Shown: piece after piece, positions 1 to 64,000 of the stretch | Numbering within the stretch: position 1 is the first letter of the stretch | Layout of the letters: every line of letters starts with the position of its first letter | Source: Methanomicrobium antiquum | Lineage (GTDB): Archaea > Halobacteriota > Methanomicrobia > Methanomicrobiales > Methanomicrobiaceae | Direction of reading: 5' to 3' | NCBI RefSeq assembly: GCF_029633915.1 | Contig: NZ_CP091092.1 | Coordinates: forward strand, 62,001-126,000 | Length of the DNA: 64,000 nt | Notes under the pieces: generated by a model | Told to the model about the DNA's origin: nothing | The model's input: the letters and a program-made list of their open reading frames with translations, nothing else | Database searches by the model: none | Position numbers and translations under genes: made by a program

Positions 1-2
1 CT

Positions 3-131
3 GACGGCTATAACATAATCATCAATGCCGGAGATGCCGCATGGCAGAAAGTGATGCATATGCACATCCACATAATTCCACGCATGTCTGGTGAAAAAGC
101 ACCGGAAAAACTTCAGATGTATAAAGTCTGA
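3..131 (+). CDS. HIT family protein, C-terminal fragment
   Basis: The reading frame is open from the left edge of the window and stops at 129-131, so only the last 42 residues are present. They contain HMHIHIIPR, the histidine-triad HxHxHxx(P) motif of nucleotide hydrolases and transferases, whose middle histidine is the nucleophile attacking the alpha-phosphate. The tail after the triad is short, as in ordinary HINT-like proteins. The N-terminal half and start lie outside the window, so the substrate cannot be inferred. The gene is followed by a T-rich stretch and a fragment of the dispersed CATGAAA repeat. Confidence 0.8.
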   Translation, partial: DGYNIIINAGDAAWQKVMHMHIHIIPRMSGEKAPEKLQMYKV

Positions 132-194
132 AATTAGCAGATATCTGTGAAGTCTGAAGGGCAAACAAAATCTAAAGCATAAAAAAAATCATTT

Positions 195-252
195 GTTTAC
201 ATGAAATATAATTTCATGAACGTTTTTCATGAAAATGCCTATGAAAAACGAT
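195..252. repeat. Partial copy of dispersed CATGAAA palindromic repeat
   Basis: The stretch contains CATGAAATATAATTTCATG followed by AACGTTTTTCATGAAAA. These are the distal words of the longer element seen at 13421, 21906 and 40780; the AAGTTACTTCGTAACTT hairpin half is absent. It lies between the HIT gene and the convergent peroxiredoxin gene, beside T-runs that could act as a bidirectional terminator. Confidence 0.55.
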
Positions 253-301
253 TTTTTTTTTGGTATTTTTTTTGGTATTTTTTTTTCAATTTTTTTTGTA
301 A

Positions 302-967
302 CTAAACCTTTTTAAAGCAGAGATACCAGTCCTTGCATTCGTAGCCCTGTGAAAGCCTCTCATAAGATTCTTTCTGGGTTGCAGGTGCAGGAACAATTAC
401 CTTGTCGCCCGGCTGCCAGTTTGCAGGTGTTGCAACATGGTGCTCATCGCTTGTCTGGAATGCCTTTAAAATTCTTACAATCTCAGGCATGTATCTTCCG
501 TTTGAGAGCGGATAATAAATCATTGCCCTCATCTTACCTTCAGGATCGATGAAAAATACCGCACGGACTGCCGCAGTTGAACTCTGTGCCTCATGAATCA
601 TTCCATAGAGTTTTGCGACATTCATGCTCAAATCTGCAATTATCGGGAATTTTATATCGACACCCATCTTTTCTTTTATGTTTCTGACCCATGCAATGTG
701 AGAGTGAACGCTGTCAATCGAAAGTCCGATTAACTGAGTGTTTAATGCTACAAGTTCATCATATATCTCTGCAAAGGCCATGAACTCTGTTGTACACACC
801 GGCGTAAAGTCTGCCGGGTGTGAGAATAAAACAACCCATTTTCCTTTGTAATCTGAAAGTTTGATTGGACCCTGACTGGTTACTGCCTCAAAATCAGGTG
901 CAGGCTCACCTATGATTGGCATTGAGCGTATTTCTGCACATTCACAATATTCCATATCCATACACAT
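302..967 (-). CDS. Peroxiredoxin (AhpC/TSA family, Prx6-like)
   Basis: A 221-residue thiol peroxidase that reduces H2O2, peroxynitrite or organic hydroperoxides in the cytoplasm. The peroxidatic cysteine is in the motif HPADFTPVCTTEF (about residues 50-62). A C-terminal Cys in KDWYLCFKKV is a plausible resolving cysteine. The long C-terminal arm fits the 1-Cys/Prx6 subgroup common in archaea. A TTG 18 bases upstream also opens the frame, but the ATG at 967 has a GAGGG ribosome site about 7 bases before it and was chosen. It is the last gene of a four-gene operon with AhpD-like, desulforedoxin and rubredoxin-like genes, which suggests the electron supply. The N-terminus is unusually Cys/Met rich (MCMDMEYCEC). 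Confidence 0.93.
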   Translation of the reverse strand: MCMDMEYCECAEIRSMPIIGEPAPDFEAVTSQGPIKLSDYKGKWVVLFSHPADFTPVCTTEFMAFAEIYDELVALNTQLIGLSIDSVHSHIAWVRNIKEKMGVDIKFPIIADLSMNVAKLYGMIHEAQSSTAAVRAVFFIDPEGKMRAMIYYPLSNGRYMPEIVRILKAFQTSDEHHVATPANWQPGDKVIVPAPATQKESYERLSQGYECKDWYLCFKKV

Positions 968-994
968 TTCCCTTCCCTCTGTCAAATTTTAGAT

Positions 995-1339
995 TTATTT
1001 ATAAGCTTCCTCAAGCTTTGTTTTGCCGTATACATACGCAGGCATTCCTGCAAGGAGGAATGCGACTCGAAGACCTTCATCTATCTCTTCTTTTTTGACA
1101 CCGAGATTTTTTGCACCGGCAATCTGTGCATAGACAGCATGCTCGTCACGTAGTGCCGCGGCAATTGCGATTGCAATTATCTTTTTCTGCTGTCTTGTAA
1201 GTGCTCCGTCATCCCATACAAGATGGTCAAATGCAAGAATTTTCTCATGCATCAGAGGATCTGTTTTTTCAAGCTCTTTGAAAATAACAGGCACTTTTCC
1301 AATCTTTTTTCCAAGTTCATCCATACTTCCTTCACACAT
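995..1339 (-). CDS. Carboxymuconolactone decarboxylase/AhpD-like protein
   Basis: A 114-residue all-helical protein of the CMD/AhpD fold. The core LTRQQKKIIAIAIAAALRDE followed by HAVYAQIAGAKNLGVKKEEI matches the family helix-turn layout. The CxxC that supplies disulfide reductase activity in AhpD is absent: the position normally read as CxxC(H) is DEHAVYA. A thiol role is therefore doubtful and the function is unassigned. The start is the ATG at 1339, only seven bases after the desulforedoxin stop and preceded by GGAGTGA. It shares an operon with the peroxiredoxin 27 bases downstream, so a redox-stress role is inferred from context only. Confidence 0.8.
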   Translation of the reverse strand: MCEGSMDELGKKIGKVPVIFKELEKTDPLMHEKILAFDHLVWDDGALTRQQKKIIAIAIAAALRDEHAVYAQIAGAKNLGVKKEEIDEGLRVAFLLAGMPAYVYGKTKLEEAYK

Positions 1340-1346
1340 TTTTTGA

Positions 1347-1475
1347 TCACTCCGTTTCAAGAACCATAGGCTCGCCGCAACATACAAGTTCGCCGCCGCC
1401 GGCCTCTTTTACTTCAACTACATTCCCACAAATTTCGCAGACAAAAATTTCGCCTTCCTGACTTACATTCGTCAT
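1347..1475 (-). CDS. Desulforedoxin-like iron protein (42 aa)
   Basis: This short gene encodes a 42-residue protein with [12 protein letters not shown] and ELVCCGEPM. The C-x2-C plus adjacent CC arrangement is that of desulforedoxin, and of the N-terminal domain of desulfoferrodoxin, which binds one Fe(Cys)4 centre. The length matches free-standing desulforedoxin (about 36-40 residues). A GGGGG ribosome site lies before the ATG, and the stop is seven bases before the AhpD-like start, so it is an operon member. The likely job is electron transfer to peroxide- or superoxide-reducing partners; the partner is inferred from the neighbouring peroxiredoxin and rubredoxin-like genes. Confidence 0.85.
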
Positions 1476-1508
1476 CAATATACCCCCTGTTTTAAAGTAA
1501 GATTTTAT

Positions 1509-1727
1509 TTATCTTTTTGGAGGATTTTTTGCATCTTCCGGTGTTTTGATGTCTGTTCTTATATGAGTGATGGGGAAGCAGTTGTACATTTCGCATGCAC
1601 AAGCCGGACATTTTCGTAAATCCTGCTGGGAATCGTTTATTTCGTACTCAAGACCGCAGTCTACACAAACGTACTTACCTTTGCCGACTTTGTCTCCGGC
1701 TTTAACTTGTTTTGGTGTTTCACTCAT
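1509..1727 (-). CDS. Rubredoxin-like zinc-ribbon/iron protein
   Basis: A 72-residue protein with a Cys knuckle pair, YVCVDCGLEYE and RKCPACACEMY, i.e. two CxxC units about 17 residues apart. This resembles rubredoxin or the rubrerythrin C-terminal domain, although the second knuckle lacks the usual CPxCGxxK ending. The ATG at 1727 has GGTGAGA directly upstream; an earlier in-frame GTG lies within that ribosome site and was rejected. It is the first gene of the minus-strand oxidative-stress operon that continues into desulforedoxin, AhpD-like and peroxiredoxin. The metal could be iron or zinc. Confidence 0.75.
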   Translation of the reverse strand: MSETPKQVKAGDKVGKGKYVCVDCGLEYEINDSQQDLRKCPACACEMYNCFPITHIRTDIKTPEDAKNPPKR

Positions 1728-1871
1728 CGTTCTCACCTTAGACTTTCATTAGGCTGTATCTATTTATTTGTTTTGACCCTGTCAGTTTTATAGTATAATT
1801 ATACGATTGGATTGTCAGATCAAAAAAATCGGGTTAATTATAAATTCTTCAAGATTCTGATAAAAATAATT

Positions 1872-2495
1872 ATGACCTGTCAGATTATTGCACTTATGGG
1901 AAGTCCGATTCCGGATGGAAATTGTGGGAAACTTTTAGAAAAAGCAATTTCCGGTGCGAAAGACGCCGGATGCAATGTTGTAAGGGTTGATGTTCCCTCT
2001 CTTAAATTTTCACCCTGTATGGAGCATTTTTACTGTGAAAAAAATGAGGGCTGTATGATAAATGATGACTTTTCACCGTTTTTAAAGCGATTTAAAGGGG
2101 CTGACGGCTTTATTGTAGCAATGCCTGTAATGACAATGGGAGTTCCCGGTGCACTGAAATCATTTATGGACAGATTTCAGGTATATTTTATGGCAAAATA
2201 TGTGCGCCATATGCCTGTCATTACAAAGGAGCAGAAAAAATGGAGAAAGACACTTCTTCTTTCGATTGGCGGGATGAATATTCCAAACGATTTTGATGGA
2301 ATAAAGCTTACAATGGATGCATTTTGTGATATAATTGACGCTCCGCTTTATGGTGAGGTTCTTCAAAATGATATGGATAATATTAAGGATATAACAACAC
2401 GTCCTGAAGTTTTGCAGGCGGCATATGATACAGCCTTTGAGATGTGCTCTGCAATAATAACCGACAAGGATAAATATCAGCCTTTGAATGAATAA
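1872..2495 (+). CDS. Flavodoxin-fold NAD(P)H-dependent FMN reductase / iron-sulfur flavoprotein-like
   Basis: About 207 residues. The N-terminal strand and phosphate loop IIALMGSPIPDGN bind FMN, and GADGFIVAMPVMTMGVPGALKSFMDR is the family's second FMN loop (residues about 80-105). A cysteine group CMEHFYCEKNEGC lies where iron-sulfur flavoproteins carry a compact 4Fe-4S motif. One cysteine of the usual CxxCxxC is missing, so an intact cluster is uncertain. The ATG at 1872 starts exactly at the fold; an upstream TTG at 1812 would add 20 poorly conserved residues. It is transcribed divergently from the redox-stress operon, which suggests a related role. Confidence 0.75.
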   Translation: MTCQIIALMGSPIPDGNCGKLLEKAISGAKDAGCNVVRVDVPSLKFSPCMEHFYCEKNEGCMINDDFSPFLKRFKGADGFIVAMPVMTMGVPGALKSFMDRFQVYFMAKYVRHMPVITKEQKKWRKTLLLSIGGMNIPNDFDGIKLTMDAFCDIIDAPLYGEVLQNDMDNIKDITTRPEVLQAAYDTAFEMCSAIITDKDKYQPLNE

Positions 2496-2530
2496 AAAAG
2501 TCTAAATCCTTTTTATTTAAAATCTATGTC

Positions 2531-3199
2531 TTAAATAAGCCCTCTTTTTTTAAAGCTTACATATCCTCTGTTTGCAACAATCAGATGATCCAAAACTTCT
2601 ATTCCAAGAATTCCACCGGCCTCGCAGAGTCTTTTTGTAACATCTATATCCTGTGATGAGGGCTCAGGATTGCCTGAAGGGTGGTTGTGAACAAGAATCA
2701 CTGAAGCACATCTGTCAGTTATTGCATCGGCAAATACTTCCCTTGGATGAACCGGACTGTGATTTAAAAGTCCTACAGTTATGATTCTGTCTTTGATTAT
2801 TTCTCCGGCGCCGTTTAATGTCATACAGATGAAATATTCCTGCGTTTTTCCTTTAAGGTAGTTAACGGCTGGAAGCACATCTTCAGGGCATGTCACTTTG
2901 ATTATCTTTTCATCAGAGTAACGGCGGAAAAGTTCAAATGCGGCAACAATCTGTGATGCTTTTGAAAGACCCATTCCGCCGATGTTTAAAAGATCCTGCA
3001 AGTCCGGTTTTCCATCGGTTTCGTCAAGTACTTTTTCAATGTCTGATGCTATTGCATTGACATCTCTTCCGGGAATGCCGCGTCCGATTATAGCGGCAAT
3101 AAGTTCCCGGTTTTTAAGACTTTGCGGGCCAAGCCTTGAAATCTTCTCACGGGGTCTGTCCTGTTCGAGTGTGTCTTTTATTGTTTTTATTCTTGGCAT
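2531..3199 (-). CDS. radC: RadC/UPF0758 family JAB-domain protein
   Basis: 222 residues. The N-terminal helix-hairpin-helix region (residues 1-90, with NIGGMGLSKA) is followed by an MPN/JAB metalloprotease-like domain. The zinc motif HNHPSGNPEPSSQD gives the HxH-x8-S-x2-D signature near residue 170. The protein is full length for the family. RadC was named for DNA repair, but that role has been questioned and the biochemical substrate is unknown; the JAB fold suggests peptide or isopeptide hydrolysis. The gene stands alone, convergent with the flavoprotein gene. Confidence 0.9.
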   Translation of the reverse strand: MPRIKTIKDTLEQDRPREKISRLGPQSLKNRELIAAIIGRGIPGRDVNAIASDIEKVLDETDGKPDLQDLLNIGGMGLSKASQIVAAFELFRRYSDEKIIKVTCPEDVLPAVNYLKGKTQEYFICMTLNGAGEIIKDRIITVGLLNHSPVHPREVFADAITDRCASVILVHNHPSGNPEPSSQDIDVTKRLCEAGGILGIEVLDHLIVANRGYVSFKKRGLI

Positions 3200-3518
3200 T
3201 ATCTACCCCGGATTCTCTGAAATTCTGATATCTTCTCTATTATTATTAGTTTTAACGATTTTATCCTCCGGGATTTAATAAAAGCTGTAAGAATTGTTAA
3301 TGTATTGTCCTGTGTATGATTTTAAACAAGGTATTTTTATGGCTTTAAAGCTATCAAATCAATCTGAAATACGCCTGATTGAGACGATAAGAAAAATCAG
3401 TATATTCAGTGAAACCTATATTCTTCGACATTTAACGAAAAGTTATTCGACCGTAAACTATATAATTCTTAATGATTAATAGTGTAAAAACCACTATGCG
3501 GTTATGAGGGAGCAAACA

Positions 3519-5405
3519 ATGAATGAAGAAAAAGTAAACCTTAAGGCCCCGGTGTATATCCCTGATTCCTCATACCGTGATTACAGATGGATGGGGGATT
3601 ATGAGACGGTATACCGGGAGTCTGTAGAAAACCCTGAAAAGTTCTGGGAAGACATAGCAGGAGAGCTTGAATGGGATAAAAAATGGGATAATGTTCTGGA
3701 ATGGGATTATCCCGATGCCAGATGGTTTTCAGGAGCAAAATTAAACATTACGGCAAATTGTCTTGACAGGCATGTAAACAACAGTAGAAAAAACAAAGTA
3801 GCCATTATCTGGAGAGGAGATGACGGGTGTGAAAGGGTTTTTACATATCGTCAGCTTTTCCGGGAGGTAATGCGGTTTGCAAACGGTTTAAAAAAGCTTG
3901 GTATAAAAAAAGGAGATCGTATCTGCTTTTATATGCCGTTTGTTCCTGAGCACATAATTGCAATTCTTGCCTGTGCAAGAATAGGTGCTGTTCATACAAT
4001 TGTTTACGCCGGATTTGGATCTGATTCCCTGCATCAGAGAATTGTTGATTCCGAGGCAAAACTGGTGATAACAGCCGATGTCAGCATCAGACGCGGTAAA
4101 AGAATCGATTTAAAAAGCATTGTTGATGAGGCAATAGTAAATGCGCCGTCTGTTGAGCGTATTATTGTTTACAGACGAACAAAGCCTGAAATCGAACTTT
4201 ACGCCGAGATGGAGCTTGACTATTACTCCCTGATAAAAGGTGAGAGCTTTCACTGCGATCCTGAGATTATGGATGCAGAAGACCCGCTGTTTATCCTCTA
4301 CACAAGCGGCACAACAGGAGTACCAAAAGGTATCCTGCACACCTGCGGTGGATACATGGTCGGCACCTACTACACCTCAAAGTACGTATTCGATATAAAA
4401 GATTCTGACGTCTACTGGTGCACGGCAGATCCGGGCTGGATTACAGGACACAGCTACCTTGTTTACGGACCTCTCGCAGTTGGAGCAACGATATTGTTCT
4501 CTGAAACAACTCCTGATTATCCTGATCTTGGAGTATGGTGGGAGATGGTGGAGGATTTTGGTGTTACCATCCTCTATACTGCGCCAACAGCTATCAGGAT
4601 GTTTATGAAGTATGGAGAATCATGGCCTGACAAATATAATCTTGAAAGTCTGAGAATTTTAGGCTCTGTTGGAGAACCTTTGAATCCTGAGGCTTTCGAG
4701 TGGTTTTACAGAGTCATTGGAAAAAGCAAACTTCCAATTGTTGATACATGGTGGCAGACCGAGACGGGTATGCATATGATAACAACTATTGTAGGCCAGC
4801 CTATGAAGCCCGGATTTGCCGGAAAACCGATTCCCGGAGTTGTTGCAGATATAGTAGATAATGAGGGAAATCCTGTAGAGCCGGGCAAAAAAGGAAAACT
4901 GGTAATTAAAGCGCCATGGCCTTCGATGATGAGAGATGTCTGGAACAACCGGGAAAGGTATGAGCATTACTGGAATGACATTCCCGGATGCTACACGGTT
5001 GGTGATATGGCTGTTAAGGATAAAGATGGCTATATTATGATTATCGGCCGATCTGATGATGTCATAATTGTGTCCGGGCATAATATTGGTTCAGCCGAGG
5101 TTGAGTCAGCCCTTGTTGATCATAAGGCTGTATCTGAGTCTGCGGTTGTAGGCATTCCTGACGATCTGAAAGGAAACCTGATTGTTGCATATGTAATACT
5201 AAAAGAGGGTTTTACCGGAGGTGAAAAGTTAGAGAACGAGCTTAAATACCATGTCAGGATGACGCTTGGCCCGATTTCAATGCCGTCTGACATCCGGTTT
5301 GTACAGTCACTTCCAAAGACCAGAAGCGGCAAGATAATGAGGCGTGTTTTAAGAGCACAGGAGATGGGAGTAGATCCGGGAGATCTTTCAACTCTGGAGG
5401 ATTAA
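3519..5405 (+). CDS. acs: Acetyl-coenzyme A synthetase (AMP-forming)
   Basis: A 628-residue cytoplasmic enzyme that activates acetate to acetyl-CoA using ATP and CoA with release of AMP and PPi. Visible ANL-superfamily motifs are the P-loop YTSGTTGVPKG (about 260), DTWWQTETGMH (about 410), GRSDDVIIVSGHNI (about 510) and the C-terminal PKTRSGKIMRR with the catalytic and acetylatable lysine. The length is close to the roughly 650 aa norm. The ATG at 3519 is preceded by AGGGAG at the right spacing; an ATG five codons earlier overlaps that site. In a methanogen this supports acetate assimilation together with the por genes at 31-34 kb. The gene is monocistronic, with a TATA-like element near 3458. 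Confidence 0.96.
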   Translation: MNEEKVNLKAPVYIPDSSYRDYRWMGDYETVYRESVENPEKFWEDIAGELEWDKKWDNVLEWDYPDARWFSGAKLNITANCLDRHVNNSRKNKVAIIWRGDDGCERVFTYRQLFREVMRFANGLKKLGIKKGDRICFYMPFVPEHIIAILACARIGAVHTIVYAGFGSDSLHQRIVDSEAKLVITADVSIRRGKRIDLKSIVDEAIVNAPSVERIIVYRRTKPEIELYAEMELDYYSLIKGESFHCDPEIMDAEDPLFILYTSGTTGVPKGILHTCGGYMVGTYYTSKYVFDIKDSDVYWCTADPGWITGHSYLVYGPLAVGATILFSETTPDYPDLGVWWEMVEDFGVTILYTAPTAIRMFMKYGESWPDKYNLESLRILGSVGEPLNPEAFEWFYRVIGKSKLPIVDTWWQTETGMHMITTIVGQPMKPGFAGKPIPGVVADIVDNEGNPVEPGKKGKLVIKAPWPSMMRDVWNNRERYEHYWNDIPGCYTVGDMAVKDKDGYIMIIGRSDDVIIVSGHNIGSAEVESALVDHKAVSESAVVGIPDDLKGNLIVAYVILKEGFTGGEKLENELKYHVRMTLGPISMPSDIRFVQSLPKTRSGKIMRRVLRAQEMGVDPGDLSTLED

Positions 5406-5710
5406 AACAAATCTTCAGATTCATTTTTAACTCCAAACCTCTTTTAACCTCCAAAAATCTTTTAAATTCCAACATATTTTTAATGAAAAACTCCTTTGAA
5501 ATAAATAATTATCTCATCATTACAGCACACCTTTTCATATTTATCAATAAGCTTTCATGAAACAATTGCTGTATGAACCTCTTTTTTAGGTAAAACGTCC
5601 ATGATAATTTTTTTCATGCACTGGTTTCATGTAAGTTACGAAGTAACTTTCATGTAAAATCATTTATAGAATAAAATCCTTATTTCTCGTAATAAAAGGT
5701 GAAAAAATAA
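5406..5710. other. Intergenic region acs-rubrerythrin with a minus-orientation dispersed repeat
   Basis: No gene was seen here. About 190 bases of AT-rich DNA follow acs. The stretch 5592-5658 is the reverse complement of the dispersed palindromic repeat: AAACGTCCATG, CATGCACTGGTTTCATG, then the AAGTTACGAAGTAACTT hairpin. The rubrerythrin promoter must lie within the last 50 bases. Confidence 0.6.
5592..5658 (-). repeat. Dispersed palindromic repeat, copy 2
   Basis: The copy is in inverse orientation relative to those at 13421, 21906 and 40780. It holds the 17-base palindrome AAGTTACGAAGTAACTT, CATGAAA/TTTCATG words and the AAACGTCCATGA end. It lies directly upstream of rubrerythrin. Confidence 0.8.
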
Positions 5711-6211
5711 ATGACAACAATGGATAATGCAAAAGATGCATTTGCCGGTGAGTCACAGGCAAACCGCAAATACACTAATTTTTCAGAAAAAGCTGCTGCA
5801 GAAGGTTTTACAAACGTTTCTAAACTATTTAAGGCCGCGGCAGAGGCAGAAGCAATTCATGCGAAGAGACTTTTGTTTGTGATGCAGAAGGTTGGCTCAA
5901 CAGAAGAGAATCTGAAAGGATCTGTTGAAGGGGAAACAGATGAGTTTGAGACAATGTATCCGTCATTCGTGGAGATGGCTGAAAAAGAAGGAGAATCTGA
6001 AGCAAAGACTGTATTTACTCACGCAATGAAGGCAGAAGAAGTACATGCCAAAAAATACACAGAGGCTCTTGAGGCTGTATCAAACGGTGATGATTTAAAG
6101 GTCAAAAAGATATTCCTCTGTCCTGTATGTGGAAATATTGAATTCGATGAGATTCCTGAGCAATGCCCGATTTGTGGTGTTCCTGCAAGAATGTTTAAGG
6201 AAATTGAATAA
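5711..6211 (+). CDS. Rubrerythrin
   Basis: A 166-residue non-haem iron peroxidase that reduces H2O2 in anaerobes. The N-terminal ferritin-like four-helix bundle carries diiron ligands in GESQANRKY, EAEAIHAKR and AEEVHAKKY. The C-terminal rubredoxin domain has CPVCGN and CPICGV. The domain order and length match short archaeal rubrerythrins. The electron donor could be the rubredoxin-like protein at 1.5 kb or the reductase at 6.9 kb; this is inference. The start has a GGTGAAAAAATAA leader. Confidence 0.95.
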   Translation: MTTMDNAKDAFAGESQANRKYTNFSEKAAAEGFTNVSKLFKAAAEAEAIHAKRLLFVMQKVGSTEENLKGSVEGETDEFETMYPSFVEMAEKEGESEAKTVFTHAMKAEEVHAKKYTEALEAVSNGDDLKVKKIFLCPVCGNIEFDEIPEQCPICGVPARMFKEIE

Positions 6212-6307
6212 ATTATCCTTTTCCTGTTGGTTCTTCTCCATTTTTCTTAAAGTTAGGACTATCCAAAAAGAAAAACAACTTAGAGAATAACCTCAAATTG
6301 TGATGAT

Positions 6308-6430
6308 ATGTCCAATAAACATTACAAATGTAGGGAATGTATCTCTACATTCACATCTATGTTTTCATTTGTGGGCTTTAAGATTATTGATCTGGAAGAT
6401 TTCATCAGTTTCTTAGGTTACTGGTCTTGA
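6308..6430 (+). pseudogene. Possible transposase zinc-ribbon remnant
   Basis: A 40-codon frame reads MSNKHYKCRECISTFTS and then a hydrophobic segment before a stop. The YKCRxCxxTFT pattern is like the N-terminal zinc ribbon of several transposase families. No catalytic region follows, so if real it is a decayed fragment. The adjacent GC-rich hairpins would suit the end of a mobile element. Chance resemblance is possible. Confidence 0.3.
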
Positions 6431-6463
6431 CTGGAAGACAATCAAAGCTAATCGATTATTAGC

Positions 6464-6539
6464 AAGGGAGGGGACAGGCCCCTCCCTTAAACCCACCCCG
6501 CTTACGATAGGTCACCGGAGGGGGGCTAGGCCCCTCCGG
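6464..6539. repeat. Pair of GC-rich hairpins
   Basis: AAGGGAGGGG and CCCCTCCCTT form a 10 bp stem with a 5-base loop (6464-6488). CCGGAGGGG and CCCCTCCGG form a 9 bp stem with a 7-base loop (6515-6539). Both share the GGAGGGG/CCCCTCC core. Their GC content contrasts sharply with the surrounding AT-rich DNA. They may be ends or remnants of a mobile or REP-like element, or a strong terminator. Confidence 0.7.
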
Positions 6540-6788
6540 CTCCCGGGGATGTTGTGTACATCGCGACAAATCAATTCCAAATTAGGGTGATCAGAAATAT
6601 GGCGAAGAGTCTTCCTGTTTAATTTTTTTATTAATAATTTAGTCATTTTTATTACTTACAAAACCGGGTTTTTTAGATAATTCCGTGGATTCTCTTAAAT
6701 CCTTCACAAAAATCCTAATCAAAATCTTCTCCTAAACATTCTCCTAAATTCTCTCCTGAATATTCGGATGTCAATTTTAAGGGTATGT

Positions 6789-6863
6789 AAAATTTAAGAC
6801 ATGAAAATTTAAGACATGAAAATTTAAGACATGAAAATTTAAGACATGAAAATTTAAGATATG
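6789..6863 (+). repeat. 15-base tandem repeat, five copies
   Basis: The unit AAAATTTAAGACATG is repeated at 6789, 6804, 6819 and 6834. A fifth copy with one change (GATATG) starts at 6849. It ends about 65 bases before the start of the glutaredoxin-thioredoxin reductase gene, so it lies in or just upstream of the promoter zone. Confidence 0.9.
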
Positions 6864-6926
6864 TAAAATTCCGGAATAAAAAATGATAAGCCATCTTTAA
6901 ATAATATTGAAATTTATAGCAGTATC

Positions 6927-8078
6927 ATGACAGATGTAAAAGTATATTCGACAAAAGCCTGTCAGTACTGTCGCCTTTTAAAGGCCTTTTTAGACAGGCA
7001 CAACATTTCATATAAGAGTATTGATGTTGGCGAAGATCAAAACGCGGCTAAGGAGATGATTGAGCTTACAGGTCAGTATGGTGTTCCTGTAACTGTAATT
7101 GACGGTGAGGTCATAATTGGTTTTGATACTGAGCGTTTAAATGAGATTTTCGGAAGCGGAGATGCACCCGACACATATGATGTTTTGGTAATCGGCGGCG
7201 GGCCGGCAGGTCTTACTGCGGCAATGTACTGTTCAAGAAAATTTTTGTCCTGTATGATTATTACGGAAAACATCGGCGGGCAGGCGCTTGAATCATGGTC
7301 AGTTGAAAATTATATGGGATTTAGGGTGGTAACAGGCGGAGATCTCATGCAGAAATTTGAGGAGCAGATAAAGACAAGTGATGTCAGAATTGAGCTTGGA
7401 AGTGTTACAGGAATTGTTGATGAGGATAAAATATTTACAGTTGATACATCATCAAATAAGAGATTCAGGGGAAAAGCAGTAATTCTGACATCTGGTGCAA
7501 AACCCCGCTGGCTTGGCGTTGAAAATGAGGACAAGTTCATCGGCCGGGGAATTAGTGTATGCGCAACCTGTGACGGGCCTTTATACAGGGGAAAAGATGT
7601 GGCAATTGTAGGCGGGGGAAATCATGCCTTAACAACCGCAATTGAGATGAGTAAAATCGCAAAAGACGTCAGCCTGATAGTTAGAAGCAAAATACGTGCA
7701 GATGAGACTTACATAAAACAGCTTGAAAATATAAACAATATCCGCATATACAAAAATTATGTGGTCTCAAAAATATCCGGCGATAAAAGCTTAGAGTCTG
7801 TTGTGATAAAAGAGAGGGATACAAACGAAGAAAAAGAGCTGAAAATTACAGGTATGTTTATCGCGGCCGGAAATACACCAAACACGGATTTTTTAGATGG
7901 ATTTATCGAGCTCAATAATTCAGGCGAGATTGTGACAGACAAAAACGGAAGAACTTCGAGAACCGGTATCTTTGCGGCAGGTGATGTGACTGATGTTGAA
8001 GGAAAGCAGATTATTATTGCGGCGGGAGAAGGAGCTAAGGCGGCTTTAAGTGCATATACATATCTCGTCAGTCAATAA
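6927..8078 (+). CDS. Glutaredoxin-thioredoxin reductase fusion protein
   Basis: 383 residues in two parts. Residues 1-75 form a glutaredoxin/NrdH-like domain with the redox motif ACQYCRLLKAF and the cis-Pro segment YGVPVTVIDGE. Residues from about 82 form a thioredoxin reductase with the FAD-binding GGGPAGLTAAMY, the redox-active VCATCDGP and the C-terminal GIFAAGDVTD. The nucleotide-binding loop reads VGGGNHALTTA instead of the usual GGGDSA. The protein should move electrons from NAD(P)H or another donor through FAD and CATC to its own tethered glutaredoxin, which could serve the peroxidase systems nearby. Fusions of this kind are known in anaerobes. The real donor cannot be told from sequence. 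Confidence 0.92.
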   Translation: MTDVKVYSTKACQYCRLLKAFLDRHNISYKSIDVGEDQNAAKEMIELTGQYGVPVTVIDGEVIIGFDTERLNEIFGSGDAPDTYDVLVIGGGPAGLTAAMYCSRKFLSCMIITENIGGQALESWSVENYMGFRVVTGGDLMQKFEEQIKTSDVRIELGSVTGIVDEDKIFTVDTSSNKRFRGKAVILTSGAKPRWLGVENEDKFIGRGISVCATCDGPLYRGKDVAIVGGGNHALTTAIEMSKIAKDVSLIVRSKIRADETYIKQLENINNIRIYKNYVVSKISGDKSLESVVIKERDTNEEKELKITGMFIAAGNTPNTDFLDGFIELNNSGEIVTDKNGRTSRTGIFAAGDVTDVEGKQIIIAAGEGAKAALSAYTYLVSQ

Positions 8079-8188
8079 TTGAATCCCAATACTAAACTTA
8101 AATCCCAATACTAAAAACCAGAAAAAAAGACGAAAAATGAGATTAAATCGGATATAATATTTTAATTTATCCTTTTTCCTAATTTATC

Positions 8189-8575
8189 TCAGTCTGACTG
8201 TTTTTGGGATGTTAAATTCTCAATCTCGTATGCATCTGCCATTATCAGATTGCATTGTTCATAAAAGAGATGAACTGAATCCAAAAATCCTTCATAATTT
8301 TTTGTTCTTACCTGTGCTTTTGCTATACGGTAGGTTTCAAGAGGAATGCTGATGTCTTTTCCATGGTTTCTCATCTCATTTAAGACATATTTCATAAAAG
8401 AAATTTCATAGTCGGTATCGGGCATTTCATCCGGTGAAGGTGTTAGTTGCTGACTGTTAGTCTTCGAAAACGCCTGTTGTGCATTATCTGTACACCCTGA
8501 AGTGATAACTGTCCCTGATATGAGAAACAGCAGAAATCCTGTTTTTACTATTTTTTTGATGCACATATTTTTCAC
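8189..8575 (-). CDS. Small secreted lipoprotein, unknown function
   Basis: A 128-residue protein with an N-terminal hydrophobic segment and a lipobox-like ISGTVITSGCTD, so it is probably lipid-anchored outside the membrane. The mature part is hydrophilic and predicted helical; no domain was recognised. An inverted repeat TAACC-GGCA-GGTTA lies 178 bases upstream (8753-8766). The same pattern flanks the signalling operon at 9.8-14.2 kb, which suggests shared control. Confidence 0.6.
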   Translation of the reverse strand: MKNMCIKKIVKTGFLLFLISGTVITSGCTDNAQQAFSKTNSQQLTPSPDEMPDTDYEISFMKYVLNEMRNHGKDISIPLETYRIAKAQVRTKNYEGFLDSVHLFYEQCNLIMADAYEIENLTSQKQSD

Positions 8576-8752
8576 TAATTTAAACCTTTTTTTGTAATTT
8601 TTAAAATTTAAGTAATTTTTAAGACTTTATGTCTGATTTTTTTAAATCTTATTCTGACTTTATTTCAAATTTTAAAAATCTTTATTGACTTTTGTGTCTT
8701 TTCTTTGTGGATAAACGTTATAAATGAAATATATGGATTTTATTCATTCGTA

Positions 8753-8766
8753 TAACCGGCAGGTTA
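8753..8766. promoter_or_regulatory. TAACC-N4-GGTTA inverted repeat, site 1
   Basis: TAACC-GGCA-GGTTA, preceded by CATTCGTA, which is also found before site 2. It is a candidate operator upstream of the lipoprotein gene. The symmetry and the fixed 4-base spacer fit a dimeric winged-helix protein. Confidence 0.45.
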
Positions 8767-9071
8767 AATAGAAAAAATATTAAACAATTTAAATACTAAA
8801 CAAAAGAAAATCCTGATAAATAAAGTGGCTTTTTAGTCAGATTAAATCATATTCAACAGATTTTTAAAGTTTTAGAGAAGAGAGGTTTAAATTCTTTTTT
8901 ACTCTGAACAAAAAAAGATTTGGATTTCTTTTTTTGTTTTTTTAATTTTTTTTTGATTAATGGACAAATTTATAATCACTGTTTTTTTGTTTATGAAAAT
9001 TAATCTGGCTTTTTTCTGGTTTTTATGGCTCTTATCATTTAGCTGTTTTTATCAGGTTTATTGGATTTAAA

Positions 9072-9168
9072 TCTCCTGCAAAATCTGCCTGGTTTTTTTG
9101 CATGAATCTCTTCATGCATTTCTGGAGTCGAGTTTTTAGCCTGGTTTTAAATTTTAATTTGCAGGAGA
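9072..9168. other. Long stem-loop with internal hairpin (possible structured RNA or element)
   Basis: TCTCCTGCAAA (9072-9082) and TTTGCAGGAGA (9158-9168) form a perfect 11 bp closing stem. Inside it, TGCATGAA-TCTC-TTCATGCA (9099-9118) is a perfect 8 bp hairpin, and the two CTGGTTTT words repeat. No reading frame explains it. It could be a structured RNA or a miniature element. Confidence 0.5.
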
Positions 9169-9190
9169 CTTTTATATTATAGGAGCGGTT

Positions 9191-9397
9191 TTAGATTACA
9201 TCCGCGTCGGTTGTATTATGTCTGGTGATTTTGGATTGTGATCCTACCTGATTTTGGTCTGTCGAATCAATTGCAATAATTTGATTTGATGATTCTTTCG
9301 ATTTCAATGTCTGTGCATCACCTCCGGTTTGATAATTCAGGACGACTATTCTGCCATTTCCTGAATCAGTGCCCGGCATTATGCTCTGCCGACACAC
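9191..9397 (-). CDS. Doubtful small open frame
   Basis: A 68-codon frame with a GTG start and no clear ribosome site. The protein is polar (TDADVI C-terminus) and has no recognisable domain. The frame stays open about 20 codons upstream of the GTG, so it may be a remnant of a longer gene. It is listed because it is the only sizeable frame in a 1.2 kb gap. Confidence 0.2.
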   Translation of the reverse strand: MCRQSIMPGTDSGNGRIVVLNYQTGGDAQTLKSKESSNQIIAIDSTDQNQVGSQSKITRHNTTDADVI

Positions 9398-9508
9398 ATT
9401 TTTCTCAGACGGGTCATTGGGAAAACATCTGTCAGATGCTCCCTTGCCATCCTTATATCAAAATCAATTCATGTCCATATAAAAGGATAAAATGGTAATC
9501 TTTCATTC

Positions 9509-9526
9509 GTATAACCACCGGGTTAT
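9509..9526. promoter_or_regulatory. TATAACC-N4-GGTTATA inverted repeat, site 2
   Basis: A perfect 7 bp inverted repeat around ACCG, preceded by TTTCATTCGTA as at site 1. It lies downstream of the receptor-kinase gene and beside the doubtful frame at 9191-9397. Confidence 0.45.
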
Positions 9527-9580
9527 ATATCAGTAAAGGTTAACAAAAAAAGAGGTTATTGTCTTCTTTATTTCTCTTAA

Positions 9581-9681
9581 AAACGTCCATGATATTTTTT
9601 TTCATGCACCGGTTTCATATAAGTTACGAAGTAACTTTCATGTAAAACGCACATGATGAGCTTTTTTCATCACACAAAAAA
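9581..9681 (-). repeat. Dispersed palindromic repeat, copy 3 (long form)
   Basis: This is a minus-orientation copy extending beyond the common core. It also carries the CGCACATGATGAGC and CATCACACAAAAA words that recur, inverted, at 35056-35100. Those two copies therefore define a form of about 100 bp. It lies 120 bases downstream of the receptor-kinase stop. Confidence 0.8.
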
Positions 9682-9800
9682 AGATGAAAATCTTTCTGAA
9701 ATCCCGACTTTCACAGCAGCTCAATAATTACTAAGGAGAATCTCCCTGTTGATAATCTTTTCCTATGAAGATTATTCCAATAATATAATTCCTTTTTGGA

Positions 9801-12347
9801 TTACTCCTCACGATTAAGGTTGTTTCTTATTTCCTCAAGGCTTTTTAAAAGTTCATGTATGTCGTTATAGCGCTCGCCGGGGTTTTTCGCAAGCATTTTC
9901 ATTATTGTATCATCAAAAATAAAATCCTCTTCTCTGTTTTCTGACGGCTTCATAGGTGTCCTGTATAATATCTCATCACTCATCTCTGCAACGCCGACGC
10001 CAAAAAAAGGCCTTTGTCCAACAAGTATCTCATAAAAGAGGATTCCCATCTGGTATATATCAGTCCTCTTATCCGGCTTTCCAAATTTCTTTGGCGAAAT
10101 CTGTTCGGGAGCTGCATAATTTAGGGAAAATCCTATAGTTGTAGTGTCATTTCCGTCTCCAAGGATTTTTCCAAGACCCCAGTCAGTAATTTTTGGAATA
10201 CCCTCTTCTGTAATCAGGACATTCTGCGGTTTAATATCCCTGTGGATAATATTTCTGGCATGTGCATACAAAAGACCCTGTGCAATTCCGTATATAATCT
10301 CAAGTGATTTTTTCTGTGATAATGGAAGATCTAAATCAGAGACTGTACGTGATACATATTCCATTTCAACAAAAGGAACAGGAAGGATGTTTACCGAATA
10401 TAGTTTAACGATATTTGGATGCGATAAATCCTCCCATATTCTCATCTCTTTCATAAAAAGACGGCCTGTTATCTCATCAAAATTAATCGGCACTTTAACT
10501 GCGACAACTTTCCCGTCAGACCGTCTCTTAGCCCTAAATACCCGTGCTATACCGCCTTTTCCTATGAATTCAACATCCTGGTATCTCTCTTTTAATGAAT
10601 CAGGAAAATATGAACTTCCAAGACCTGATGAGAGTATTGAGTCTTCATCCGGAAATATTACAGTTGAATCCTGATTTATTGAAGAGATTTTTGTCTTATC
10701 GTTTCCGTAAATTTTATAGCTGTCATCATAGTTTTTCACCCACAGGCTCTCAGAGTCCTTGAAAAGCCGGCTGAAAACGACAGGCAGGAATACTGAAAGA
10801 ATCAGAGCCGCAGGATATGCAATTGATGTAATTGGTCCAAGATCAAGCGGTGCAGTGTATATCGAGATGAAAAACATAAAAGTTGTTGCAGCGGCAAATT
10901 TTGGGTGAAGCCTGTTTAAGAAAACCGGCATTTTAGATCTTATAATGCCGAGACATATAATTCCTGACGATGCAATCAAAAACGCTGTCATCAGAATGAA
11001 TATAATCTGAATGTAGCCAAAATCAACATTGTTGTAAATCAGCTTTGAAGTATATGATATAATTGTATACAAAAGAGCTGTTGCAAGGGCAAAGTATCCT
11101 CCCTCAAAGAAAAAGAGCTCAACTTTTCTTGTTCTCCTGACAGGATAAAGTGTTCCAAACCCGCCTGCAAAGGCTAAAAGTCCGGCCGCGACACCGGAAA
11201 TTATCAGCATTAAAAATACAACTTCAAATGGCGACTGAAGTGAAAAGACATTCTGCGGCTGGACCAGAGAACCGGGTTTTGGAGGTGCTGTATTGTTTGT
11301 CAGATTCATCTCAGGAAATTCTGCCGGAGAAGGGGGGCGGATATGTGGGATGTGAGTGTTATTTTGCGTGTTGTTTATATTCGTATCAGTGATTACCGGA
11401 GGTACAGGTGAATCTGTTGGTAATGTTCCTATGGCTGTTCCGGCAGGTGCAAGAGGATTGTAATTTGAATTATGTTCAATAAGCGGGTATTCGTCCGTCA
11501 GGAAATTTGATGTATAAAATAAATTCTGCCAGTAATTGCTTCCACCTGTTGCAAGGTTCTGAAGGTTGATGCTGTTTAAAAAAAGCTGATTTTGTGTACC
11601 GCCGGATAACTGACTGTTGTAAGGACTATAGACTAAATCTCCGATTCCGTTGTTATTCTCATCTTTTCCGTAGTAGTCGTTCCAGTAGTTGCCAAGCGAT
11701 GATGTAAAATTCTCTCCTGAATAGATGTAAATCATGCTTGAAGTTGACCATCTAATTGAGCGGGACAGGGATTTTGCGTTGATTGTGTTTTCAAAATTGT
11801 TAAGATAAACTCCGCAATCTGCGGAATCATCGATGAAAAGTCCGATTCTGTGCCCTTTTATTGTATTTCCTGAAACTGAGGTTCCTGCTGATGAAAAAAG
11901 TGTAATTCCAACAGGTGTTTTTAATATTTCATTGTCAGCTATGATGTTATTATCAGAATTTACGAGGATTGCGCACTCTGAATCGCCTCTTATTACAAAA
12001 CCTTCGATAGTTGTTCCGTCAGCATTTATTCTGATTCCTGACTCGCCGGCGGTGGTTATTATCTCAGGTTTTTTGCCGTCTGAATCAACTCCGATAAGAG
12101 AAACGGGTTTGTCAATTACGATATTTCCAAAATATTCGCCGCTTGTGACAATTATTGTCGAATCCGGTTCTGCAGAATCAACTGCGTCCTGAAGTGTCGG
12201 ATAGATATTCTGACCAACTCTTATTTCGCCTGCAAAGACCGGTACTGCAAGTGATGATAAAAGAAGTAAAAAAAGAAAAAAGAACGGCAAAATCAGCCTT
12301 ATTGTCACTGAAGTGTTGATAGCAACCGCTGAATTTTGCGAAGTCAT
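9801..12347 (-). CDS. Receptor-type Ser/Thr protein kinase with extracellular NosD-like beta-helix
   Basis: 848 residues. A signal peptide (about 1-39) leads to a right-handed beta-helix of NosD/PbH1 repeats (about 40-300; e.g. VSGNTIKGHRIGLFIDDS). A Pro/Asn-rich linker and several hydrophobic segments (about 375-530) come next, then a cytoplasmic Hanks-type kinase domain (about 575-840). Kinase motifs visible are the Gly-rich loop GKGGIARVF, the VAVKV lysine, HRDIKPQN with the catalytic Asp, DWG in place of DFG, and AAPEQ. It should phosphorylate Ser/Thr in response to an external ligand, possibly a saccharide (inference from the beta-helix). A strong GGAGGAAAG precedes the ATG. It is the last gene of an operon with an FHA-HTH regulator and a PP2C phosphatase. 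Confidence 0.93.
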   Translation of the reverse strand: MTSQNSAVAINTSVTIRLILPFFFLFLLLLSSLAVPVFAGEIRVGQNIYPTLQDAVDSAEPDSTIIVTSGEYFGNIVIDKPVSLIGVDSDGKKPEIITTAGESGIRINADGTTIEGFVIRGDSECAILVNSDNNIIADNEILKTPVGITLFSSAGTSVSGNTIKGHRIGLFIDDSADCGVYLNNFENTINAKSLSRSIRWSTSSMIYIYSGENFTSSLGNYWNDYYGKDENNNGIGDLVYSPYNSQLSGGTQNQLFLNSINLQNLATGGSNYWQNLFYTSNFLTDEYPLIEHNSNYNPLAPAGTAIGTLPTDSPVPPVITDTNINNTQNNTHIPHIRPPSPAEFPEMNLTNNTAPPKPGSLVQPQNVFSLQSPFEVVFLMLIISGVAAGLLAFAGGFGTLYPVRRTRKVELFFFEGGYFALATALLYTIISYTSKLIYNNVDFGYIQIIFILMTAFLIASSGIICLGIIRSKMPVFLNRLHPKFAAATTFMFFISIYTAPLDLGPITSIAYPAALILSVFLPVVFSRLFKDSESLWVKNYDDSYKIYGNDKTKISSINQDSTVIFPDEDSILSSGLGSSYFPDSLKERYQDVEFIGKGGIARVFRAKRRSDGKVVAVKVPINFDEITGRLFMKEMRIWEDLSHPNIVKLYSVNILPVPFVEMEYVSRTVSDLDLPLSQKKSLEIIYGIAQGLLYAHARNIIHRDIKPQNVLITEEGIPKITDWGLGKILGDGNDTTTIGFSLNYAAPEQISPKKFGKPDKRTDIYQMGILFYEILVGQRPFFGVGVAEMSDEILYRTPMKPSENREEDFIFDDTIMKMLAKNPGERYNDIHELLKSLEEIRNNLNREE

Positions 12348-12458
12348 TATTCTTTCCTCCTGACCTGTCAGGGCTTTTAATTATACTCTGCCTCAAAAGT
12401 TTAGATGTGTTTTGGTTTAAGTTCAAAGTTTTCATTTCAGGCAAAAATAATTCCCATA

Positions 12459-13241
12459 TCAGGTAAAATTAAAGATCATACGTGCACCTTTTGCGCCTCT
12501 CGCCAAGTCCAGCATATCGCCGTTTTTAAGTTGATTTTCGCCTCCCGGCTGGACTTTTTTGTTGTTTATGTAGCTTCCGCCGGTGCTTTTACAGTCTTCG
12601 TAAAACCAGTTATTTCCTCTCTGTATGAACTTCCCGTGAGGCTTTGTGACCCTTGTTACAGCCTCATAACCGGATGAGAGAATGACAGAGTCTTCTTTTG
12701 CAGTCTTTAGGATTTCAGGTGCAGATGTATCTTCACGGCCGATTCTAATCTCTTTTTCCTTAAGTGGCCATACTTTACCGTCATCATCGCCTCCGAGAAT
12801 AATAACAACAGGAATATTTCCTTTGTTTTCACTTTCAAGCATGCTTCGAACTGATTTTAACTTGGAGTTTAGTTCATCCTCTCCAAGTCTTATGTCAATG
12901 TTGCTGAATATGCTTAAATTTCTGATAATTCCTTCCATTCCACCGGGAATTAAAGAGTATTTCCATACCGGAAGTGAGCCTTTTGAAGTCTGTCTGCCCA
13001 TTCCTGCCTCTTTTTTAATAACGCCGGTGTTTAAAAGCTTATCCAGATGTTTTTTTGTATTCTCGTAGCTTGTGTCAATCTCTTTTGCAATCTCTCTGAC
13101 TTCTTTTGGGTGATGCTCAATTAACTTTAAAATCCGAAGTCGTGTCGGATTTGAAAGGACGTTTAAGTAATCAGACAGATCCTCGTAAAAATCCGGATCG
13201 CTTGAAATTGCAATTGTATTCTCATTTTGGTTATTAGTCAT
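12459..13241 (-). CDS. ArsR-type winged HTH plus FHA domain regulator
   Basis: A 260-residue cytoplasmic protein. Residues about 20-100 form an ArsR-like winged helix (VLSNPTRLRILKLI, then a DTSYENTKKHLDKL recognition helix). The C-terminal 110 residues form a phosphothreonine-binding FHA domain (IRIGRED, VTKPHGKF in place of the usual SRxHA, STGGSYINN, KNGDMLDLA). The architecture predicts a DNA-binding protein controlled by binding a phosphorylated partner, most simply the neighbouring kinase. The start is the ATG at 13241 with GGAGAT just upstream; an earlier TTG lacks a ribosome site. It lies between phosphatase and kinase on the same strand. The weak FHA core (TK for SR) may alter phospho-specificity. 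Confidence 0.87.
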   Translation of the reverse strand: MTNNQNENTIAISSDPDFYEDLSDYLNVLSNPTRLRILKLIEHHPKEVREIAKEIDTSYENTKKHLDKLLNTGVIKKEAGMGRQTSKGSLPVWKYSLIPGGMEGIIRNLSIFSNIDIRLGEDELNSKLKSVRSMLESENKGNIPVVIILGGDDDGKVWPLKEKEIRIGREDTSAPEILKTAKEDSVILSSGYEAVTRVTKPHGKFIQRGNNWFYEDCKSTGGSYINNKKVQPGGENQLKNGDMLDLARGAKGARMIFNFT

Positions 13242-13420
13242 TTGTATCTCCTGCCGAATCTTTACCTGAAACAATTAACAGAGTGGTTATTTCATTCATT
13301 TTTTTTAAGATTTTTTTTCAAACATTTTTTTGGATCCTGTAAATATCAGGTATTTAACCGTTGAAAATTTATATCTGTTTGAAATGGACTTTTTTATGTT
13401 TTACTTTTTTTATGTTTTTT

Positions 13421-13483
13421 ATGAAAGTTACTTCGCAACTTACATGAAACTGTTGCATGAAATATATTTTCATGGATGTTTTT
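13421..13483 (+). repeat. Dispersed palindromic repeat, copy 4
   Basis: Starts ATGAAAGTTACTTCG (with C for T in the loop-proximal CAACTT), then CATGAAACTGTTGCATGAAA and TTTTCATGGATGTTTTT. It lies immediately downstream of the PP2C stop codon, between it and the FHA regulator gene. Confidence 0.85.
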
Positions 13484-13484
13484 A

Positions 13485-14189
13485 TTATATCATCATTACA
13501 ACGGCAGTTATGTTATCATCTGAAGTCAGCATAGCAGACTTTATAAGCTCTTTTGCAATTGTGTTGGCTGATTTTTTCTGTAATAACTTCTCAATATCAC
13601 CACAGTCGATATAGTCATGCAGACCATCGCTTGAAAGAAGTAAAACATCACCTTCTTTTATGTTAAAGCAGAATGTATCAACGGTAAAATCGCCGCCAAG
13701 GGAGTGATTGATGATATGCTTCATTGGGTGGAATCTTGCCGCACTTTTTTCGACAAGTCCTTTTGAAACAAGATCCTGGACAACCGAGTGATCAATAGTT
13801 ATCTGTTTTAACCCAAAATCATAATGATAAAGCCTGGAATCACCTGTATTTGCGGCAATAACACAGTCGTTCTCAACAAAGGCCGCAACAAGTGTTGTTC
13901 CCATGCCCTTCTGATTTCCTGTTGCATTTTTGATTATTTCCAAATCCGCTTCTTTGAATGCGAAAATTAAAAGTTCTTTTTTTTCATCAGCATCCATCCC
14001 TTCAAAATACCTCTCTGAAAAAATTCTGCGAATGGTTGACACTGCAATATTTGATGCAACATCTCCTGCCGCATGACCTCCCAGGCCGTCTGCGACTGCA
14101 AGAAGATATCCTTTGCCTATCTGCGCCGCGATGTATGAATCTTCGTTGTAAACTCTTTTTCCGGCAACTGAAACAGCACTGTAATCCAT
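13485..14189 (-). CDS. PP2C-type Ser/Thr protein phosphatase
   Basis: A 234-residue cytoplasmic PPM-family phosphatase. Motifs are RVYNEDSY (a metal-binding acidic group), AVADGLGGHAAGDVAS, ANTGDSRLYHY and LLSSDGLHDYI, all in family order. It should remove phosphate from Ser/Thr and so oppose the kinase encoded in the same operon. The start is preceded by AAAGGAATGG. It is the first gene of the minus-strand signalling operon. The intergenic DNA upstream holds the third TAACC-N4-GGTTA site. Confidence 0.94.
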   Translation of the reverse strand: MDYSAVSVAGKRVYNEDSYIAAQIGKGYLLAVADGLGGHAAGDVASNIAVSTIRRIFSERYFEGMDADEKKELLIFAFKEADLEIIKNATGNQKGMGTTLVAAFVENDCVIAANTGDSRLYHYDFGLKQITIDHSVVQDLVSKGLVEKSAARFHPMKHIINHSLGGDFTVDTFCFNIKEGDVLLLSSDGLHDYIDCGDIEKLLQKKSANTIAKELIKSAMLTSDDNITAVVMMI

Positions 14190-14325
14190 AGACTTTTACC
14201 ATTCCTTTAGAACTGCTGATATAAACCTGAAACCTGATTTTCGCAGTCAGAAGCATTGGGGATATAATGCTCACATTTTATTCTGAGTTCATATTAATAT
14301 TCACTATCATTTTGGTGTAAGGATA

Positions 14326-14339
14326 TAACCTTTTGGTTA
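14326..14339. promoter_or_regulatory. TAACC-N4-GGTTA inverted repeat, site 3
   Basis: TAACC-TTTT-GGTTA lies between the divergent PP2C and HEAT-lipoprotein genes (start codons at 14189 and 14480). It has the same half-sites and spacer as the sites at 8753 and 9509. It is a candidate operator controlling either or both directions. Confidence 0.45.
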
Positions 14340-14479
14340 AACCGGAATTCTTTGTATCTTCTCCTTAAATTATCATAACCTCACTTATCATAATCTCCCT
14401 GTAAGAAATTTACAGGTACAGGATTTACAGTTACGGGTTATGACCACTGGTTTATTATTGCCAAAGGCAAAATTTCTTA

Positions 14480-15100
14480 ATGATAAATATGAATTTCAGA
14501 TTTACTGCAATATTCTGTGTAACTGTTCTGGCCCTTTTTGTATGCCTTAGCGGATGCACAGGAACTGAAGATGCAAATACTCCTATATCAGAAAACATCA
14601 GTTCCCTTTTTTCCGGCACATCTGATGATAAAAAAAAGGCAACTGAGAATTTAATAGCAGAAGGTGAGCCTGCTGTAATTCCGCTTACAAAAGTCTTTTC
14701 AAAAGGGGATCAGACAGCATCCACATGGGCGGCAGTAGCACTCCTGTATATCGGCGAGCCTTCGGTTGACCCGCTTATCAGGCTTTTATCATCCGGAGAT
14801 GATGAGGAGACAAAATGGGCAGGCAATACACTTTCCGCATTTGGAACAACAGCTGTACCTGCCCTTATTGAAGAAGTAAAAACCGGCACCAAAAACTCAA
14901 AAGAGCTTGCGGCAATTGCTCTTATAAAAATAGGAGAGCCGGCAGTTCCACTTCTCCAGTATGAGCTAAATCTTGGGGACAATAAATATTCAGATGAGTT
15001 CTCATCGATAATTCAGTCCATTTATGCAACAAAAGGCCTCCAGGAGAGAATTGAAAACGAGACCATTCAAAAAGAAAACGGCAGTTTAACAGAAGAGTGA
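14480..15100 (+). CDS. HEAT-repeat lipoprotein
   Basis: 206 residues. The N-terminal signal has the lipobox VCLSGCTG, so the protein is probably anchored at the outer face of the membrane. The mature part has about four HEAT/PBS-lyase-like helical repeats, each with a GEPAVxPL or related core (residues 60-165). Such repeats act as protein-interaction scaffolds; no enzymatic site is visible. It is transcribed away from the phospho-signalling operon across a shared promoter region, which suggests co-regulation. Confidence 0.85.
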   Translation: MINMNFRFTAIFCVTVLALFVCLSGCTGTEDANTPISENISSLFSGTSDDKKKATENLIAEGEPAVIPLTKVFSKGDQTASTWAAVALLYIGEPSVDPLIRLLSSGDDEETKWAGNTLSAFGTTAVPALIEEVKTGTKNSKELAAIALIKIGEPAVPLLQYELNLGDNKYSDEFSSIIQSIYATKGLQERIENETIQKENGSLTEE

Positions 15101-15132
15101 CTCTAAAAAAAGAAAATTAGAAGATATTTGTC

Positions 15133-15972
15133 ATGAAGCTTACAGTACTTTGCGATAATAATACAATAACAGATGTTTATCTGACAGGAGAGCCTGCATT
15201 ATCGTTTTTTATTGAGGATTCAGGCAAAAAAATTTTGTTTGACACCGGCTATTCGGATGTTTTTATAAAGAATGCAAAAGCTCTTGGAATCAACCTTTTA
15301 TTCACTGATTATATTGTTCTCTCACACGGACATATCGATCACACTGGCGGACTGGTTCACTTAAAAGAGATGTATAAAAAAGCAGAAGAAGAAGGATTTT
15401 CATTTAAAAAACCTACTTTGATTGCACATCCGCTTTTATTCCGCAATGTTTATGAAGAGCCGTCTGGAAATATAGGCTCGCCTTTGAAACAGGAGACTGC
15501 TTCTCAGTTTTCAGATGTAATTCTTACAGAAAAACCATATGAGCTGACGGAAAATCTTTTATTTCTCGGTCAGATAAACGAAAAAACATCCTTTGAGCCT
15601 TTATCATATGCAGGTGTTTCAAAGGATTCATCCGGAAATTTAACACCTGACTTCTCACCTGACGATTCAGCCCTTCTTTATTCTGGCGAAAACGGATTAT
15701 CTGTAATTACAGGCTGTTCTCACAGTGGAATATGCTCGATTTTAAAAGAGGGCAAAAAGGTCTCCGGAAGAGATGATTTTATTGATATAATCGGCGGATT
15801 TCATCTTCTTGATGCCGGTTATGAAAGGATTTCTAAAACCGGTGAATTTCTAAAAAAGTCAGGGATTAGAAATATTCATCCCTGTCACTGCACTGATTTT
15901 ACTGCAAAAGCAGCGCTTTTGAAATATCTGAGTGTCACTGAAGTTGGATGCGGATCTGTTTTTGAGTTTTAA
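15133..15972 (+). CDS. Metallo-beta-lactamase-fold hydrolase, MJ0301/COG1237-like
   Basis: 279 residues. The metal-binding motif LSHGHIDHTGG is near residue 65. Further ligands are in TGCSHSGICSI (about 197) and in HPCHCTDF near the C-terminus. The family includes an archaeal enzyme annotated as a dihydropterin ribofuranosyl-aminobenzene phosphate synthase of methanopterin synthesis. That annotation is uncertain, and a general hydrolase is equally possible. The gene follows the HEAT lipoprotein by 32 bases on the same strand. Confidence 0.85.
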   Translation: MKLTVLCDNNTITDVYLTGEPALSFFIEDSGKKILFDTGYSDVFIKNAKALGINLLFTDYIVLSHGHIDHTGGLVHLKEMYKKAEEEGFSFKKPTLIAHPLLFRNVYEEPSGNIGSPLKQETASQFSDVILTEKPYELTENLLFLGQINEKTSFEPLSYAGVSKDSSGNLTPDFSPDDSALLYSGENGLSVITGCSHSGICSILKEGKKVSGRDDFIDIIGGFHLLDAGYERISKTGEFLKKSGIRNIHPCHCTDFTAKAALLKYLSVTEVGCGSVFEF

Positions 15973-16002
15973 TCAGGTTCATTTATCCGGGGGTTCGTTA
16001 AT

Positions 16003-17502
16003 TTAATTATTATTTTTATTTTTTGCTTTTTTTAATTCATCCTTCTTTTTGTAGCCTTCCAGCAGAAGGGTTGTTATGTTTTTTACAGGCTTATCAGTGC
16101 ATGACTGAATATGAAACTCGCAGAACGGACATGATGTTATTACAACATCACATCCGGTTTTGTCAATCTCATCTGATCTCTCATCTCCAAGAGCCTTTGC
16201 CTCTTCAGGAATTCCTGATTTTACTCCTCCTCCTGACCCGCAACATTTAGAGGGCATCTCTATGAACTCTTTTACAGCCATTTTCAAAACTTTTCTGGGC
16301 TCTTTTGTTATCCCCTGACCTCTCATCAGGTGGCACGGGTCATGGTATGTAACCTTAATATCAAGTTTTTCAGGCTTTTCGATTTCATATTCTGTTAAGA
16401 GCTCGTTTATGTCAATAACCCTGTAAGGTGTTTCATAATCGTTTTTTAGAGTGGAGCCGCATCCGGCACACATTGTCAGGACAGTTTTAATTCCTCTCTT
16501 CTCAAAGCACTCGATGTTTTTCCTTTTAAGCTCGGAGACATATGATGTCTGGCCTGTACGGATTAAAGGCGACCCGCAGCAGACCTGTTCTTTTGGAACG
16601 ATGACCCTGATTCCGTTTCGTCTTAAAACTTCAATTGCATCAAGGGCTGTATCCGGAAGCCTTAAGTTGTACATACATCCGACAAAAAAGCCGATCTCAG
16701 CTTTTACATCCCCGTAAGGTTCGATTACCTTTGGTACCTGTTCAAAAAAAGAGGGTTTTATCTTTTCAACACTTCTTCCCGTATCCTCAACAAGCTTTGC
16801 GACCTCCTGGTGGCGGGGAAGTGTCAGGCCTTCCCTGTTTGCAAGCTCACGCAGTTTTTCAATAGCTTTTCCCGGAATTTCTATGTCTTTTGGACAGACT
16901 TTCCAGCATGCCTGACAGCTGGTGCAGGTGAAAAGACCTTCTTCTTCAACACAGAGCTTTATTCTGTTTCTTTCATCACGCGGGTCAAGTGCAAGCCTCA
17001 TCTCCTGACGCATAAATGCAGGGCCTTCAAATTCTGTCACATCCATTGCAGGACAGACTGAAACACAGCAGAGGCATTCGATGCAGTCGCGAATGGGCTT
17101 TATTTTATCAATATCCTCTTTTGATGGAAGTGTTTTTGTTTTGGAGGGAACAAGGCCCGGCATCTCATTTAAAAACGCCGGCATATCCACAACAAGATCT
17201 TTTACAACCGGAAGATCCAAAGGTTCAATTTTCATTTTGTCTTTTGCCTCTGTCATGCAGGCAAGTTTCGGCTCGCCGTTTACACGAACAGCACAGCTTC
17301 CGCACTGGCCTGCACCACAGCAGTACCGAAATGAAAGTGTGGAATCAATTGTGTCGCGGATTGCGATAAGAACGTCTAAAACCCTTGCCCCTTCGTGTAC
17401 AGATACGGTGTACTCTTTAAGTACAGGCAGTGTGTTTTCATCCCTGCAGGTGTCAAACCGCGATACAAAAACAGTTATATCCTTTGTTTTTGGGTCACTC
17501 AT
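16003..17502 (-). CDS. tfrB: Thiol:fumarate reductase subunit B
   Basis: A 499-residue iron-sulfur protein. The N-terminal plant-type 2Fe-2S domain has CCGAGQCGSCAV (about 60-75). Then come two 4Fe-4S motifs, CIECLCCVSVCP (about 140) and CTSCQACWKVCP (about 195). The C-terminal half has two CCG domains like HdrB (GSPLIRTG with preceding CC; CCGSGGG). This architecture is specific to methanogen TfrB, where the HdrB-like part oxidises CoM-SH and CoB-SH to the heterodisulfide and TfrA reduces fumarate to succinate. It begins one base after the tfrA stop with an AGGAGGT site inside tfrA, so the two are translated together. Confidence 0.93.
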   Translation of the reverse strand: MSDPKTKDITVFVSRFDTCRDENTLPVLKEYTVSVHEGARVLDVLIAIRDTIDSTLSFRYCCGAGQCGSCAVRVNGEPKLACMTEAKDKMKIEPLDLPVVKDLVVDMPAFLNEMPGLVPSKTKTLPSKEDIDKIKPIRDCIECLCCVSVCPAMDVTEFEGPAFMRQEMRLALDPRDERNRIKLCVEEEGLFTCTSCQACWKVCPKDIEIPGKAIEKLRELANREGLTLPRHQEVAKLVEDTGRSVEKIKPSFFEQVPKVIEPYGDVKAEIGFFVGCMYNLRLPDTALDAIEVLRRNGIRVIVPKEQVCCGSPLIRTGQTSYVSELKRKNIECFEKRGIKTVLTMCAGCGSTLKNDYETPYRVIDINELLTEYEIEKPEKLDIKVTYHDPCHLMRGQGITKEPRKVLKMAVKEFIEMPSKCCGSGGGVKSGIPEEAKALGDERSDEIDKTGCDVVITSCPFCEFHIQSCTDKPVKNITTLLLEGYKKKDELKKAKNKNNN

Positions 17503-19137
17503 CTAAAAAACCTCCTTTTTTTCAATCCCTGATCTGCTAAGCGACTGATAAGTATGGCCAAAAGGTGATTTGTCCGGTGTCCATTCTGTCTTTATGTCTT
17601 TTCTAACGTGGGCTCCTCTGGATTCTTCCCTTAATAGTGCGCCTTTTACAACAAGCTCTGCGGATGTCAGCATATCCTCAAGTACGCAGGCATCGGCAAG
17701 ATTTTCCTTAGATACTGCTTTTGGCATCTTCCCTTTTAAGTTTTCAATATCCAAAAGCGCTTTTTTAAGTTCTGATTCTGTTCTGAAAATGCCTGCATTC
17801 TCCCACATTGTCTTTTTCAGGGCTTTTTTAATCACGGCAATACTTTCAGTTCCGCTCAGGAAGCCTTTGAGTCTTTTATTTTCCTTTTCAATCTGTGTTG
17901 GATTTATTGATTTTTCAAGTACAGGTGATTTTCCGGCAAATTCTCCGGCACGTTTTCCAAACACCTGTGTATCGGCAAGGGAGTTTCCTCCAAGACGGTT
18001 TGCCCCGTGAATGCCTCCTGTGACCTCTCCGCATGCGAAAAGACCGGGAACTGATGTCTGGCAGTCTGTATTGATTCTGATACCTCCCATCATGTGATGA
18101 GCGGTTGGAGCAACCTCCATTGGCTCTTTTCTAATATCCACACCGATGGTTAGAAACTGCTCAAGCATAAGAGGCAGGCGCTCTTCTATCACATCTGCAG
18201 GAAGATGCGAAACATCAAGATAAACGCCGCCTTTTTCTGTTCCTCTGCCTTCCAGAATTTCTGTTGCAATCGCTCTTGAAACAATATCCCTTGTTGAAAG
18301 CTCCATCCTTTTGGGGTCGTAATTTTTCATGAAGCGCTCGCCTATTATATTCTTTAAAATTCCGCCTTCTCCGCGAACTGCCTCTGTAATAAGTCGTCCT
18401 CTTGCATCGTACGGATATACAAGTCCGGTTGGGTGAAACTGGACCATCTCCATGTCTATTAATTCTGCGCCGGCTCTGTATCCAATAGAATAGCCCTGCC
18501 CGTTTCCTGTTGCGCAGTTTGTGCATACATCATATATCTGGCCAAGACCGCCTGTTGCCAAAACCACGGCATCAGACCTTATTATTACCATCTCTCCGCG
18601 CCTGTTAAGTCCGACTGCACCGCAGACTCGTCCACCGTCATCTTCGGTTTTTAAGAGATCAATTATTGTAATCTCCTGCATGATCTGAATGCCGCCCTGT
18701 CTTACCCTTTCAATCAGAGTCATCATCATCTCATGTCCTGTTCTGTCCCCTGCAAAACAGGTACGCGGGAATTTCTGCCCGCCGAAAGGACGCTGGGCAA
18801 GCATACGCTCAGGTGTTACATCAAAAACAGCTCCCCAGCTGACCAGATCAGCAATTCTTTCAGGTGCTTCTTTTACAAGGATTTCAACAAGTTTTGGAAT
18901 GTTTAAAAACCCGCCGCCTTTTAGTGTATCCTCTTCATGAAGCGGACAGGAATCTTCACAGTTAATAACTGCATTATAGCCCCCCTCAGCCATTGTCGTG
19001 CACCCGCCCTTTCCTGCAAGGGATTTTGATACAATTATGGTCTCTCCGTATCTGGATGCCTCAATTGCGGCACGGACACCCGCACCACCGCTTCCTATTA
19101 CAAGGACATGACAGTCTGTCATATTATCCGCAAGCAT
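17503..19137 (-). CDS. tfrA: Thiol:fumarate reductase subunit A (flavoprotein)
   Basis: A 544-residue FAD subunit of the fumarate reductase/succinate dehydrogenase family. The FAD-binding motif VLVIGSGGAGVRAAIEA is at about 12-28. Active-site segments are MEMVQFHPTGL, RGEGG and the HHMMGGI histidine region. The C-terminal GxHGANRLGGNSL is also present. The enzyme reduces fumarate to succinate in the incomplete reductive citric acid cycle, using electrons from TfrB. A second ATG six residues in (19122) is an equally possible start, as neither has a strong ribosome site. It is the first gene of a two-gene operon. Confidence 0.93.
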   Translation of the reverse strand: MLADNMTDCHVLVIGSGGAGVRAAIEASRYGETIIVSKSLAGKGGCTTMAEGGYNAVINCEDSCPLHEEDTLKGGGFLNIPKLVEILVKEAPERIADLVSWGAVFDVTPERMLAQRPFGGQKFPRTCFAGDRTGHEMMMTLIERVRQGGIQIMQEITIIDLLKTEDDGGRVCGAVGLNRRGEMVIIRSDAVVLATGGLGQIYDVCTNCATGNGQGYSIGYRAGAELIDMEMVQFHPTGLVYPYDARGRLITEAVRGEGGILKNIIGERFMKNYDPKRMELSTRDIVSRAIATEILEGRGTEKGGVYLDVSHLPADVIEERLPLMLEQFLTIGVDIRKEPMEVAPTAHHMMGGIRINTDCQTSVPGLFACGEVTGGIHGANRLGGNSLADTQVFGKRAGEFAGKSPVLEKSINPTQIEKENKRLKGFLSGTESIAVIKKALKKTMWENAGIFRTESELKKALLDIENLKGKMPKAVSKENLADACVLEDMLTSAELVVKGALLREESRGAHVRKDIKTEWTPDKSPFGHTYQSLSRSGIEKKEVF

Positions 19138-19448
19138 AATTAATGAAAGATTAGAGTTGGAATAAGATAAATAAATGGTGAGAGTAAGAGTGAAATCAGA
19201 CCTTTGGATAAATCTTCATTTTCATTTTTTGTTCTGGAATTTTTCATAATCTGTTTCATAATGAAACTGCGGATACCTACATTAATACTGTAAAAGTACA
19301 CTATTATAAGAAAATGTTCATGAAACTAATTCTTCATGTAATTGTGTTTCATCTAAGGTGATTTTTCACTGTTCGTGAAAAAAGGTAATGTTTCATGTGT
19401 GTTTGGTATGCAAAAATCAAGAATATATTCGTGGCAGAGTGAGTTAAA
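19138..19448. other. Divergent promoter region tfrA/lysC
   Basis: This 311-base gap between divergent genes holds no gene. It has scattered TTTCATAATGAAAC and TTCATGAAAC words (19245-19400) that resemble degenerate pieces of the dispersed repeat. The hairpin core is absent. Confidence 0.4.
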
Positions 19449-20846
19449 TTGAGAATTTTAATGAAATTCGGAGGCACATCTGTTGGTGATGACAAAATCA
19501 TCGGCAGAGTTGTGTCAATAATAGAAAAATACAGCAGTGAAGGCAATGAAATTGCCCTTGTAGTCTCTGCAATGTCAGGAGTTACTGATCAGCTCCATGC
19601 CATTGCATCAGAAGTTGAAAAGTCATCAGACAATCCGCCTGTTGATGCATTTGTCAACTCCCTTAGGTCAAAACACAAAAAAGTCCTTGATGCGGTTGCA
19701 AAAGACGAGTCTGAGTCTGTCATGAAAGAGATTGACAAAAGTCTTGAAAATCTCAAAAATATCCTGACAGCAGTACACAACCTGCGCGAGCTCACTTTGC
19801 GTTCAAAAGACTATATCATATCGTTTGGAGAGAGGCTTTCCGCCCAGATTGTAAGTGCGGCTTTAAGGCAGGCGGGAATTTCATCCGTTCCCTTAAATGG
19901 CTGTGAAGCAGGAATACTGACAAACACAAACCATGGATGCGCCCATGTTCTTCCTGAGAGCAGTCCGAGAATCAAGTCAAGGGTTGTTCCTCTGATGCAG
20001 GACGGAGTTCCGGTTATAATGGGATATATGGGATGCACCGGAGAGGGTATTGTTACAACTCTTGGACGATCGGGTTCTGATTATTCTGCGGCGATTGTCG
20101 GAGCCGCAATTGATGCGGATGAGGTATGGATCTGGACTGATGTTGACGGAATTATGACATCTGATCCGCGTATAATTGAGGATGCAAGAGTAATTCCTGA
20201 GATTTCATACCTTGAGGCAATGGAGCTTTCATACTTTGGTGCGGAAGTGCTCCACCCAAGAACAATCGAGCCTGCAATGCAGAAAGGAATTCCGGTAAGA
20301 GTCAAAAATACATTCAAACCTGATTTGCCCGGAAGCTGTGTACTTTCTGATAAGCATCGTGATGAAAGAGTTGTAAAGGCAATTACCTTCATCGACAAGG
20401 TATCACTCATTAATCTCGCCGGTGCACAGATGTTTGGAAGACCTGGTGTTGCACGTTCGATATTTACAGCACTTGCTGAAAGTCAGGTCAATGTCATGAT
20501 GATATCACAAGGATCGTCAGAGTCAAATATCTCGTTAATTGTGGATGATGATCACTTGAATAACGCACTTACTGCCCTTAACCGCGTTCAGCAGGGCGGA
20601 TATATACGTGAGGTCACATATGACCGTGATGTCAGTGCTGTTGCGGTTGTAGGTGTTGGAATGGCAGGCGCTCCCGGTATTGCCGGAAGAGTCTTTACAG
20701 CACTTGGAAAGGCAGGAGTAAATCTCATGATGATATCGCAGGGTTCATCTGAAGTAAACATATCATTTGTCGTAAAGCATGATGATGGAAGAAAAGCCCT
20801 CCGTGTTCTTCATGACGAATTTATGCTTTCGGAGGATTCAGAATGA
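19449..20846 (+). CDS. lysC: Aspartate kinase
   Basis: A 465-residue enzyme that phosphorylates L-aspartate, the first step to lysine, threonine, methionine and isoleucine. The N-terminal kinase domain has MKFGGTSVGD, TTLGRSGSDYSAAIVGAA and TDVDGIMTSDPR. Two C-terminal ACT domains (about 315-385 and 395-460, both with VMMISQGSS-like strands) bind effector amino acids. The frame opens with TTG (LRILMKFGG), which matches homologue N-termini; the internal ATG at codon 5 would cut into the first strand. The stop overlaps the purM start by four bases (ATGA). Confidence 0.95.
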   Translation: MRILMKFGGTSVGDDKIIGRVVSIIEKYSSEGNEIALVVSAMSGVTDQLHAIASEVEKSSDNPPVDAFVNSLRSKHKKVLDAVAKDESESVMKEIDKSLENLKNILTAVHNLRELTLRSKDYIISFGERLSAQIVSAALRQAGISSVPLNGCEAGILTNTNHGCAHVLPESSPRIKSRVVPLMQDGVPVIMGYMGCTGEGIVTTLGRSGSDYSAAIVGAAIDADEVWIWTDVDGIMTSDPRIIEDARVIPEISYLEAMELSYFGAEVLHPRTIEPAMQKGIPVRVKNTFKPDLPGSCVLSDKHRDERVVKAITFIDKVSLINLAGAQMFGRPGVARSIFTALAESQVNVMMISQGSSESNISLIVDDDHLNNALTALNRVQQGGYIREVTYDRDVSAVAVVGVGMAGAPGIAGRVFTALGKAGVNLMMISQGSSEVNISFVVKHDDGRKALRVLHDEFMLSEDSE

Positions 20847-21871
20847 GTGAATATGTAAAAGATGTGCAGGAAAAGCCTAAGGCTGGTCATTCCTATCGTG
20901 ATGCAGGAGTTGACATTGACCTGGAGGCTGACGGTGTAAAAGCACTTGTCAAAATGCTTACATTCCGCAGAAAGGGAAGCTTTGAGATGTGCAGTAATCT
21001 TGGTCACTTTGCCGGTCTTGTTGAGTTTGGGGATTATGCTCTTGCTCTTGCAGTTGATGGTGTGGGAACAAAGATGCTTATTGCGGATGTCATGCAGGAC
21101 TGGTCAACGCTTGGAATTGACTGCATTGCAATGAATGTCAATGATCTTTATGTGATGAACATTGAGCCTGTTGCATTTGTTGATTATATCGCAACCGAAC
21201 ATGTGGAGACATTTAAGATGGAACAGATTGGAAAGGGCTTAAATGAGGGTGCAAGGCTTTCCAATATGAATCTTATCGGCGGCGAGACTGCAACACTTAA
21301 GGGAATTGTAAACGGGCTTGATCTTGCAGGAACATGCCTTGGAATACAAAAGAAGGACAAAATAATAACCGGCGCCAAAATTGTGCCGGGAGATCTTATA
21401 ATCGGAGTTCCTTCAAGCGGTATTCACTCAAACGGTCTTACGCTTGCAAGAAAAATTGTTGAGGACTGTGGTTCATATGATATGATGATGCCCTGGAAAA
21501 AGACTCTTGGTGAGGAGCTTTTAACACCCACAAGGATTTACAGCGAAGTTCTCAAGGTAACTGCAGAATGTGAGGTTTCCGGCATGTGCCATATCACAGG
21601 CGGTGGTCTTCGAAACTTAACCCGTCTTGGAAAATTCGGGTTTGACATAACAAGTCCGGTTAAACCCCAGCCTGTATATGAATGGATGCAGGAGGCAGGC
21701 AATGTCGATTCCCATGAGATGTACCGGACCTTCAATATGGGAATGGGGTATGTTTTTGTTGTTCCTGAATCTGAAGCTGAGAAGGTTTTAAAGATTGTAT
21801 CTGATGCAAAGGTTGTTGGAAAAATAAGGGAAGAAGAAGGAATCTGGCTTAAAGGAGAACCTTTCAGTTAA
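20843..21871 (+). CDS. purM: Phosphoribosylformylglycinamidine cyclo-ligase (AIR synthetase)
   Basis: A 342-residue cytosolic enzyme that converts FGAM and ATP to aminoimidazole ribonucleotide, step five of purine synthesis. Family motifs include SYRDAGVDIDLE, ALAVDGVGTKM, GGETATL and VPSSGIHSNGLTLAR. The length is typical. Its ATG overlaps the lysC stop, so the two are translationally coupled even though their pathways differ. Confidence 0.96.
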   Translation: MSEYVKDVQEKPKAGHSYRDAGVDIDLEADGVKALVKMLTFRRKGSFEMCSNLGHFAGLVEFGDYALALAVDGVGTKMLIADVMQDWSTLGIDCIAMNVNDLYVMNIEPVAFVDYIATEHVETFKMEQIGKGLNEGARLSNMNLIGGETATLKGIVNGLDLAGTCLGIQKKDKIITGAKIVPGDLIIGVPSSGIHSNGLTLARKIVEDCGSYDMMMPWKKTLGEELLTPTRIYSEVLKVTAECEVSGMCHITGGGLRNLTRLGKFGFDITSPVKPQPVYEWMQEAGNVDSHEMYRTFNMGMGYVFVVPESEAEKVLKIVSDAKVVGKIREEEGIWLKGEPFS

Positions 21872-21905
21872 AACCTGTTCAATTAAAATTCATCTATTAT
21901 TTTAA

Positions 21906-21968
21906 ATGAAAGTTACTTCGTAACTGACATGATACTGTTGCATGAAATATAATTTCATGGACGTTTTT
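21906..21968 (+). repeat. Dispersed palindromic repeat, copy 5
   Basis: Plus-orientation copy with AAGTTACTTCGTAACT, CATGATACTGTTGCATGAAA and TTTCATGGACGTTTTT. It lies between convergent purM and the Vms1-like gene. Confidence 0.85.
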
Positions 21969-22096
21969 AATTAAAACTTCAATTTTCATCCTGTAAGAAT
22001 CCGGACGTTTAGTTAGGAAAAGAAGTGATTTATCTCAGGACAAATATCTTATATAAACCTGTATATGGTTTACAACAGTTCTGAGAAGTTCCTGAT

Positions 22097-23092
22097 TCAA
22101 AGCCTGTACCATCTTGCCGACCAAATATCTTTTGCAAGTTTTTCTCCTGCATATCTGTCCGGTTTTGTATCAAAATGCCTGTAAATTCGATTAATATCCT
22201 TGAATTCATCTCCTGAATATCCGGCAATATCAAAACCGGTTTTTTTATCGCCTGAAATTATAATCTCGTCAGTTATCCCTTTATACTCTGCTAGGAGCTC
22301 TTTGAATGATTCTCCAGCTTTTTCAATGTGGCGGCGGATATCCTCTTCTCTTAAGCGTTCAAAACGTTTCTGTGACCATCCGCCTTTTGAGTGCTTCTCC
22401 TTAACGCCGGTTTTTATAAGCTCAGACTTGATAAGTCCGGACTCTGATGCAATTCCGATGACTGATTCACCTGCATGTGCAAGTATAAAGGCAGTCTGGC
22501 GGTTTTTTGAAAAAATATCCTCTGCCTGTTTTGTCAGAAAAATGCTGTCCTTAAAGATCTCTGATTTTTTTGGAGGAAATGGCGGCGATGAAAAAAAACA
22601 GGCAACTGATAAGGGTGATGAGTCAAAAAAACCGATGAGTCCGGTCTCTGACTTTATCCCGTCTGCAAAATCTATAATCTCATCTCCAAAAATATCTCCG
22701 CCTGCATAATTTCTGAGAAGTTCTGTTTCGTTTGGAGTAAGATATACAGAATAAAATGTATTGCTTTGACTTTTTATCGTCTGAATTTTCTCTAAAAAGT
22801 CAAGGGACTCCTTTTTTGAAAGAGAAAAATTTTGAATGGATGTTTTTTGGTTTTTATTGTCTTTTTCATCTGTAAGAGCCTGTATCTTATTTTCCAGTGA
22901 TTCAATTACAGTCTTTGCCCGCTTTAGCTCTTCAGCAGTCTCCTGGTATAAGGCCGGTTGGGATTCTATTTTCTCCTTTCTTTTAAAGAGCCGCTTTCTG
23001 AGTTTTTCATTCTCCTTTTCAAGCTCTGCAGTTCTTTTCTCAAGAGTTTCAATTTTTTCCTGGAGTTCTTTTGTAAAAAAGCGGGGGATCAT
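22097..23092 (-). CDS. Vms1-like peptidyl-tRNA hydrolase (eRF1-fold) with coiled coil
   Basis: 331 residues. The first ~80 residues are a highly charged coiled coil (ELEKENEKLRKRLFKRKEK). The rest is an eRF1/Vms1-type release-factor fold with the motif KGGWSQKRFERLREED near residue 240. Its Gln corresponds to the essential Gln of the Vms1/ANKZF1 GxxQ loop. Eukaryotic Vms1 frees nascent chains from 60S-bound tRNA in ribosome quality control; an archaeal equivalent is inferred from the motif. It is last in a minus-strand group with ZPR1-like, SepF and PUA genes. The activity is not proven by sequence. Confidence 0.8.
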   Translation of the reverse strand: MIPRFFTKELQEKIETLEKRTAELEKENEKLRKRLFKRKEKIESQPALYQETAEELKRAKTVIESLENKIQALTDEKDNKNQKTSIQNFSLSKKESLDFLEKIQTIKSQSNTFYSVYLTPNETELLRNYAGGDIFGDEIIDFADGIKSETGLIGFFDSSPLSVACFFSSPPFPPKKSEIFKDSIFLTKQAEDIFSKNRQTAFILAHAGESVIGIASESGLIKSELIKTGVKEKHSKGGWSQKRFERLREEDIRRHIEKAGESFKELLAEYKGITDEIIISGDKKTGFDIAGYSGDEFKDINRIYRHFDTKPDRYAGEKLAKDIWSARWYRL

Positions 23093-23158
23093 AAAAAAGC
23101 ACCTTTGCAGAAGTATTTTATTATAAATTATTTTTTTTATTTATTTATTTTTAACAGT

Positions 23159-23677
23159 TCATTCATCCGGAACTGGTTTTGATTTAACAGCCTTTTTGCT
23201 CACAATTCCGCTGTTTCCATCCTGGTCCTGAACAATTAGTGTAAATATTTCATTACCCTCGCGGGCATCGGCAATTCTTTTCTTTAATGCGTTTATTTTG
23301 GTTTTTTCCTCTTCATCCGCACTTAAAAAAATAGTGTCAAGTGCACCGTCAAAACGCATCAGCACTCCTTCAACATTTGATATGAATGCCTCACACAAAG
23401 GTCCGGGATCAACTGAAATCCCAAATTCCGGAATTTCCATTGATGCAGTACTGCTTCTGATAACGCGGGCAAAAAGGTCATCCGGCTCTTCAACTTTAAA
23501 GGTATACCTGACAGGTTCGCCATCACCAATTACAAAAGTGTCAACAGAACGAAATCCGCAGTCACAGACGGCGTTTGCAAGCAAAACCTCTGAAAAATAT
23601 GGAATTCTTTCTGTCTGGTATATATAATGAATATCTTTTTTACAAAGTGGACAGGGTGCGACTATCACGCGCCGCAA
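23159..23677 (-). CDS. ZPR1-type zinc-finger protein
   Basis: A 172-residue protein with a C4 zinc finger (CPLCKK...AVCDCGFRS, residues 9-42). The following domain is like archaeal single-copy ZPR1 homologues (RVIRSSTASMEIPEFGISVDPG). Eukaryotic ZPR1 binds and helps fold eEF1A, so a chaperone role for the elongation factor is plausible but inferred. The start is TTG, with GGAG eight bases before it, overlapping the end of sepF by translational coupling. Confidence 0.85.
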   Translation of the reverse strand: MRRVIVAPCPLCKKDIHYIYQTERIPYFSEVLLANAVCDCGFRSVDTFVIGDGEPVRYTFKVEEPDDLFARVIRSSTASMEIPEFGISVDPGPLCEAFISNVEGVLMRFDGALDTIFLSADEEEKTKINALKKRIADAREGNEIFTLIVQDQDGNSGIVSKKAVKSKPVPDE

Positions 23678-23679
23678 TT

Positions 23680-24048
23680 TCAGGCTCCTCCAATCTTCTC
23701 ACGGGAGACTTTAACTGACATCGGGGTTACTACAACGTATTTCTGCTCTCCAAGACCTACAATATCACCGTTAACATCTGCTGCAACTTCTCTTAAATCC
23801 TTTAAAACACGTTCATAGGTGATTTTATCCATCTTTAAGCGTCCGATATCCACAATTACTATGTTTCCGTTGTACACTTCGTCCTTAATTCTTGGAGTGT
23901 CGCGAATTTCGTTTATTGTCGCTATTTTGACGTACATTGAAGCAGGACCGCTGGAATTTGAAGTTTCAATAGATGCAAGATCAAGTTCCATGTAGTCTGA
24001 TTCATCAGCCTGATTATTCCTTTTGAAGAGCGATGAAATTTTTACCAT
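23680..24048 (-). CDS. sepF: SepF-like cell division protein
   Basis: 122 residues. The N-terminal MVKISSLFKRN is an amphipathic membrane-targeting helix. After a polar linker comes the compact SepF core (about 40-120) with GNIVIVDIGRLKMDKITYER and DIVGLGEQKYVVVTP. In archaea SepF is the membrane anchor for FtsZ. It lies between the PUA protein and the ZPR1-like gene, whose start it overlaps. Confidence 0.9.
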   Translation of the reverse strand: MVKISSLFKRNNQADESDYMELDLASIETSNSSGPASMYVKIATINEIRDTPRIKDEVYNGNIVIVDIGRLKMDKITYERVLKDLREVAADVNGDIVGLGEQKYVVVTPMSVKVSREKIGGA

Positions 24049-24149
24049 GTGAAAAATTTGTGGATTGAATTTATTTAACTGTATCCATTGTCAGGCAAAT
24101 TCATGCATCAAAAACAGATTGATGATGATATAATATGATAAAAAATCTT

Positions 24150-24647
24150 TCAGATTTCGATATTCCAGATGTCGTCACCGACATAGTGGATGTTTTTGGC
24201 TACTTTTCCGCTCTCCATAGCAATCATTGCGGCATAGTCCATGAGTGCGATTCCGACTGCCAGAGGCTTTTTGTGATTCTCATCAACTATCACAAAAGGT
24301 TTATTCGCTTTTATGTCCTCAGTTGCCGTTACAATACCTGGCCGCATGAGATCAGCACCCTTTGCCATGAATGCAACTGCGCCGGTATCTACCACAGCAT
24401 GCCTTTCAGGAAACGGTTTTTCAACACACCCCTTTAGTGTTGGAAAAATTTCGCCTTCTATCTCCATCAGATGTGGTTTTTTGTCCACCAGGTAGATTAC
24501 AGCATCACCTGTTGTCTCAACAATCTCAACTCTGTCTGACCTGAAAAGATCTGCGGAGTCCCCAATATTTTCTGAAAGATTCCCGTAAATTTTCGATAAT
24601 TTTGACTTTCTGACAGCGTATCTTTTTCTGACAGTTATTTTACCCAT
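24150..24647 (-). CDS. PUA-domain RNA-binding protein (MCT-1/Tma20-like)
   Basis: 165 residues. The N-terminal half is an alpha-beta pre-PUA domain; the C-terminal PUA domain (about 75-155) has AVVDTGAVAFMAKGADLMRPGI. The arrangement matches the archaeal COG2016 family related to MCT-1/Tma20, ribosome-binding factors in eukaryotes. The exact RNA target in archaea is unknown. It heads a minus-strand group with sepF, ZPR1-like and Vms1-like genes, a translation and cell-division context. Confidence 0.88.
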   Translation of the reverse strand: MGKITVRKRYAVRKSKLSKIYGNLSENIGDSADLFRSDRVEIVETTGDAVIYLVDKKPHLMEIEGEIFPTLKGCVEKPFPERHAVVDTGAVAFMAKGADLMRPGIVTATEDIKANKPFVIVDENHKKPLAVGIALMDYAAMIAMESGKVAKNIHYVGDDIWNIEI

Positions 24648-24753
24648 TAATCTCTCCTTTTTAAGGCATTAAAGGAATAATAATTCCCAAAGCCATTCCT
24701 TCTTTTTTTATGATGCGCTATATTTATTTATGTTACACTCGCAATTATAGTAA

Positions 24754-25008
<255 letters not shown>

Positions 25009-25045
25009 TAATACACTCGGATTTTTTAAAATAAGGTGATAAAAA

Positions 25046-25228
25046 ATGAGCAAAGGAACTCCCTCAAGGGGAAAAAGGCAGACACAGACACACATTGTCT
25101 GCAGAAGATGCGGAAAGATGTCATACCACAAACGCCATAAGGTATGCTCTGCATGTGGCTTTGGCAGATCAAGCAAAATGCGCAAGTACAACTGGGTAAC
25201 CAAGAAATCAATCAACCCAACCCACTAA
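25046..25228 (+). CDS. rpl37e: 50S ribosomal protein eL37
   Basis: A 60-residue basic zinc-ribbon protein of the large subunit. CRRCG and CSACG form the zinc site, and the N-terminal [16 protein letters not shown] is characteristic. It is full length, between the LSm gene and purF, whose ATG lies four bases after its stop. Confidence 0.97.
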
Positions 25229-25232
25229 AATT

Positions 25233-26669
25233 ATGTGCGGAATCGTTGGCATTGTCGATGCTGGCGGCGTCTCTTACCCGCTGTATTATGCCCTCTATGC
25301 TCTTCAGCACAGGGGGCAGGAAAGTGCGGGAATTACCACTTTTGACGGCAAAGCTCTTCATAAACACAAGGCTCAGGGGCTTGTTGCCGAAGTTTTCGAT
25401 GTTGATAGTTTATCAGGACTTTTGGGTAATGCAGGCATAGGCCATGTGCGCTATCCGACAACTGGTGAAAAAATACCGGAAAACATTCAGCCCTTCAATT
25501 TTACGTTTCAAAAGAAAAAAATCTCCATTGCACACAATGGAAATCTGACCAATACTCAGGATTTGCGGCGTGAATTTGAAGAAAGAGGACAGATATTCTG
25601 CACTTCTACAGATACCGAGGTTATAGGCAACATAATCGTTGACGAATTAAGGCATTCCAGTAGCATGCAGGACGCTGTTTTGGCATGCATGAAAAGGCTT
25701 GAAGGCTCTTATTCTGTTGTCGTTTTAATAGATGACAAGATATACGCATTTCGTGATCCGCTGGGAATACGTCCGCTTTGTCTTGGTAAGACGCCGGAAG
25801 GCTATATTGTATGCTCTGAGTCAGTTGCAGTGGATGCCTTAAATGGCGAGTTTATTCGTGATGTAAAACCCGGAGAGATGATAACAATCTCAAAGGAAGG
25901 AATAAAATGTGTCCAGATTGCGCAGGCATCCTGCTGTGGTTTTTGTATCTTTGAATATATCTATTTTGCACGTGCTGATTCTGTAATTGACGGACAACTT
26001 GTTTATGATGTAAGAAGAAGGATTGGAAAATCCCTGCATCTGGAAGCTCCTGTTGATGCTGATATTATATCTCCTGTGCCTGATTCCGGAACAGCACATG
26101 CAACGGGATATTCTGAAAGTTCAGGTATTCCTTTCCGTGAGGGTTTAATCAAAAACCGCTACATCGGCAGGACTTTTATTATGCCTAATCAGAAGGCCCG
26201 GGAGAACGCAGTCAGAATCAAACTGAATCCTGTAAAAAAGCATCTGAGAGATAAGTCTGTAGTCCTTGTCGATGATTCAATTGTCAGAGGAACAACCTCA
26301 AGAAGAATTATTGATCTTGTAGAGGACAATGGTGCAAAAGAGGTTCATATCAGAGTTGGTTCACCCCCTATAAAAGCGCCGTGTTATCTTGGCGTTGATA
26401 TGCCAACAAGAGAGGAGCTTATTGCACACAATCATTCATGTGATGAGGTCTGCAAAAAAATAGGTGCAACTTCTCTTCACCATATCTCAATTGAAGCGTT
26501 AATCCGTGCAACAGGACATGCACCTGAAGATCTCTGCACAGGATGCCTGACAGGTGTATATCCTCTAAAGATTGGCAATGAAAAAGCATGCACAAGACAC
26601 ATAGATTTTATCTCAGGAACATATCAGTCTGATTTAAAGACTTTTGGAAAGGAAGAGACAATAAAATAG
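25233..26669 (+). CDS. purF: Amidophosphoribosyltransferase
   Basis: A 478-residue enzyme that makes phosphoribosylamine from PRPP and glutamine, the first committed purine step. The N-terminal nucleophile Cys2 is in MCGIVGIVD (no propeptide), followed by the Ntn glutaminase domain (RGQESAGI, HVRYPTTG). The PRTase domain has the PRPP loop VVLVDDSIVRGTTSRR near residue 345. Cysteines near the C-terminus (CTGC) may bind an Fe-S cluster as in the Bacillus enzyme. It is probably co-transcribed with LSm and eL37. Confidence 0.96.
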   Translation: MCGIVGIVDAGGVSYPLYYALYALQHRGQESAGITTFDGKALHKHKAQGLVAEVFDVDSLSGLLGNAGIGHVRYPTTGEKIPENIQPFNFTFQKKKISIAHNGNLTNTQDLRREFEERGQIFCTSTDTEVIGNIIVDELRHSSSMQDAVLACMKRLEGSYSVVVLIDDKIYAFRDPLGIRPLCLGKTPEGYIVCSESVAVDALNGEFIRDVKPGEMITISKEGIKCVQIAQASCCGFCIFEYIYFARADSVIDGQLVYDVRRRIGKSLHLEAPVDADIISPVPDSGTAHATGYSESSGIPFREGLIKNRYIGRTFIMPNQKARENAVRIKLNPVKKHLRDKSVVLVDDSIVRGTTSRRIIDLVEDNGAKEVHIRVGSPPIKAPCYLGVDMPTREELIAHNHSCDEVCKKIGATSLHHISIEALIRATGHAPEDLCTGCLTGVYPLKIGNEKACTRHIDFISGTYQSDLKTFGKEETIK

Positions 26670-27076
26670 ACTTATATCAGGTTGAAAAGATGATAAACCC
26701 GGATATAAATCTTTCAGAAAAACTTTCATAAATCTTTTTAAAACTTTTTTTATCTGAATGAGGCATGAAATATTATGTTTTCATAAGCGTTTTCATAAAA
26801 AAGGAAACGGGCACATTTTTTCATGAATGTTTTATAGAGAAAGGTGTATAATTATAGAATACATCTACAACTGCCTGATATTGAAATCCTATTTGATTAT
26901 GAAAACTTTCAAATTGAGTCAGGAATTGTAAAAAAGAAAATAATTATTAATTCAAAAAGATTCAAAATTATAAAAGAATCAAAAATAAAAATTCAACAAT
27001 CATAATTTATAAAATTCATAATTTATAAAATTCATAATTTCAGAGTTTCAGAGAATTCATCCGGAGCAGTATAAAA
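26670..27076. other. Intergenic region upstream of the PKD surface protein
   Basis: No gene. Around 26763-26835 are degenerate CATGAAA and TTTCATGAATGTTTT words of the dispersed repeat. Between 27000 and 27045 the unit ATAATTTATAAAATTC is repeated two to three times before the start codon. Confidence 0.45.
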
Positions 27077-29185
27077 ATGCCAGAAACCAGATCAGTATTA
27101 CGCCTCTTTCTTCTGCTTATATCTATATGCATCATCGTGCCGCACAGTTTTGCACTTGAGTATTCAGTGCCCGGAAATACTGGTTATATAACAACGGACT
27201 GCACAATCCGCGGAAATACCGAAATATCTGGAAACAACGCCGCATGGGTTGAAATAGACGGATATTACCAGACGCTTGTTTTACATAATCTTAAAATGGG
27301 TGATGATACAAAAATATCGAAATCACGATATACTGAGTTTTTGCCTTCAATGTCAGACGAATTTTTAGTCTGGAGTACGAAGACAACAATCAATTCCCCT
27401 TCACAGATTGTGATGTATAATCTCTCTTCCAAAGAATATCTTTATGCCTCATATTATCCGGCAAATCAGGGAATGCCGGATTTATCCGGTGATTATCTTG
27501 TATGGCTTGACGGGCGCTACTTTGGGTTTACAAATATTTTTCTGAAAAACGTAAAAAACGGTGGCGAGGGTCTTTTTTGGGAGTCTAAGACGAGTGACAA
27601 GAAATCTTTGCAGGTAAATGACGGATATGTCTTCTGGGTGGAAAAGGACGTGTTATACAAAAGAGCAGTCTCCGGAGGAGTGCCTGAAGAATTGGAGGAA
27701 AATTTCAATTCAGACTTTTGTGTCTCTGATGGTAAAATCGTCTGGGATGAGAAGAGGAATGGCTTTTTAGTCGTTGTTATTCTTGATATAAAAAGCCGGC
27801 AAAAGACTGTTTTATCAGGAAACGGGTGGGACATAAAGCATCCGTATATTTCCGGTGATATTGTTGTATATGAAGACTGCAGGTCAGGTGATTCTGATAT
27901 ATATCTCTATGATTTAATCACCAAAACATCAGCAGTGGTGTGCAAAAAACAGGGAGATCAGGTATATCCAAAAATAGACGGATATAATTTAATCTGGACT
28001 GATAAAGCATTTTCATGCTCAAATATAAATTCGTTTGTTATTGATTCTCACGCTGAGCCTGAAATTTCGTTTTCTACCGGAGATTCGGTGACAGACGGTC
28101 TTGCCCCTCTGGAGGTTATGTTTTTTGGAGCATCGACACTGACTCCCGGATATTTTGTTGAATATCTCTGGGATTTTGGTGACGGGCAAACATCAAAAGA
28201 AGCAGCGCCGGTTCATACTTACATGAATCCGGGGAAATACAATGTTTCACTGACGGTCACAAACGAATTTGGAACAGATCTCTATACAATTCCTGACTGT
28301 ATAATAATCGGAGAACTACCAAAGATTGATTTCACATTTGAAGAGACAAAAGGCCTGTATCCGTTTACAACCAGATTCCACGAGGTTTCATCAGGTGATA
28401 TTGAAAGCAGGATGTGGGACTTTGGTGATGGAACAGGCTCTGTTCTTAGAAATCCGTATCATATCTTCAGGTATGCAGGACAATACACAGTAAGCCTGAC
28501 ACTTTCAAACAAATACGGTGAAGTCACAGAGATAAAGGAGAATCTGATTGATGTGGGTGGAGCGCCTGGTGCGGCGTTTGTCTACAGCTATGATGAAACC
28601 TCAACTGATGCACATCCGGTTGTAAAATTCATGGATGCTTCATCCGGAGATCCTGACTCCTGGCTATGGTATTTCGGTGATGAAACATTCTCAACAGAGC
28701 AGAATCCTGTTCATATCTACGAAAAGCCGGGAATGTATGATGTGAGCCTTAAGGTTTCAAACCGTTATGCTGAGGACATAAAGACTGAATATGGTGTAAT
28801 CCAGTCGAAAATATCGGAGTATCCTCTTGAAGAATTAATGATTGTTCCAAATGAGGCAGGTTTTATCCCCGGTGATACCATGCAGTTTGTTGCGGCGGCT
28901 AAGGATTCGTCCGGACAGACAAGACTGATAAATCCAAAATGGAGTATTTCTAATAAAACAGTTGCAATAATTGACGGATTTGGAACTATCACTGCGATTA
29001 ATATTGGAACAGCTGTTGTTACAGCAGAATATGAAGATATATCAGCAGTTTCTCTGATTGAGGTGGGGGCAAAGAACTATGCGCGCAGTAGTGCTCTCCC
29101 TGCACTTGTAATGACAGATATTCCGGAGGAGCTGAATGAGGATACAAAGAAGCTAATTCGTATCTTTTATCGCAGTTCTGATTAA
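27077..29185 (+). CDS. Secreted beta-propeller/PKD-domain surface protein
   Basis: 702 residues. A signal peptide (1-26) leads to a repetitive region with TolB-like propeller blades (about 30-330; GDYLVWLDGRY, GDIVVYEDCRSGDSDIYLYDL). Three PKD domains follow (about 335-590), each with the WDFGDG or WYFGDE core and a YxxPGxYxVSLxVxN strand. A bacterial Ig-like (BIG2) domain is at about 600-680 (AVTAEYEDISAVSLIEV). No membrane anchor is visible at the C-terminus. Such proteins are cell-surface adhesins or envelope components in methanogens. The gene is monocistronic. Confidence 0.88.
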   Translation: MPETRSVLRLFLLLISICIIVPHSFALEYSVPGNTGYITTDCTIRGNTEISGNNAAWVEIDGYYQTLVLHNLKMGDDTKISKSRYTEFLPSMSDEFLVWSTKTTINSPSQIVMYNLSSKEYLYASYYPANQGMPDLSGDYLVWLDGRYFGFTNIFLKNVKNGGEGLFWESKTSDKKSLQVNDGYVFWVEKDVLYKRAVSGGVPEELEENFNSDFCVSDGKIVWDEKRNGFLVVVILDIKSRQKTVLSGNGWDIKHPYISGDIVVYEDCRSGDSDIYLYDLITKTSAVVCKKQGDQVYPKIDGYNLIWTDKAFSCSNINSFVIDSHAEPEISFSTGDSVTDGLAPLEVMFFGASTLTPGYFVEYLWDFGDGQTSKEAAPVHTYMNPGKYNVSLTVTNEFGTDLYTIPDCIIIGELPKIDFTFEETKGLYPFTTRFHEVSSGDIESRMWDFGDGTGSVLRNPYHIFRYAGQYTVSLTLSNKYGEVTEIKENLIDVGGAPGAAFVYSYDETSTDAHPVVKFMDASSGDPDSWLWYFGDETFSTEQNPVHIYEKPGMYDVSLKVSNRYAEDIKTEYGVIQSKISEYPLEELMIVPNEAGFIPGDTMQFVAAAKDSSGQTRLINPKWSISNKTVAIIDGFGTITAINIGTAVVTAEYEDISAVSLIEVGAKNYARSSALPALVMTDIPEELNEDTKKLIRIFYRSSD

Positions 29186-29228
29186 AAACTAATTACAAAA
29201 ATCCAAATTTATTATACATTTTTATTAT

Positions 29229-29262
29229 GCATCAAAGTTACTTCGTAACTTACATGAAAAAT
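29229..29262 (+). repeat. Dispersed palindromic repeat, copy 7 (truncated)
   Basis: Contains the AAAGTTACTTCGTAACTT hairpin and TTACATGAAAA but lacks the distal CATGAAATATATTTTCATGG part. It lies about 45 bases after the PKD protein stop. Confidence 0.7.
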
Positions 29263-29404
29263 CAGATATTTTTTGGCATGTAAAATAAAAATTAAAAAAA
29301 AGAGTTCTCAATATTTTTTGTGCTATTGCCTGTTGTAACATTTACTGGTTTTACATGAGACAGTGATAAAAGAGTGCATTGAAAAATGTATCAAAAATAG
29401 TAAC

Positions 29405-29500
29405 TTTTGTGATGTAAAACCATAATTGGCTACATTTGTGATAAAATCATAATTGCCATTATAGACTCCTGCAACATTGTGATTAAAAACAATAACTGCT
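29405..29500 (+). repeat. Three degenerate direct repeats around TTTGTGAT-AAAA-CATAATTG
   Basis: The words TTTGTGATGTAAAACCATAA, TTTGTGATAAAATCATAATT and TTGTGATTAAAAACAATAA recur at 30-50 base intervals. No gene covers them. They could be protein-binding sites or decayed tandem DNA; they lie about 70 bases from the 3' end of the tRNA gene. Confidence 0.5.
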
Positions 29501-29571
29501 CAAATGAATGGTTAAACAAACGATGCTCAAATAAACTTTTAAAAAACTCAAACAAAAAAGCCACTTTTTAG

Positions 29572-29646
29572 TAGCGAGGAATGGATTTGAACCATCGATC
29601 TACGGGTTATGAGCCCGCCGGGATTTCCTGACTACCCCACCTCGCT
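29572..29646 (-). tRNA. Initiator tRNA-Met (CAU)
   Basis: A 75-base cloverleaf. The acceptor stem is AGCGAGG/CCTCGCT with discriminator A; the anticodon loop is CTCATAA; the T loop is GG-TTCAAAT-CC. The first pair is A1-U72 and the anticodon stem ends in three G-C pairs (GGG/CCC), both hallmarks of archaeal initiator tRNA. No encoded CCA follows and no intron is seen. A TATA-like AATTATATACG on the minus strand lies about 35 bases upstream (29677-29690). Confidence 0.93.
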
Positions 29647-29822
29647 TCGTGTGCTATATTAGGTTGTATCCAAAACGTATATAATTTGTGATATTACTGT
29701 ATGGGAGATTCAGCGTTTTTAATCAGTTTTTTATGAATATAGGCTATTGAGTCAGTTTTTTTCAAAGTCTGAATGAGATGCATTCATAAACATTTTAAAT
29801 TGATTTTACCAATCAGATAATA

Positions 29823-30266
29823 ATGGCAGACAATAATTTTGCAGATGATGCAGAGGATACAAATATTTTGGATGATGAATTATCACAACTTCGAAAACAG
29901 AGGCTTTTGGATATTGAAAAAAGACTTATGAAAGATGAGGATTGCAGTGTCACTTCTATAAATGACCTCACATTCAGAGAGTTTGTAAAGATTAACAAAC
30001 ACGTGGTTGTCGATATGTGGGCGGAATGGTGCGGGCCGTGCAGAAGGGTTGCACCTGTGATTGAGGAACTTTCTGAGGAATTCTGTGGTCAGGTTTCATT
30101 TGCAAAATGCAATACTGATGAAAGTCCTTCTATCACAAATGAATTAATGATAACTGCGATTCCAACTCTGCTTTTCTTCTCCGGCGGAGAAATTTGTGAC
30201 AGGCTTGCAGGCGCATATCCAAAAGAGAATCTTAAAGCGAGAATTATCTCGGCATTTCAGCTTTAA
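29823..30266 (+). CDS. Thioredoxin with N-terminal extension
   Basis: 147 residues. A charged N-terminal extension of about 45 residues is followed by a full thioredoxin domain with WAEWCGPCRRVAP and the cis-Pro loop ITAIPTLLFF. It acts as a cytoplasmic disulfide reductase. The extension (DDELSQLRKQRLLDIEKRL) resembles the N-terminus of small DNA-binding proteins of the PDCD5 type; whether it adds a function is unknown. The reductase at 6.9 kb could be a partner. Confidence 0.92.
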   Translation: MADNNFADDAEDTNILDDELSQLRKQRLLDIEKRLMKDEDCSVTSINDLTFREFVKINKHVVVDMWAEWCGPCRRVAPVIEELSEEFCGQVSFAKCNTDESPSITNELMITAIPTLLFFSGGEICDRLAGAYPKENLKARIISAFQL

Positions 30267-30653
<387 letters not shown>

Positions 30654-30992
30654 TCATTTTGAGTTGAATCTCTCGCTGTGATTTATCTTTGCGGCCATTA
30701 TAAAATCATTTTTTGTGATGCCCCCGCTTGAGTAGGTGTACCATGAGATTGTAAGTATAGATTCTTTTTCAATTTTAAGGTCAGGGAAATGGCCTTCTCT
30801 CTTGCAGAGATCATTTAGCTCGTTTATGAAGGAAACACATCCGTCAAAATCTTCCTGTTCATATGTGCGTTGCAGTCTGTTCTCAACAACCGTCCAGCCG
30901 GGAACTTTCTTCAGATATTCAAGTATTTCTTTCCTTGTGAGAGGTGAAACCCTGCTGATTTCAGGATTACATCTTTCTGTACTCAATTCCAT
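30654..30992 (-). CDS. Pterin-4a-carbinolamine dehydratase-like protein
   Basis: A 112-residue protein of the PCD/DCoH family. The typical motif region reads KREGHFPDLKI followed by SWYTYSSGGITKNDF. In classical enzymes the signature is HHPxW and THxxGLT; here one His is retained in GHFPD, but the later His is Tyr (TYSSGG). Full dehydratase activity is therefore uncertain. Methanogens use tetrahydromethanopterin, so a pterin-related role is possible. It is transcribed divergently from porC. Confidence 0.8.
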   Translation of the reverse strand: MELSTERCNPEISRVSPLTRKEILEYLKKVPGWTVVENRLQRTYEQEDFDGCVSFINELNDLCKREGHFPDLKIEKESILTISWYTYSSGGITKNDFIMAAKINHSERFNSK

Positions 30993-31041
30993 TGTTTAAT
31001 CATTGCTGTCATAATAATAAAAGTTTTTAGAAGAAAGCTTT

Positions 31042-31061
31042 TTTTCGTCATTGAACGAAAA
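31042..31061. promoter_or_regulatory. Inverted repeat upstream of por operon, site 1
   Basis: TTTTCGT-CATTGA-ACGAAAA is a perfect 7 bp inverted repeat with a 6-base spacer. It lies between the divergent carbinolamine dehydratase gene and porC, with the same TTTTCG/CGAAAA half-sites as site 2. Confidence 0.5.
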
Positions 31062-31115
31062 TATAAGTGCTGTTTTTTAAATAGTCTTTGAATATATCGT
31101 ATTTTCTAAAAAATT

Positions 31116-31135
31116 ATTTTCGACATAACGAAAAT
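31116..31135. promoter_or_regulatory. Inverted repeat upstream of por operon, site 2
   Basis: ATTTTCG-ACATAA-CGAAAAT is a perfect 7 bp inverted repeat with a 6-base spacer. It lies 28-40 bases upstream of the porC start region and next to an AT-rich TATA-like stretch. It is a candidate operator for porCDAB. Confidence 0.55.
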
Positions 31136-31174
31136 TCTTAATAAATAATCATTATAAATTAAATGGGGATTTTT

Positions 31175-31717
31175 TTGAGAGAACTTAGAATACATGGAAG
31201 AGGCGGTCAGGGTTCGGTAACAGCTGCTGAGCTCATAGCAACGGCTGCATTCAACAGTAATATATATTCGCAGGCTTTTCCTGCGTTTGGTGTCGAAAGA
31301 AGAGGAGCACCTGTCACAGCATTTGTCCGTTTTGATGACAAAAAAATCCGGCTTAGAAGCCAGATATATGAGCCTGATTACATAATTGTTCAGGACAGCA
31401 CGTTAATCAGGGACGTGGATGTCTTTGGCGGCCTAAAAGAAGGCGGCATTGCAATAATCAATACAGAAAAAGATATTCCTGACATTCCTGAGGGAATTAA
31501 GGTCATAAAGATTGACGCAACCAAAATTGCGCTTGAAGTCCTTGGACTTCCTATTGAAAATACAACTCTTATGGGTGCGTTTGCCGCCGCAACCGGAGAG
31601 ATAGAATTAGACGCATTAAAAGAGGCATTAAAGGAAAGATTCCCTTCTGCTCTCGCTGAAAAGAATATTAAAGCCGCGGAAACAGCCTACAACAAAGTAA
31701 AGGGAGGAGATATATAA
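31175..31717 (+). CDS. porC: Pyruvate:ferredoxin oxidoreductase gamma subunit
   Basis: About 180 residues. The N-terminal RELRIHGRGGQGSVTAAELIA and the AFPAFGVERRGAPVTAF segment are diagnostic of the 2-oxoacid oxidoreductase gamma family. The enzyme interconverts pyruvate plus CoA with acetyl-CoA, CO2 and reduced ferredoxin; in methanogens it mainly runs toward pyruvate. The TTG at 31175 matches homologue N-termini and has GGGG six bases upstream. An ATG four codons earlier (31163) is possible but has no ribosome site. The TAATG stop/start overlap couples it to porD. Confidence 0.93.
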   Translation: MRELRIHGRGGQGSVTAAELIATAAFNSNIYSQAFPAFGVERRGAPVTAFVRFDDKKIRLRSQIYEPDYIIVQDSTLIRDVDVFGGLKEGGIAIINTEKDIPDIPEGIKVIKIDATKIALEVLGLPIENTTLMGAFAAATGEIELDALKEALKERFPSALAEKNIKAAETAYNKVKGGDI

Positions 31718-31977
31718 TGCCGCTTAATCCCGGAGCAACCAGCGCGCCAGGTCGTGCAAGAGATAATAAAACTGGTTCATGGCGTGTGTTCAAACCGGAG
31801 TTTTCCAACGAAAAATGTAACAAATGCGGCACATGCATGCTTCTCTGCCCTGAAGTATGTATTGATGAGGATAAGGACGGTTATCCTGTTGTTGACTATG
31901 ACTACTGCAAAGGATGTGGTCTTTGTGCAGAGGAATGCCCTAAAGATGCAATTGAGATGAAAAAGGAGGAGAAATAA
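31717..31977 (+). CDS. porD: Pyruvate:ferredoxin oxidoreductase delta subunit
   Basis: An 86-residue ferredoxin-like subunit with two 4Fe-4S motifs, CNKCGTCMLLCPEVC and CKGCGLCAEECPKD. It passes electrons from the catalytic PorAB to ferredoxin. It overlaps porC and porA by one base at each end (TAATG), the tight coupling usual for porCDAB. Confidence 0.95.
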   Translation: MPLNPGATSAPGRARDNKTGSWRVFKPEFSNEKCNKCGTCMLLCPEVCIDEDKDGYPVVDYDYCKGCGLCAEECPKDAIEMKKEEK

Positions 31978-33137
31978 TGCTTCAGATAACAGAAGGATCA
32001 CACGCTGTCGCAGAGGCAGTAAGGCTTTGCCGCCCGCAGGTGGTATCTGCATACCCGATTACACCGCAGACACATATCGTTGAGCGGCTTGCAGAGATGG
32101 TTGCAGAAGGTGACCTTGACGGCGAATACATCTGTGTGGAAAGTGAGTTTTCCGCTCTTTCATCCTGTCTTGGTGCGGCCGCCGCAGGCTCAAGGGTATA
32201 CTCCGCAACAACATCACAGGGTCTTGCATTTATGGCTGAAGTTGTATTCAATGTTGCAGGTATGAGACAGCCTGTAATAATGACCATTGCAAACCGTGCA
32301 ATGGGAGCACCCCTAAACATCTGGAATGACCAGCAGGACTCGTTATTCCTGCGTGATTCCGGCTGGATGCAGTTTTATGCGGAAGATGCACAGGAAGCAT
32401 CTGATCTTCATTTCCTTGCATATAAGGTTGCAGAAAAGCATGATATTCTTCTGCCGGCATTTGTCTGCTTTGACGGATTTATTCTGTCTCATACATTTGA
32501 GCCTGTTGATATCCCCTCCCAGGAAGAGATTGATGCATATCTTCCGGCATTTGATCCGCTCTACAAGCTTGACTGCAAAAATCCTATGTCATTTGGAATG
32601 TATGCCACACCTGATTATTATCAGGAGTTCAGATATGAGATAAACGCGGCAATGGTGCGGGCAAAAAAAGCTTTTCGTGAGGCAGGACGCGAGTTTAAGG
32701 AACAGTTTGGACGTGACTATTCAGGTCTTGTGGAAGGCTACAGGCTTGAGGATGCAGATACTGCAATTGTTGCGATGGGCTCTATCTGCGGAACAATTAA
32801 GGATGCAATTGATGAGATGAGAGATGCAGGTGAAAAGGTTGGTCTTTTAAAGATTCGTTCATTCCGCCCGTTCCCTGCAGAGGATGTAAGAGAAGCACTA
32901 AAAGGCGTTTCCCAGATAGCTGTTCTTGAGAAGAATTTAAACATCGGTTCAAGAATGCTCGGCGCAGTCGGCCTTGAGATAAAGGATGCAGTCTATAAGT
33001 CAGGAACACCTGTATTTTCATATGTAGGCGGTCTTGGCGGTCGTGACATAAGGAAAAAGGATATAAAACAGCTTGCTGAATGGGCACGCCAGGGCAGAAA
33101 TGACTGTTTCTTTGGTCTTCGTGAGGAGTTGTTATAA
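31977..33137 (+). CDS. porA: Pyruvate:ferredoxin oxidoreductase alpha subunit
   Basis: A 386-residue subunit carrying domains I and II of the pyruvate oxidoreductase. The N-terminal TEGSHAVAEAVRLCRP and SAYPITPQTHIVE are family signatures, as are the CVESEFSALSSCLGAAAAG and ATTSQGLAFMAEV segments that line the TPP site. The C-terminal transketolase-like domain includes VGLLKIRSFRPFPAED. The pyruvate-type rather than branched-chain assignment rests on these and on gene order. Confidence 0.95.
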   Translation: MLQITEGSHAVAEAVRLCRPQVVSAYPITPQTHIVERLAEMVAEGDLDGEYICVESEFSALSSCLGAAAAGSRVYSATTSQGLAFMAEVVFNVAGMRQPVIMTIANRAMGAPLNIWNDQQDSLFLRDSGWMQFYAEDAQEASDLHFLAYKVAEKHDILLPAFVCFDGFILSHTFEPVDIPSQEEIDAYLPAFDPLYKLDCKNPMSFGMYATPDYYQEFRYEINAAMVRAKKAFREAGREFKEQFGRDYSGLVEGYRLEDADTAIVAMGSICGTIKDAIDEMRDAGEKVGLLKIRSFRPFPAEDVREALKGVSQIAVLEKNLNIGSRMLGAVGLEIKDAVYKSGTPVFSYVGGLGGRDIRKKDIKQLAEWARQGRNDCFFGLREELL

Positions 33138-34034
33138 ATGGCAGAAAATACCTGTGAACTTTTTGATTCCGGACATCGTGCATGTGGAGGATGCGGTCCT
33201 GCACTTGCCGCAAAGCTGATAACCCGTGCGGCAGGTCCCAAGACAATTATTGCAACAGCAACAGGATGTATGGAGGTTTTTTCAACACCGTATCCGGAGA
33301 CAGCATGGAAGACACCATGGATACATTCGCTCTTCCAGAATTCTGCGGCGGTTGCATCAGGAATTGAGGCATCGCTTAAAAGACAGGGAAGAGATGATGA
33401 AAAAGTAGTGGTTATCGCCGGTGACGGTGCTACTTTTGATATCGGAATTTTATGCATAAGCGGTTTGTTTGAACGTGGTCATGATGTCACATATATCTGC
33501 TATGATAACGAGGCATACATGAACACCGGCATTCAGCGTTCAGGTGCAACACCATATGATGCAGATACTACAACAAGCCCGGCAGGAAAGTATTCAACCG
33601 GAAATAAAAGACCTAAAAAAGATATTCCTGCAATTCTTGTCGCACATGGAAGTCCGTATGTTGCAACAACCTCTGTTTCAACACCAAAGGATTTAATGGA
33701 CAAGGTAAAACGTGCAATCGCAACTCCGGGACCCTGTTACATTCAGGTTCATACACCATGCTGTACAGGCTGGGGCTTTGACGGCTGTAAGACAATGGAG
33801 ATTGGAAAGATGGCGCTGAACAGTGGTCTGTGGGTAAACTATGAGATTGTTGACGGCGTACTTGAAAAATCAAGGAAGGTAAAACGTGTTCCTGTCGATG
33901 ATTACCTAAAAGCACAGAAAAGATTCCGCCATCTTTTCAGGCCTGAGGTAAACACAGAGGAGATTGCAAAGATTCAGGCAATCGCTGATAAGAACGCTGA
34001 AAAATATGGAATAGATATCAAACCAAAGAAATAA
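33138..34034 (+). CDS. porB: Pyruvate:ferredoxin oxidoreductase beta subunit
   Basis: A 298-residue TPP-binding subunit. CGGCGPALAAKLI near the N-terminus, with further conserved Cys residues (ATGCMEVFS, and CCTGWGFDGCKT near 215), fits the proximal 4Fe-4S cluster. GDGATFDIG followed by about 25 residues and NEAYMNTGIQRSG is the TPP-Mg motif. It is the last gene of the operon; AT-rich DNA with a T-run follows. Confidence 0.95.
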   Translation: MAENTCELFDSGHRACGGCGPALAAKLITRAAGPKTIIATATGCMEVFSTPYPETAWKTPWIHSLFQNSAAVASGIEASLKRQGRDDEKVVVIAGDGATFDIGILCISGLFERGHDVTYICYDNEAYMNTGIQRSGATPYDADTTTSPAGKYSTGNKRPKKDIPAILVAHGSPYVATTSVSTPKDLMDKVKRAIATPGPCYIQVHTPCCTGWGFDGCKTMEIGKMALNSGLWVNYEIVDGVLEKSRKVKRVPVDDYLKAQKRFRHLFRPEVNTEEIAKIQAIADKNAEKYGIDIKPKK

Positions 34035-34246
34035 TTTTAAAAATTTAAAAAATTTAAAAGAATTAAACAAAAAAACCGGCATAATAAACTATAAAAATAA
34101 AATATAATATTAAAAAGAAAAGTTGAATACAAAAATCCCCCTGATTTTCTTTTTTCCTGAATTTATAATGAACTTTACTTCACTCAATATTTCTAAAACA
34201 CTTATTTTTTTCAATAAGGGAGGCAAATAATTAATGGAGAAGTCAT

Positions 34247-34900
34247 ATGAAAATACAACACCTGATACTTGCATTAATAGTTTCATCCGCACTTTGCGGC
34301 TTTGCAACGGCAGAAAATGAAACAGCTATCTCTATTGAGAATATTGCAGACAATAAAATTGCACTCTACAATCAGGCAACTGATCTTGCATATGAGGGGA
34401 ATTACAATGATTCTCTCGTAATGCTTGACAGGGCATTGGAAATAGACCCTGAATTTACTCTTGCATATGTATCAAAAGCCGGAATATTGCTGGTTAAAGG
34501 AGACATTTCAGGAGCACTTGAGGCATCAGAGACTGCAACTTCACTCAATCCAAATCAGGCTGACGCATGGGTATGCAAATCAAGTGCTTTAATTTCGCTT
34601 GGAAGATATGAGGAGGGAATTGATTCTGCCAAAAAAGCGCTTGAGATTGATAAAAATTACTTTGAAGCCTGGATTAACCTTGCAACTGCATATGAAAAAC
34701 TTGGTGACTATAAAGAACAATTAAAAGCCTCAGAAGAGGCATTAAAGATTGATCCGGAAAATATCCTGGCGCTTGCGAGTAAGGAAAAAGCAGAAAAGAT
34801 GCTTGCCATAAATCCGCAGGAGTCTCCGATGACGCCATTTTTAGCCGTTTTTGGAATATCTGCGGTTTTAATAGCGATCTTTAAAAGAAGAGAAAATTAG
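34247..34900 (+). CDS. Secreted/membrane-anchored TPR protein
   Basis: 217 residues. A signal peptide (1-22) is followed by about four tetratricopeptide repeats (35-180; ALEIDPEFTLAYVSKAG, ALEIDKNYFEAWINLATAYEKLG). A C-terminal hydrophobic helix with a basic end follows (PFLAVFGISAVLIAIFKRREN). The tail looks like the sorting or anchoring signals of archaeal surface proteins. It is a protein-interaction scaffold on the outer face; the partner is unknown. Confidence 0.86.
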   Translation: MKIQHLILALIVSSALCGFATAENETAISIENIADNKIALYNQATDLAYEGNYNDSLVMLDRALEIDPEFTLAYVSKAGILLVKGDISGALEASETATSLNPNQADAWVCKSSALISLGRYEEGIDSAKKALEIDKNYFEAWINLATAYEKLGDYKEQLKASEEALKIDPENILALASKEKAEKMLAINPQESPMTPFLAVFGISAVLIAIFKRREN

Positions 34901-35217
34901 ATATTAGAAATCAAAATGCTAAATATCTAAATCTCAAAACTAAATAGCTGACTCAAAATGCTAAACCTCAAAGCTAAATAGCAATCTCAATTCCAAATTT
35001 TATTTTTATCTCTGATTTGTTATGAAAGTCAAAATTCCGGATAAACTTATCAGGCTTTTTGTGTGATGAAAAAAGCTCATCATGTGCGTTTTACATTAAA
35101 GTTACTTCGTAACTTACATGAAACCGGTGCATGAAAACTTTTTTTTCATGAACGTTTTTTTTCTAAATCTCCTTTTTTTGATTTTTTTTGAGTTTTTCCG
35201 GCTGATTATCAGTTGTC
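34901..35217. other. Intergenic region between convergent genes
   Basis: No gene. It begins with short degenerate direct repeats (CTCAAAACTAAATAGC, CTCAAAGCTAAATAGC; 34913-34990). It then carries the long copy of the dispersed palindromic repeat (35056-35160), ending in T-runs. Confidence 0.6.
35056..35160 (+). repeat. Dispersed palindromic repeat, copy 6 (long form)
   Basis: Starts with TTTTTGTGTGATG and GCTCATCATGTGCG, then AAAGTTACTTCGTAACTT, CATGAAACCGGTGCATGAAA and TTTCATGAACGTTTTTT. It matches copy 3 (9581-9681, inverted) over about 100 bases, including CCGGTGCATG. Confidence 0.85.
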
Positions 35218-35472
35218 CTAAACAGTATTCTCTTCAGCTTTTTCTTCCTCTTTAACTTTTTCAGCCAGCTTTCCAATCCATATTGCCGCGATAACAGCAA
35301 TTACTGTCACAATTATTGCATAGGTAAACATTGCAATAAGACTGCTTGTGTCTCCAAAAATCTCTTTAAAAAATGCCTGAATAGCGCTGTTCCATGCAAG
35401 AGCGGCAACAAGTCCAAAAGCGGCTGTCATAAGTGCCGCAATCTTCTCAATTATCTGGATACTTAATCCCAT
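35218..35472 (-). CDS. DUF5654-like small membrane protein
   Basis: 84 residues with two hydrophobic helices (about 10-32 and 42-68). An acidic/basic tail follows (AEKVKEEEKAEEN). ALAWNSAIQAFFKEIFG between the helices is typical of the DUF5654 family of small archaeal membrane proteins with unknown function. The gene is single and convergent with the TPR gene. Confidence 0.75.
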   Translation of the reverse strand: MGLSIQIIEKIAALMTAAFGLVAALAWNSAIQAFFKEIFGDTSSLIAMFTYAIIVTVIAVIAAIWIGKLAEKVKEEEKAEENTV

Positions 35473-35779
35473 AATTCATCAGATGAAAATTATTTTGATT
35501 GTATTTATAGCAAATCCCAAGGTTTGGCTAATTTGATTAAATTTTATTAATTCCATAATTCAGGAATAATGTCCTGATATTAGCTGCATATTTTGCGTTA
35601 TCATCCGGCCTGTATCAGATAACACAGTGTCAGATACCTGTGATGAAAATTTATAAGCCACAAATTCGTAAATTTGCTTTATGGGCTTTTTTTGTAAAAT
35701 TAGCTCTTATAAACTGCGAAAATTTTTGAAGTCAAAGTTCTTTATTTAATATACAACATCATATCTCATACTGATTGAT
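35473..35779. other. Promoter region between divergent genes
   Basis: A 307-base gap between the divergent DUF5654 and META genes. No gene was seen. A small inverted repeat CAAATT-CGTA-AATTTG lies near 35663-35678, and a TATA-like ATATACAAC is about 30 bases before the META start. Confidence 0.4.
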
Positions 35780-36796
35780 ATGAAAGAAAAATATATCCTT
35801 AAGGATGTGGACACTAACAAAAAAATTGACAAAAAAAGTGTCTTTAAAACTTCAAATGCATTAAAATTTGTTTTCGAAAATAAAAGAGATAATAAAACAG
35901 ATAAAATCAAAAAAACCGATAATCGCAATACTTCAAAATTAATAAAATGCGCAGGAGTTTTTGCTTTAGTTATCGTTTTAATAATAACTGCCGGATGTAT
36001 TGAAAGCGGAAGTAATAATGATAACAAAAACAACGAAACTCTAATTTCTGATGAAAAATTCCTGGAAGAAGACTTTATGAATAAAACAGCACTTTTTGAT
36101 AATTACTGGATTTTAACTTCATTTTATGATTCTGACTTGAACAAAAAAGTAATAGCCGAAAATGTATCTGTTACAATATCTGCAGATGAAGAGATGTTTT
36201 ACGGAAATTCAGGATGCAACTCCTTCTCAATGGAATATGAAATTAATGATGATAAAATAGTTCCAGGTCTTTATACAACAACTATGATGAGGGCTCTTGA
36301 TGATAATGTCGCATATACAGAGTCGGTTTTCAAAAAAAATCTACAGAATATTTCTGTCTTTAAATGCAATGAAGACACTCTTGCCTTCTTTGATAACAAA
36401 AATATGGAAATACTGATCTTTGAAAAATTCAGCATAAAAGATTACGAATGGAAACTTGATTCAATGTTCTCAAACGAATCTCTCAGAAAAATTCCAGAAA
36501 ACATTTCTGTTACACTTTTGTTTGACAATGATACTGCAGGTGGAAATTCCGGATGCAACAGATACTTTATGAGTCTGACTGAAGTAAACGATATAAAAAC
36601 CTTTAAAGAAATCAGTTTTTCAGGTATTGGTTCAACAAAGATGCACTGCACTAAAGAAGGTGTTATGGAAACAGAATCAGCGTATCTTGGTCATCTTGAA
36701 GATGTTAAATATTATAGAATTACAGGTGACAACTTAAAGTTTATGGACGAAAATAATACCTGCATCCTGTCATTTTTGAAAATAACAGAAAGATAA
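35780..36796 (+). CDS. Lipoprotein with two META domains
   Basis: 338 residues. An unusually long basic N-terminus (about 50 residues) precedes a hydrophobic segment and a lipobox-like ITAGCIES. It is followed by two META/DUF306 (HslJ-like) domains, each marked by GNSGCN (about residues 147 and 255) and a final strand of the type LKFMDENN. META proteins are extracytoplasmic and linked to stress or surface functions, with no known enzymatic role. An internal start giving a normal signal peptide (e.g. near the LIKCAG segment) has no Met, so the long N-terminus may be real. Confidence 0.8.
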   Translation: MKEKYILKDVDTNKKIDKKSVFKTSNALKFVFENKRDNKTDKIKKTDNRNTSKLIKCAGVFALVIVLIITAGCIESGSNNDNKNNETLISDEKFLEEDFMNKTALFDNYWILTSFYDSDLNKKVIAENVSVTISADEEMFYGNSGCNSFSMEYEINDDKIVPGLYTTTMMRALDDNVAYTESVFKKNLQNISVFKCNEDTLAFFDNKNMEILIFEKFSIKDYEWKLDSMFSNESLRKIPENISVTLLFDNDTAGGNSGCNRYFMSLTEVNDIKTFKEISFSGIGSTKMHCTKEGVMETESAYLGHLEDVKYYRITGDNLKFMDENNTCILSFLKITER

Positions 36797-36866
36797 CAGA
36801 AATATAACAGAAAAGAAAAAGAAAAGGAAATAGAAACCAAATTTTTCATTCAGTTTTCTTTTTTAT

Positions 36867-38009
36867 TTATCTTCTCTTTAAAATTTCAATTGCTGATATT
36901 ATAATTAAGGCTGAAAAAACTCCTAAAAGTCCAAGCGGCGTCTGTGGAAGTTGTGCTGTTTCTCCGGGCTTTTTAGTATCTGTTGCAGTTTCAGTCTTTT
37001 CAGTAATTTCAGTCTGTACAGCGGTTGGCTCAGCTGTTTTCTCTATTGTTGGCGTTGGAGTTTTTGCAGAAGGAACTGGTGTCGGAGTCTTTGTCTTTTC
37101 AGGAGTCTTGGTTTTTGTAGGAGAAGGTGTCTGTGTCATGGTTGGTGTTTTTGTAAATCCTGCCTCTACAGTTTCTGTCTTTTGAACAGTTCCTATCGGA
37201 CTTGTAATTGTTGCACCTGTAATTTCTCCTAAGTTGTCCATCATACCGTTTACGTTGCACTCCGCCCATATTGTGTAACTTCCGGTGTTGTATGCTGAAT
37301 TTCCAGTATCCCACACACAGGTCAGAGTTCCGGACGGTGCGAAGTAAGATGATGTTTGCGGGTGAATTCCGGTAATTTTCACAAGATTTTTAGAGCAGTC
37401 ATAAAGTGATGTGAGAGTTGCGCCATCAGGTGTTTTTACTTTCACATCAACTCCTTTGTCAGACGAAGTTACACCCTGTCTTGTAAAAATTGGATATAGG
37501 TTTGAATCAATCCTGAAGTCGAGTGCTTCTCCTGAGACGATTTTTCCATATGTTATATCAAAACTCTCCCCGCCGGGCCGGTACGCATAAAGTTTAAGAC
37601 CAAGACTTGGGTACTGGACATAGATTGCCGAATGACTGTTTAGTGAGCCGTTTGGATATGAATACCAGGTGCCTTCTCTTCCCCTGAAATCAGCAGGTGA
37701 GACATAAAAGCTGTTTGGAGACGGCGTTAATGTATATTCTGGCGAATCTGTTGCCGGATTGCCGGATTTGAAATATGCAAGCTGTGTGTCAGTCACTCCT
37801 CCGGATGAGTAGAATACACCGCTGTTTAAAAAAAGACCCTGTTCTCCGATAAATACCGTATCTCCCTTATAAATTTGATTTATCGCCGCGTTTGCAGGCG
37901 ATATGGCAAGGATTGTCAGGATTAGCAAAATTGCCGGAATGAACAGTCTGGCAAATTTTGGCTTGGTTTTGATTTTATTAACATTTTTAGATTTCTTTTT
38001 TAATTCCAT
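36867..38009 (-). CDS. DUF3821-like surface protein with Thr/Pro stalk
   Basis: 380 residues. A signal sequence (about 1-40) is followed by a DUF3821-type domain (INQIYKGDTVFIGEQGL through the FDITYGKIVSGEALDFRI segment), a family common in Methanomicrobiales envelopes. Residues about 265-350 form a Thr/Pro/Lys-rich stalk, probably glycosylated. The C-terminus is PLGLLGVFSALIIISAIEIL plus KRR, an anchor or sorting signal. The ATG at 38009 gives a normal signal peptide; an upstream start would add 39 unlikely residues. Confidence 0.82.
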   Translation of the reverse strand: MELKKKSKNVNKIKTKPKFARLFIPAILLILTILAISPANAAINQIYKGDTVFIGEQGLFLNSGVFYSSGGVTDTQLAYFKSGNPATDSPEYTLTPSPNSFYVSPADFRGREGTWYSYPNGSLNSHSAIYVQYPSLGLKLYAYRPGGESFDITYGKIVSGEALDFRIDSNLYPIFTRQGVTSSDKGVDVKVKTPDGATLTSLYDCSKNLVKITGIHPQTSSYFAPSGTLTCVWDTGNSAYNTGSYTIWAECNVNGMMDNLGEITGATITSPIGTVQKTETVEAGFTKTPTMTQTPSPTKTKTPEKTKTPTPVPSAKTPTPTIEKTAEPTAVQTEITEKTETATDTKKPGETAQLPQTPLGLLGVFSALIIISAIEILKRR

Positions 38010-38381
38010 AATTATCACGCATCCGATTTTGTCGGTTTTACTTAGTATGACTATTGGTGATAATAATACATTTGCAATACAGTGATTTCTCAAAGTAACA
38101 TCTGCATTATTTATTGTTATTCTCATGAGTTTCTTTTAACAAATAGAATATTTTGGATTTTTAGTTTAATGAGTTCTGTCTCAGGAAAGAGAAGAAAAAA
38201 CAGTCCGGATGAAAAGGAAATGAATAAAAAAATCAGGGCAGGAAAGATGTTTGGGACAGTATATAAATGTTCAAACTAAAAAAACTCTAAAAAAAGAATT
38301 TGTTGAAAAATCTGTTTTTTTTATTTGTTATAATCTTTGCATGCTTGCCTTTTTTTTTACCTGTGAGGTGCCTGTGTTTTA
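38010..38381. other. Intergenic region with a possible 36-codon plus-strand frame
   Basis: The gap lies between the histidine kinase end and the DUF3821 start. The only candidate is a plus-strand frame 38169-38279 reading MSSVSGKRRKNSPDEKEMNK and so on, basic, with no clear ribosome site. I do not call it a gene. Confidence 0.35.
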
Positions 38382-40484
38382 TTATTCATATTTGTATTTG
38401 CCTTTTGGAACAAATATCTCAAATACTGCATTTTCTCCAAAAACACCTGTTTCTTTAATAGTTATTTCTGTGATGGACAGAATTTCTCTTGATAAAAAGA
38501 GTCCCAGTCCTGAATGCCTGAAGTATTTCCTTAAGAAAATATTCTCCTTCTCCTCTTTAGGAACACCTGAGCCATCATCAGTGTATTTCAAAATCAATCC
38601 ATCGTTGATTATTTCAGCAGACAAATTTATTTTAGTAACTTTTTCGCCGTAATTTAAAGTGTTTTCAACGAGGTTGTAAAAAACCTTCTTAAGAAGGGGA
38701 TCAGCATATATCTCCAATTTTCCTGTTTTTACAGATATCTGCTTATCTTTTACGTTTAAACCTGTAAGAGAGTCGCTGAATGTCTGGCTGACATTTTGCC
38801 ATATTGGCATGTTGACTCCTATATCCTGGTAATCAGCAGTGAATTCAATCTGCTGTGATATGTTTTCTGCTGAATCTGCTTCTTTTTGTGTGTATTTAAC
38901 AAGAACAGGGTCCGGATTATCAGAGGATTTAATGTAATCATCTGTTAACTCAAGATACCCTTTTAATACCGTAATCTGGTTTAGAATATCGTGGCGTGTA
39001 ATGCTTGAGAGAAGATTCAACTTCTTATTTGCCTGTGAAAGTGCAGTCTCTGTCATTTTCCTCTCTGTAATGTCATGCAAAATTGCATGAATTCTGACAG
39101 GTTTTCCACTTATGTCCTTTTGGATTCGGGATGAAAGAAAAACTATCAGTTTTTTACCATCTTTAGAAAAAATTTCCAAATCCAGATAGATATATCCGGT
39201 ATCCAGATATTGATAGTATTGATCTTTTAATTGTTCATATGTTTTTTCGGGAACAAATTTGTTGTAATATTTATTTATAATGTCTTTCTCTGTATATCCT
39301 GTCATATGGGTGAATTCCGGGTTTATATCGGTAATTCGCCCATCGATGTCAAGCGCCACATATGCTACAGGTGACTGTTCAAAAAGTTCCCTGAATCTTT
39401 TTTCACTCTCTTTAATTGTAATCTCAGCTTCCTTTTGAGTTGTTATGTCATAAAGTGTAATAATTGAGCCTTCAGTAACTCCACGTCTGTCCTGAAGGTT
39501 TGTTCTTTGGATATGGAATATCCTGTTTTTTTTGTCTGTTTTTTGGATTATTTCATCTTCATAATCTTTTGATGTCTCTTCTGAGGCCCCTTTTATGAAT
39601 GTGGTAAATTCATCCCATTCAGGACATACTTCGCCTAAAATTTTCCCTTCAACTGGATTTTTCCCGGATTTTAGAATTTCGTTAGCAATTTCATTTGACT
39701 GAACAACAACTCCTAAATTATCTGTTATAATAAGACCTGTCGGGAGCTTTTTAAACACAGAATCGTATGCAACCGGAACAAGAGAAAACAGCCTGTAATG
39801 AAAAAGGGCTACAAAAGCCATAAGCAGTGTAAATAAAAAGGCAAGCGGGGTAACGTCCAGATTGTATGCCGGTCCAAACCAGTACACCTGGAATATGAAT
39901 GCAAATAGTATAACAAGGCCGCTTAATGTTATAATTTTTATCTGCCTGTTTATTATTCCATGTGCATGACCTGAATAGTCAAAAAGCATCAGAATCCCGG
40001 CAAGGAAAGTAACCACAAAGTATGAAAAATTCAAAAGATAAATAGGACCCGGGGTTATTGATATCAGCAAAAGATCCTTATAAAATGCAAAACCAACATT
40101 CTGATAAAGGAGCGGAATCATCGCCGGCGACTGTGAAACCAGTATTACAATTACAGGAATTGCAAATAACGCGGCGTAAACCGGCAATTTCAGCATTTTA
40201 TCCCGCCTTATGTAAGTAATGACAAATATCAACCATAATGGTGGAATTAGTGCTATTCCTATGTATTCAAATTTTATTGCAGAAAGTATTAGTAAGGGGC
40301 TTTGAAGTGTAAGCTCAATTCCATATAATATTGAATAATATGATGCAACAAAAATCAGAATTATAAATGGTATTACTTTTTTGGAAGTATTTTTAGTCAG
40401 TACCAAAAGGACCAAAACTGCACCCAGGATACCGGCAAGAAAATATACTGTAGAAATGTGGAACATCTGTTTATTCACATCCAA
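38382..40484 (-). CDS. Histidine kinase with 7TM sensor and two PAS domains
   Basis: 700 residues. Seven hydrophobic helices (about 5-230) match the histidine kinase N-terminal 7TM module. Two PAS domains follow (about 235-345 and 352-475; FRELFEQSPVAYVALDIDGR). A dimerisation helix with the H-box SSITRHDILNQITVLKGYLE holds the phospho-accepting His. The HATPase domain has NLVENTLNYG, DDGSGVPKEEKE and SGLGLFLSREI. This layout is typical of methanogen sensor kinases, which often act without an adjacent receiver; none is present here. It is an orphan kinase with an unknown signal. Confidence 0.93.
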   Translation of the reverse strand: MDVNKQMFHISTVYFLAGILGAVLVLLVLTKNTSKKVIPFIILIFVASYYSILYGIELTLQSPLLILSAIKFEYIGIALIPPLWLIFVITYIRRDKMLKLPVYAALFAIPVIVILVSQSPAMIPLLYQNVGFAFYKDLLLISITPGPIYLLNFSYFVVTFLAGILMLFDYSGHAHGIINRQIKIITLSGLVILFAFIFQVYWFGPAYNLDVTPLAFLFTLLMAFVALFHYRLFSLVPVAYDSVFKKLPTGLIITDNLGVVVQSNEIANEILKSGKNPVEGKILGEVCPEWDEFTTFIKGASEETSKDYEDEIIQKTDKKNRIFHIQRTNLQDRRGVTEGSIITLYDITTQKEAEITIKESEKRFRELFEQSPVAYVALDIDGRITDINPEFTHMTGYTEKDIINKYYNKFVPEKTYEQLKDQYYQYLDTGYIYLDLEIFSKDGKKLIVFLSSRIQKDISGKPVRIHAILHDITERKMTETALSQANKKLNLLSSITRHDILNQITVLKGYLELTDDYIKSSDNPDPVLVKYTQKEADSAENISQQIEFTADYQDIGVNMPIWQNVSQTFSDSLTGLNVKDKQISVKTGKLEIYADPLLKKVFYNLVENTLNYGEKVTKINLSAEIINDGLILKYTDDGSGVPKEEKENIFLRKYFRHSGLGLFLSREILSITEITIKETGVFGENAVFEIFVPKGKYKYE

Positions 40485-40925
40485 AAAGGCAGTTTATGAT
40501 ATAATCTTTTTAATTTTTTTAAACATAAATAAATCTGCCTGATTTATACATATCATCAAGGCATATAAGATATATATTTATTGCAGATGGGAATAGTTAA
40601 ATGAAGTACTCAAGCATATACAGGAAATATTATGACTGCTATAATTAATTCTACAATAAATTGCTATAACAGATTGCAGTTGTAACCAAATTCCGTTGAA
40701 ATGAAATATTACTCTTTTAATTTTCCTGAAACAGTGGCTGGAATTTTTATTTCATCTTTTAGTTCATGAATGCTTTTAAATGAAAGTTACTTCGTAACTT
40801 ACATGAAACTGTTGCATGAAATATATTTTTGATGGATGTTTTTATTTCATGGACGTTTCACATGAAAGTCCGGATGATAAAAATTATTCCTGTTCCGGTA
40901 TAAGAATGAATAAAGGAAAATCCCG
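40485..40925. other. Divergent promoter region with dispersed repeat
   Basis: A 441-base gap between the divergent histidine kinase and E1-like genes. It contains TATA-like ATATATATTTATTG near 40568 and the repeat copy at 40780-40860. Otherwise it is featureless AT-rich DNA. Confidence 0.5.
40780..40860 (+). repeat. Dispersed palindromic repeat, copy 8
   Basis: A full core with AAAGTTACTTCGTAACTT, CATGAAACTGTTGCATGAAA and a partially doubled end (GATGGATGTTTTTATTTCATGG, then ACGTTTC). It lies 65 bases upstream of the E1-like gene start. Confidence 0.85.
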
Positions 40926-41645
40926 ATGATCAGCGAAAGGTATGAAAGGCAGGTTTTGCTTTTATCAGAAGAAGGACAAAAACGGCTTTATGAGTCAAAA
41001 GTATTCATCGCCGGTGCAGGCGGTCTTGGAAGTCCGGTCCTGGTATATCTTACACTTGCAGGTGTCGGGAAAATTGTTGTCGCAGACAATGATACAGTCT
41101 CTCTTTCAAATTTAAACCGGCAGTTTCTGCATGATTTATCAAAACTAGGAGATATAAAAACAGATTCTGCAAGAGATACACTAAATCGTCTGAATCCTGA
41201 TGTTGAGATTGAAGGGATCTTTGAAGCGGTTACTGATGATAATATATCTGAAATTACAAAAGACTGCAGTCTTATTATTGACTGCCTTGACAATTTTGAG
41301 GCAAGACGGGTTTTAAACCGCGAGGCAGTGAGAACCGGCATTTTTATGATTCATGGTGCAGTTTCAGGATGGGACGGTCAGGCAACAACGATAATGCCTG
41401 GAAAAACACCCTGTTATGAGTGCATATTTCCCTTCGACAAAACACCATCCGGAAATTTTCCAATTGTTGGAACAACAGCAGGTGTTATAGGAAGTATTCA
41501 GGCAAATGAAGCTGTAAGGATTTTGGCAGGATATGAGCCCTCTCTTGGAGGAAAGCTTCTGATATGGGATGGACGGACTGCATCTGTTGATCAGATTCCG
41601 CTTTTGAGAAATGAAAAATGTCATGTCTGCTCAGGACTAAAGTAA
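40926..41645 (+). CDS. ThiF/MoeB/HesA-family E1-like adenylyltransferase
   Basis: A 239-residue enzyme that adenylates the C-terminal Gly of a ubiquitin-fold sulfur carrier. The ATP-binding FIAGAGGLGSPVLVYL is at about 25-40. SNLNRQFL and DCLDNFEARR are family signatures. Zinc ligands are CYECIF and CHVCSG. It heads an operon with MoaD, MoaE, YcaO and TfuA. The partner is most simply the MoaD-like protein encoded next. Whether the activated sulfur goes to molybdopterin, to YcaO thioamidation or to both is open. Confidence 0.92.
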   Translation: MISERYERQVLLLSEEGQKRLYESKVFIAGAGGLGSPVLVYLTLAGVGKIVVADNDTVSLSNLNRQFLHDLSKLGDIKTDSARDTLNRLNPDVEIEGIFEAVTDDNISEITKDCSLIIDCLDNFEARRVLNREAVRTGIFMIHGAVSGWDGQATTIMPGKTPCYECIFPFDKTPSGNFPIVGTTAGVIGSIQANEAVRILAGYEPSLGGKLLIWDGRTASVDQIPLLRNEKCHVCSGLK

Positions 41646-41654
41646 TGTAGAAAT

Positions 41655-41948
41655 ATGGTGTCAATAGAAATTACTGTTTTTGCAAGATTTAAGGAGACTT
41701 TTGGGGGATTAAGAAAGCTTGAGATATCAGAAGATAAATGTAGGGATTTTTCAGTAAAAGATGCACTTCTAAAGCTTTGTTCTGAGACAGAAGGGGGATA
41801 TGAGGTTTTGTTTGACTCTGATGAAGAAATTCTTGACAGTGTTCTTTTGATGCACAACAAAAAGAGGATTTCAGCCGGCGATGCAGATGATATTATAATT
41901 CAGGATGGGGATGGTATTGTATTATACCCGCCTGTTTCAGGAGGATAA
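41655..41948 (+). CDS. moaD: MoaD-like ubiquitin-fold sulfur carrier
   Basis: A 97-residue beta-grasp protein ending in PPVSGG, the C-terminal Gly-Gly that is adenylated and thiocarboxylated. The N-terminal VTVFARFKETFGG-like strand (here ITVFARFKETFGG) and IIIQDGDGIVLYPP match MoaD. It is 9 bases after the E1-like gene and 5 bases before moaE. Supplying thiocarboxylate to MoaE for molybdopterin is the known role. Confidence 0.92.
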   Translation: MVSIEITVFARFKETFGGLRKLEISEDKCRDFSVKDALLKLCSETEGGYEVLFDSDEEILDSVLLMHNKKRISAGDADDIIIQDGDGIVLYPPVSGG

Positions 41949-41953
41949 AAAAA

Positions 41954-42349
41954 ATGGTTATTGCGATAACAAAAGATGATATAGATATTGCAAAGCTTAT
42001 TTCTGACGCAAAGCGGCCACAGACCGGAGGTCTTGTTGTTTTTGTCGGAACTGTCCGTGATGACGGAATAGAGGCGATTGATTTTGAGTCCTTTGATGAG
42101 GCGGCTTTATCTGATCTTTACAATATCGCAGATGAGGCTGAAAAGAAGTTTTCCTTAACTTCCGTTGATATTATTCACAGAAACGGCCTTTTGAAGGTGG
42201 AAGAGACAATTCTTGTAATTGTTGCAGGTGCAGGCCACAGAGCAGAAGCATTTGACGGATGCAGGTATATTCTCGAAGAAATCAAGCGTTATGTCCCAAT
42301 ATGGAAAAAAGACATCATAAAAGACGGAGGGGAGCAATGGCACGCATGA
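41954..42349 (+). CDS. moaE: Molybdopterin synthase catalytic subunit MoaE
   Basis: A 131-residue subunit that with MoaD inserts sulfur into precursor Z to form molybdopterin. It has FVGTVRD, HRNGLLKVEE, HRAEAFDGCRYILEE and the C-terminal VPIWKKDI with the catalytic lysines. Formate dehydrogenase and formylmethanofuran dehydrogenase in methanogens need this cofactor. Its end overlaps the YcaO start by 13 bases. Confidence 0.93.
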   Translation: MVIAITKDDIDIAKLISDAKRPQTGGLVVFVGTVRDDGIEAIDFESFDEAALSDLYNIADEAEKKFSLTSVDIIHRNGLLKVEETILVIVAGAGHRAEAFDGCRYILEEIKRYVPIWKKDIIKDGGEQWHA

Positions 42350-43563
42350 GGCTTGAAAACTGCAAAAAAAGATACTCCGGCGAGAGCGAAAGGGCGAGAA
42401 AGCCTGAAGAGACACTTGAGATTATTCAGCCTGTTGCAAAAAAATGCGGTATTACAAGGGTTGCAGATATAACCGGTCTTGACAGGCTTGGAATTTTTGT
42501 ATTTTCATGCATAAGACCCGGAGCCGCCGATGGTGCAATATCGGTGTACAACGGAAAAGGGATGACTGAGAGTTCTGCAAGAGTTTCTGCAATTATGGAG
42601 GGAATTGAGAGGTATTCAGCAGAGATTAATGACAGGGAACTTGTCTATGAAAGATTCAGTTCACTTGGAGAGAAAAAGGCTGTAAATCCGTCCACTCTGA
42701 TTCTTCCTGCCGGCGTTGACCCTGATTCAAAAATTCCATGGTATCAGGGTTTTGATATAATATCAGAAGAGGATGTTTTGGTGCCTGCACATTCCGTATT
42801 TCATCCGGTGCCTTATGGTGCTGTCCGTTTTTTCAGGACAAGCACAAACGGTATTGCATCTGGAAATACTCCTGAAGAAGCGGTGCTTCATGGATTGTGT
42901 GAGGTTATAGAAAGAGATGCCTGGTCTCTTGCTGAGGCATCAGGTTTTTCCGGGCCGGTTCTTAAAAATATCACAGATCCAAATCTTAACAAAGTAATTT
43001 CACTCTTTGAGGATAACGGCGTTGAAGTCACTCTCAGGGATATTACGGCTGATAATGGCATTCCTACAATTGCGGCGGTTTCGGATGACGTAAAGCTAAA
43101 AGATCCCTCTCTTTTATGCATCGGAATGGGCACAAGTCTTTCCCCTGTCGTTGCCGCATTAAGGGCGATTACAGAGGTGGCCCAGTCCCGTGCGACACAA
43201 ATTCACGGTGCACGGGAGGATACAACCGATGCTGACTTTCGAAAGAAGCTTGGATATGACAGGACAAAGCGGCTTAACAAAAAGTGGTTTGAGACTTCAG
43301 AGTCAAAGGATTTTTCAGAGATGCCAATGTTTGAATCTGATGATTTCTTAACAGATATCAGTTATGTGTCAAAAAAGCTTCAGGAGAAGAGCGGAGTTTC
43401 TAGGATTATTGTAAGTGACTTAAGTATTGTTGATGCTGACATTAAGGTTGTACGTGTGGTAGTCCCCGGCCTTGAGACATTTTCAATTGACAGCGAAAGG
43501 GCTGGTGAGAGGTGTAGAAATGCAAGACGTAATCGTGTATTTAGGTCCAAGCCTGAGCATTGA
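42337..43563 (+). CDS. ycaO: YcaO-domain protein (McrA thioamidation type)
   Basis: A 408-residue ATP-dependent enzyme that activates a peptide amide. In methanogens YcaO with TfuA converts a glycine of methyl-CoM reductase alpha subunit to thioglycine. ATP-binding motifs are visible as SSARVSAIMEGIERYSAE (about 75-92), HGLCEVIERDAW (about 188) and ITEVAQSRATQIHGAREDT (about 278). The start ATG is preceded by GGAGGGGAGCA and lies within the end of moaE. The C-terminus overlaps tfuA by 44 bases. Gene position next to an E1/MoaD pair is notable because the sulfur donor for thioamidation is not settled. Confidence 0.93.
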   Translation: MARMRLENCKKRYSGESERARKPEETLEIIQPVAKKCGITRVADITGLDRLGIFVFSCIRPGAADGAISVYNGKGMTESSARVSAIMEGIERYSAEINDRELVYERFSSLGEKKAVNPSTLILPAGVDPDSKIPWYQGFDIISEEDVLVPAHSVFHPVPYGAVRFFRTSTNGIASGNTPEEAVLHGLCEVIERDAWSLAEASGFSGPVLKNITDPNLNKVISLFEDNGVEVTLRDITADNGIPTIAAVSDDVKLKDPSLLCIGMGTSLSPVVAALRAITEVAQSRATQIHGAREDTTDADFRKKLGYDRTKRLNKKWFETSESKDFSEMPMFESDDFLTDISYVSKKLQEKSGVSRIIVSDLSIVDADIKVVRVVVPGLETFSIDSERAGERCRNARRNRVFRSKPEH

Positions 43564-44176
43564 AAAGGCAAAGAGGATTCTGCCGGAGTCGGTTGCTGAA
43601 TACCGGCCGCCTGTTAAGCGTGGAGACCTTGCAGTTGCAGTAGCAAAGAGACCAAAGGCAATCTGCATTATTGACGGCCTTTTTTTCCAGGACTGCTCTG
43701 TGGGCCACCGCGAAATTATGGCGGCTTTAAAGTCAAAGATTTATGTTTACGGCTCATCTTCGATGGGTGCTCTTCGGGCATGCGAGCTTGACAGCTTTGG
43801 AATGGTAGGTGTGGGAAGGATTTATGAGATGTACCGTGACGGAATTATTGAGAGTGATGACGAAGTGGCACTTGCCTGCGATCCTTTTTCAAACGAGGCT
43901 GTTTCAGATGCACTTGTTGATATGAGGATTAATTTTGAAAGAGCAGTCCGGGGAGGCGTTATCACCGGAGACGAGCGGGATATTTTAATCAGGACTGCAT
44001 CGGGAATTTACTACCCGAACAGGACTTACAGACGGGTTTTGAAGGATGCAAGGACTGCCGGGGAGATTTCGGGTGAGTCTTTCGAGCGTCTGACGCGTTT
44101 TTTAAAGGAGCATCCGTTCTCCCAGAAGGAGGAGGATGCAAGGGAAGTTTTGAGGGTTGTCGGGGATGGGGTTTGA
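43520..44176 (+). CDS. tfuA: TfuA-like protein (McrA thioglycine partner)
   Basis: A 218-residue protein of the TfuA family, found beside YcaO in thioamide pathways. The conserved core is VYLGPSLSIEKA, ICIIDGLFFQDCSVGHREI and the YGSSSMGALRACEL segment, followed by GRIYEMYRDGIIESDDEVAL. It is thought to deliver sulfur or recruit the substrate for YcaO. The ATG at 43520 has GAGAGGTG upstream; an earlier ATG would lie deeper inside ycaO. It is the last gene of the operon. Confidence 0.93.
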   Translation: MQDVIVYLGPSLSIEKAKRILPESVAEYRPPVKRGDLAVAVAKRPKAICIIDGLFFQDCSVGHREIMAALKSKIYVYGSSSMGALRACELDSFGMVGVGRIYEMYRDGIIESDDEVALACDPFSNEAVSDALVDMRINFERAVRGGVITGDERDILIRTASGIYYPNRTYRRVLKDARTAGEISGESFERLTRFLKEHPFSQKEEDAREVLRVVGDGV

Positions 44177-44237
44177 GAAAGTTCTAAAGTTGTTGAATTT
44201 AGTAAATAAAAAAGAAAAAAATATTTTTAGATCTTTT

Positions 44238-44837
44238 TTACCATCTTCTCATTAATTTTTTAAGTTTTTTGTGATATGTACTCAAATCTAATTCAGGATT
44301 TTCATCAATTTTTATGCTTGCTTCTTTTTTTAGCATATAATATTGTTTAGCTTTGAGAAATTCAACTCCATCCTCCAATATGGGTAAATATTGTTGAATT
44401 TGAGAATATCTTTCAATATATTTTTTCATTTCATTTTGAGCTTTTTCCTCTTCACAATCTGTACATTTAGTTTTCCTAAAATGGTGAATATCTCTGAGGA
44501 AATTTGTAAGTAAGTCAATTCCCTTCTCAGATGTAATTTTTCTCTCTCTAAAATCCCATATTTTATCTAATAATGTGAAAATTAAAATGAATAATCCTAA
44601 AATCACAATAATTTGTCTCAAGGCAATTGCTGTATCGATTTTTATAAATAAGCAGATTATTTCTGTATCAATCATTGCTATTGTTGCAATTAATGCTGAT
44701 AAAGTAATTATTAAAAATGTGAATATATTGTCTAGATTATTGTAATGAATGTATCTTCTAGATAGTATTTCTCTATTAATTTCAGCCTTTTTGCTAATTT
44801 TGTCACATTCAGCAAGGATTTTTTCATTTTCATTCAT
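44238..44837 (-). CDS. Two-TM SLATT-domain protein, likely CBASS effector
   Basis: 199 residues. An N-terminal amphipathic helix precedes two hydrophobic helices (about 32-60 and 72-95), then a long charged C-terminal helical region (ERKITSEKGIDLLTNFLRDI, KKYIERYSQIQQYLPIL). This is the SLATT layout, known as a membrane-pore effector triggered by nucleotide second messengers. The ATG at 44837 is one base after the glycosylase stop, so the two are coupled. It is the last gene of the minus-strand operon of QueC-like, TGT-like, CD-NTase and glycosylase genes. Membrane disruption after phage sensing is inferred from that context. Confidence 0.82.
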   Translation of the reverse strand: MNENEKILAECDKISKKAEINREILSRRYIHYNNLDNIFTFLIITLSALIATIAMIDTEIICLFIKIDTAIALRQIIVILGLFILIFTLLDKIWDFRERKITSEKGIDLLTNFLRDIHHFRKTKCTDCEEEKAQNEMKKYIERYSQIQQYLPILEDGVEFLKAKQYYMLKKEASIKIDENPELDLSTYHKKLKKLMRRW

Positions 44838-44838
44838 A

Positions 44839-45483
44839 TTATGTAACAAACCTTATTTTTTTAAGAATATCCAGATATTTCGGTTCGATTGTTGCATATC
44901 GCCATAATACTACATCAACAACAGGAACACTATCTCCACTCACTTTTGATATTTTTTTACAAAACTCTTGAACATCATCAAATCCTTCGTTTAATGCAAT
45001 TCTTACTAGATGTCTATCCGGTTTTGCTACATCTAGACCAATATTTTTTGCCAGATGAAATACTGTAATCGGTCCAATGAAGTCAAATTCTTTTAATTTA
45101 TTTATTGGATCTTTCACAATTTCATTTTTAAACCAATCAAATCCTCTTTTGAAAATTAATTCAGCGGCAGCAATTATTGAAGCAATCTTTTTTTTATGAT
45201 TGAAAATTTTTAATGCTTCTTCCAAGCATGAAATTTTATTAATAGTGATTTTTTCGGCTGAAATCCAATTATAAAAACAATTTGATATAATTGGGAAATA
45301 TTTAGAAATAACTTTCTCTCTCATGCCTGAGGATAGAATGACCCAGCTGATCTCACGTAAAAAATCACTTTCAGATATTTGTTGGAATATTATATTTTTT
45401 TGCCAAATAATTTCATCATTATATCCTTCTTCAATAACAATTTTTTTTACAAAAAAATATTTTTTTACTAAATTCGAATCCAT
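44839..45483 (-). CDS. HhH-GPD (OGG-like) DNA glycosylase homologue, CBASS-associated
   Basis: 214 residues of a base-excision glycosylase fold. The helix-hairpin-helix is at 133-146 (EFDFIGPITVFHLA). It is followed by DVAKPDRHLVRIAL with the family's catalytic Asp at 156. The Lys that gives OGG1 lyase activity corresponds here to a hydrophobic or Thr residue, so at most a monofunctional glycosylase is expected. An OGG-like gene is a known component of type IV CBASS operons. The ATG overlaps the CD-NTase stop (TAATG). Its part in defence is not evident from sequence. Confidence 0.82.
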   Translation of the reverse strand: MDSNLVKKYFFVKKIVIEEGYNDEIIWQKNIIFQQISESDFLREISWVILSSGMREKVISKYFPIISNCFYNWISAEKITINKISCLEEALKIFNHKKKIASIIAAAELIFKRGFDWFKNEIVKDPINKLKEFDFIGPITVFHLAKNIGLDVAKPDRHLVRIALNEGFDDVQEFCKKISKVSGDSVPVVDVVLWRYATIEPKYLDILKKIRFVT

Positions 45484-46415
45484 TATACATCTCCAATAAT
45501 ATCTTCCCATTCAGCCTTTGATTTTGATGAATCTGCACGAGAGATTTTACTATGAATTCTTTTTAACACATAACTTGACTCATATCTTTTATTGGAATTT
45601 GCTTCTCCCAGATAATCATCTACGTGAATAGACTGATTTGTTTTATCCTTAATTGGCGTGATAATACGTTTCTGAGATTGCTCAAAGAAATATTTTAGCA
45701 TATTTTTTGGAGTATTGGGTTGGTCACGAGGATAATTTTTAAAAATTTCAATTGCAAGGGATTCAATATGATATCCTGATAATTGTTGATTAGGTGGTAA
45801 ATTTGCATTTATTCCTTTGATAAGTTTAATTACAGGAATCACTTTATTGCCACATTTTTGATTAATCTGGGTTAATTTCGAAGCGAATTGATCCGGACGT
45901 GTAACATTTGACCAACATTTTCCATTTCTTTCTGGTATTTTATATCCACTTCTGCTTTGAAGAGCTGGTAGTAATTGTATTTCAGTACCATCTTGAAATT
46001 TAACAGTAACGGCCAACTTTCCTTCTCTGATTTCTTGAACATTAGATAGATGAGAAGATAATTTGCTTTTTATAAGTTGTATTACTTGTTTAGGTGAATA
46101 ATCGGATAATTCAGAATTATTAATTAGTACAAGTATGTCCGCATCACTTAGACCCTCAACATATGTATGTTTACTAACAGATCCTCCAAATTTTAATTTG
46201 ATAGATCCATCAAATTCTGAATTAATTATTGAGAATATTTCATCAAGATGTTCATTAACAATTTGAGAATCACGGTCATTATATTTTTTTAATTTTTCAT
46301 TAATTAATTCATTAATTTGCCTTTCAAAATCATTGTTATCTGTTTGTTCATTTGTTTTCTTGATTCCATTACTGATATTTTTTCCCGGATTATATGAATT
46401 TCCACCGCCACCCAT
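45483..46415 (-). CDS. CD-NTase (cGAS/DncV-like nucleotidyltransferase) of type IV CBASS
   Basis: 310 residues. The nucleotidyltransferase core has FGGSVSKHTYVEGLSDADIL (77-95), i.e. GS, then T, then SDxD with two metal-binding Asp. The third carboxylate position reads TEIQLLPA (144-151), with Gln where many relatives have Asp. A helical C-terminal domain follows. It should make a cyclic or linear oligonucleotide signal on infection. The start at 46415 (GGTGAT four bases before ATG) gives MGGGGNSYNPGK, a Gly-rich N-terminus fitting the reported N-terminal deazaguanine conjugation by QueC-like partners. It overlaps the end of the glycosylase gene and closely follows the TGT-like gene. Confidence 0.88.
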   Translation of the reverse strand: MGGGGNSYNPGKNISNGIKKTNEQTDNNDFERQINELINEKLKKYNDRDSQIVNEHLDEIFSIINSEFDGSIKLKFGGSVSKHTYVEGLSDADILVLINNSELSDYSPKQVIQLIKSKLSSHLSNVQEIREGKLAVTVKFQDGTEIQLLPALQSRSGYKIPERNGKCWSNVTRPDQFASKLTQINQKCGNKVIPVIKLIKGINANLPPNQQLSGYHIESLAIEIFKNYPRDQPNTPKNMLKYFFEQSQKRIITPIKDKTNQSIHVDDYLGEANSNKRYESSYVLKRIHSKISRADSSKSKAEWEDIIGDV

Positions 46416-46420
46416 AATTA

Positions 46421-47464
46421 TCACCTTGTAATTTTAGATTTAAATAATTTACAACTTTCCTCAAAAAATTTAGGATCCATGTTTAATTCATTAAAAGATT
46501 CAAAAGATTGAGTTTTATGCAATCTTCTTAAAACTAATTCTAAATTTTTTAAATAAGCATAATTCTCTTTGCGCGATTCATAAATCAAATTATTATCAGG
46601 ATATTCAATACCCCACTTTAAACGTCCTAAACTGTGATTATATCCTGAATAATTTTGATAATAGAAATATCTGAGCCAAGAAAGTCCATCAAAAATATCA
46701 GCACCTGCCATGTAATATAATGGTGTTGTAACTGGATCCAGACTTCCAAAAATGTGTATTGGTATCTTTAATTCTTTTTTATCTAAGCATTCTCTAATTT
46801 TTGCAATATTACACATTCTTTGAAGTGTTGAAGTTCCAAGTTCTTTTTCAGTAAATCCAAGGATATCAAAATATTGAAACTCATCAGAATATGTTAGTAA
46901 TTTGTCAATTTCAATTATATCATTATTTTCAGATTTGATTAGAAAATTTTTAACAACATTTTTTCCTTTAAATGAATTTTTAGCATTATATATCTGTTTT
47001 AAGAATGTTTTCTCCTCATTTGGAATACTTGGATGATCAAAACTAACAAGAATAACAGGAATTTTTGATTTTATTAATTCAATATTTTTTAGAAATTTTT
47101 CGACAGTATGGGTAAATAATATATCATTCCATTCATTTGGAAGGTTTTTCTGAGTTCCGTTATCTGTACTATCATTTTCAGATAAACATTCATATCCTCC
47201 ACTGTCAATAATCACAAAATCTAAATTTGAAAAATCAATTTCAAGGCCATCAGATGAATGATGATCATAAAATGAATGAAGATCGTATGCACTTATTAAA
47301 AGGCCATCCGAAATATATGATAAAGAATTATTTATTGAATTTTGTAATTCCTCAGGTTTTTTTGAATCAATGGTACCTGCTTGGCTAGAAAATGAAGGAA
47401 CAAGTAATGGAGTTGTTCCAATTGTAAGACCATTCCAATTAATGTCCAAAATTCTTGTTTTCAT
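46421..47464 (-). CDS. TGT-like protein (tRNA-guanine transglycosylase homologue), CBASS-associated
   Basis: 347 residues of the queuine/archaeosine transglycosylase TIM-barrel family. The diagnostic segment is FVIIDSGGYECL (84-95; DSGGF in canonical enzymes). The GSLDPVTTPLYYMAGADIFDG segment at about 230-250 matches the barrel's base-binding side. No zinc-binding Cys cluster or PUA domain is present, so it is a short form rather than a housekeeping archaeosine enzyme. It overlaps the QueC-like gene by 26 bases and ends just before the CD-NTase. In type IV CBASS such a gene is a standard companion. Confidence 0.82.
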   Translation of the reverse strand: MKTRILDINWNGLTIGTTPLLVPSFSSQAGTIDSKKPEELQNSINNSLSYISDGLLISAYDLHSFYDHHSSDGLEIDFSNLDFVIIDSGGYECLSENDSTDNGTQKNLPNEWNDILFTHTVEKFLKNIELIKSKIPVILVSFDHPSIPNEEKTFLKQIYNAKNSFKGKNVVKNFLIKSENNDIIEIDKLLTYSDEFQYFDILGFTEKELGTSTLQRMCNIAKIRECLDKKELKIPIHIFGSLDPVTTPLYYMAGADIFDGLSWLRYFYYQNYSGYNHSLGRLKWGIEYPDNNLIYESRKENYAYLKNLELVLRRLHKTQSFESFNELNMDPKFFEESCKLFKSKITR

Positions 47465-48026
47465 AAAAATTCAACCTATCTAAACATGAAAGACATTTAT
47501 TACAGGGGTTATCTCCCCCAGATTCACAGCTATAAGTCATTTCTAGTGGTATTTTATGAAGATTACAATATTCAATAATCAATTTTTTGTTCCATTCTAG
47601 AAACGGAATGTCTAGAATTACAGTACCATTTGAATAACCATCAATAATTGTCTGGATTTCATTAACAAATTGAATTGAACAATCGTAGTAAGAAGTACCA
47701 CTATGTATTCCCATTGAAATGAGTCCTGTAAAATTTTTAAAAGATAATAATGTGGCAATTATTAAAAAGCAATTCCGACCTTTAATTTCCCCAGATTCAA
47801 AAGCAGTTTCATGGACAAAATTAGCTTTTTTGATTTTTATATTGAAATGAGATCCAATTTGATTGCAACACTTTAATTCATTTTTGGCTGCCGCTTGTCC
47901 ATAGTCAACAAAAAAACCTGTGACGTTAAAACCTTTATTGATGTAATAATGCACGCAGGCCATTGAATCTATACCCCCGCTTAATAGAACAATAACTTGC
48001 TTACTGGAATATTCGTCCGAGTACAT
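47439..48026 (-). CDS. QueC-like ATPase (7-cyano-7-deazaguanine synthase homologue), CBASS-associated
   Basis: 195 residues. The PP-loop VLLSGGIDSMACV (13-25) binds ATP. FFVDYGQ is the typical second strand. A C-terminal zinc site CESGGDNPCNKCLSC uses Cys 167, 175, 178 and 181. QueC turns a carboxylated deazaguanine into preQ0. The QueC-like protein of type IV CBASS is reported to attach the base to the N-terminal Gly of the CD-NTase instead. No other queuosine or archaeosine genes are nearby, which favours the defence role. It is first in the operon, with an AAAGATATAATTATTATA promoter-like stretch just before the start. Confidence 0.87.
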   Translation of the reverse strand: MYSDEYSSKQVIVLLSGGIDSMACVHYYINKGFNVTGFFVDYGQAAAKNELKCCNQIGSHFNIKIKKANFVHETAFESGEIKGRNCFLIIATLLSFKNFTGLISMGIHSGTSYYDCSIQFVNEIQTIIDGYSNGTVILDIPFLEWNKKLIIEYCNLHKIPLEMTYSCESGGDNPCNKCLSCLDRLNFYENKNFGH

Positions 48027-48078
48027 CTAATATAATAATTATATCTTTGTAGGATGAAATATATTCTTTGTGGAATTG

Positions 48079-48927
48079 ATGGATTATTATAAAGAAGCTA
48101 AAAAAATTTGGAAGAAATTTGAAATTTTATTATTGATCATCATTATTGTAATTGGATTTGCAATTGCTTATTGGCTTGCTCCGTTATCAGGTGATTTAGG
48201 AGATATAGTTTATAATTTGGGTATTTTTATTTCTACGGTTTTCGCAGTTCAATTAATTTATGAGATTATTTTTAAGAAAAATGATCAGGAATTCTATAAG
48301 ACAGAATTGATCCAGATTTGGGAGGAAAAAATTCCAGAAATAGTTAAATCAGGGATTATTTTTTATGAGGATGGTCGTAGGCCTCCTGATGAAAAATTAA
48401 ATTTTTATCAGGAAGCGGAAAAGGAAATTATCGAAGTGGCTGCTACATTTCATTCATTTACAACTAAATTCTCTTCAGTTCCTGATTCAAAATTTAAAAT
48501 ACCTATTCTTAGTCTTATGAAAAAAGGAGTAAATATAAAATTATACTTACTAGATCCAGAGTCTGAATCTGCATCAGCTTATCAAAACTGTACTCCTGAT
48601 AATGATGATATTATCAATAAAGTTCATTTAAGTATTGAAAGTCTACAAATAATTATCAAAGAGTTAAATGAAAGTAGTGATTTAGGTAAGATGGAGTTAT
48701 ATACCTATAATTACATTCCTCTTTTAAATGGCGTTTTTTTAGATTTTGTGGAAGATGAATCTCAAAATTCGAGAGCTTTTGTCTCTCACTATCTTCCATA
48801 TATGGAAAAAAGAAGTGAAAATCCTGGATTTTATTTTACAAAAAAACAAAATCCACAATTATTTGGAAAATATTCTTTTTTTATAAAAAAATTGAAAGAA
48901 AATGGGAAATTAGTGGAGAATTTATAA
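48079..48927 (+). CDS. Two-TM protein with PLD-like cytoplasmic domain, unknown function
   Basis: 282 residues. Two membrane helices (about 16-36 and 45-68) are followed by a soluble domain. Patterns such as AEKEIIEVAATFHSFT and GVNIKLYLLDPES recall phospholipase-D-like folds used near membranes; no HKD catalytic motif is visible. It is transcribed divergently from the CBASS operon, 52 bases away. Shared base composition and position suggest a defence-island gene or an extra membrane effector (inference). The ATG at 48079 was chosen; an upstream GTG (48070) is possible. Confidence 0.65.
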   Translation: MDYYKEAKKIWKKFEILLLIIIIVIGFAIAYWLAPLSGDLGDIVYNLGIFISTVFAVQLIYEIIFKKNDQEFYKTELIQIWEEKIPEIVKSGIIFYEDGRRPPDEKLNFYQEAEKEIIEVAATFHSFTTKFSSVPDSKFKIPILSLMKKGVNIKLYLLDPESESASAYQNCTPDNDDIINKVHLSIESLQIIIKELNESSDLGKMELYTYNYIPLLNGVFLDFVEDESQNSRAFVSHYLPYMEKRSENPGFYFTKKQNPQLFGKYSFFIKKLKENGKLVENL

Positions 48928-49023
48928 GTAGATCCAATTCAACTTTAATTTTTTTTATTTAGATACGTTTAAGCCTGATATAAGTAAACCTCACATATAT
49001 AACTAATAATTAAGGGGAAAATC

Positions 49024-49746
49024 ATGGTAAAATTACTCGATACAACTGCAAAGATAACAAGTGAAATTCAGGAACTGATTAGGGGAAGCAAGGAAGAAAA
49101 ACTGCTGCTCATCACTCCGTATGTTCAGATTGCAAACCAGTTTAAGCTTGATATTCAGGATTTGGTGAATTTCAGAACACCAATTACAGTGATTGTCCGG
49201 GAGGGTGAGAATCACAATCCTCAGGATGTAAGCTTTTTGCAGGAAATGACTGGAGTTACATTATGGACACTTCCAAATCTACATGCAAAGTGCTATCTAA
49301 ATCATAAATCTGCGATAATATGTTCGATGAATCTATATGCCTACTCTCAGGTAAATAATACAGAGATTGGTGTTCTCGTTACTAAGGAAGATGATCCTGA
49401 ATTGTTCATGCAGATTGATGAAATGGCAAAAAGAATTCATCGTGAAAGTCATGAATATGAGTTTGAAATAGTAAAAAAGAGTGAAAAACCCAAGTCCACA
49501 TCGGCAAAGTCAGCACAAAAAAAGAATGTAATGCCTGAAAAAGGCTATTGTATTCGTTGTGGAAAAGAGATGCCTTTTAATTCGGATAAACCGTTATGTG
49601 AGAAGTGCTACCCTGTCTGGGCAAAATATAGCGATAAAAAATATGCTGAAAAGTTCTGTCATATCTGTGGAGAAGATGTTCCATCCCATAAGAGTTCTTA
49701 TGAGAAGCCTGTTTGTTATCCGTGTTTTAAGAAATATCTGAAATAA
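49024..49746 (+). CDS. PLD-like nuclease-fold protein with C-terminal zinc ribbons
   Basis: 240 residues. The N-terminal domain (1-145) looks like a single phospholipase-D domain: LLLITPYVQI, then LHAKCYLNHKSAIICSMNLY, i.e. the HxK...SxN pattern of PLD nucleases. After a Lys/Ser linker there are two zinc ribbons (YCIRCGKEMP...CEKCYP and FCHICGEDVP...CYPCFK). The combination suggests nucleic-acid binding or cleavage. Single-HKD proteins usually dimerise to form the site. Its role is not known; the neighbours are defence-type genes. Confidence 0.75.
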   Translation: MVKLLDTTAKITSEIQELIRGSKEEKLLLITPYVQIANQFKLDIQDLVNFRTPITVIVREGENHNPQDVSFLQEMTGVTLWTLPNLHAKCYLNHKSAIICSMNLYAYSQVNNTEIGVLVTKEDDPELFMQIDEMAKRIHRESHEYEFEIVKKSEKPKSTSAKSAQKKNVMPEKGYCIRCGKEMPFNSDKPLCEKCYPVWAKYSDKKYAEKFCHICGEDVPSHKSSYEKPVCYPCFKKYLK

Positions 49747-49812
49747 TAACTCTTTTTCATTAATTTTATTCACATTATAATATAATATGTTCATTAAAAA
49801 AAGGTCAAGATT

Positions 49813-49971
49813 TTAAACCTCTTTTTCATCATCCCCCTGGTATCTTTCATTGTTGGGGTTTAACTGGTCGGAATGATTGTCCATTGCTGCATGGTATGCA
49901 TCGTTATTTGGATTCATAGAATCAGACCGGTCATCGTTTGCACTGCGGCCTCCACCGCCTCCTTTTCCCAT
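49813..49971 (-). CDS. 52-aa Gly-rich, NPNN-repeat small protein
   Basis: A short gene with a strong GGAGGTG site before ATG. The product starts MGKGGGGGRSAND. It then has two copies of a short unit, SDSMNPNNDAYHAAMDN and SDQLNPNNERYQG. The same (S/N)xxxNPNNxxY unit is widespread in tiny bacterial and archaeal proteins of unknown function. The short length, clean ribosome site and internal repeat argue for a real gene. No function can be assigned. Confidence 0.75.
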   Translation of the reverse strand: MGKGGGGGRSANDDRSDSMNPNNDAYHAAMDNHSDQLNPNNERYQGDDEKEV

Positions 49972-50323
49972 AGATTTTCACCTCCCCTGTGTTTGTGGGG
50001 AAATCTATTTTGAGAGTAAATAAAATTTTTCTGAAACGTTTTCACCAGTTTGAAACTTTTACCGGAAAATTATCTCTCCTGATTTGAACCAAATTTCTCT
50101 TTCTAATTCCCGCCACTTCCATGATTTATTTGCCGGATCAATCCTGAAAAAATAAATCTCAATGAAAGTGACTTTCTGAAATATGTTAAAAAGCTATGTC
50201 ACAAACTCAGGAAGGTTTTCATCGATAAAAATGCCAAAATCCCCATATTTAAATTCTGTGTTTAATTTCTGCTGTTATTATGCAGACCAAAACTATATGC
50301 TGTATGCATGTGTGGTAATATGT
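49972..50323. other. Intergenic region before the toxin-antitoxin pair
   Basis: About 350 bases between the divergent Gly-rich gene and the antitoxin. The antitoxin frame is open upstream from 50183, but that extension is Cys/Tyr-rich and unlikely to be translated. No other gene is seen. Confidence 0.4.
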
Positions 50324-50641
50324 ATGCAGTCAACATCAATCAGGATTCAACAGAAGACCCGTGAGAGTCTCTCAAGGCTGAAAAAGCATCCCCGGGAGTC
50401 TTTTGACGATGTTATAACAAGGCTTATTGATGCGAATGCCGATGACGAACCTTTAAGTGAAGAGACAATACAGGCGATTGAAAAATCGCTTAAAGAATAC
50501 AGGGAAGGAATATACTATACACATGAAGAAATCCTCGCAGACCTCGGTATTTCCGAAACCACTTTGGAATCAGGCGTTTGCGAAACGCCGGAAGAAAAAT
50601 ACCCCACCGGCAAAAAAACGAAAAAAGAGAAGGACGCCTGA
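50324..50641 (+). CDS. Antitoxin-like protein of a type II module
   Basis: 105 residues. The N-terminal STSIRIQQKTRESLSRLKKH and ESFDDVITRLID form a ribbon-helix-helix/VapB-type DNA-binding segment. The rest is an acidic, Lys-rich tail that would wrap the toxin. The start at 50324 (MQSTSIRI) is taken from the fold, since upstream residues are not antitoxin-like. Its stop overlaps the next start (TGATG), the usual antitoxin-toxin coupling. Confidence 0.75.
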   Translation: MQSTSIRIQQKTRESLSRLKKHPRESFDDVITRLIDANADDEPLSEETIQAIEKSLKEYREGIYYTHEEILADLGISETTLESGVCETPEEKYPTGKKTKKEKDA

Positions 50642-50913
50642 TGGTCTGGAAGCTTCGTTATTCATCATCAGCAGGGCATTCACTTAAAAAAATGCCACGG
50701 GAAACAGTATTCATGCTTCTTTCTAAATTAAAGGCTTTATCGGAAGAGGATGATCCAAGACTCTATTTAAAAGAGCTAAAGGGATTTGAAAACCCGCATT
50801 TTTATTCTCTCAGGGCAGGCCAGTACAGGGCTGTCATGACTGTTCTTGACGATTTACTTGTAATTTATGTTGTTGAGGCAGGTCATAGAAGCAGTGTGTA
50901 CAGAAAGTTTTGA
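50641..50913 (+). CDS. RelE/ParE-family toxin
   Basis: A 90-residue protein of the RelE/ParE fold. It has KLRYSSSAGHSLKKMP, LYLKELKGFENPHFYSLRAG and QYRAVMTVLDDLLVIYVVEAGHR, the strand order of mRNA-interferase toxins. Basic residues R82 (in GHRSSVYRKF) and K44/R58 are candidate catalytic residues. Whether it cleaves mRNA or poisons gyrase cannot be told from sequence. It is translationally coupled to the antitoxin, and both are in a defence-rich neighbourhood. Confidence 0.85.
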   Translation: MVWKLRYSSSAGHSLKKMPRETVFMLLSKLKALSEEDDPRLYLKELKGFENPHFYSLRAGQYRAVMTVLDDLLVIYVVEAGHRSSVYRKF

Positions 50914-50983
50914 AGTTTTTTATCTCTAAAAAACACCCATCCGGCTGAGCAATATAATAATTATAAAACATAAATTCTAACTG

Positions 50984-51577
50984 ATGGCAATAAAGGACTA
51001 CAAAATTTTTGTAAGCTATGACCATGAAAATGATCAAAAATACCGGGATGAATTTGAAAGAATAATAGCATGTTCAGAAATTTCAACCGTTGATTCAGCT
51101 CCGATAACGGATATATCCGATATAACTGATAAAAAAAATATTGATTCGGATGTTGATAATGGAGCTGATGTTAATGCCGCTGCCGATGCAATCCGACAAA
51201 AAATACGGGATGAAATCTTACAGGATTCAGTCGTTACTGTTGTTTTAGTTGGAAAAGATACCTGGAAGAAGAAGCATATTGACCTTGAAATTGAGGCGAG
51301 CATCAGTCAGACAGAATCAAATCCCCGCTCCGGACTCTTAGGTATTCTCCTGCCGACCCACTCAGATTTGGAGAATAATCAGTATAGCTATGATACCATA
51401 CCTCCAAGACTGCACAAAAATATTCAAAACGGATTTGCAAAGATGTACCCTTTCGATATTAATCTTTTAGTCATCCATAATTCTGTTCATGAGGCATTTG
51501 AAAGAACAAAATCCGTTGTTCCTGATAATTCATATCCTTTATTTACAGAAGATCTCAGTGGGGAGAACTGGGAGTAA
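50984..51577 (+). CDS. TIR-like (MTH538/ThsB-type) domain protein
   Basis: 197 residues. The start KIFVSYDHENDQKYRDEFER is a TIR-like strand-helix. DSVVTVVLVGKDTWKKKHIDLEIEASI gives the next strands with the conserved glutamate. The family (pfam08937-like) includes the Thoeris sensor ThsB, which makes a cyclic ADP-ribose signal. No ThsA-like NADase lies beside it here, so it may be orphaned or act with another effector such as the CBASS membrane protein; that is speculation. The central insertion (about residues 40-68) is polar and repetitive. Confidence 0.78.
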   Translation: MAIKDYKIFVSYDHENDQKYRDEFERIIACSEISTVDSAPITDISDITDKKNIDSDVDNGADVNAAADAIRQKIRDEILQDSVVTVVLVGKDTWKKKHIDLEIEASISQTESNPRSGLLGILLPTHSDLENNQYSYDTIPPRLHKNIQNGFAKMYPFDINLLVIHNSVHEAFERTKSVVPDNSYPLFTEDLSGENWE

Positions 51578-51773
51578 TTTTTCCCTATATCCATGATATT
51601 CATGGGTAAATGAGTTGGTGAAGATTTTTTAAATTATCTTCATTTTCCTAAAATTTTTAGGAGCCAATATTAATTGACCAAACTTGAAATATGGTATTGT
51701 GACAGGAAAAAGAGAAAATCTGTTGCAGACAAAAGATGAGTGAATTATCTTAAAAATTCATGGAGGATCAGTT

Positions 51774-51938
51774 ATGACAAATGAGATCTTTGAGCATATC
51801 AGTGAGGAAGCACAACACATTCATGATGACCTTGAGCATGTTGGAAGGGACATTGATGAACTTGGGGCCCACCTGAAAAATCTTGATGAGCATTTACACC
51901 ATTTAATGACCGAATTAAAAAATAAAGAAGTCCTTTAA
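51774..51938 (+). CDS. 54-aa His-rich helical protein
   Basis: A short gene with GGAGGATCAGTT before the ATG. The product is one long amphipathic helix with eight histidines in or near heptad positions (HISEEAQHIHDDLEHVG, AHLKNLDEHLHHLM). Histidine pairs could bind metal, or the helix could form a coiled coil. No homologue is recognised. Confidence 0.6.
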   Translation: MTNEIFEHISEEAQHIHDDLEHVGRDIDELGAHLKNLDEHLHHLMTELKNKEVL

Positions 51939-52253
51939 AACCGCTACAATACCATAGTGAAAATGCGGGTCTATGAAAAAGACCACAGTCTTTTTCTTCT
52001 AAAATAACAGTAAAATTATCCGGTTTATCAACCAACACTCCTAATTAAACGGATACCTATTTTTCTATTCAGTTTTTTAAAAAGATGAAGTCTGATTAAA
52101 AGTTTCATCGCCTGTTTAATCCAATTGTTTTTTAAAATTTCGATGCAGGCTCTGATGTGTAGTATCCTGAAATGAGTTTTTTATGCCAGGAAATCATACC
52201 CTCTTTTTATACAAAAACCTACAATACCCTTAACACCATAGAATAAACTACAA
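51939..52253. other. Intergenic region before the exonuclease
   Basis: 315 bases, AT-rich, with no gene. CTCTTTTTATACAAAA (about 52201-52216) is a TATA-like element about 40 bases before the exonuclease start. No ribosome site precedes that start, so a short leader is possible. Confidence 0.4.
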
Positions 52254-52835
52254 ATGTACCTCTTCTTCGATGTCGAAACAAACGGTCTTCCAAGACGCTG
52301 TTATCAGGGGCCGTTAAAAAATCAGGTTGTTCAGCCGAGGGTTGTTCAGCTTGCCTTTTCAAGATATTCAGAAGAAGGAGAAGAGATAAGCTCTTACAGT
52401 CGGATTATTTATCCGGAGGACTTTGAGATTCCTCTGAATGTTGTAAGGGTTCACGGAATAACAAAGAAAAGGGCACTTATGGAAGGACTTCCCGGTAATG
52501 AGGTTTTCGCTTCTTTTAACGCTGAAGCAAAAAAGTCAGAGTGCCTTGTTGCCCATAACTTCTCTTTTGACTATCCGGTTGTGTGTGCAGAACTCTTTCG
52601 TTATGGTCTGAAGAACGAAATTTCAGAAAAGACAGGGATTTGCACAATGAGGCCGAAACCGGTTAAGGACTTTTGTGCACTTCCAAGGAAGAACGGCGGG
52701 TATAAGGTGCCAAGGCTTTCCGAACTGCACGAAATTCTGTTCGGGGAGTCATTTGACGGTGCACACGATGCCGGTGCTGATGTGAGAGCATGTGCACGCT
52801 GTTTTTTTGAATTGAAAGAGAGAGGGGTTTTGTAG
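52254..52835 (+). CDS. DEDDh 3'-5' exonuclease (DnaQ/epsilon-like)
   Basis: 193 residues. The exonuclease motifs are YLFFDVETNGLP (ExoI; D and E), LVAHNFSFDYP (ExoII) and HDAGADVRAC (ExoIII; H and D), in DEDDh order. It should remove nucleotides from DNA or RNA 3' ends as proofreading or maturation enzyme; no polymerase fusion is present. Its last 180 bases (52663-52842) are repeated at 59487-59666, apparently marking the left edge of a 6.6 kb inserted segment. Confidence 0.9.
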   Translation: MYLFFDVETNGLPRRCYQGPLKNQVVQPRVVQLAFSRYSEEGEEISSYSRIIYPEDFEIPLNVVRVHGITKKRALMEGLPGNEVFASFNAEAKKSECLVAHNFSFDYPVVCAELFRYGLKNEISEKTGICTMRPKPVKDFCALPRKNGGYKVPRLSELHEILFGESFDGAHDAGADVRACARCFFELKERGVL

Positions 52836-52842
52836 TTTTTTG
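52663..52842 (+). repeat. 180 bp direct repeat, left copy (3' end of exonuclease gene)
   Basis: Matches 59487-59666 at a constant offset of 6824 bases. By eye there are about ten mismatches, all in the first half and mostly at third codon positions. The final 91 bases (52752-52842) are identical to 59576-59666. The repeats flank the secreted-protein island. Confidence 0.93.
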
Positions 52843-54243
52843 TTAATTTTTCTTAAATGATTTAACAAAGATTGAACAAACTACAAATATCGCAAATATC
52901 GGTAATATAAGAAGAATTGGGCTCTGTCTTTTTTCTGCATTGCCTTTATTATCCTGTGCAATAGTTCCTGTCTCACTTTCCTCAACCGGATTTATGTATG
53001 AATTAAGATCAATAAACCAGATCTCGTATTTTGACGGATTATATCCTGTATATTCTTTCGGGTATGCTCTCACAAGAAGTTGCCCTTCATCGAATTCAAC
53101 GATGTCACCGACCTCAAATTCGTCATTCCCGGAGACTATGATCTCTTTTTTATTTCCATCAGGGATGTGGTAGAGGAAGATTTGGCCATCATTTTTGTAA
53201 ACAAGGTAATTCCCGTCAACGGCGTATGAATAGGCTTCGAATGTCCCCTGTTTTTCGTCAATATAAGTGTCTTCAAGTGTGTTGATATCAGTTGCATAAA
53301 GGGTGCTCTGACCATATTCATCCGACCCCCTGATGTATTTGGGCCATATTAGTATATCTCCTGAAAAACAGTCCTGGTTAATTCCCATGTTTCCTTCCAG
53401 GTACGAATAATTTGTCGATGATGGAATAGTAACTGACTTTACGGATTCTTCTGTAAAATTAGGTGACAATCTGAAGACTGTTATTCCATCTTCGGGAATT
53501 CTTACATTTGGTAAATCATAATCCAAACTCATTGCAGCTACTGCAATATTGTAATCTTCAAATCCAAGAGCATTATCAGTACTTTTATCATAGATGGTTG
53601 TTATTTTTTTGTCATCTTTTGAATATATGCGCAAACGGTGTAGATCAGTGAATTCTTCCCAATCGTACCATGATAGATCTCTGATCAAAACAAGATCATT
53701 ATCTGCCCGTATATCCAGAATATAATGTCTGGAGATTATTTTCAGATTATCCGTCCCGTCAAAGCTGAATAACCCTTCGGTGATAGCTGCTGTGCCGTTA
53801 GGTGTAGTTGTATGTGTTGCAAGAGAGTAATATATTACACCATTCGATATGTCAAGACAATCAATATCCATCCAGAATGAAATCCAGTCATCTTTCTTTT
53901 TTTCTTCTGCAATTACTGCGGTGTCAAATGTCTTTGTTTCTCCTGTAGTGCTGTTCCAGATGTAAACAAAAGGATCATTATCAGTTTTACTGTATGCAAC
54001 CTCTCCTTTGCTAAGCCCCATATGAGAAATCCTGTCAAGAGAAGGGTAATTAAAGACATTGCAGACATCCTTGTCGACATATGAGTAACTGGTGTTGATT
54101 ACCGGGTTTTCCTCTGCACTGACTGTTGCAGGGAGCGCAGTCAATAAAAAAGTTATAGTAATCAAGATTAAAATTAACTTAAAATAGATAAACCCTTTTT
54201 TTGGGGGATTATATTTGTCAACTGGAATTTTGAATATCTTCAT
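52843..54243 (-). CDS. Secreted propeller-like protein with C-terminal anchor (paralogue A)
   Basis: 466 residues. A signal peptide (to about 42) is followed by a repetitive beta-rich domain that looks like propeller blades (GLSKGEVAYSKTDNDPFVYI, AVDGNYLVYKNDGQIFLYHI). A C-terminal membrane helix ends in KSFKKN. It is homologous along its length to the gene at 55679, with a near-identical segment DEGQLLVRAYPKEYTGYNPS. No known catalytic motif is visible. The promoter has the island motif and a TATA box centred 26 bases before the ATG, suggesting a leaderless transcript. Confidence 0.72.
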   Translation of the reverse strand: MKIFKIPVDKYNPPKKGFIYFKLILILITITFLLTALPATVSAEENPVINTSYSYVDKDVCNVFNYPSLDRISHMGLSKGEVAYSKTDNDPFVYIWNSTTGETKTFDTAVIAEEKKKDDWISFWMDIDCLDISNGVIYYSLATHTTTPNGTAAITEGLFSFDGTDNLKIISRHYILDIRADNDLVLIRDLSWYDWEEFTDLHRLRIYSKDDKKITTIYDKSTDNALGFEDYNIAVAAMSLDYDLPNVRIPEDGITVFRLSPNFTEESVKSVTIPSSTNYSYLEGNMGINQDCFSGDILIWPKYIRGSDEYGQSTLYATDINTLEDTYIDEKQGTFEAYSYAVDGNYLVYKNDGQIFLYHIPDGNKKEIIVSGNDEFEVGDIVEFDEGQLLVRAYPKEYTGYNPSKYEIWFIDLNSYINPVEESETGTIAQDNKGNAEKRQSPILLILPIFAIFVVCSIFVKSFKKN

Positions 54244-54276
54244 TAGGTAAAGTAATATTTTCAGTTTATATATCCT

Positions 54277-54296
54277 TTATTCCGAAAGTCTCTACA
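54277..54296 (-). promoter_or_regulatory. Island promoter motif, site 1
   Basis: Minus-strand TGTAGAGACTTTCGGAATAA directly upstream of an ATATATAA TATA box, for the propeller-like gene starting at 54243. Confidence 0.7.
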
Positions 54297-54320
54297 GAGA
54301 AAAAAAGATTTTGCAGGCAT

Positions 54321-54340
54321 GTAGACACTTTCGGAATAAT
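54321..54340 (+). promoter_or_regulatory. Island promoter motif, site 2
   Basis: TGTAGACACTTTCGGAATAA facing the secreted protein gene at 54616; a weak TATA-like TGCTTATTG follows. It lies 24 bases from site 1 in opposite orientation. Confidence 0.65.
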
Positions 54341-54615
54341 GCTTATTGTAATCTATATCTTATCGCATTAACGTAGACCACATACCCGGCACTGCTTATA
54401 AAAATCAAATTTTTATGCAAAAAGGGTGATAATCAGTTCTCTTTTTATTAGAGAATAAGAGATTGCCCGTCGCAGGTGTGATTCACACTTATACCGATAT
54501 CATGAATCCTAAAAATGAAAAAAAAGACTAGAGATTTCTTAAAATCCTGCTGGGTGAATGTGATCAAAAATTGCAGAATTCATGGATATTAGGTAAAAAA
54601 TAAGCGAGGAAAAAA

Positions 54616-55386
54616 ATGAATACAAGAACAATTAAATTTTCTTTTATTGCCTGTCTTCTTTTTCTTTTAGTGGCAGGAACCGGAGTTGCAAGTGCATACT
54701 CCATATCTGCCCATGCAGATGAAAAACAGCTTGAGATAATAAAGGAGATCTACGGACAGGAAATGACTGAAGGTGAATACTGGGCGACTGTGTACCCTGA
54801 AGAGTATGCTAAGCTAAAAGAGAATCTCTCACCTGAAGAATTTGAAGATTTCAGTAATATGGAAAAATACTGGGGAGACGACCATCCGGAACTTCCGTAC
54901 GGAGCGAATGTGTGGGATGAAAAAGGCCCCGTCTCTTTGACATCTTTCACAGATGAAGAGAAGAGCAGATTCGGGCTTGAAGACTTGAAGACAGATAAAA
55001 GTGGATATGTCATACAGGGATTAGATAATCCTGAATATCTTCTAGGCAAGCTTTCTTCAGTTCTGAAAAGTAAGGGTGGACTTGAACTTTATGCATATGA
55101 TCTTCAGAATCTTGGATCTTCAATTAGATATAGAGGTTCTGGAAAAGTAATTGGAGGAACCGTATCTACAACACTGTCCCTTACAGTTGGATTATATGGA
55201 GATGGCAGTCTTGTGGATTCAGTTAGTAATTCATGGACTGGTGTAGGAGAATCAACGAAATCTCTTATTGATACATTCAATTATCCACAAACCGGTACGC
55301 TGTATCAGTCAAAAGTAACTGGGTCATCAAGTAATCCATCATACTCAGGTTTCACCTGGTCTCCCGGAAGACTTTGGCCATTTTGA
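54616..55386 (+). CDS. Secreted modular protein 1 (shared N-module, beta-rich C-part)
   Basis: 256 residues. A signal peptide (1-28) leads to an N-terminal module with EKYWGDDHPELPYGANVWDE (about 78-97) and the GLEDLKTDKSGYVIQGLDN segment. Both recur in the genes at 57225 and 57963. The C-terminal 100 residues are Ser/Thr/Gly-rich and beta-strand-like (GGTVSTTLSLTVGLYGDG), with no match recognised. There is no membrane anchor. The start has AAGCGAGG upstream. The shared module plus variable C-terminus suggests a polymorphic secreted family; the activity is unknown. Confidence 0.7.
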   Translation: MNTRTIKFSFIACLLFLLVAGTGVASAYSISAHADEKQLEIIKEIYGQEMTEGEYWATVYPEEYAKLKENLSPEEFEDFSNMEKYWGDDHPELPYGANVWDEKGPVSLTSFTDEEKSRFGLEDLKTDKSGYVIQGLDNPEYLLGKLSSVLKSKGGLELYAYDLQNLGSSIRYRGSGKVIGGTVSTTLSLTVGLYGDGSLVDSVSNSWTGVGESTKSLIDTFNYPQTGTLYQSKVTGSSSNPSYSGFTWSPGRLWPF

Positions 55387-55624
55387 ATATGAACCATAGA
55401 ACCAGTAAAAAATCTTGAGCAAATAAAGCATGCAGTTAAACTGAATGTCTTTAGAAACAGCTCAATTGAAGCATAGTTCATTGAAATAGAATGGAGGGCC
55501 ACATAGGTCCTCCATAACTATTAAAATATATGTTTCAGAGGATCTGAATATTTTTATTTTTGACAACTGCTTTCCCATGTAAATATTATGCCATTAGGAA
55601 TTGTATTTCAAAATGGCCATTTTG

Positions 55625-55644
55625 TGTAGATACTTTCGGAATAA
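55625..55644 (+). promoter_or_regulatory. Island promoter motif, site 3
   Basis: TGTAGATACTTTCGGAATAA with AGTATATAAAAG five bases later. The TATA centre is about 26 bases before the ATG at 55679, again suggesting a leaderless start. Confidence 0.7.
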
Positions 55645-55678
55645 ACAGTATATAAAAGGGAAACATATCATTCAACAG

Positions 55679-57082
55679 ATGATAAAAGTGTCTAAATTTC
55701 ATGAAAAAAATTTAGTATCCCAAAAGGTGCACTGCAATTATATTACATTTATGTTTTCAATAGTAGTTCTCTTTTTTTTTATTGCAATTCCCGTCAGTGC
55801 AGAGGAATACCCAGTAATTAACACAAGCTACACATATATCGACGCTGGTACATGTGATGTTTTCACTTATCCTTCAACCGATCAATTTTCTCATCTGGGA
55901 CTTAGTAAAGGAGAGGTTGCATACAGTAAAGACAAAGATCCTTTTGTATATATATGGAATAGTGAAACCGGGGAAATAGAATCATTTGATACTACAGAGA
56001 TTGCAGAAGAAAATGATAACTGGATCTCCTTCTGGATGGAGATCCAGTGTCTTGATATTTCAAATGGAATTGCTTATTATTCTCTAAACATACATAAAAC
56101 CACAACTACAGGTACCAGTGCTTCTCCAAAAGGATTATTCAGATATGATGGTCTAAAAAATGAAAATGTTGAGTATCTCTCAGATCACTGTATTGATGAT
56201 CTGCTTGCTGATAATAATCTGGTTCTGATGAAGGATTCATGGTATGATCCGGAATCTTTTTCAGTTTTAGACAAATTACGTATCTATTCTAGTGACAGTG
56301 ATGAATTAATTGCAATTGATAACCGAACCGACATCAGCGATCTGATTGGATTCGGAAAATATAAAGTTGTAACTCTTGCCCAAAGTCTGTATTCTCATAT
56401 GCCCGGTGATCGAATTAAAAAAGATGGCATTGCAGTCTTTGATCTTAAACCTGCACTTACAGGAGGGCCTGTTAAAGAGATTAAGATTCCTGACGCAACC
56501 GACATCTCTTCAAATGAACAGATAAATGTGGATCAGGATTGTTTCTCGGATAATTATTTTGTCTGGACCAAGGGCATAAAAACAACCGATGTTGATAAAG
56601 ATAAGTTCCAATGTACTCTTTATGCAACCGATCTGGGTACGCTTGAAAATACTGCTTTAGACTCCAAAGCTGACCTATCATTTGGGCTGTATTCTTATGC
56701 CGTCGATGGCGATTATCTGATCTACAAGAATGAAGAAAGGATCTTCCTGTATGAGATTCCAACCGGAGAAAAGAAAGAGGTCAGGATCTCTGGAAACGAT
56801 GAATTTGCGGTTGGTGATATCGTTGAATTTGATGAAGGTCAGCTTTTGGTTAGGGCATACCCGAAAGAATATACGGGATACAATCCGTCAAAATACGAGA
56901 TCTGGTTTATTGATCTCAATTCATACATAAATCCGGTTGAGAAAAGTGAACCTGAGATTACTAACTCAAATGATAATGACTCAGGAAAGGCTGAAACTCC
57001 GTTGTCTTCTGTAATTCCTATATCTGCACTTTTAACAGCAGGTGTCTTTTTCTTACAGCCTCCCGGGAAAAATAAAAAATAA
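55679..57082 (+). CDS. Secreted propeller-like protein (paralogue B)
   Basis: About 467 residues. It is homologous to the inverted gene at 52843-54243: both start the mature part with PVINTSYxYxD and keep LSKGEVAYSK and the long near-identical stretch around VEFDEGQLLVRAYPKEYTGY. The signal peptide is FSIVVLFFFIAIPVSAEE. The C-terminus has a weaker hydrophobic segment and KNKK. The ATG at 55679 was chosen because the island promoter motif and TATA box lie just upstream of it; earlier in-frame ATGs would precede the promoter. Function is unknown. Confidence 0.72.
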   Translation: MIKVSKFHEKNLVSQKVHCNYITFMFSIVVLFFFIAIPVSAEEYPVINTSYTYIDAGTCDVFTYPSTDQFSHLGLSKGEVAYSKDKDPFVYIWNSETGEIESFDTTEIAEENDNWISFWMEIQCLDISNGIAYYSLNIHKTTTTGTSASPKGLFRYDGLKNENVEYLSDHCIDDLLADNNLVLMKDSWYDPESFSVLDKLRIYSSDSDELIAIDNRTDISDLIGFGKYKVVTLAQSLYSHMPGDRIKKDGIAVFDLKPALTGGPVKEIKIPDATDISSNEQINVDQDCFSDNYFVWTKGIKTTDVDKDKFQCTLYATDLGTLENTALDSKADLSFGLYSYAVDGDYLIYKNEERIFLYEIPTGEKKEVRISGNDEFAVGDIVEFDEGQLLVRAYPKEYTGYNPSKYEIWFIDLNSYINPVEKSEPEITNSNDNDSGKAETPLSSVIPISALLTAGVFFLQPPGKNKK

Positions 57083-57110
57083 TCTTTACTTTTTTTTAAT
57101 TCAGAAAGCA

Positions 57111-57130
57111 TGTAGACACTTTCGGAATAA
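57111..57130 (+). promoter_or_regulatory. Island promoter motif, site 4
   Basis: TGTAGACACTTTCGGAATAA followed by TGCATATTTAAG as a TATA box; controls the secreted protein gene at 57225. Confidence 0.7.
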
Positions 57131-57224
57131 TGCATATTTAAGCTCCTGTCCTACTATAGGATTGAGAATTACAGGCATTTTGTGTGCAGGTAATTCAGAA
57201 GTCAAAAAGTGGAGATGAAGAGTT

Positions 57225-57797
57225 ATGAAAAATATGGGAATTAAAATAACGGCAGCGATATCGTTTTTGCTACTGATTTGGGTGGTATCAGGAACCGCAG
57301 GTGCATCTTCTGTATCCGCCGATGCAAACGAAAGTCAGCTGGAGTTAATAAAGGAGATATACGGGCAGAAGATGACTGAGGGGGAATTCTGGGAACTGGT
57401 ATTTCCGGAAGAGTATGCAATGTTAAAGAAAAATTTTTCACCTGAAGAATTTGAAAATTTCTCAAAGATGGAGAAATACTGGGGGGATGACCACCCTGAA
57501 CTTCCGTACGGAGCGAATGTGTGGGATGAGAACGGACCGGTAAACCTCAATGAAATCAGCGAAGAAGAAAAAGATGAATTAGGTCTTGAAGGTGTAATCG
57601 TCGATGACAGCGGTTATATCATTCTCGGTTTCAACAACGATGCCGAAGGAGCAAAAGAGAGGCTTGAGAGCTATGGAGATGTCAGCGGGGAAAATTTCCT
57701 CAATGGCCTGGCCGCAGGAATATATGATAATTCACCTTTCAAAGTCCCGGTAGAATTGATTAAAAGCCTCACAGAATTCATGGGGATTGTCGCCTGA
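57225..57797 (+). CDS. Secreted modular protein 2 (shared N-module, short C-part)
   Basis: 190 residues. The signal peptide ends near AGASSVSA. The N-terminal module repeats that of the 54616 gene almost exactly (SQLELIKEIYGQKMTEGEFW; YWGDDHPELPYGANVWDE). The C-terminal part is short and hydrophobic (NFLNGLAAGIYDNS; ELIKSLTEFMGIVA) and could be a membrane-active peptide or an interaction helix. A GGAGATGAAG ribosome site precedes the ATG. Its function is unknown. Confidence 0.7.
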   Translation: MKNMGIKITAAISFLLLIWVVSGTAGASSVSADANESQLELIKEIYGQKMTEGEFWELVFPEEYAMLKKNFSPEEFENFSKMEKYWGDDHPELPYGANVWDENGPVNLNEISEEEKDELGLEGVIVDDSGYIILGFNNDAEGAKERLESYGDVSGENFLNGLAAGIYDNSPFKVPVELIKSLTEFMGIVA

Positions 57798-57853
57798 CAG
57801 AATCCTCATCAACTTTTTTTAGATCTAAAGGAAAAAACAGTTTGAGATTATAA

Positions 57854-57873
57854 TGTAGACTGTTTCGGAATAA
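57854..57873 (+). promoter_or_regulatory. Island promoter motif, site 5
   Basis: TGTAGACTGTTTCGGAATAA followed by CTATATATAACC. It controls the 57963 gene and, through it, the wHTH regulator. Confidence 0.7.
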
Positions 57874-57962
57874 TGCCTATATATAACCCGCACTATAAAT
57901 ATCTCTTATTATATATGACAACCAGACTGAAGGCATTATTCTCCAAAAAAAATTAAAAGGGC

Positions 57963-58604
57963 ATGCAAATGATATTTATCAGTAGAAAATCGGTAAAAAC
58001 AGGGTTCTCCATATTTATTGTCATAGTTATGCTCCTCTCTTATGCAGTGGCAGCAGAAAAACTGACAGGAGGTGGAGATGAGCCAAATTTGACAATAAAA
58101 GAACTCTGTAAAAAAAATATAACAACCACGGAAATTTATAATCTGCAAAAATACTGTGGAGACGAATATCCCGGGCTTCCATACGGCGCAAACATCTGGG
58201 ACGAAAACGGTCCTGTAAATCTTAGTGCACTGAATAAATCGGAAAAAAAGAAATACGGGCTTGAATCTGCTCTTATAGGAGGCAATGGTTATGTCGTCCT
58301 CGGTTACATGAAAAATGAGATAGGAGAAGGCGAATCGATCCCTTTCTATAAACAAATGCCTGGCGAAACCGAAAATTTCACGATAGATCTAAACTGGATG
58401 AATACTAAAAGCAGGCTTAAACTAACAATCTTTGCACCTGACGGCATAATGGGGCCGTATTATGACGAATCCGACGGATTGGTTAACGGCAGGTTATTCC
58501 TCAGAATTTCAAGACCTGAAGGTGTCGAAAGCGGAGAATGGTATGTCGTTATAGAAGCCGAAAAAACAGAAGATAAACAGCCGTTTATTTATTTAATGTA
58601 TTAA
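57963..58604 (+). CDS. Secreted modular protein 3 (shared N-module, PPC-like C-part)
   Basis: 213 residues. After the signal peptide it keeps the shared module in shorter form (KYCGDEYPGLPYGANIWDEN; GLESALIGGNGYVVLGY). The C-terminal 95 residues resemble a pre-peptidase C-terminal beta-sandwich (PGETENFTIDLNW, KLTIFAPDG, RLFLRISRPEG, GEWYVVIEAEK). Such domains are found on secreted proteins. The stop is 10 bases before the wHTH regulator, so the two form an operon. Confidence 0.7.
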   Translation: MQMIFISRKSVKTGFSIFIVIVMLLSYAVAAEKLTGGGDEPNLTIKELCKKNITTTEIYNLQKYCGDEYPGLPYGANIWDENGPVNLSALNKSEKKKYGLESALIGGNGYVVLGYMKNEIGEGESIPFYKQMPGETENFTIDLNWMNTKSRLKLTIFAPDGIMGPYYDESDGLVNGRLFLRISRPEGVESGEWYVVIEAEKTEDKQPFIYLMY

Positions 58605-58614
58605 GGTAGTTCAC

Positions 58615-59463
58615 ATGAGAGGCAGGGAAAGAAAAATTACTTTGATTTTGACTACAGGAATTCTGCTAATAATTATTACAGGATTTATCGGAGTCGTCTC
58701 AGCAATAGAAACAGGAGGATATGTCGTCGAACCGGCGTATGGAATTTCGCCGGATTATACTAATATATATTTTGGAGATCTGTCGGGCGATTATGACTTC
58801 CTGCAAGGCCCCGGACCGGAGAAGATTGGGTACTGGGAACTTCCGATTATGATTATCCTTATCCTTATTGTTATAGGATTAATCTCATCCATTTTTTATA
58901 CTGTTAAATTATTTTTATCAGGGAAAATTTCGTTTATATATGGGCTTTCCAAAATAAAAAAGAAAGATATCCTGGAGAATGAATCACGAAGAAAAGTTTA
59001 TGATACAATTTTACAAAATCCTGGCATTCAGCTTTGTGAAATTGAAAAACTGACTGGTTTTACTAACAAAAACTCTGAATATCATATAAAAAAACTTCTC
59101 AGTTATAGTCTGATTGTGTACAAACAAACTTCCAGAGGAAAAGGCTATTTTCAGAATTCAAACACATATTCGTTGAAAGAAAAGATTGTTTATATGCATT
59201 CCAAAAATCCAACCGAAAAAAGAATAATTGAAATAATTCATGAAAATCCGGGAATTACAAGAAAAGAGCTCAGCGGGGTAATAAAAATTTCCGCACCATC
59301 TGTGAGCTGGTATATAACAGGACTTACCAATGATAATATTCTAAAAAAAGAAAGAGTGGGAACAAGGGTTCATTATTACATCAACGATTCTTTTAAGACT
59401 GACATTTCAAATCTAATAAATGAGAAAAAAGCAGTAGTATTCAATTATGAAATACCCTCTTAG
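58615..59463 (+). CDS. Membrane-anchored double winged-helix regulator
   Basis: 282 residues. The N-terminal signal or first helix (about 8-30) and a second membrane helix (about 79-100) flank an extracytoplasmic segment of about 50 residues. Two winged-helix domains follow in the cytoplasm (about 120-180: NPGIQLCEIEKLTGFTNKNS; about 195-265: NPGITRKELSGVIKISAPSV). This one-component design can couple an outside signal to transcription. Being in the last operon of the island, it is the obvious candidate to bind the five TTTCGGAATAA promoter motifs (inference). Confidence 0.8.
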   Translation: MRGRERKITLILTTGILLIIITGFIGVVSAIETGGYVVEPAYGISPDYTNIYFGDLSGDYDFLQGPGPEKIGYWELPIMIILILIVIGLISSIFYTVKLFLSGKISFIYGLSKIKKKDILENESRRKVYDTILQNPGIQLCEIEKLTGFTNKNSEYHIKKLLSYSLIVYKQTSRGKGYFQNSNTYSLKEKIVYMHSKNPTEKRIIEIIHENPGITRKELSGVIKISAPSVSWYITGLTNDNILKKERVGTRVHYYINDSFKTDISNLINEKKAVVFNYEIPS

Positions 59464-59486
59464 GAAAAAATGGCGAAAACATCCCT

Positions 59487-59659
59487 TTAAGGACTTTTGT
59501 GCACTTCCAAGGAAGAACGGGGGGTATAAGGTACCAAGGCTTTCCGAACTCCATGAGATACTCTTTGGTGAGTCCTTTGACGGTGCACACGATGCCGGTG
59601 CTGATGTGAGAGCATGTGCACGCTGTTTTTTTGAATTGAAAGAGAGAGGGGTTTTGTAG
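59487..59659 (+). pseudogene. Exonuclease 3'-end fragment (right copy of direct repeat)
   Basis: About 57 codons identical in protein sequence to the end of the exonuclease at 52254-52835 (KDFCALPRKNGGYKVP to ELKERGVL). The two DNA copies differ mainly at synonymous sites. It has no ExoI or ExoII motif and cannot be active. It looks like a displaced gene end at the right boundary of the island. Confidence 0.85.
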
Positions 59660-59716
59660 TTTTTTGGTCAAAAATTTTTGGAACTTATAAGGTCTTTATT
59701 ATATGAATTATATGAA

Positions 59717-60613
59717 TTATATGAACTCAAATGCATTAAAATTAATTTTTGGCTCAGTATTAATTTTATAAGATTCCTGTGCAGGAATGCCTGAATTATC
59801 CCTGTTAGTTTTATTGTGCATAAAAGAGTCAGCTGAAGTCTCTTTTGGAGTTTCAATCTCTTCAGAAAGACCTCTTGTTCTCTTCCTGAATTCAACATGA
59901 TGGCCTGAAGATAAAAAATTTTTAATTAAAAAAAATCCAATCCCCTTAAAAGCGAATGTCTGAGGCTCTGTTCCTGAATAAATAATTGAACCGTTATATA
60001 TCTCTGAAAAATCGCCCAGACTGGATACACCTGCACTTTTCAGAAAAAGATTTATTTCATTATCTGTCGCAGTCTTCTTTTTGTTTATGAAACTAATTGA
60101 GAAATCCTGAGCTTTTAATGTATCATAAATAACAAAGCATTTGCCGGATTTATCACATAATCGTTTAATACTTTGGTTATCTGTCACTAATCCTTCGTTT
60201 AAATAATCCATTAATTCTGTCTGATATATACTGTCAGATGTTACTTTGTTAAAAGAAATTTTAACGGAATCAAATCCTGAATATTTGGCAGTAATATTGA
60301 TTCCTAAAACGCTTTTAAGAACTTTACTGAGTAGTTCATTTGTAGACAATTCGATTGAAGCCTTATCTTTGTCCTCATAAGAGTCAGCAATGTTCCATTT
60401 AGGTTCATCTTTTCGAATAAAGGGTAGTTCTTTCTTTGGATTCTTTACAAATGAAGTAACAGGGCCCAGAATTTCAGGATGATCATTTTTATTTTTTGCT
60501 TTTGTTACGATTAGTGGAATGTAATCTCGATCAGGAAGAATGAAAAAATAACCCGCCTGAGCAAGCTTTTCAATCATGGCTGATCCTTTTATTCCAACAG
60601 GATTTGTTGACAT
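59717..60613 (-). CDS. Gasdermin-like pore-forming protein
   Basis: 298 residues without a signal peptide. The pattern follows prokaryotic gasdermins: an N-terminal EKLAQAGYFFILPDRDYIPL, a central KVLKSVLGINITAKYSGFDS, FNKVTSDSIYQTELMDYLNEG, then CFVIYDTLKAQDFSISF and the final strand TEPQTFAFKGIGFFLI (219-230). A polar tail of about 65 residues with RKRTRGLSEE could be the autoinhibitory part cleaved by a protease. No protease gene is adjacent and no N-terminal Cys for palmitoylation is present. If correct, it would form membrane pores on activation. The ATG at 60613 has GGGGGG about 10 bases upstream. Confidence 0.65.
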   Translation of the reverse strand: MSTNPVGIKGSAMIEKLAQAGYFFILPDRDYIPLIVTKAKNKNDHPEILGPVTSFVKNPKKELPFIRKDEPKWNIADSYEDKDKASIELSTNELLSKVLKSVLGINITAKYSGFDSVKISFNKVTSDSIYQTELMDYLNEGLVTDNQSIKRLCDKSGKCFVIYDTLKAQDFSISFINKKKTATDNEINLFLKSAGVSSLGDFSEIYNGSIIYSGTEPQTFAFKGIGFFLIKNFLSSGHHVEFRKRTRGLSEEIETPKETSADSFMHNKTNRDNSGIPAQESYKINTEPKINFNAFEFI

Positions 60614-60873
60614 ATTTTTATTGCCCCCCACATATTTATTGAATCATTCATCACAAATACGATAAATGTTACTAAGCGGGTATAAAAAAAACACTTCAAA
60701 ACCAAATCCCCCGGTATGAACTATTTTTTTCACTTGATCTGTTACATAAAGATGAAAGATAAGCCGCGTAATGAGATTTAATTTGCACAATCCTCTTTAA
60801 ATCACGATTAAAAATTGCGAAAAAGAGTGAAGAATGATCTGTTTTTATCTCCAGAAAAAATCCATATATTATA

Positions 60874-61446
60874 ATGAAAATTACGGCATTTTTATGCATT
60901 TCAATTTTACTTTTTGGCCTGTTTTTGATAACCGCTGGTTGCACAGGGACTGATTCTCCTAAAAGCGAAGTTATCATAAAAACTGATGAAAATAGAAGTT
61001 CTGAAACCTACAATTCTGAGAAATATCTGTCAAATGAAACACTGGTGGCCTTCGTTTGCAGTGCGGCTGAATATGTAAAACAACACGGCAAAGAAGAGGC
61101 ACTTTCAGAGTTCAACAATCCAAACGGCTCGTTTATTGACGGCGAACTCTACATCTACGCATATACCTTTAATGGTACAACTCTTGCACACCCGGTAAAT
61201 CCCGAAAAGGTGGGATTAAACCGTCTGGATGAGGGAGATACAGGAATATTTCTAAAAGAATGTATCGAATCCGTAAATAACGGAAGCGGGTTTAATACTA
61301 TTAATTATTTAAATCCGGAACATAACTTAACACTTGAATCAAAACTGGTGTACGGGGTTAAAATAGATGATGAATGGTGGCTGGGCTCTGGAATATACAC
61401 AGGTCCTGCCATTTCTTTAAACAGTTCAGAAGCGGATTCCTTGTAA
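60874..61446 (+). CDS. Cache-domain lipoprotein
   Basis: 190 residues. The lipobox is LITAGCTG. One single-Cache sensor domain follows (about 58-178; FNNPNGSFIDGELYIYAYTF and DEWWLGSGIY). It has the same domain as the two C-terminal repeats of the gene at 61652. Anchored outside, it may bind a small ligand and report to membrane partners, none of which is adjacent. Confidence 0.85.
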   Translation: MKITAFLCISILLFGLFLITAGCTGTDSPKSEVIIKTDENRSSETYNSEKYLSNETLVAFVCSAAEYVKQHGKEEALSEFNNPNGSFIDGELYIYAYTFNGTTLAHPVNPEKVGLNRLDEGDTGIFLKECIESVNNGSGFNTINYLNPEHNLTLESKLVYGVKIDDEWWLGSGIYTGPAISLNSSEADSL

Positions 61447-61651
61447 AGCAAATGTGCCTAATTTGGCATTTTGCTTAAATTTCCAATTGTTTTTTTAAGA
61501 TTATTTTTTTGAATCTGACTTTTTTAAATCCCCAAAAAAAATCAGAAAGATATCAGCTAATATTATATCAGTAAAATTCAGATATTACAACAACGCTGGA
61601 TAATAATTATTCGTTATTTGTCTGGTTAATTAATCCGGGTGGAGTGGTTTT

Positions 61652-63349
61652 ATGAAAAAATTTAATTTTATGGCTGTCTTGTCGGCAGTTTTTATTCTTG
61701 CTGTTTTTGCGGTATTTTCAGGATGCACCGGGCAGGATTTAAGTATGGATGTTTCAGATTCAAAAACAAAAAATGCTGTTGAAGATGATATGAAAGCAGT
61801 CTCTGAGGAGATTTCGTCATCAATTAATAAAGGGCTAATAGATCTCAGGTCAGGTATCTTAAATAATTCAAAGACTCTTACAGAAACCGGCTTAACAGGG
61901 GATGTGGCTGAAAAAGCGCTTTTAAAAAATCTTTTAAATTTCCCCTGGGCATTTTCGTCCCTTGTCATATCAGATGAAGGTGTTGTTTTAACAGCCGTTC
62001 CCAAAAATTATGCTGAGACTGTTGGGATGAATTTAAGCTGGCAAAAAGAGGTTTTGACAGCAAACGAAAAAAAGACGCCAATAGTTAGCGATGTCTTTGA
62101 AATGGCTGAAGGATTTACAGGCATATCACAAAGTGCTCCGGTATTTTCACCGTCCGGAAGATATGTAGGCTACACTGACATCACATACAGCCCCTATGAA
62201 TTCATATTAAGGCAGGTAAAGCCCGCTGTTGGTAAAAAGCCCTATGATGTATGGGTTTCACAGGCTGACGGGACACTCATTTACGATACAAAAGAAGAGG
62301 AAGTCGGAAACAATCTCCTGACAGATGAAATCTACAACAATTCCACTCTTCAGTCTGTTTTAAAGAGAATCTTATCTGAAGAGACAGGAGTTTGTGAATA
62401 CACATTTTCTGATCGCGACTGGAAAGAGGAGGTTTCAAAAACAGCTGTATGGACAACGGCCGGAATTGACGGTGCAGAGTGGAGGGTTGTTGTGACATAC
62501 TCAGGTCTTGAAGAGACTGCAGAGCAGACAGCAGTTGCAGAAGATATAAGTGAGAGATTTGAAAACCTGAAATCCTTTGTCCAAAATGCAGCCAGACATG
62601 CAAAAGAGAGTGAAAAAGGTTCGGCAGTTATGGATTTCAACGACAGGGAAGGCTCTTTTGTTGATGGTGAATTATACATCTTCGCATACGAATATGATGG
62701 AACTGTAATTGCACTTCCGTTCCAAAAGGAGCTACTTCGAACAAAGCGTTTTGGAATTACTGATTCAAACGGCGTTAAATTCATAGATGCATCGGCAGAA
62801 ATCGCCAAATCCGGCGGAGGATCACTTTATTATGTCTATCAGAATCCATCTCACAGATACAAAGAGGAGTTTAAGATTGCATATGTGCTTCCAGCCGGTG
62901 ATGACTGGTACCTTGGAGCCGGGATTTACATGCCGGAATTTCCATGCAGTTTCAATGATACGGAAAAAGACGAGCTTGTAAAGCGTGTGAAAGCCGCTCG
63001 TGATTATGCACTTGAAAACGGAGTCGAAAAAGCCACAGCTGATTTCAACGACTTAAACATGAGTTTCGCTGACGGTAAAAACTACATCTTCGCATACGAC
63101 TATTCCGGAAAAACACTTGCTCTGCCGCATCAGCCTGAATTAATCGGCGAAAACAGGTATGACTTTGAAGACACCTATGGTGTAAAAATAATACAATGGG
63201 AAATATCTGAGGCAAAATCCGGCGGGGGTTTTGTTTATGTTGAGTACTTAAATCCTGATACCGGCAAAAACGCTTTAAAACTCTGCTATGTTGAGCCTGT
63301 CGGTGATGAATGGCTTGTAGGTTCCGGAATTTATTCTGAGAGCCTTTAA
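61652..63349 (+). CDS. Triple Cache-domain lipoprotein
   Basis: 565 residues. The lipobox is FSGCTGQ. A double-Cache-like domain (about 35-295; SAPVFSPSGRYVGYTDITYSP) is followed by two tandem single-Cache domains (about 305-430 and 440-560). Each of those has FADGKNYIFAYDYSG or an equivalent and a WYLGAGIY or WLVGSGIY end. No kinase, HAMP or output domain is present, so it is a free ligand-binding lipoprotein. It is a paralogue of the preceding lipoprotein, with internal domain duplication. Confidence 0.87.
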   Translation: MKKFNFMAVLSAVFILAVFAVFSGCTGQDLSMDVSDSKTKNAVEDDMKAVSEEISSSINKGLIDLRSGILNNSKTLTETGLTGDVAEKALLKNLLNFPWAFSSLVISDEGVVLTAVPKNYAETVGMNLSWQKEVLTANEKKTPIVSDVFEMAEGFTGISQSAPVFSPSGRYVGYTDITYSPYEFILRQVKPAVGKKPYDVWVSQADGTLIYDTKEEEVGNNLLTDEIYNNSTLQSVLKRILSEETGVCEYTFSDRDWKEEVSKTAVWTTAGIDGAEWRVVVTYSGLEETAEQTAVAEDISERFENLKSFVQNAARHAKESEKGSAVMDFNDREGSFVDGELYIFAYEYDGTVIALPFQKELLRTKRFGITDSNGVKFIDASAEIAKSGGGSLYYVYQNPSHRYKEEFKIAYVLPAGDDWYLGAGIYMPEFPCSFNDTEKDELVKRVKAARDYALENGVEKATADFNDLNMSFADGKNYIFAYDYSGKTLALPHQPELIGENRYDFEDTYGVKIIQWEISEAKSGGGFVYVEYLNPDTGKNALKLCYVEPVGDEWLVGSGIYSESL

Positions 63350-63432
63350 TAATATTATACCAGTTTCAATCCTTTTTTTAAAAGACGCAATATCAGCAAT
63401 TATATTTCAAAAGAAAAAGTTAAAAAAATTGA

Positions 63433-64000
63433 TTAAACCGGAAGAATCCTTCTTCCAAAAATGTCGTTTATCACTGCACCAATTCCCAAATACATCGCAA
63501 GAATGCCTGTAATTATACCCAAAAATCCTGCAAAGAGATGGAAGTACGTAATTCCTGTAAAGTTTGCAAGAGCTAGCAGGATAAATACAATTAAAAGCAG
63601 TGCAAATGTCATTCTAAGAATCATAAACATCTTAAATGTGCATATAAAAAGCCCTAAAACCAGAATTGTCCACGCCGCGAGAAATACGCCAAGGTCAATG
63701 GGGGTCGGTGCAGCCGAAAAACCTGAAAGAGGCAATATCAAAATCATCGCAAATGTTATCCAGAACAATCCGAAACTTGTGAAAGTTATAAGGCCGAATG
63801 TGTTTCCCTTTTTCCATTCCATAATTCCGACAATGACCTGTGCAAGACCACCGTACATAAGCATCATAGCAACAATTGCACTTGAAAGTGCAGTCACTCC
63901 TGCATTGTGAACGCTTAAAAGAATAGTAGTCATTCCAAAAGCACAAAGTCCGAGTGGTGCCGGATTTGCAGTGTTGTCAAGAATAAACAGATTGTTTTTA
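63433..64000 (-). CDS. GPR1/FUN34/YaaH (AceP/SatP) family transporter, N-terminus beyond window
   Basis: At least 189 residues; the frame runs on past the right edge. The signature NPAPLGL is at the visible N-terminal end. Six hydrophobic helices are seen, with GLAQVIVGIMEWKKGNTFG and NFTGITYFHLFAGFLG. The family transports acetate or related acids, or ammonium in some fungi. An acetate role would fit the acs gene at 3.5 kb but is inference. Confidence 0.9.
   Translation of the reverse strand, partial: KNNLFILDNTANPAPLGLCAFGMTTILLSVHNAGVTALSSAIVAMMLMYGGLAQVIVGIMEWKKGNTFGLITFTSFGLFWITFAMILILPLSGFSAAPTPIDLGVFLAAWTILVLGLFICTFKMFMILRMTFALLLIVFILLALANFTGITYFHLFAGFLGIITGILAMYLGIGAVINDIFGRRILPV

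Follow-up and report, generated by a model that had tools for sequence, protein, structure and literature searches.

A type IV CBASS operon in the methanogen Methanomicrobium antiquum with a CD-NTase predicted to be deazaguanylated at Gly2

A five-gene operon in a 64,000-nucleotide stretch of the Methanomicrobium antiquum genome (contig NZ_CP091092.1, positions 62,001 to 126,000; the whole stretch is called the window and numbered from 1) is a complete type IV CBASS, as judged from its genes and from the sequences, motifs and fold of their products. We infer that in this organism the QueC-like protein Cap9 deazaguanylates the CD-NTase, CdnD, at Gly2 with 7-carboxy-7-deazaguanine (CDG) supplied by the host, a reading to which we give a probability of about 0.9. 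The system is most likely an archaeal case of the published deazaguanylation, a chemistry already described for bacteria. N-terminal deazaguanylation, shown so far in bacterial type IV CBASS, would thus extend to a methanogen, where CDG would derive from archaeosine synthesis.

Composition of the operon

The operon runs on the minus strand from 48026 to 44238 in the order Cap9 (QueC-like), Cap10 (TGT-like), CdnD, an OGG-like protein and a 2TM effector, and all five genes gave a strong PADLOC match to their respective type IV CBASS family. The gene cap9 (47439..48026) encodes a QueC-like ligase of 195 aa, identified by PDLC00911 (1.7e-75), by 9NTO Cap9 (7.4e-42) and by its motif columns. It is followed by cap10 (46421..47464; PDLC00913, 3.6e-83; 9NTN Cap10, 8.7e-46) and by cdnD (45483..46415), the product of which, a CD-NTase of 310 aa, matched PDLC00790 (3e-124) and CdnD of PDB entries 9NTN/9NTO (1.6e-72). 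The OGG-like gene of the HhH glycosylase family (44839..45483; PDLC00910, 1.9e-88) and the gene for the 2TM (SLATT-like) effector (44238..44837; PDLC00684, 3.9e-19) complete the set. The same gene order was also found in loci L009, L010 and L011.

In phmmer searches the solved proteins of 9NTN/9NTO were the sole PDB sequence match for each of CdnD, Cap9 and Cap10, over nearly the full length, with identities of 41% for CdnD and 39% for Cap9. These entries are the Cap9-CdnD and Cap10-CdnD complexes, and their titles name the NDG modification, a deazaguanine carried on the N-terminus. The nucleotidyltransferase motif GS...DxD of CdnD is intact, G78, S79, D91 and D93 being invariant in 49 sequences. 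An AlphaFold2 model of CdnD built from a 49-sequence alignment had a mean pLDDT of 84.7, and its best structural matches in Foldseek were 9nto_A and 9ntn_G. Scans of viral contigs with Cap9 and with the CdnD alignment returned no relatives, and that collection therefore gives no evidence for the operon as viral cargo.

The solved type IV CBASS Cap9-Cap10-CdnD (9NTN, 9NTO; Wassarman et al. 2025) shares with the window its three genes, the gene order of relatives, the Gly2 start, the Cap9 active site and the homology of Cap10. It differs in that the window system has an archaeal host, in which CDG is expected to come from archaeosine synthesis, in that CdnD here starts with MGGGGN and not with the common MGGSGG, and in its flanking genes.

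The start of CdnD and residue 2 in related loci

The translation of cdnD (46415-45483, minus strand) opens with MGGGGNSYNPGK. Its ATG start codon (46413..46415) was assigned from the sequence and from the M-G start kept in 48 of 53 relatives plus the window. The DNA from 46415 to 46384 reads ATGGGTGGCGGTGGAAATTCATATAATCC.. and encodes the N-terminal tail MGGGGNSYNP.., which is predicted to be flexible, residues 1-10 having a mean pLDDT of 51. A Shine-Dalgarno sequence, AGGTGAT (46420..46426, minus strand), stands 4 nt before the ATG. The genome holds three copies of the usual 16S 3'-end sequence GGCTGGATCACCTCC, so that AGGTGAT is a 7-nt match. It overlaps the stop codon TGA of Cap10 (46423-46421) in a coupled arrangement, and a GGTGA-containing site of a similar kind occurs in L016. 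The sequence ATGGGNGGNGGNGGN occurs five times in the 2.44-Mb genome; the CdnD copy alone has a good Shine-Dalgarno at a gene start, and the other four appear to be internal or to lack a Shine-Dalgarno.

The sole alternative start in frame is a GTG at 46424, three codons upstream of the ATG, which would yield MIIMGGGG and thereby place the Gly run away from the N-terminus. This codon, however, falls inside the Shine-Dalgarno sequence, and relatives begin at the codon before the Gly run, many of them with a good Shine-Dalgarno and without an alternative start. Initiation at the GTG thus deserves hardly any credence, and the assignment of the start to the ATG at 46415-46413 is sound. The preliminary description had read the ribosome site as fixing this start and the Gly run as exposed ahead of a flexible stretch. 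Both points held: the former by the 7-nt match, the 4-nt spacing, the relatives and the check for translation starting elsewhere, the latter by the low confidence of the tail in the fold model. By homology, the predicted NDG acceptor is residue 2 of CdnD, encoded by the codon GGT at 46412-46410 (minus strand).

Related loci were collected by a genome scan with the CdnD alignment, which found 53 loci. Residue 2 was counted in 53 CdnD genes (50 deduplicated loci together with L009, L010 and L011), and starts were picked by start codon and Shine-Dalgarno alone, blind to residue 2. Gly2 was present in 48/53 CdnD, compared to 5/48 Cap9, 0/47 Cap10 and 1/42 OGG proteins, and Gly-Gly at positions 2-3 was found in 45 of the 53 CdnD. 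Among 190 sampled ORFs preceded by a Shine-Dalgarno, every MGG start belonged to a CdnD. Entropy at the CdnD start was 0.4-1.05 bits at positions 2-6 and exceeded 3 bits from position 9 on, which indicates conservation of the N-terminal motif ahead of a rapidly diverging linker. The common start of the family is MGGSGG, and the window variant MGGGGN fits MGG(S/G)GG. On a Pseudanabaena plasmid, the CD-NTase of a type IV operon likewise starts with MGGSGGG, whereas three plasmid-borne CD-NTases from other types of CBASS had no Gly run. A chance origin of the Gly run, which had also been considered, was ruled out by the 53-locus survey.

Five CdnD are without Gly2. Four of them start with another small residue followed by the usual Gly-rich motif, namely Ser in L039 (1811) and L045 (6923), Cys in L047 (6941) and Ala in L063 (658). 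Their Shine-Dalgarno sequences are plausible, and clear in L045, L047 and L063. Strict Gly is therefore not universal. Ser, Cys and Ala at position 2 all permit removal of the Met. The survey yields an acceptor rule for the family: a small residue from which Met can be cleaved, nearly always Gly, and then a Gly-rich stretch. With their Ser, Cys or Ala, these four relatives allow a direct test of which acceptors Cap9 can use. The fifth, L015 of the Thermoplasmata, has an odd start: at 5301-5320 the Gly run is preceded by ATA, not ATG, behind the strong Shine-Dalgarno GGGGGTGATTAAT; an AUA start, an upstream GTG start and a sequence error are candidate readings.

Cap9, Cap10 or both adjoin CdnD in all loci except L064, which is cut off by the end of its contig a short way upstream. 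Cap9 was not found in L063, which lies near a contig end, and Cap10 was not found in L039. In the latter locus (1223-6252) cdnD is followed by a fusion of PfkB and nucleoside deoxyribosyltransferase, a Cap17-like gene, an exonuclease and OGG, and L039 is a possible variant without Cap10.

Cap9 and the supply of CDG

According to Wassarman et al. 2025 (PMC11996544), the QueC-like Cap9 of type IV CBASS joins CDG to Gly2 at the N-terminus of the CD-NTase, and Gao et al. 2026 (PMC13279940) likewise describe Cap9 as attaching CDG to this residue. Published work on type IV CBASS gives NDG as required in defence. Cap9 of the window carries the motifs SGGIDS, GRN, YYDC and PF-x4-K and the four-Cys zinc motif, that is, the family motifs catalogued in PMC13329287. 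In Cap9 of 9NTO the CDG contacts are Y115 and D117 (PMC13279940), to which Y113 and D115 of the window protein align. Residues R84, N85, Y113, D115 and K147 are invariant (49/49, with L039, L045 and L047, whose CdnD start with Ser, Ser and Cys, among the sequences), and the residues contacting CDG and ATP as well as the zinc cysteines are retained. By the published chemistry the acceptor would be Gly2 only, and the rest of the Gly run may serve recognition by Cap9 and Cap10.

Canonical QueC resembles Cap9 in its PP-loop ATPase fold, its CDG and ATP sites and its zinc cysteines; Cap9, however, is shorter (195 aa) and lies in a CBASS operon, and the genome has a separate QueC of 256 aa. A second comparison is with qatABCD (Gao et al. 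2026, PMC13279940), where the QueC-like QatC is proposed to act on the N-terminal glycine of QatB, which starts with MGTS and has a disordered tail. In QatC, by contrast, the CDG site is remodelled (T278/T280) and extra domains are present, QatB does not belong to the CD-NTases, and the window operon is without qatA, qatB and qatD. A qatABCD identity of the operon was ruled out by its CBASS-type genes and by its Cap9 of 195 aa with YYDC and without the QatC motifs.

The host chromosome holds a queD-queE-queC cluster (G000:C1, about 1,700,930-1,702,750), with queD at 8347-8751, queE at 7693-8301 and queC at 6933-7703 of L004, and with it the genes for CDG synthesis. In six bacterial relatives, mainly Actinobacteria, queD and queE are linked to the CBASS itself. 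They stand directly upstream of cap9 in L054, L055 and L059 (order queD-queE-cap9-cap10-cdnD), and in L049, L053 and L062 queE-queD come after cdnD and, in the last two of these, before an OGG-family gene. Canonical QueC was not seen in the inspected stretches of these loci. That queD and queE lie next to or within type IV operons supports CDG as the donor for Cap9 and constitutes independent genomic evidence for it; the literature found, which covered the main paper short of its full text, makes no mention of this linkage.

A match to the B. subtilis-type QueE model was obtained in 34 of the 49 type IV genomes. Of the other 15, one fitted the Cx14CxxC model, the 14 then left gave no match to the E. 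coli QueE model, and six matched the gamma QueE model no more than weakly; 9 of the 15 were without a QueD match. With the models used, 9/49 genomes, many of them incomplete MAGs, had neither QueD nor a convincing QueE. They would need salvage or an unrecognised source of CDG. Genomes without detectable QueD or QueE include those of L060 (Devosia sp. YR412, not labelled a MAG), L033 and L035, among others.

In the sequence of events that we propose, methionine aminopeptidase would remove Met1 of CdnD and the N-terminal amine of Gly2 would enter the active site of Cap9. Host QueD and QueE would make CDG, an intermediate of archaeosine synthesis, which Cap9 would activate with ATP and join to Gly2 through an amide, giving the NDG tail. 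Cap10 would then bind this tail, and it would be in this modified form that CdnD can signal through cyclic oligonucleotides to the 2TM membrane effector. The relatives with Ser, Cys or Ala at position 2 and the nine genomes without QueD and QueE weigh against this scheme. Acetylation of the N-terminus, which is known in archaea, could in principle compete with the modification.

Two other readings were weighed against deazaguanylation by Cap9. The Gly-rich start might be a mere docking tail for Cap9 and Cap10, the base being not attached or not needed here. The low confidence of the tail in the fold model is compatible with this, and modification data were found for no archaeal system. Against it, conservation is far higher at the very N-terminus than in the remaining tail, and Cap9 retains all catalytic residues, which a mere docking role does not demand; we regard this explanation as improbable. 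Alternatively, the base added by Cap9 might be another 7-deazaguanine, such as one of the preQ0 or archaeosine type, since in archaea these compounds serve archaeosine and not queuosine (PMC13329287). The conservation of the CDG contacts Y113/D115 argues against another base, as do the CBASS-linked queD and queE, which make CDG, in stretches where canonical QueC was not seen, and this reading appears very improbable. Deazaguanylation of Gly2 with CDG remains the preferred reading. The preliminary description had proposed the N-terminal Gly as a candidate deazaguanine acceptor from recent reports, which do exist (PMC11996544 and PMC13279940), and from a QueC-like gene in the operon of the CD-NTase, where PADLOC indeed places cap9. 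The operon type, the matches of CdnD, Cap9 and Cap10, the Cap9 residues and the CDG genes support its interpretation by homology.

Cap10 and neighbouring genes

Residues D87, D143 and D259 of Cap10, which putatively correspond to the TGT catalytic positions, show no variation across the 50-52 sequences scored. A profile search of Cap10 against canonical TGT structures gave 9NTN as the sole match. It is conceivable, though we think it unlikely, that Cap10 not only binds the NDG tail but inserts it as a base by transglycosylation and so links CdnD to nucleic acid as an infection-sensing step, with that bond also the target of the OGG-like glycosylase. The nucleic acid in such a scheme may be tRNA from the infected cell, or DNA or RNA of the virus.

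Divergent from the operon, at 48076..48927 (plus strand), lies a 2TM + DUF5919-type gene, a candidate accessory with homologs near CBASS elsewhere. Its product is hydrophobic at the N-terminus, probably with a two-helix membrane part, and its predicted structure is of low confidence (pLDDT 52). The DUF5919-type domain was assigned by homology, the L011 homolog scoring above the Pfam cut-off and the window protein below it. Homologs lie in L011 (11837-12709, minus strand), L014 (4962-5816, minus strand) and L072 (5872-6711). In L011/L013 and L014 they stand at the opposite end of the type IV operon, and another adjoins a SAVED CBASS on the Nostoc plasmid pNPM2. In all, three archaeal loci have the gene next to type IV CBASS. 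Two of 295 genomes of the phylum have it, those of the window and of L011, and these are two of the four that carry Cap9. The gene may be an accessory of the operon or a mere companion in the island.

Two further features were noted nearby. A small ORF at 49816-49971 (minus strand) starts with MGKGGGGGRSANDDRSDSMNPNND.. and thus has a Gly-rich N-terminus near the operon, with no family above cut-off. On the plus strand, 40926-44176 holds a row of ThiF/MoeB-like, MoaD-like, MoaE-like, YcaO-like and TfuA-like genes, named by eye, which looks like a molybdopterin/thioamidation cluster.

Follow-up and report, generated by a model that had tools for sequence, protein, structure and literature searches.

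The window (the whole 64,000-nucleotide stretch analysed) lies in a genome of one contig (G000; 2,438,126 bases, 99.7% complete), for which the top small-subunit rRNA family at one rRNA locus is archaeal (1561.9 bits), in agreement with the archaeal host assumed in the first-pass annotation. Near the end of the window, the minus strand from 60613 to 59717 carries a frame of 298 codons plus a stop, and the plus-strand frame there is rich in stop codons. The ATG start at 60613 is backed by the N-terminus of a relative encoded in a genome from another genus of the same family (G010); a longer alternative form of the frame begins at GTG 60631. The following features are used below:

59717..60613, minus strand: divergent gasdermin gene, 298 aa, with profile, solved-gasdermin, profile-profile and fold matches
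60624..60629, minus strand: GGGGGG, resembling a ribosome-binding site, 10 nt ahead of the ATG, whose choice as start it supports; the G010 relative likewise has GGGGGG before its start
59882..60613, minus strand: predicted pore-forming core, residues 1-244, sharing 67% identity with the G010 counterpart across residues 1-236
60572..60601, minus strand: N-terminal block PVGIKGSAMI, residues 5-14, invariant in the pair and replacing the bacterial N-terminal cysteine segment
60137..60157, minus strand: C153 and C159 (residues 153-159), kept in the pair and not found at these places in eight other gasdermins
59864..59881, minus strand: core/tail border R-[TS]-[RK]-G-[LI]-S, residues 245-250, conserved in the pair, a candidate cut site
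59720..59881, minus strand: tail, residues 245-298, mostly modelled at pLDDT <50, with a variable linker
59720..59749, minus strand: hydrophobic C-terminal end KINFNAFEFI, residues 289-298, weakly conserved, a possible inhibitory anchor

The gene had been proposed to encode a gasdermin-like protein, and this proposal is borne out by sequence profiles, a match to a solved gasdermin, profile-profile comparison and the predicted fold. The PADLOC bGSDM profile matches residues 13-231 (E 1.5e-22), phmmer matched the solved Vitiosangium gasdermin (8sl0, 7n51) at about 1e-7, and hhalign of a profile of the window protein and its G010 relative against three other gasdermins gave a probability of 97 (E 3.3e-11). 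With the NCBIfam model NF051890 (prok_gasdermin), the window protein reached E 3.1e-23 and 82.6 bits, thus missing the curated cut-off of 100 bits; the G010 relative scored 89.4 bits, and the eight other gasdermins scanned all scored above 100. A Pfam search with the window protein gave no match. AlphaFold produced a poor model from the single sequence (pLDDT 37) and a moderate one with five bacterial gasdermins aligned (pTM 0.58, mean pLDDT 54.7). The best PDB matches of the alignment-based model in Foldseek were bacterial gasdermins (7n51 at E 3.4e-12), and VIA-align to 7n51 gave Z 14.8 and rmsd 4.8 with 208 aligned, so that the gasdermin sheet is present in this usable model. VIA-align also returned cholesterol-dependent cytolysins at Z about 6, the pore-forming folds of these proteins and of gasdermins being known to resemble each other distantly. 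The fold result agrees with the sequence evidence but is not independent of it, because bacterial gasdermins formed the alignment of the model. A chance frame or a wrong family assignment is ruled out by the gasdermin profile, the Vitiosangium and structural matches and the existence, in another genus, of a full-length relative aligned across 299 columns with a single gap and 59% identity. The window protein is a divergent gasdermin that stands outside the canonical gasdermin-protease systems.

The distribution of this protein was followed in a phylum draw of 392 genomes and an order set of 232 genomes. The bGSDM model matched four genomes of the phylum draw, namely G000, G010, G001 (same genus as the window genome) and G359 (same order), all belonging to one order and each with one gasdermin place, and their gasdermins fall on separate branches apart from the pairing of G000 with G010. 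This pair forms a long, fully supported branch with 12-21% identity to eight other gasdermins, and its type was found in G000 and G010 only (2/232 order genomes; 2/392 in the phylum draw, with none in the rest). The G001 gasdermin is only 15% identical to that of the window and is therefore a different gene despite the shared genus. Pattern searches, which reach close relatives only, found the pair type in no plasmid or phage; 118 pattern stretches in viral contigs gave no confirmed case, nor did 60 in genome contigs, for which near records may have been omitted. A match in G003 (L003, G003:C199:2392-2775), 23% identical to gasdermin residues 105-233 (E 8.6e-5) and with two internal TAG codons, disappeared when the pair alignment was used for the search; it is a fragment or a chance match and was left out of the gasdermin count.

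Comparing 40 ORFs around the window gene with 24 around its G010 counterpart gave six matching pairs. Besides the gasdermin itself (59%), these are a GPR1/FUN34/YaaH transporter (66%) and four genes that we take to encode a DUF2115-like protein (58%), a hydrolase (82%), a DUF711-like protein (87%) and an ACT-domain protein (79%). The relative strands of the five shared neighbour genes are consistent and their order is rearranged. This conserved neighbourhood, with pairs at 58-87% and consistent relative strands, fits an old descent in place. In both genomes the gasdermin gene stands alone. The same five neighbour genes occur together without the gasdermin in G004, a genome from the genus of the window, and in all, six genomes of the family other than the pair showed no gasdermin remnant around YaaH or a nearby gene. 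The absence from G004 reflects either a loss there or a gain in G000 and G010.

The first-pass annotation had placed the gene in a defence-rich region near a flanked island, and the elements of this description are present. PADLOC identified a CBASS-like set at 44238-48026 (matches to a 2TM effector, OGG, a cyclase, TGT and QueC), presumably of type IV, a gene for a ThsB-like TIR protein lies at 50984-51577, and a 180-nt direct repeat has its two copies, 94% identical, at 52663-52842 and 59487-59666, the second copy reaching to within 51 nt of the gasdermin gene. What is repeated is the 3' end of the gene for an RNase T-like exonuclease (52254-52835); it reappears on the far side of a 6.6-kb insert, which encodes an HTH membrane protein and secreted proteins that are paralogous. 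An arrival of the gasdermin with this island is unsupported, the gene being outside the repeats and having five neighbours in common with G010. Besides, the gasdermin is outside any defence operon, the CBASS-like set being about 12 kb off.

No caspase-like, trypsin-like or subtilase gene was found among the scanned neighbours of the window gasdermin, as had been noted at first sight, and the search was extended to five protease families in five genomes (G000, G010, G001, G359 and G003). At E 0.001, the complete genomes G000 and G010 gave no match to CHAT, C14, Trypsin_2 or Trypsin. CHAT was matched only in G359, beside its gasdermin, which served as a positive control; C14 was matched in none of the five genomes, Trypsin_2 in G359 and G001, Trypsin in G359, and S8 in four genomes, G000 and G010 among them. 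In G000 the single S8 match falls in a protein of 1267 aa and covers roughly the latter half of the S8 domain. This protein carries PKD domains and has a hydrophobic N-terminus as well as a membrane segment at its C-terminal end, so that it is probably not cytoplasmic. When the CHAT domains of three gasdermin-linked proteins were combined into one model, G359 was matched at 2e-91 and a 3446-aa frame in G010 gave a weak match (E 0.1), while even at E 10 neither G000 nor G001 gave any.

A dedicated protease could nevertheless belong to an unrecognised family or be unlinked. Two peptidase genes lie beyond the window end but within 15 kb of the gasdermin, one for an M3 oligopeptidase whose N-terminus is lipoprotein-like (65101-67194 in window numbering, 4.5 kb from the gasdermin) and one for an Rce1-like membrane protease (73139-74041, 12.5 kb from it). 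Gasdermins pair with several unrelated types of protease, in our sample too (CHAT, S8), so that either of the two peptidases or another family might be considered. On the other hand, both peptidases are absent from the gene pairs common to the G000 and G010 neighbourhoods. The lipoprotein-like N-terminus makes the M3 protein probably extracellular, which counts against it as a partner, and an Rce1-like gene also stands near the YaaH gene in G011, a genome without this gasdermin type. Considering these points, we regard a dedicated protease as improbable.

The expectation of the first-pass annotation that prokaryotic gasdermins normally adjoin a protease describes a common situation, but not a universal one. 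In a small and biased comparison sample of ten gasdermins (six bacterial, four archaeal), four adjoin a protease: TPR-CHAT in G359, CHAT at L047, LRR-CHAT at L049 and a subtilase at L050. No protease was found beside the gasdermins of G000, G010 or G001 (about 9 kb each side in G001, with part of the ORFs scanned), of Gloeothece (5 kb each side), of L048 (10 and 3 kb) or of L051 (10 and 2 kb, where the stretch ends). When these neighbourhoods were searched with the three-CHAT-domain model, one caspase query and one subtilase query, the only matches were the proteins from which the queries had been derived. Orphan-looking gasdermins thus occur also in G001, Gloeothece, Tolypothrix and possibly an acidobacterium, and the orphan state is therefore not confined to the G000/G010 pair.

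Individual loci of this sample illustrate the range of contexts. In G359 (L010 6528-10258), the gasdermin gene is convergent with that of the TPR-CHAT protease about 14 nt away, the canonical arrangement in an archaeon. The separate gasdermin of G001 (L009 9547-10386) has six cysteines and lies near an ArdC-like gene, and its six scanned neighbours are without a protease family. The bacterial gasdermin of Tolypothrix (L048 9989-10822) lies between metabolic genes, with no protease in the available stretch.

Bacterial gasdermins with a caspase-like, trypsin-like or subtilase partner, represented by the structures 7n50, 7n51, 7n52, 8sl0 and 9a84, served as the reference for comparison. The window protein resembles them in its sequence profile, its predicted fold, the conserved P and PL positions near the N-terminus and a C-terminal tail past the core, but it is about 20% identical to them, lacks an N-terminal cysteine and a partner protease, and has 75 residues after the FAFK anchor. 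This length compares with 41-59 residues in 7/8 other gasdermins and 76 in Gloeothece. With the G359 gasdermin, which is also archaeal and from the same order, it shares the profile and the lack of the N-terminal cysteine, whereas identity is 19% and the G359 protein has a CHAT neighbour and a shorter tail. An N-terminal palmitoylation cysteine is a common, although not universal, feature of canonical bacterial gasdermin systems. Among the gasdermins compared, all six from bacteria and none of the four from archaea have a cysteine within the first four residues; the first cysteine of the window protein is C153, and it thus has no palmitoylation cysteine at the N-terminus.

Constraint differs along the protein. 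Over core residues 1-236, the comparison of G000 with G010 gave dN 0.22 and dS about 2.3, the latter near saturation, while identity falls to 23% over residues 240-283 and is 47% over the last 15 residues. All three phenylalanines and the terminal isoleucine are kept in the final ten residues of the pair, and conservation over the last 12 columns gave a permutation p of 0.03, a weak signal from two sequences. The linker has therefore diverged between the two proteins while the border motif and the extreme C-terminus were kept, and most of residues 246-298 are modelled at pLDDT <50. An alternative reading is that the gasdermin fold has been kept for another, non-lethal job, or that a defence gene is losing its partner and function. 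The long branch, the missing palmitoylation cysteine and protease, the score below the NCBIfam cut-off and the patchy distribution would all suit such a reading, yet the intact frame in both genera and the strongly constrained core argue against decay, and there is no sign of another function; we hold it to be a poor prospect.

The tail had been proposed as a removable inhibitory segment, which is plausible, with indirect support from the low model confidence over most of the tail, the divergent linker and the retained extreme C-terminus. The RKRTRG stretch on which this proposal drew is indeed at residues 243-248, but only R245, R/K247 and G248 of it are common to the G010 relative. Since tails of a dozen to around 100 residues are reported for bacterial gasdermins in the accessible text of PMC12547243, the length of the tail alone is not abnormal. 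As far as the accessible parts of the respective papers go, tail phenylalanines of the Bradyrhizobium gasdermin pack on the core and one of them contacts the palmitate (PMC10989679), and cleavage of bacterial gasdermins is reported to follow a Leu or Arg some 20 residues before the C-terminus and, in one case, to require a neighbouring Gly (PMC9612521). A hypothetical cut at 247/248 would release 51 residues, compared with about 20 in bacterial gasdermins.

Activation could also proceed without cleavage, by displacement of the tail, a redox change at C153/C159 or a change in dimers, as reported for atypical gasdermins in ancient eukaryotes. Trichoplax GSDM, which is among the structural matches of the window model, and fungal RCD-1 share the gasdermin fold and are activated without a dedicated protease, the former as a disulfide-held dimer and the latter by pairing, according to the accessible text of PMC12547243 and PMC13305819. 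The lack of CHAT, C14, Trypsin_2 and Trypsin matches in the genome at E 0.001 and the conservation of C153 and C159 in this pair only are consistent with such a switch. The two cysteines, however, lie on either side of a predicted hairpin, and the protein has retained a long tail, whereas the Trichoplax dimer has no C-terminal inhibitory part in the accessible text of PMC12547243. That text also describes RCD-1 as working as a protein pair, and with one gasdermin place per genome a pairing of two gasdermins is unlikely here. We consider activation without cleavage possible, although on balance unlikely.

We therefore favour, with a probability of roughly 45%, an autoinhibited pore-former that is freed when a non-dedicated protease cuts its tail, over activation without cleavage, an unseen dedicated protease, and another or decaying role. 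In this proposed scheme, the core would be kept inactive by the C-terminal tail, whose hydrophobic end F-x-x-F-x-F-I may pack on the core like the short tail peptide of bacterial gasdermins. Upon infection or damage, a protease other than a dedicated partner would cut the exposed tail, with R-x-[RK]-G at residues 245-248 as a possible site; either a cellular house-keeping protease or a viral one could do this. Once released, the core would form membrane pores, and the infected cell would die or stop. Several points speak against this scheme: the tail pattern comes from two sequences with a weak C-terminal signal, the proposed cut would release 51 residues and not about 20, G010 has its weak CHAT match and an S8 match, and the gene is outside a defence operon. 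A bolder version, which we rate as rather unlikely, is a one-gene gasdermin defence that acts as its own sensor and executioner without a host protease; in it, a viral protease would cut the bait tail, or tail displacement or a C153/C159 redox switch would open the protein.

Reviews conflict on archaeal gasdermins. In their accessible parts, one states that archaeal genomes have no gasdermins (PMC11249213) and others that gasdermins are present in archaea (PMC9079055, PMC10989679), one of the latter adding that no functional study exists. In our phylum draw, 4/392 genomes carry one; among these four archaeal genomes, one has a CHAT-partnered gasdermin and two hold the conserved orphan pair. 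Our literature search found no publication on the function of gasdermins in archaea or on prokaryotic gasdermins that lack a protease, nor a description in print of a conserved archaeal orphan gasdermin subfamily without the usual partner families genome-wide. Overall, the G000/G010 pair makes it testable whether a prokaryotic gasdermin may work without a dedicated protease, and whether a prokaryotic gasdermin can open archaeal membranes.
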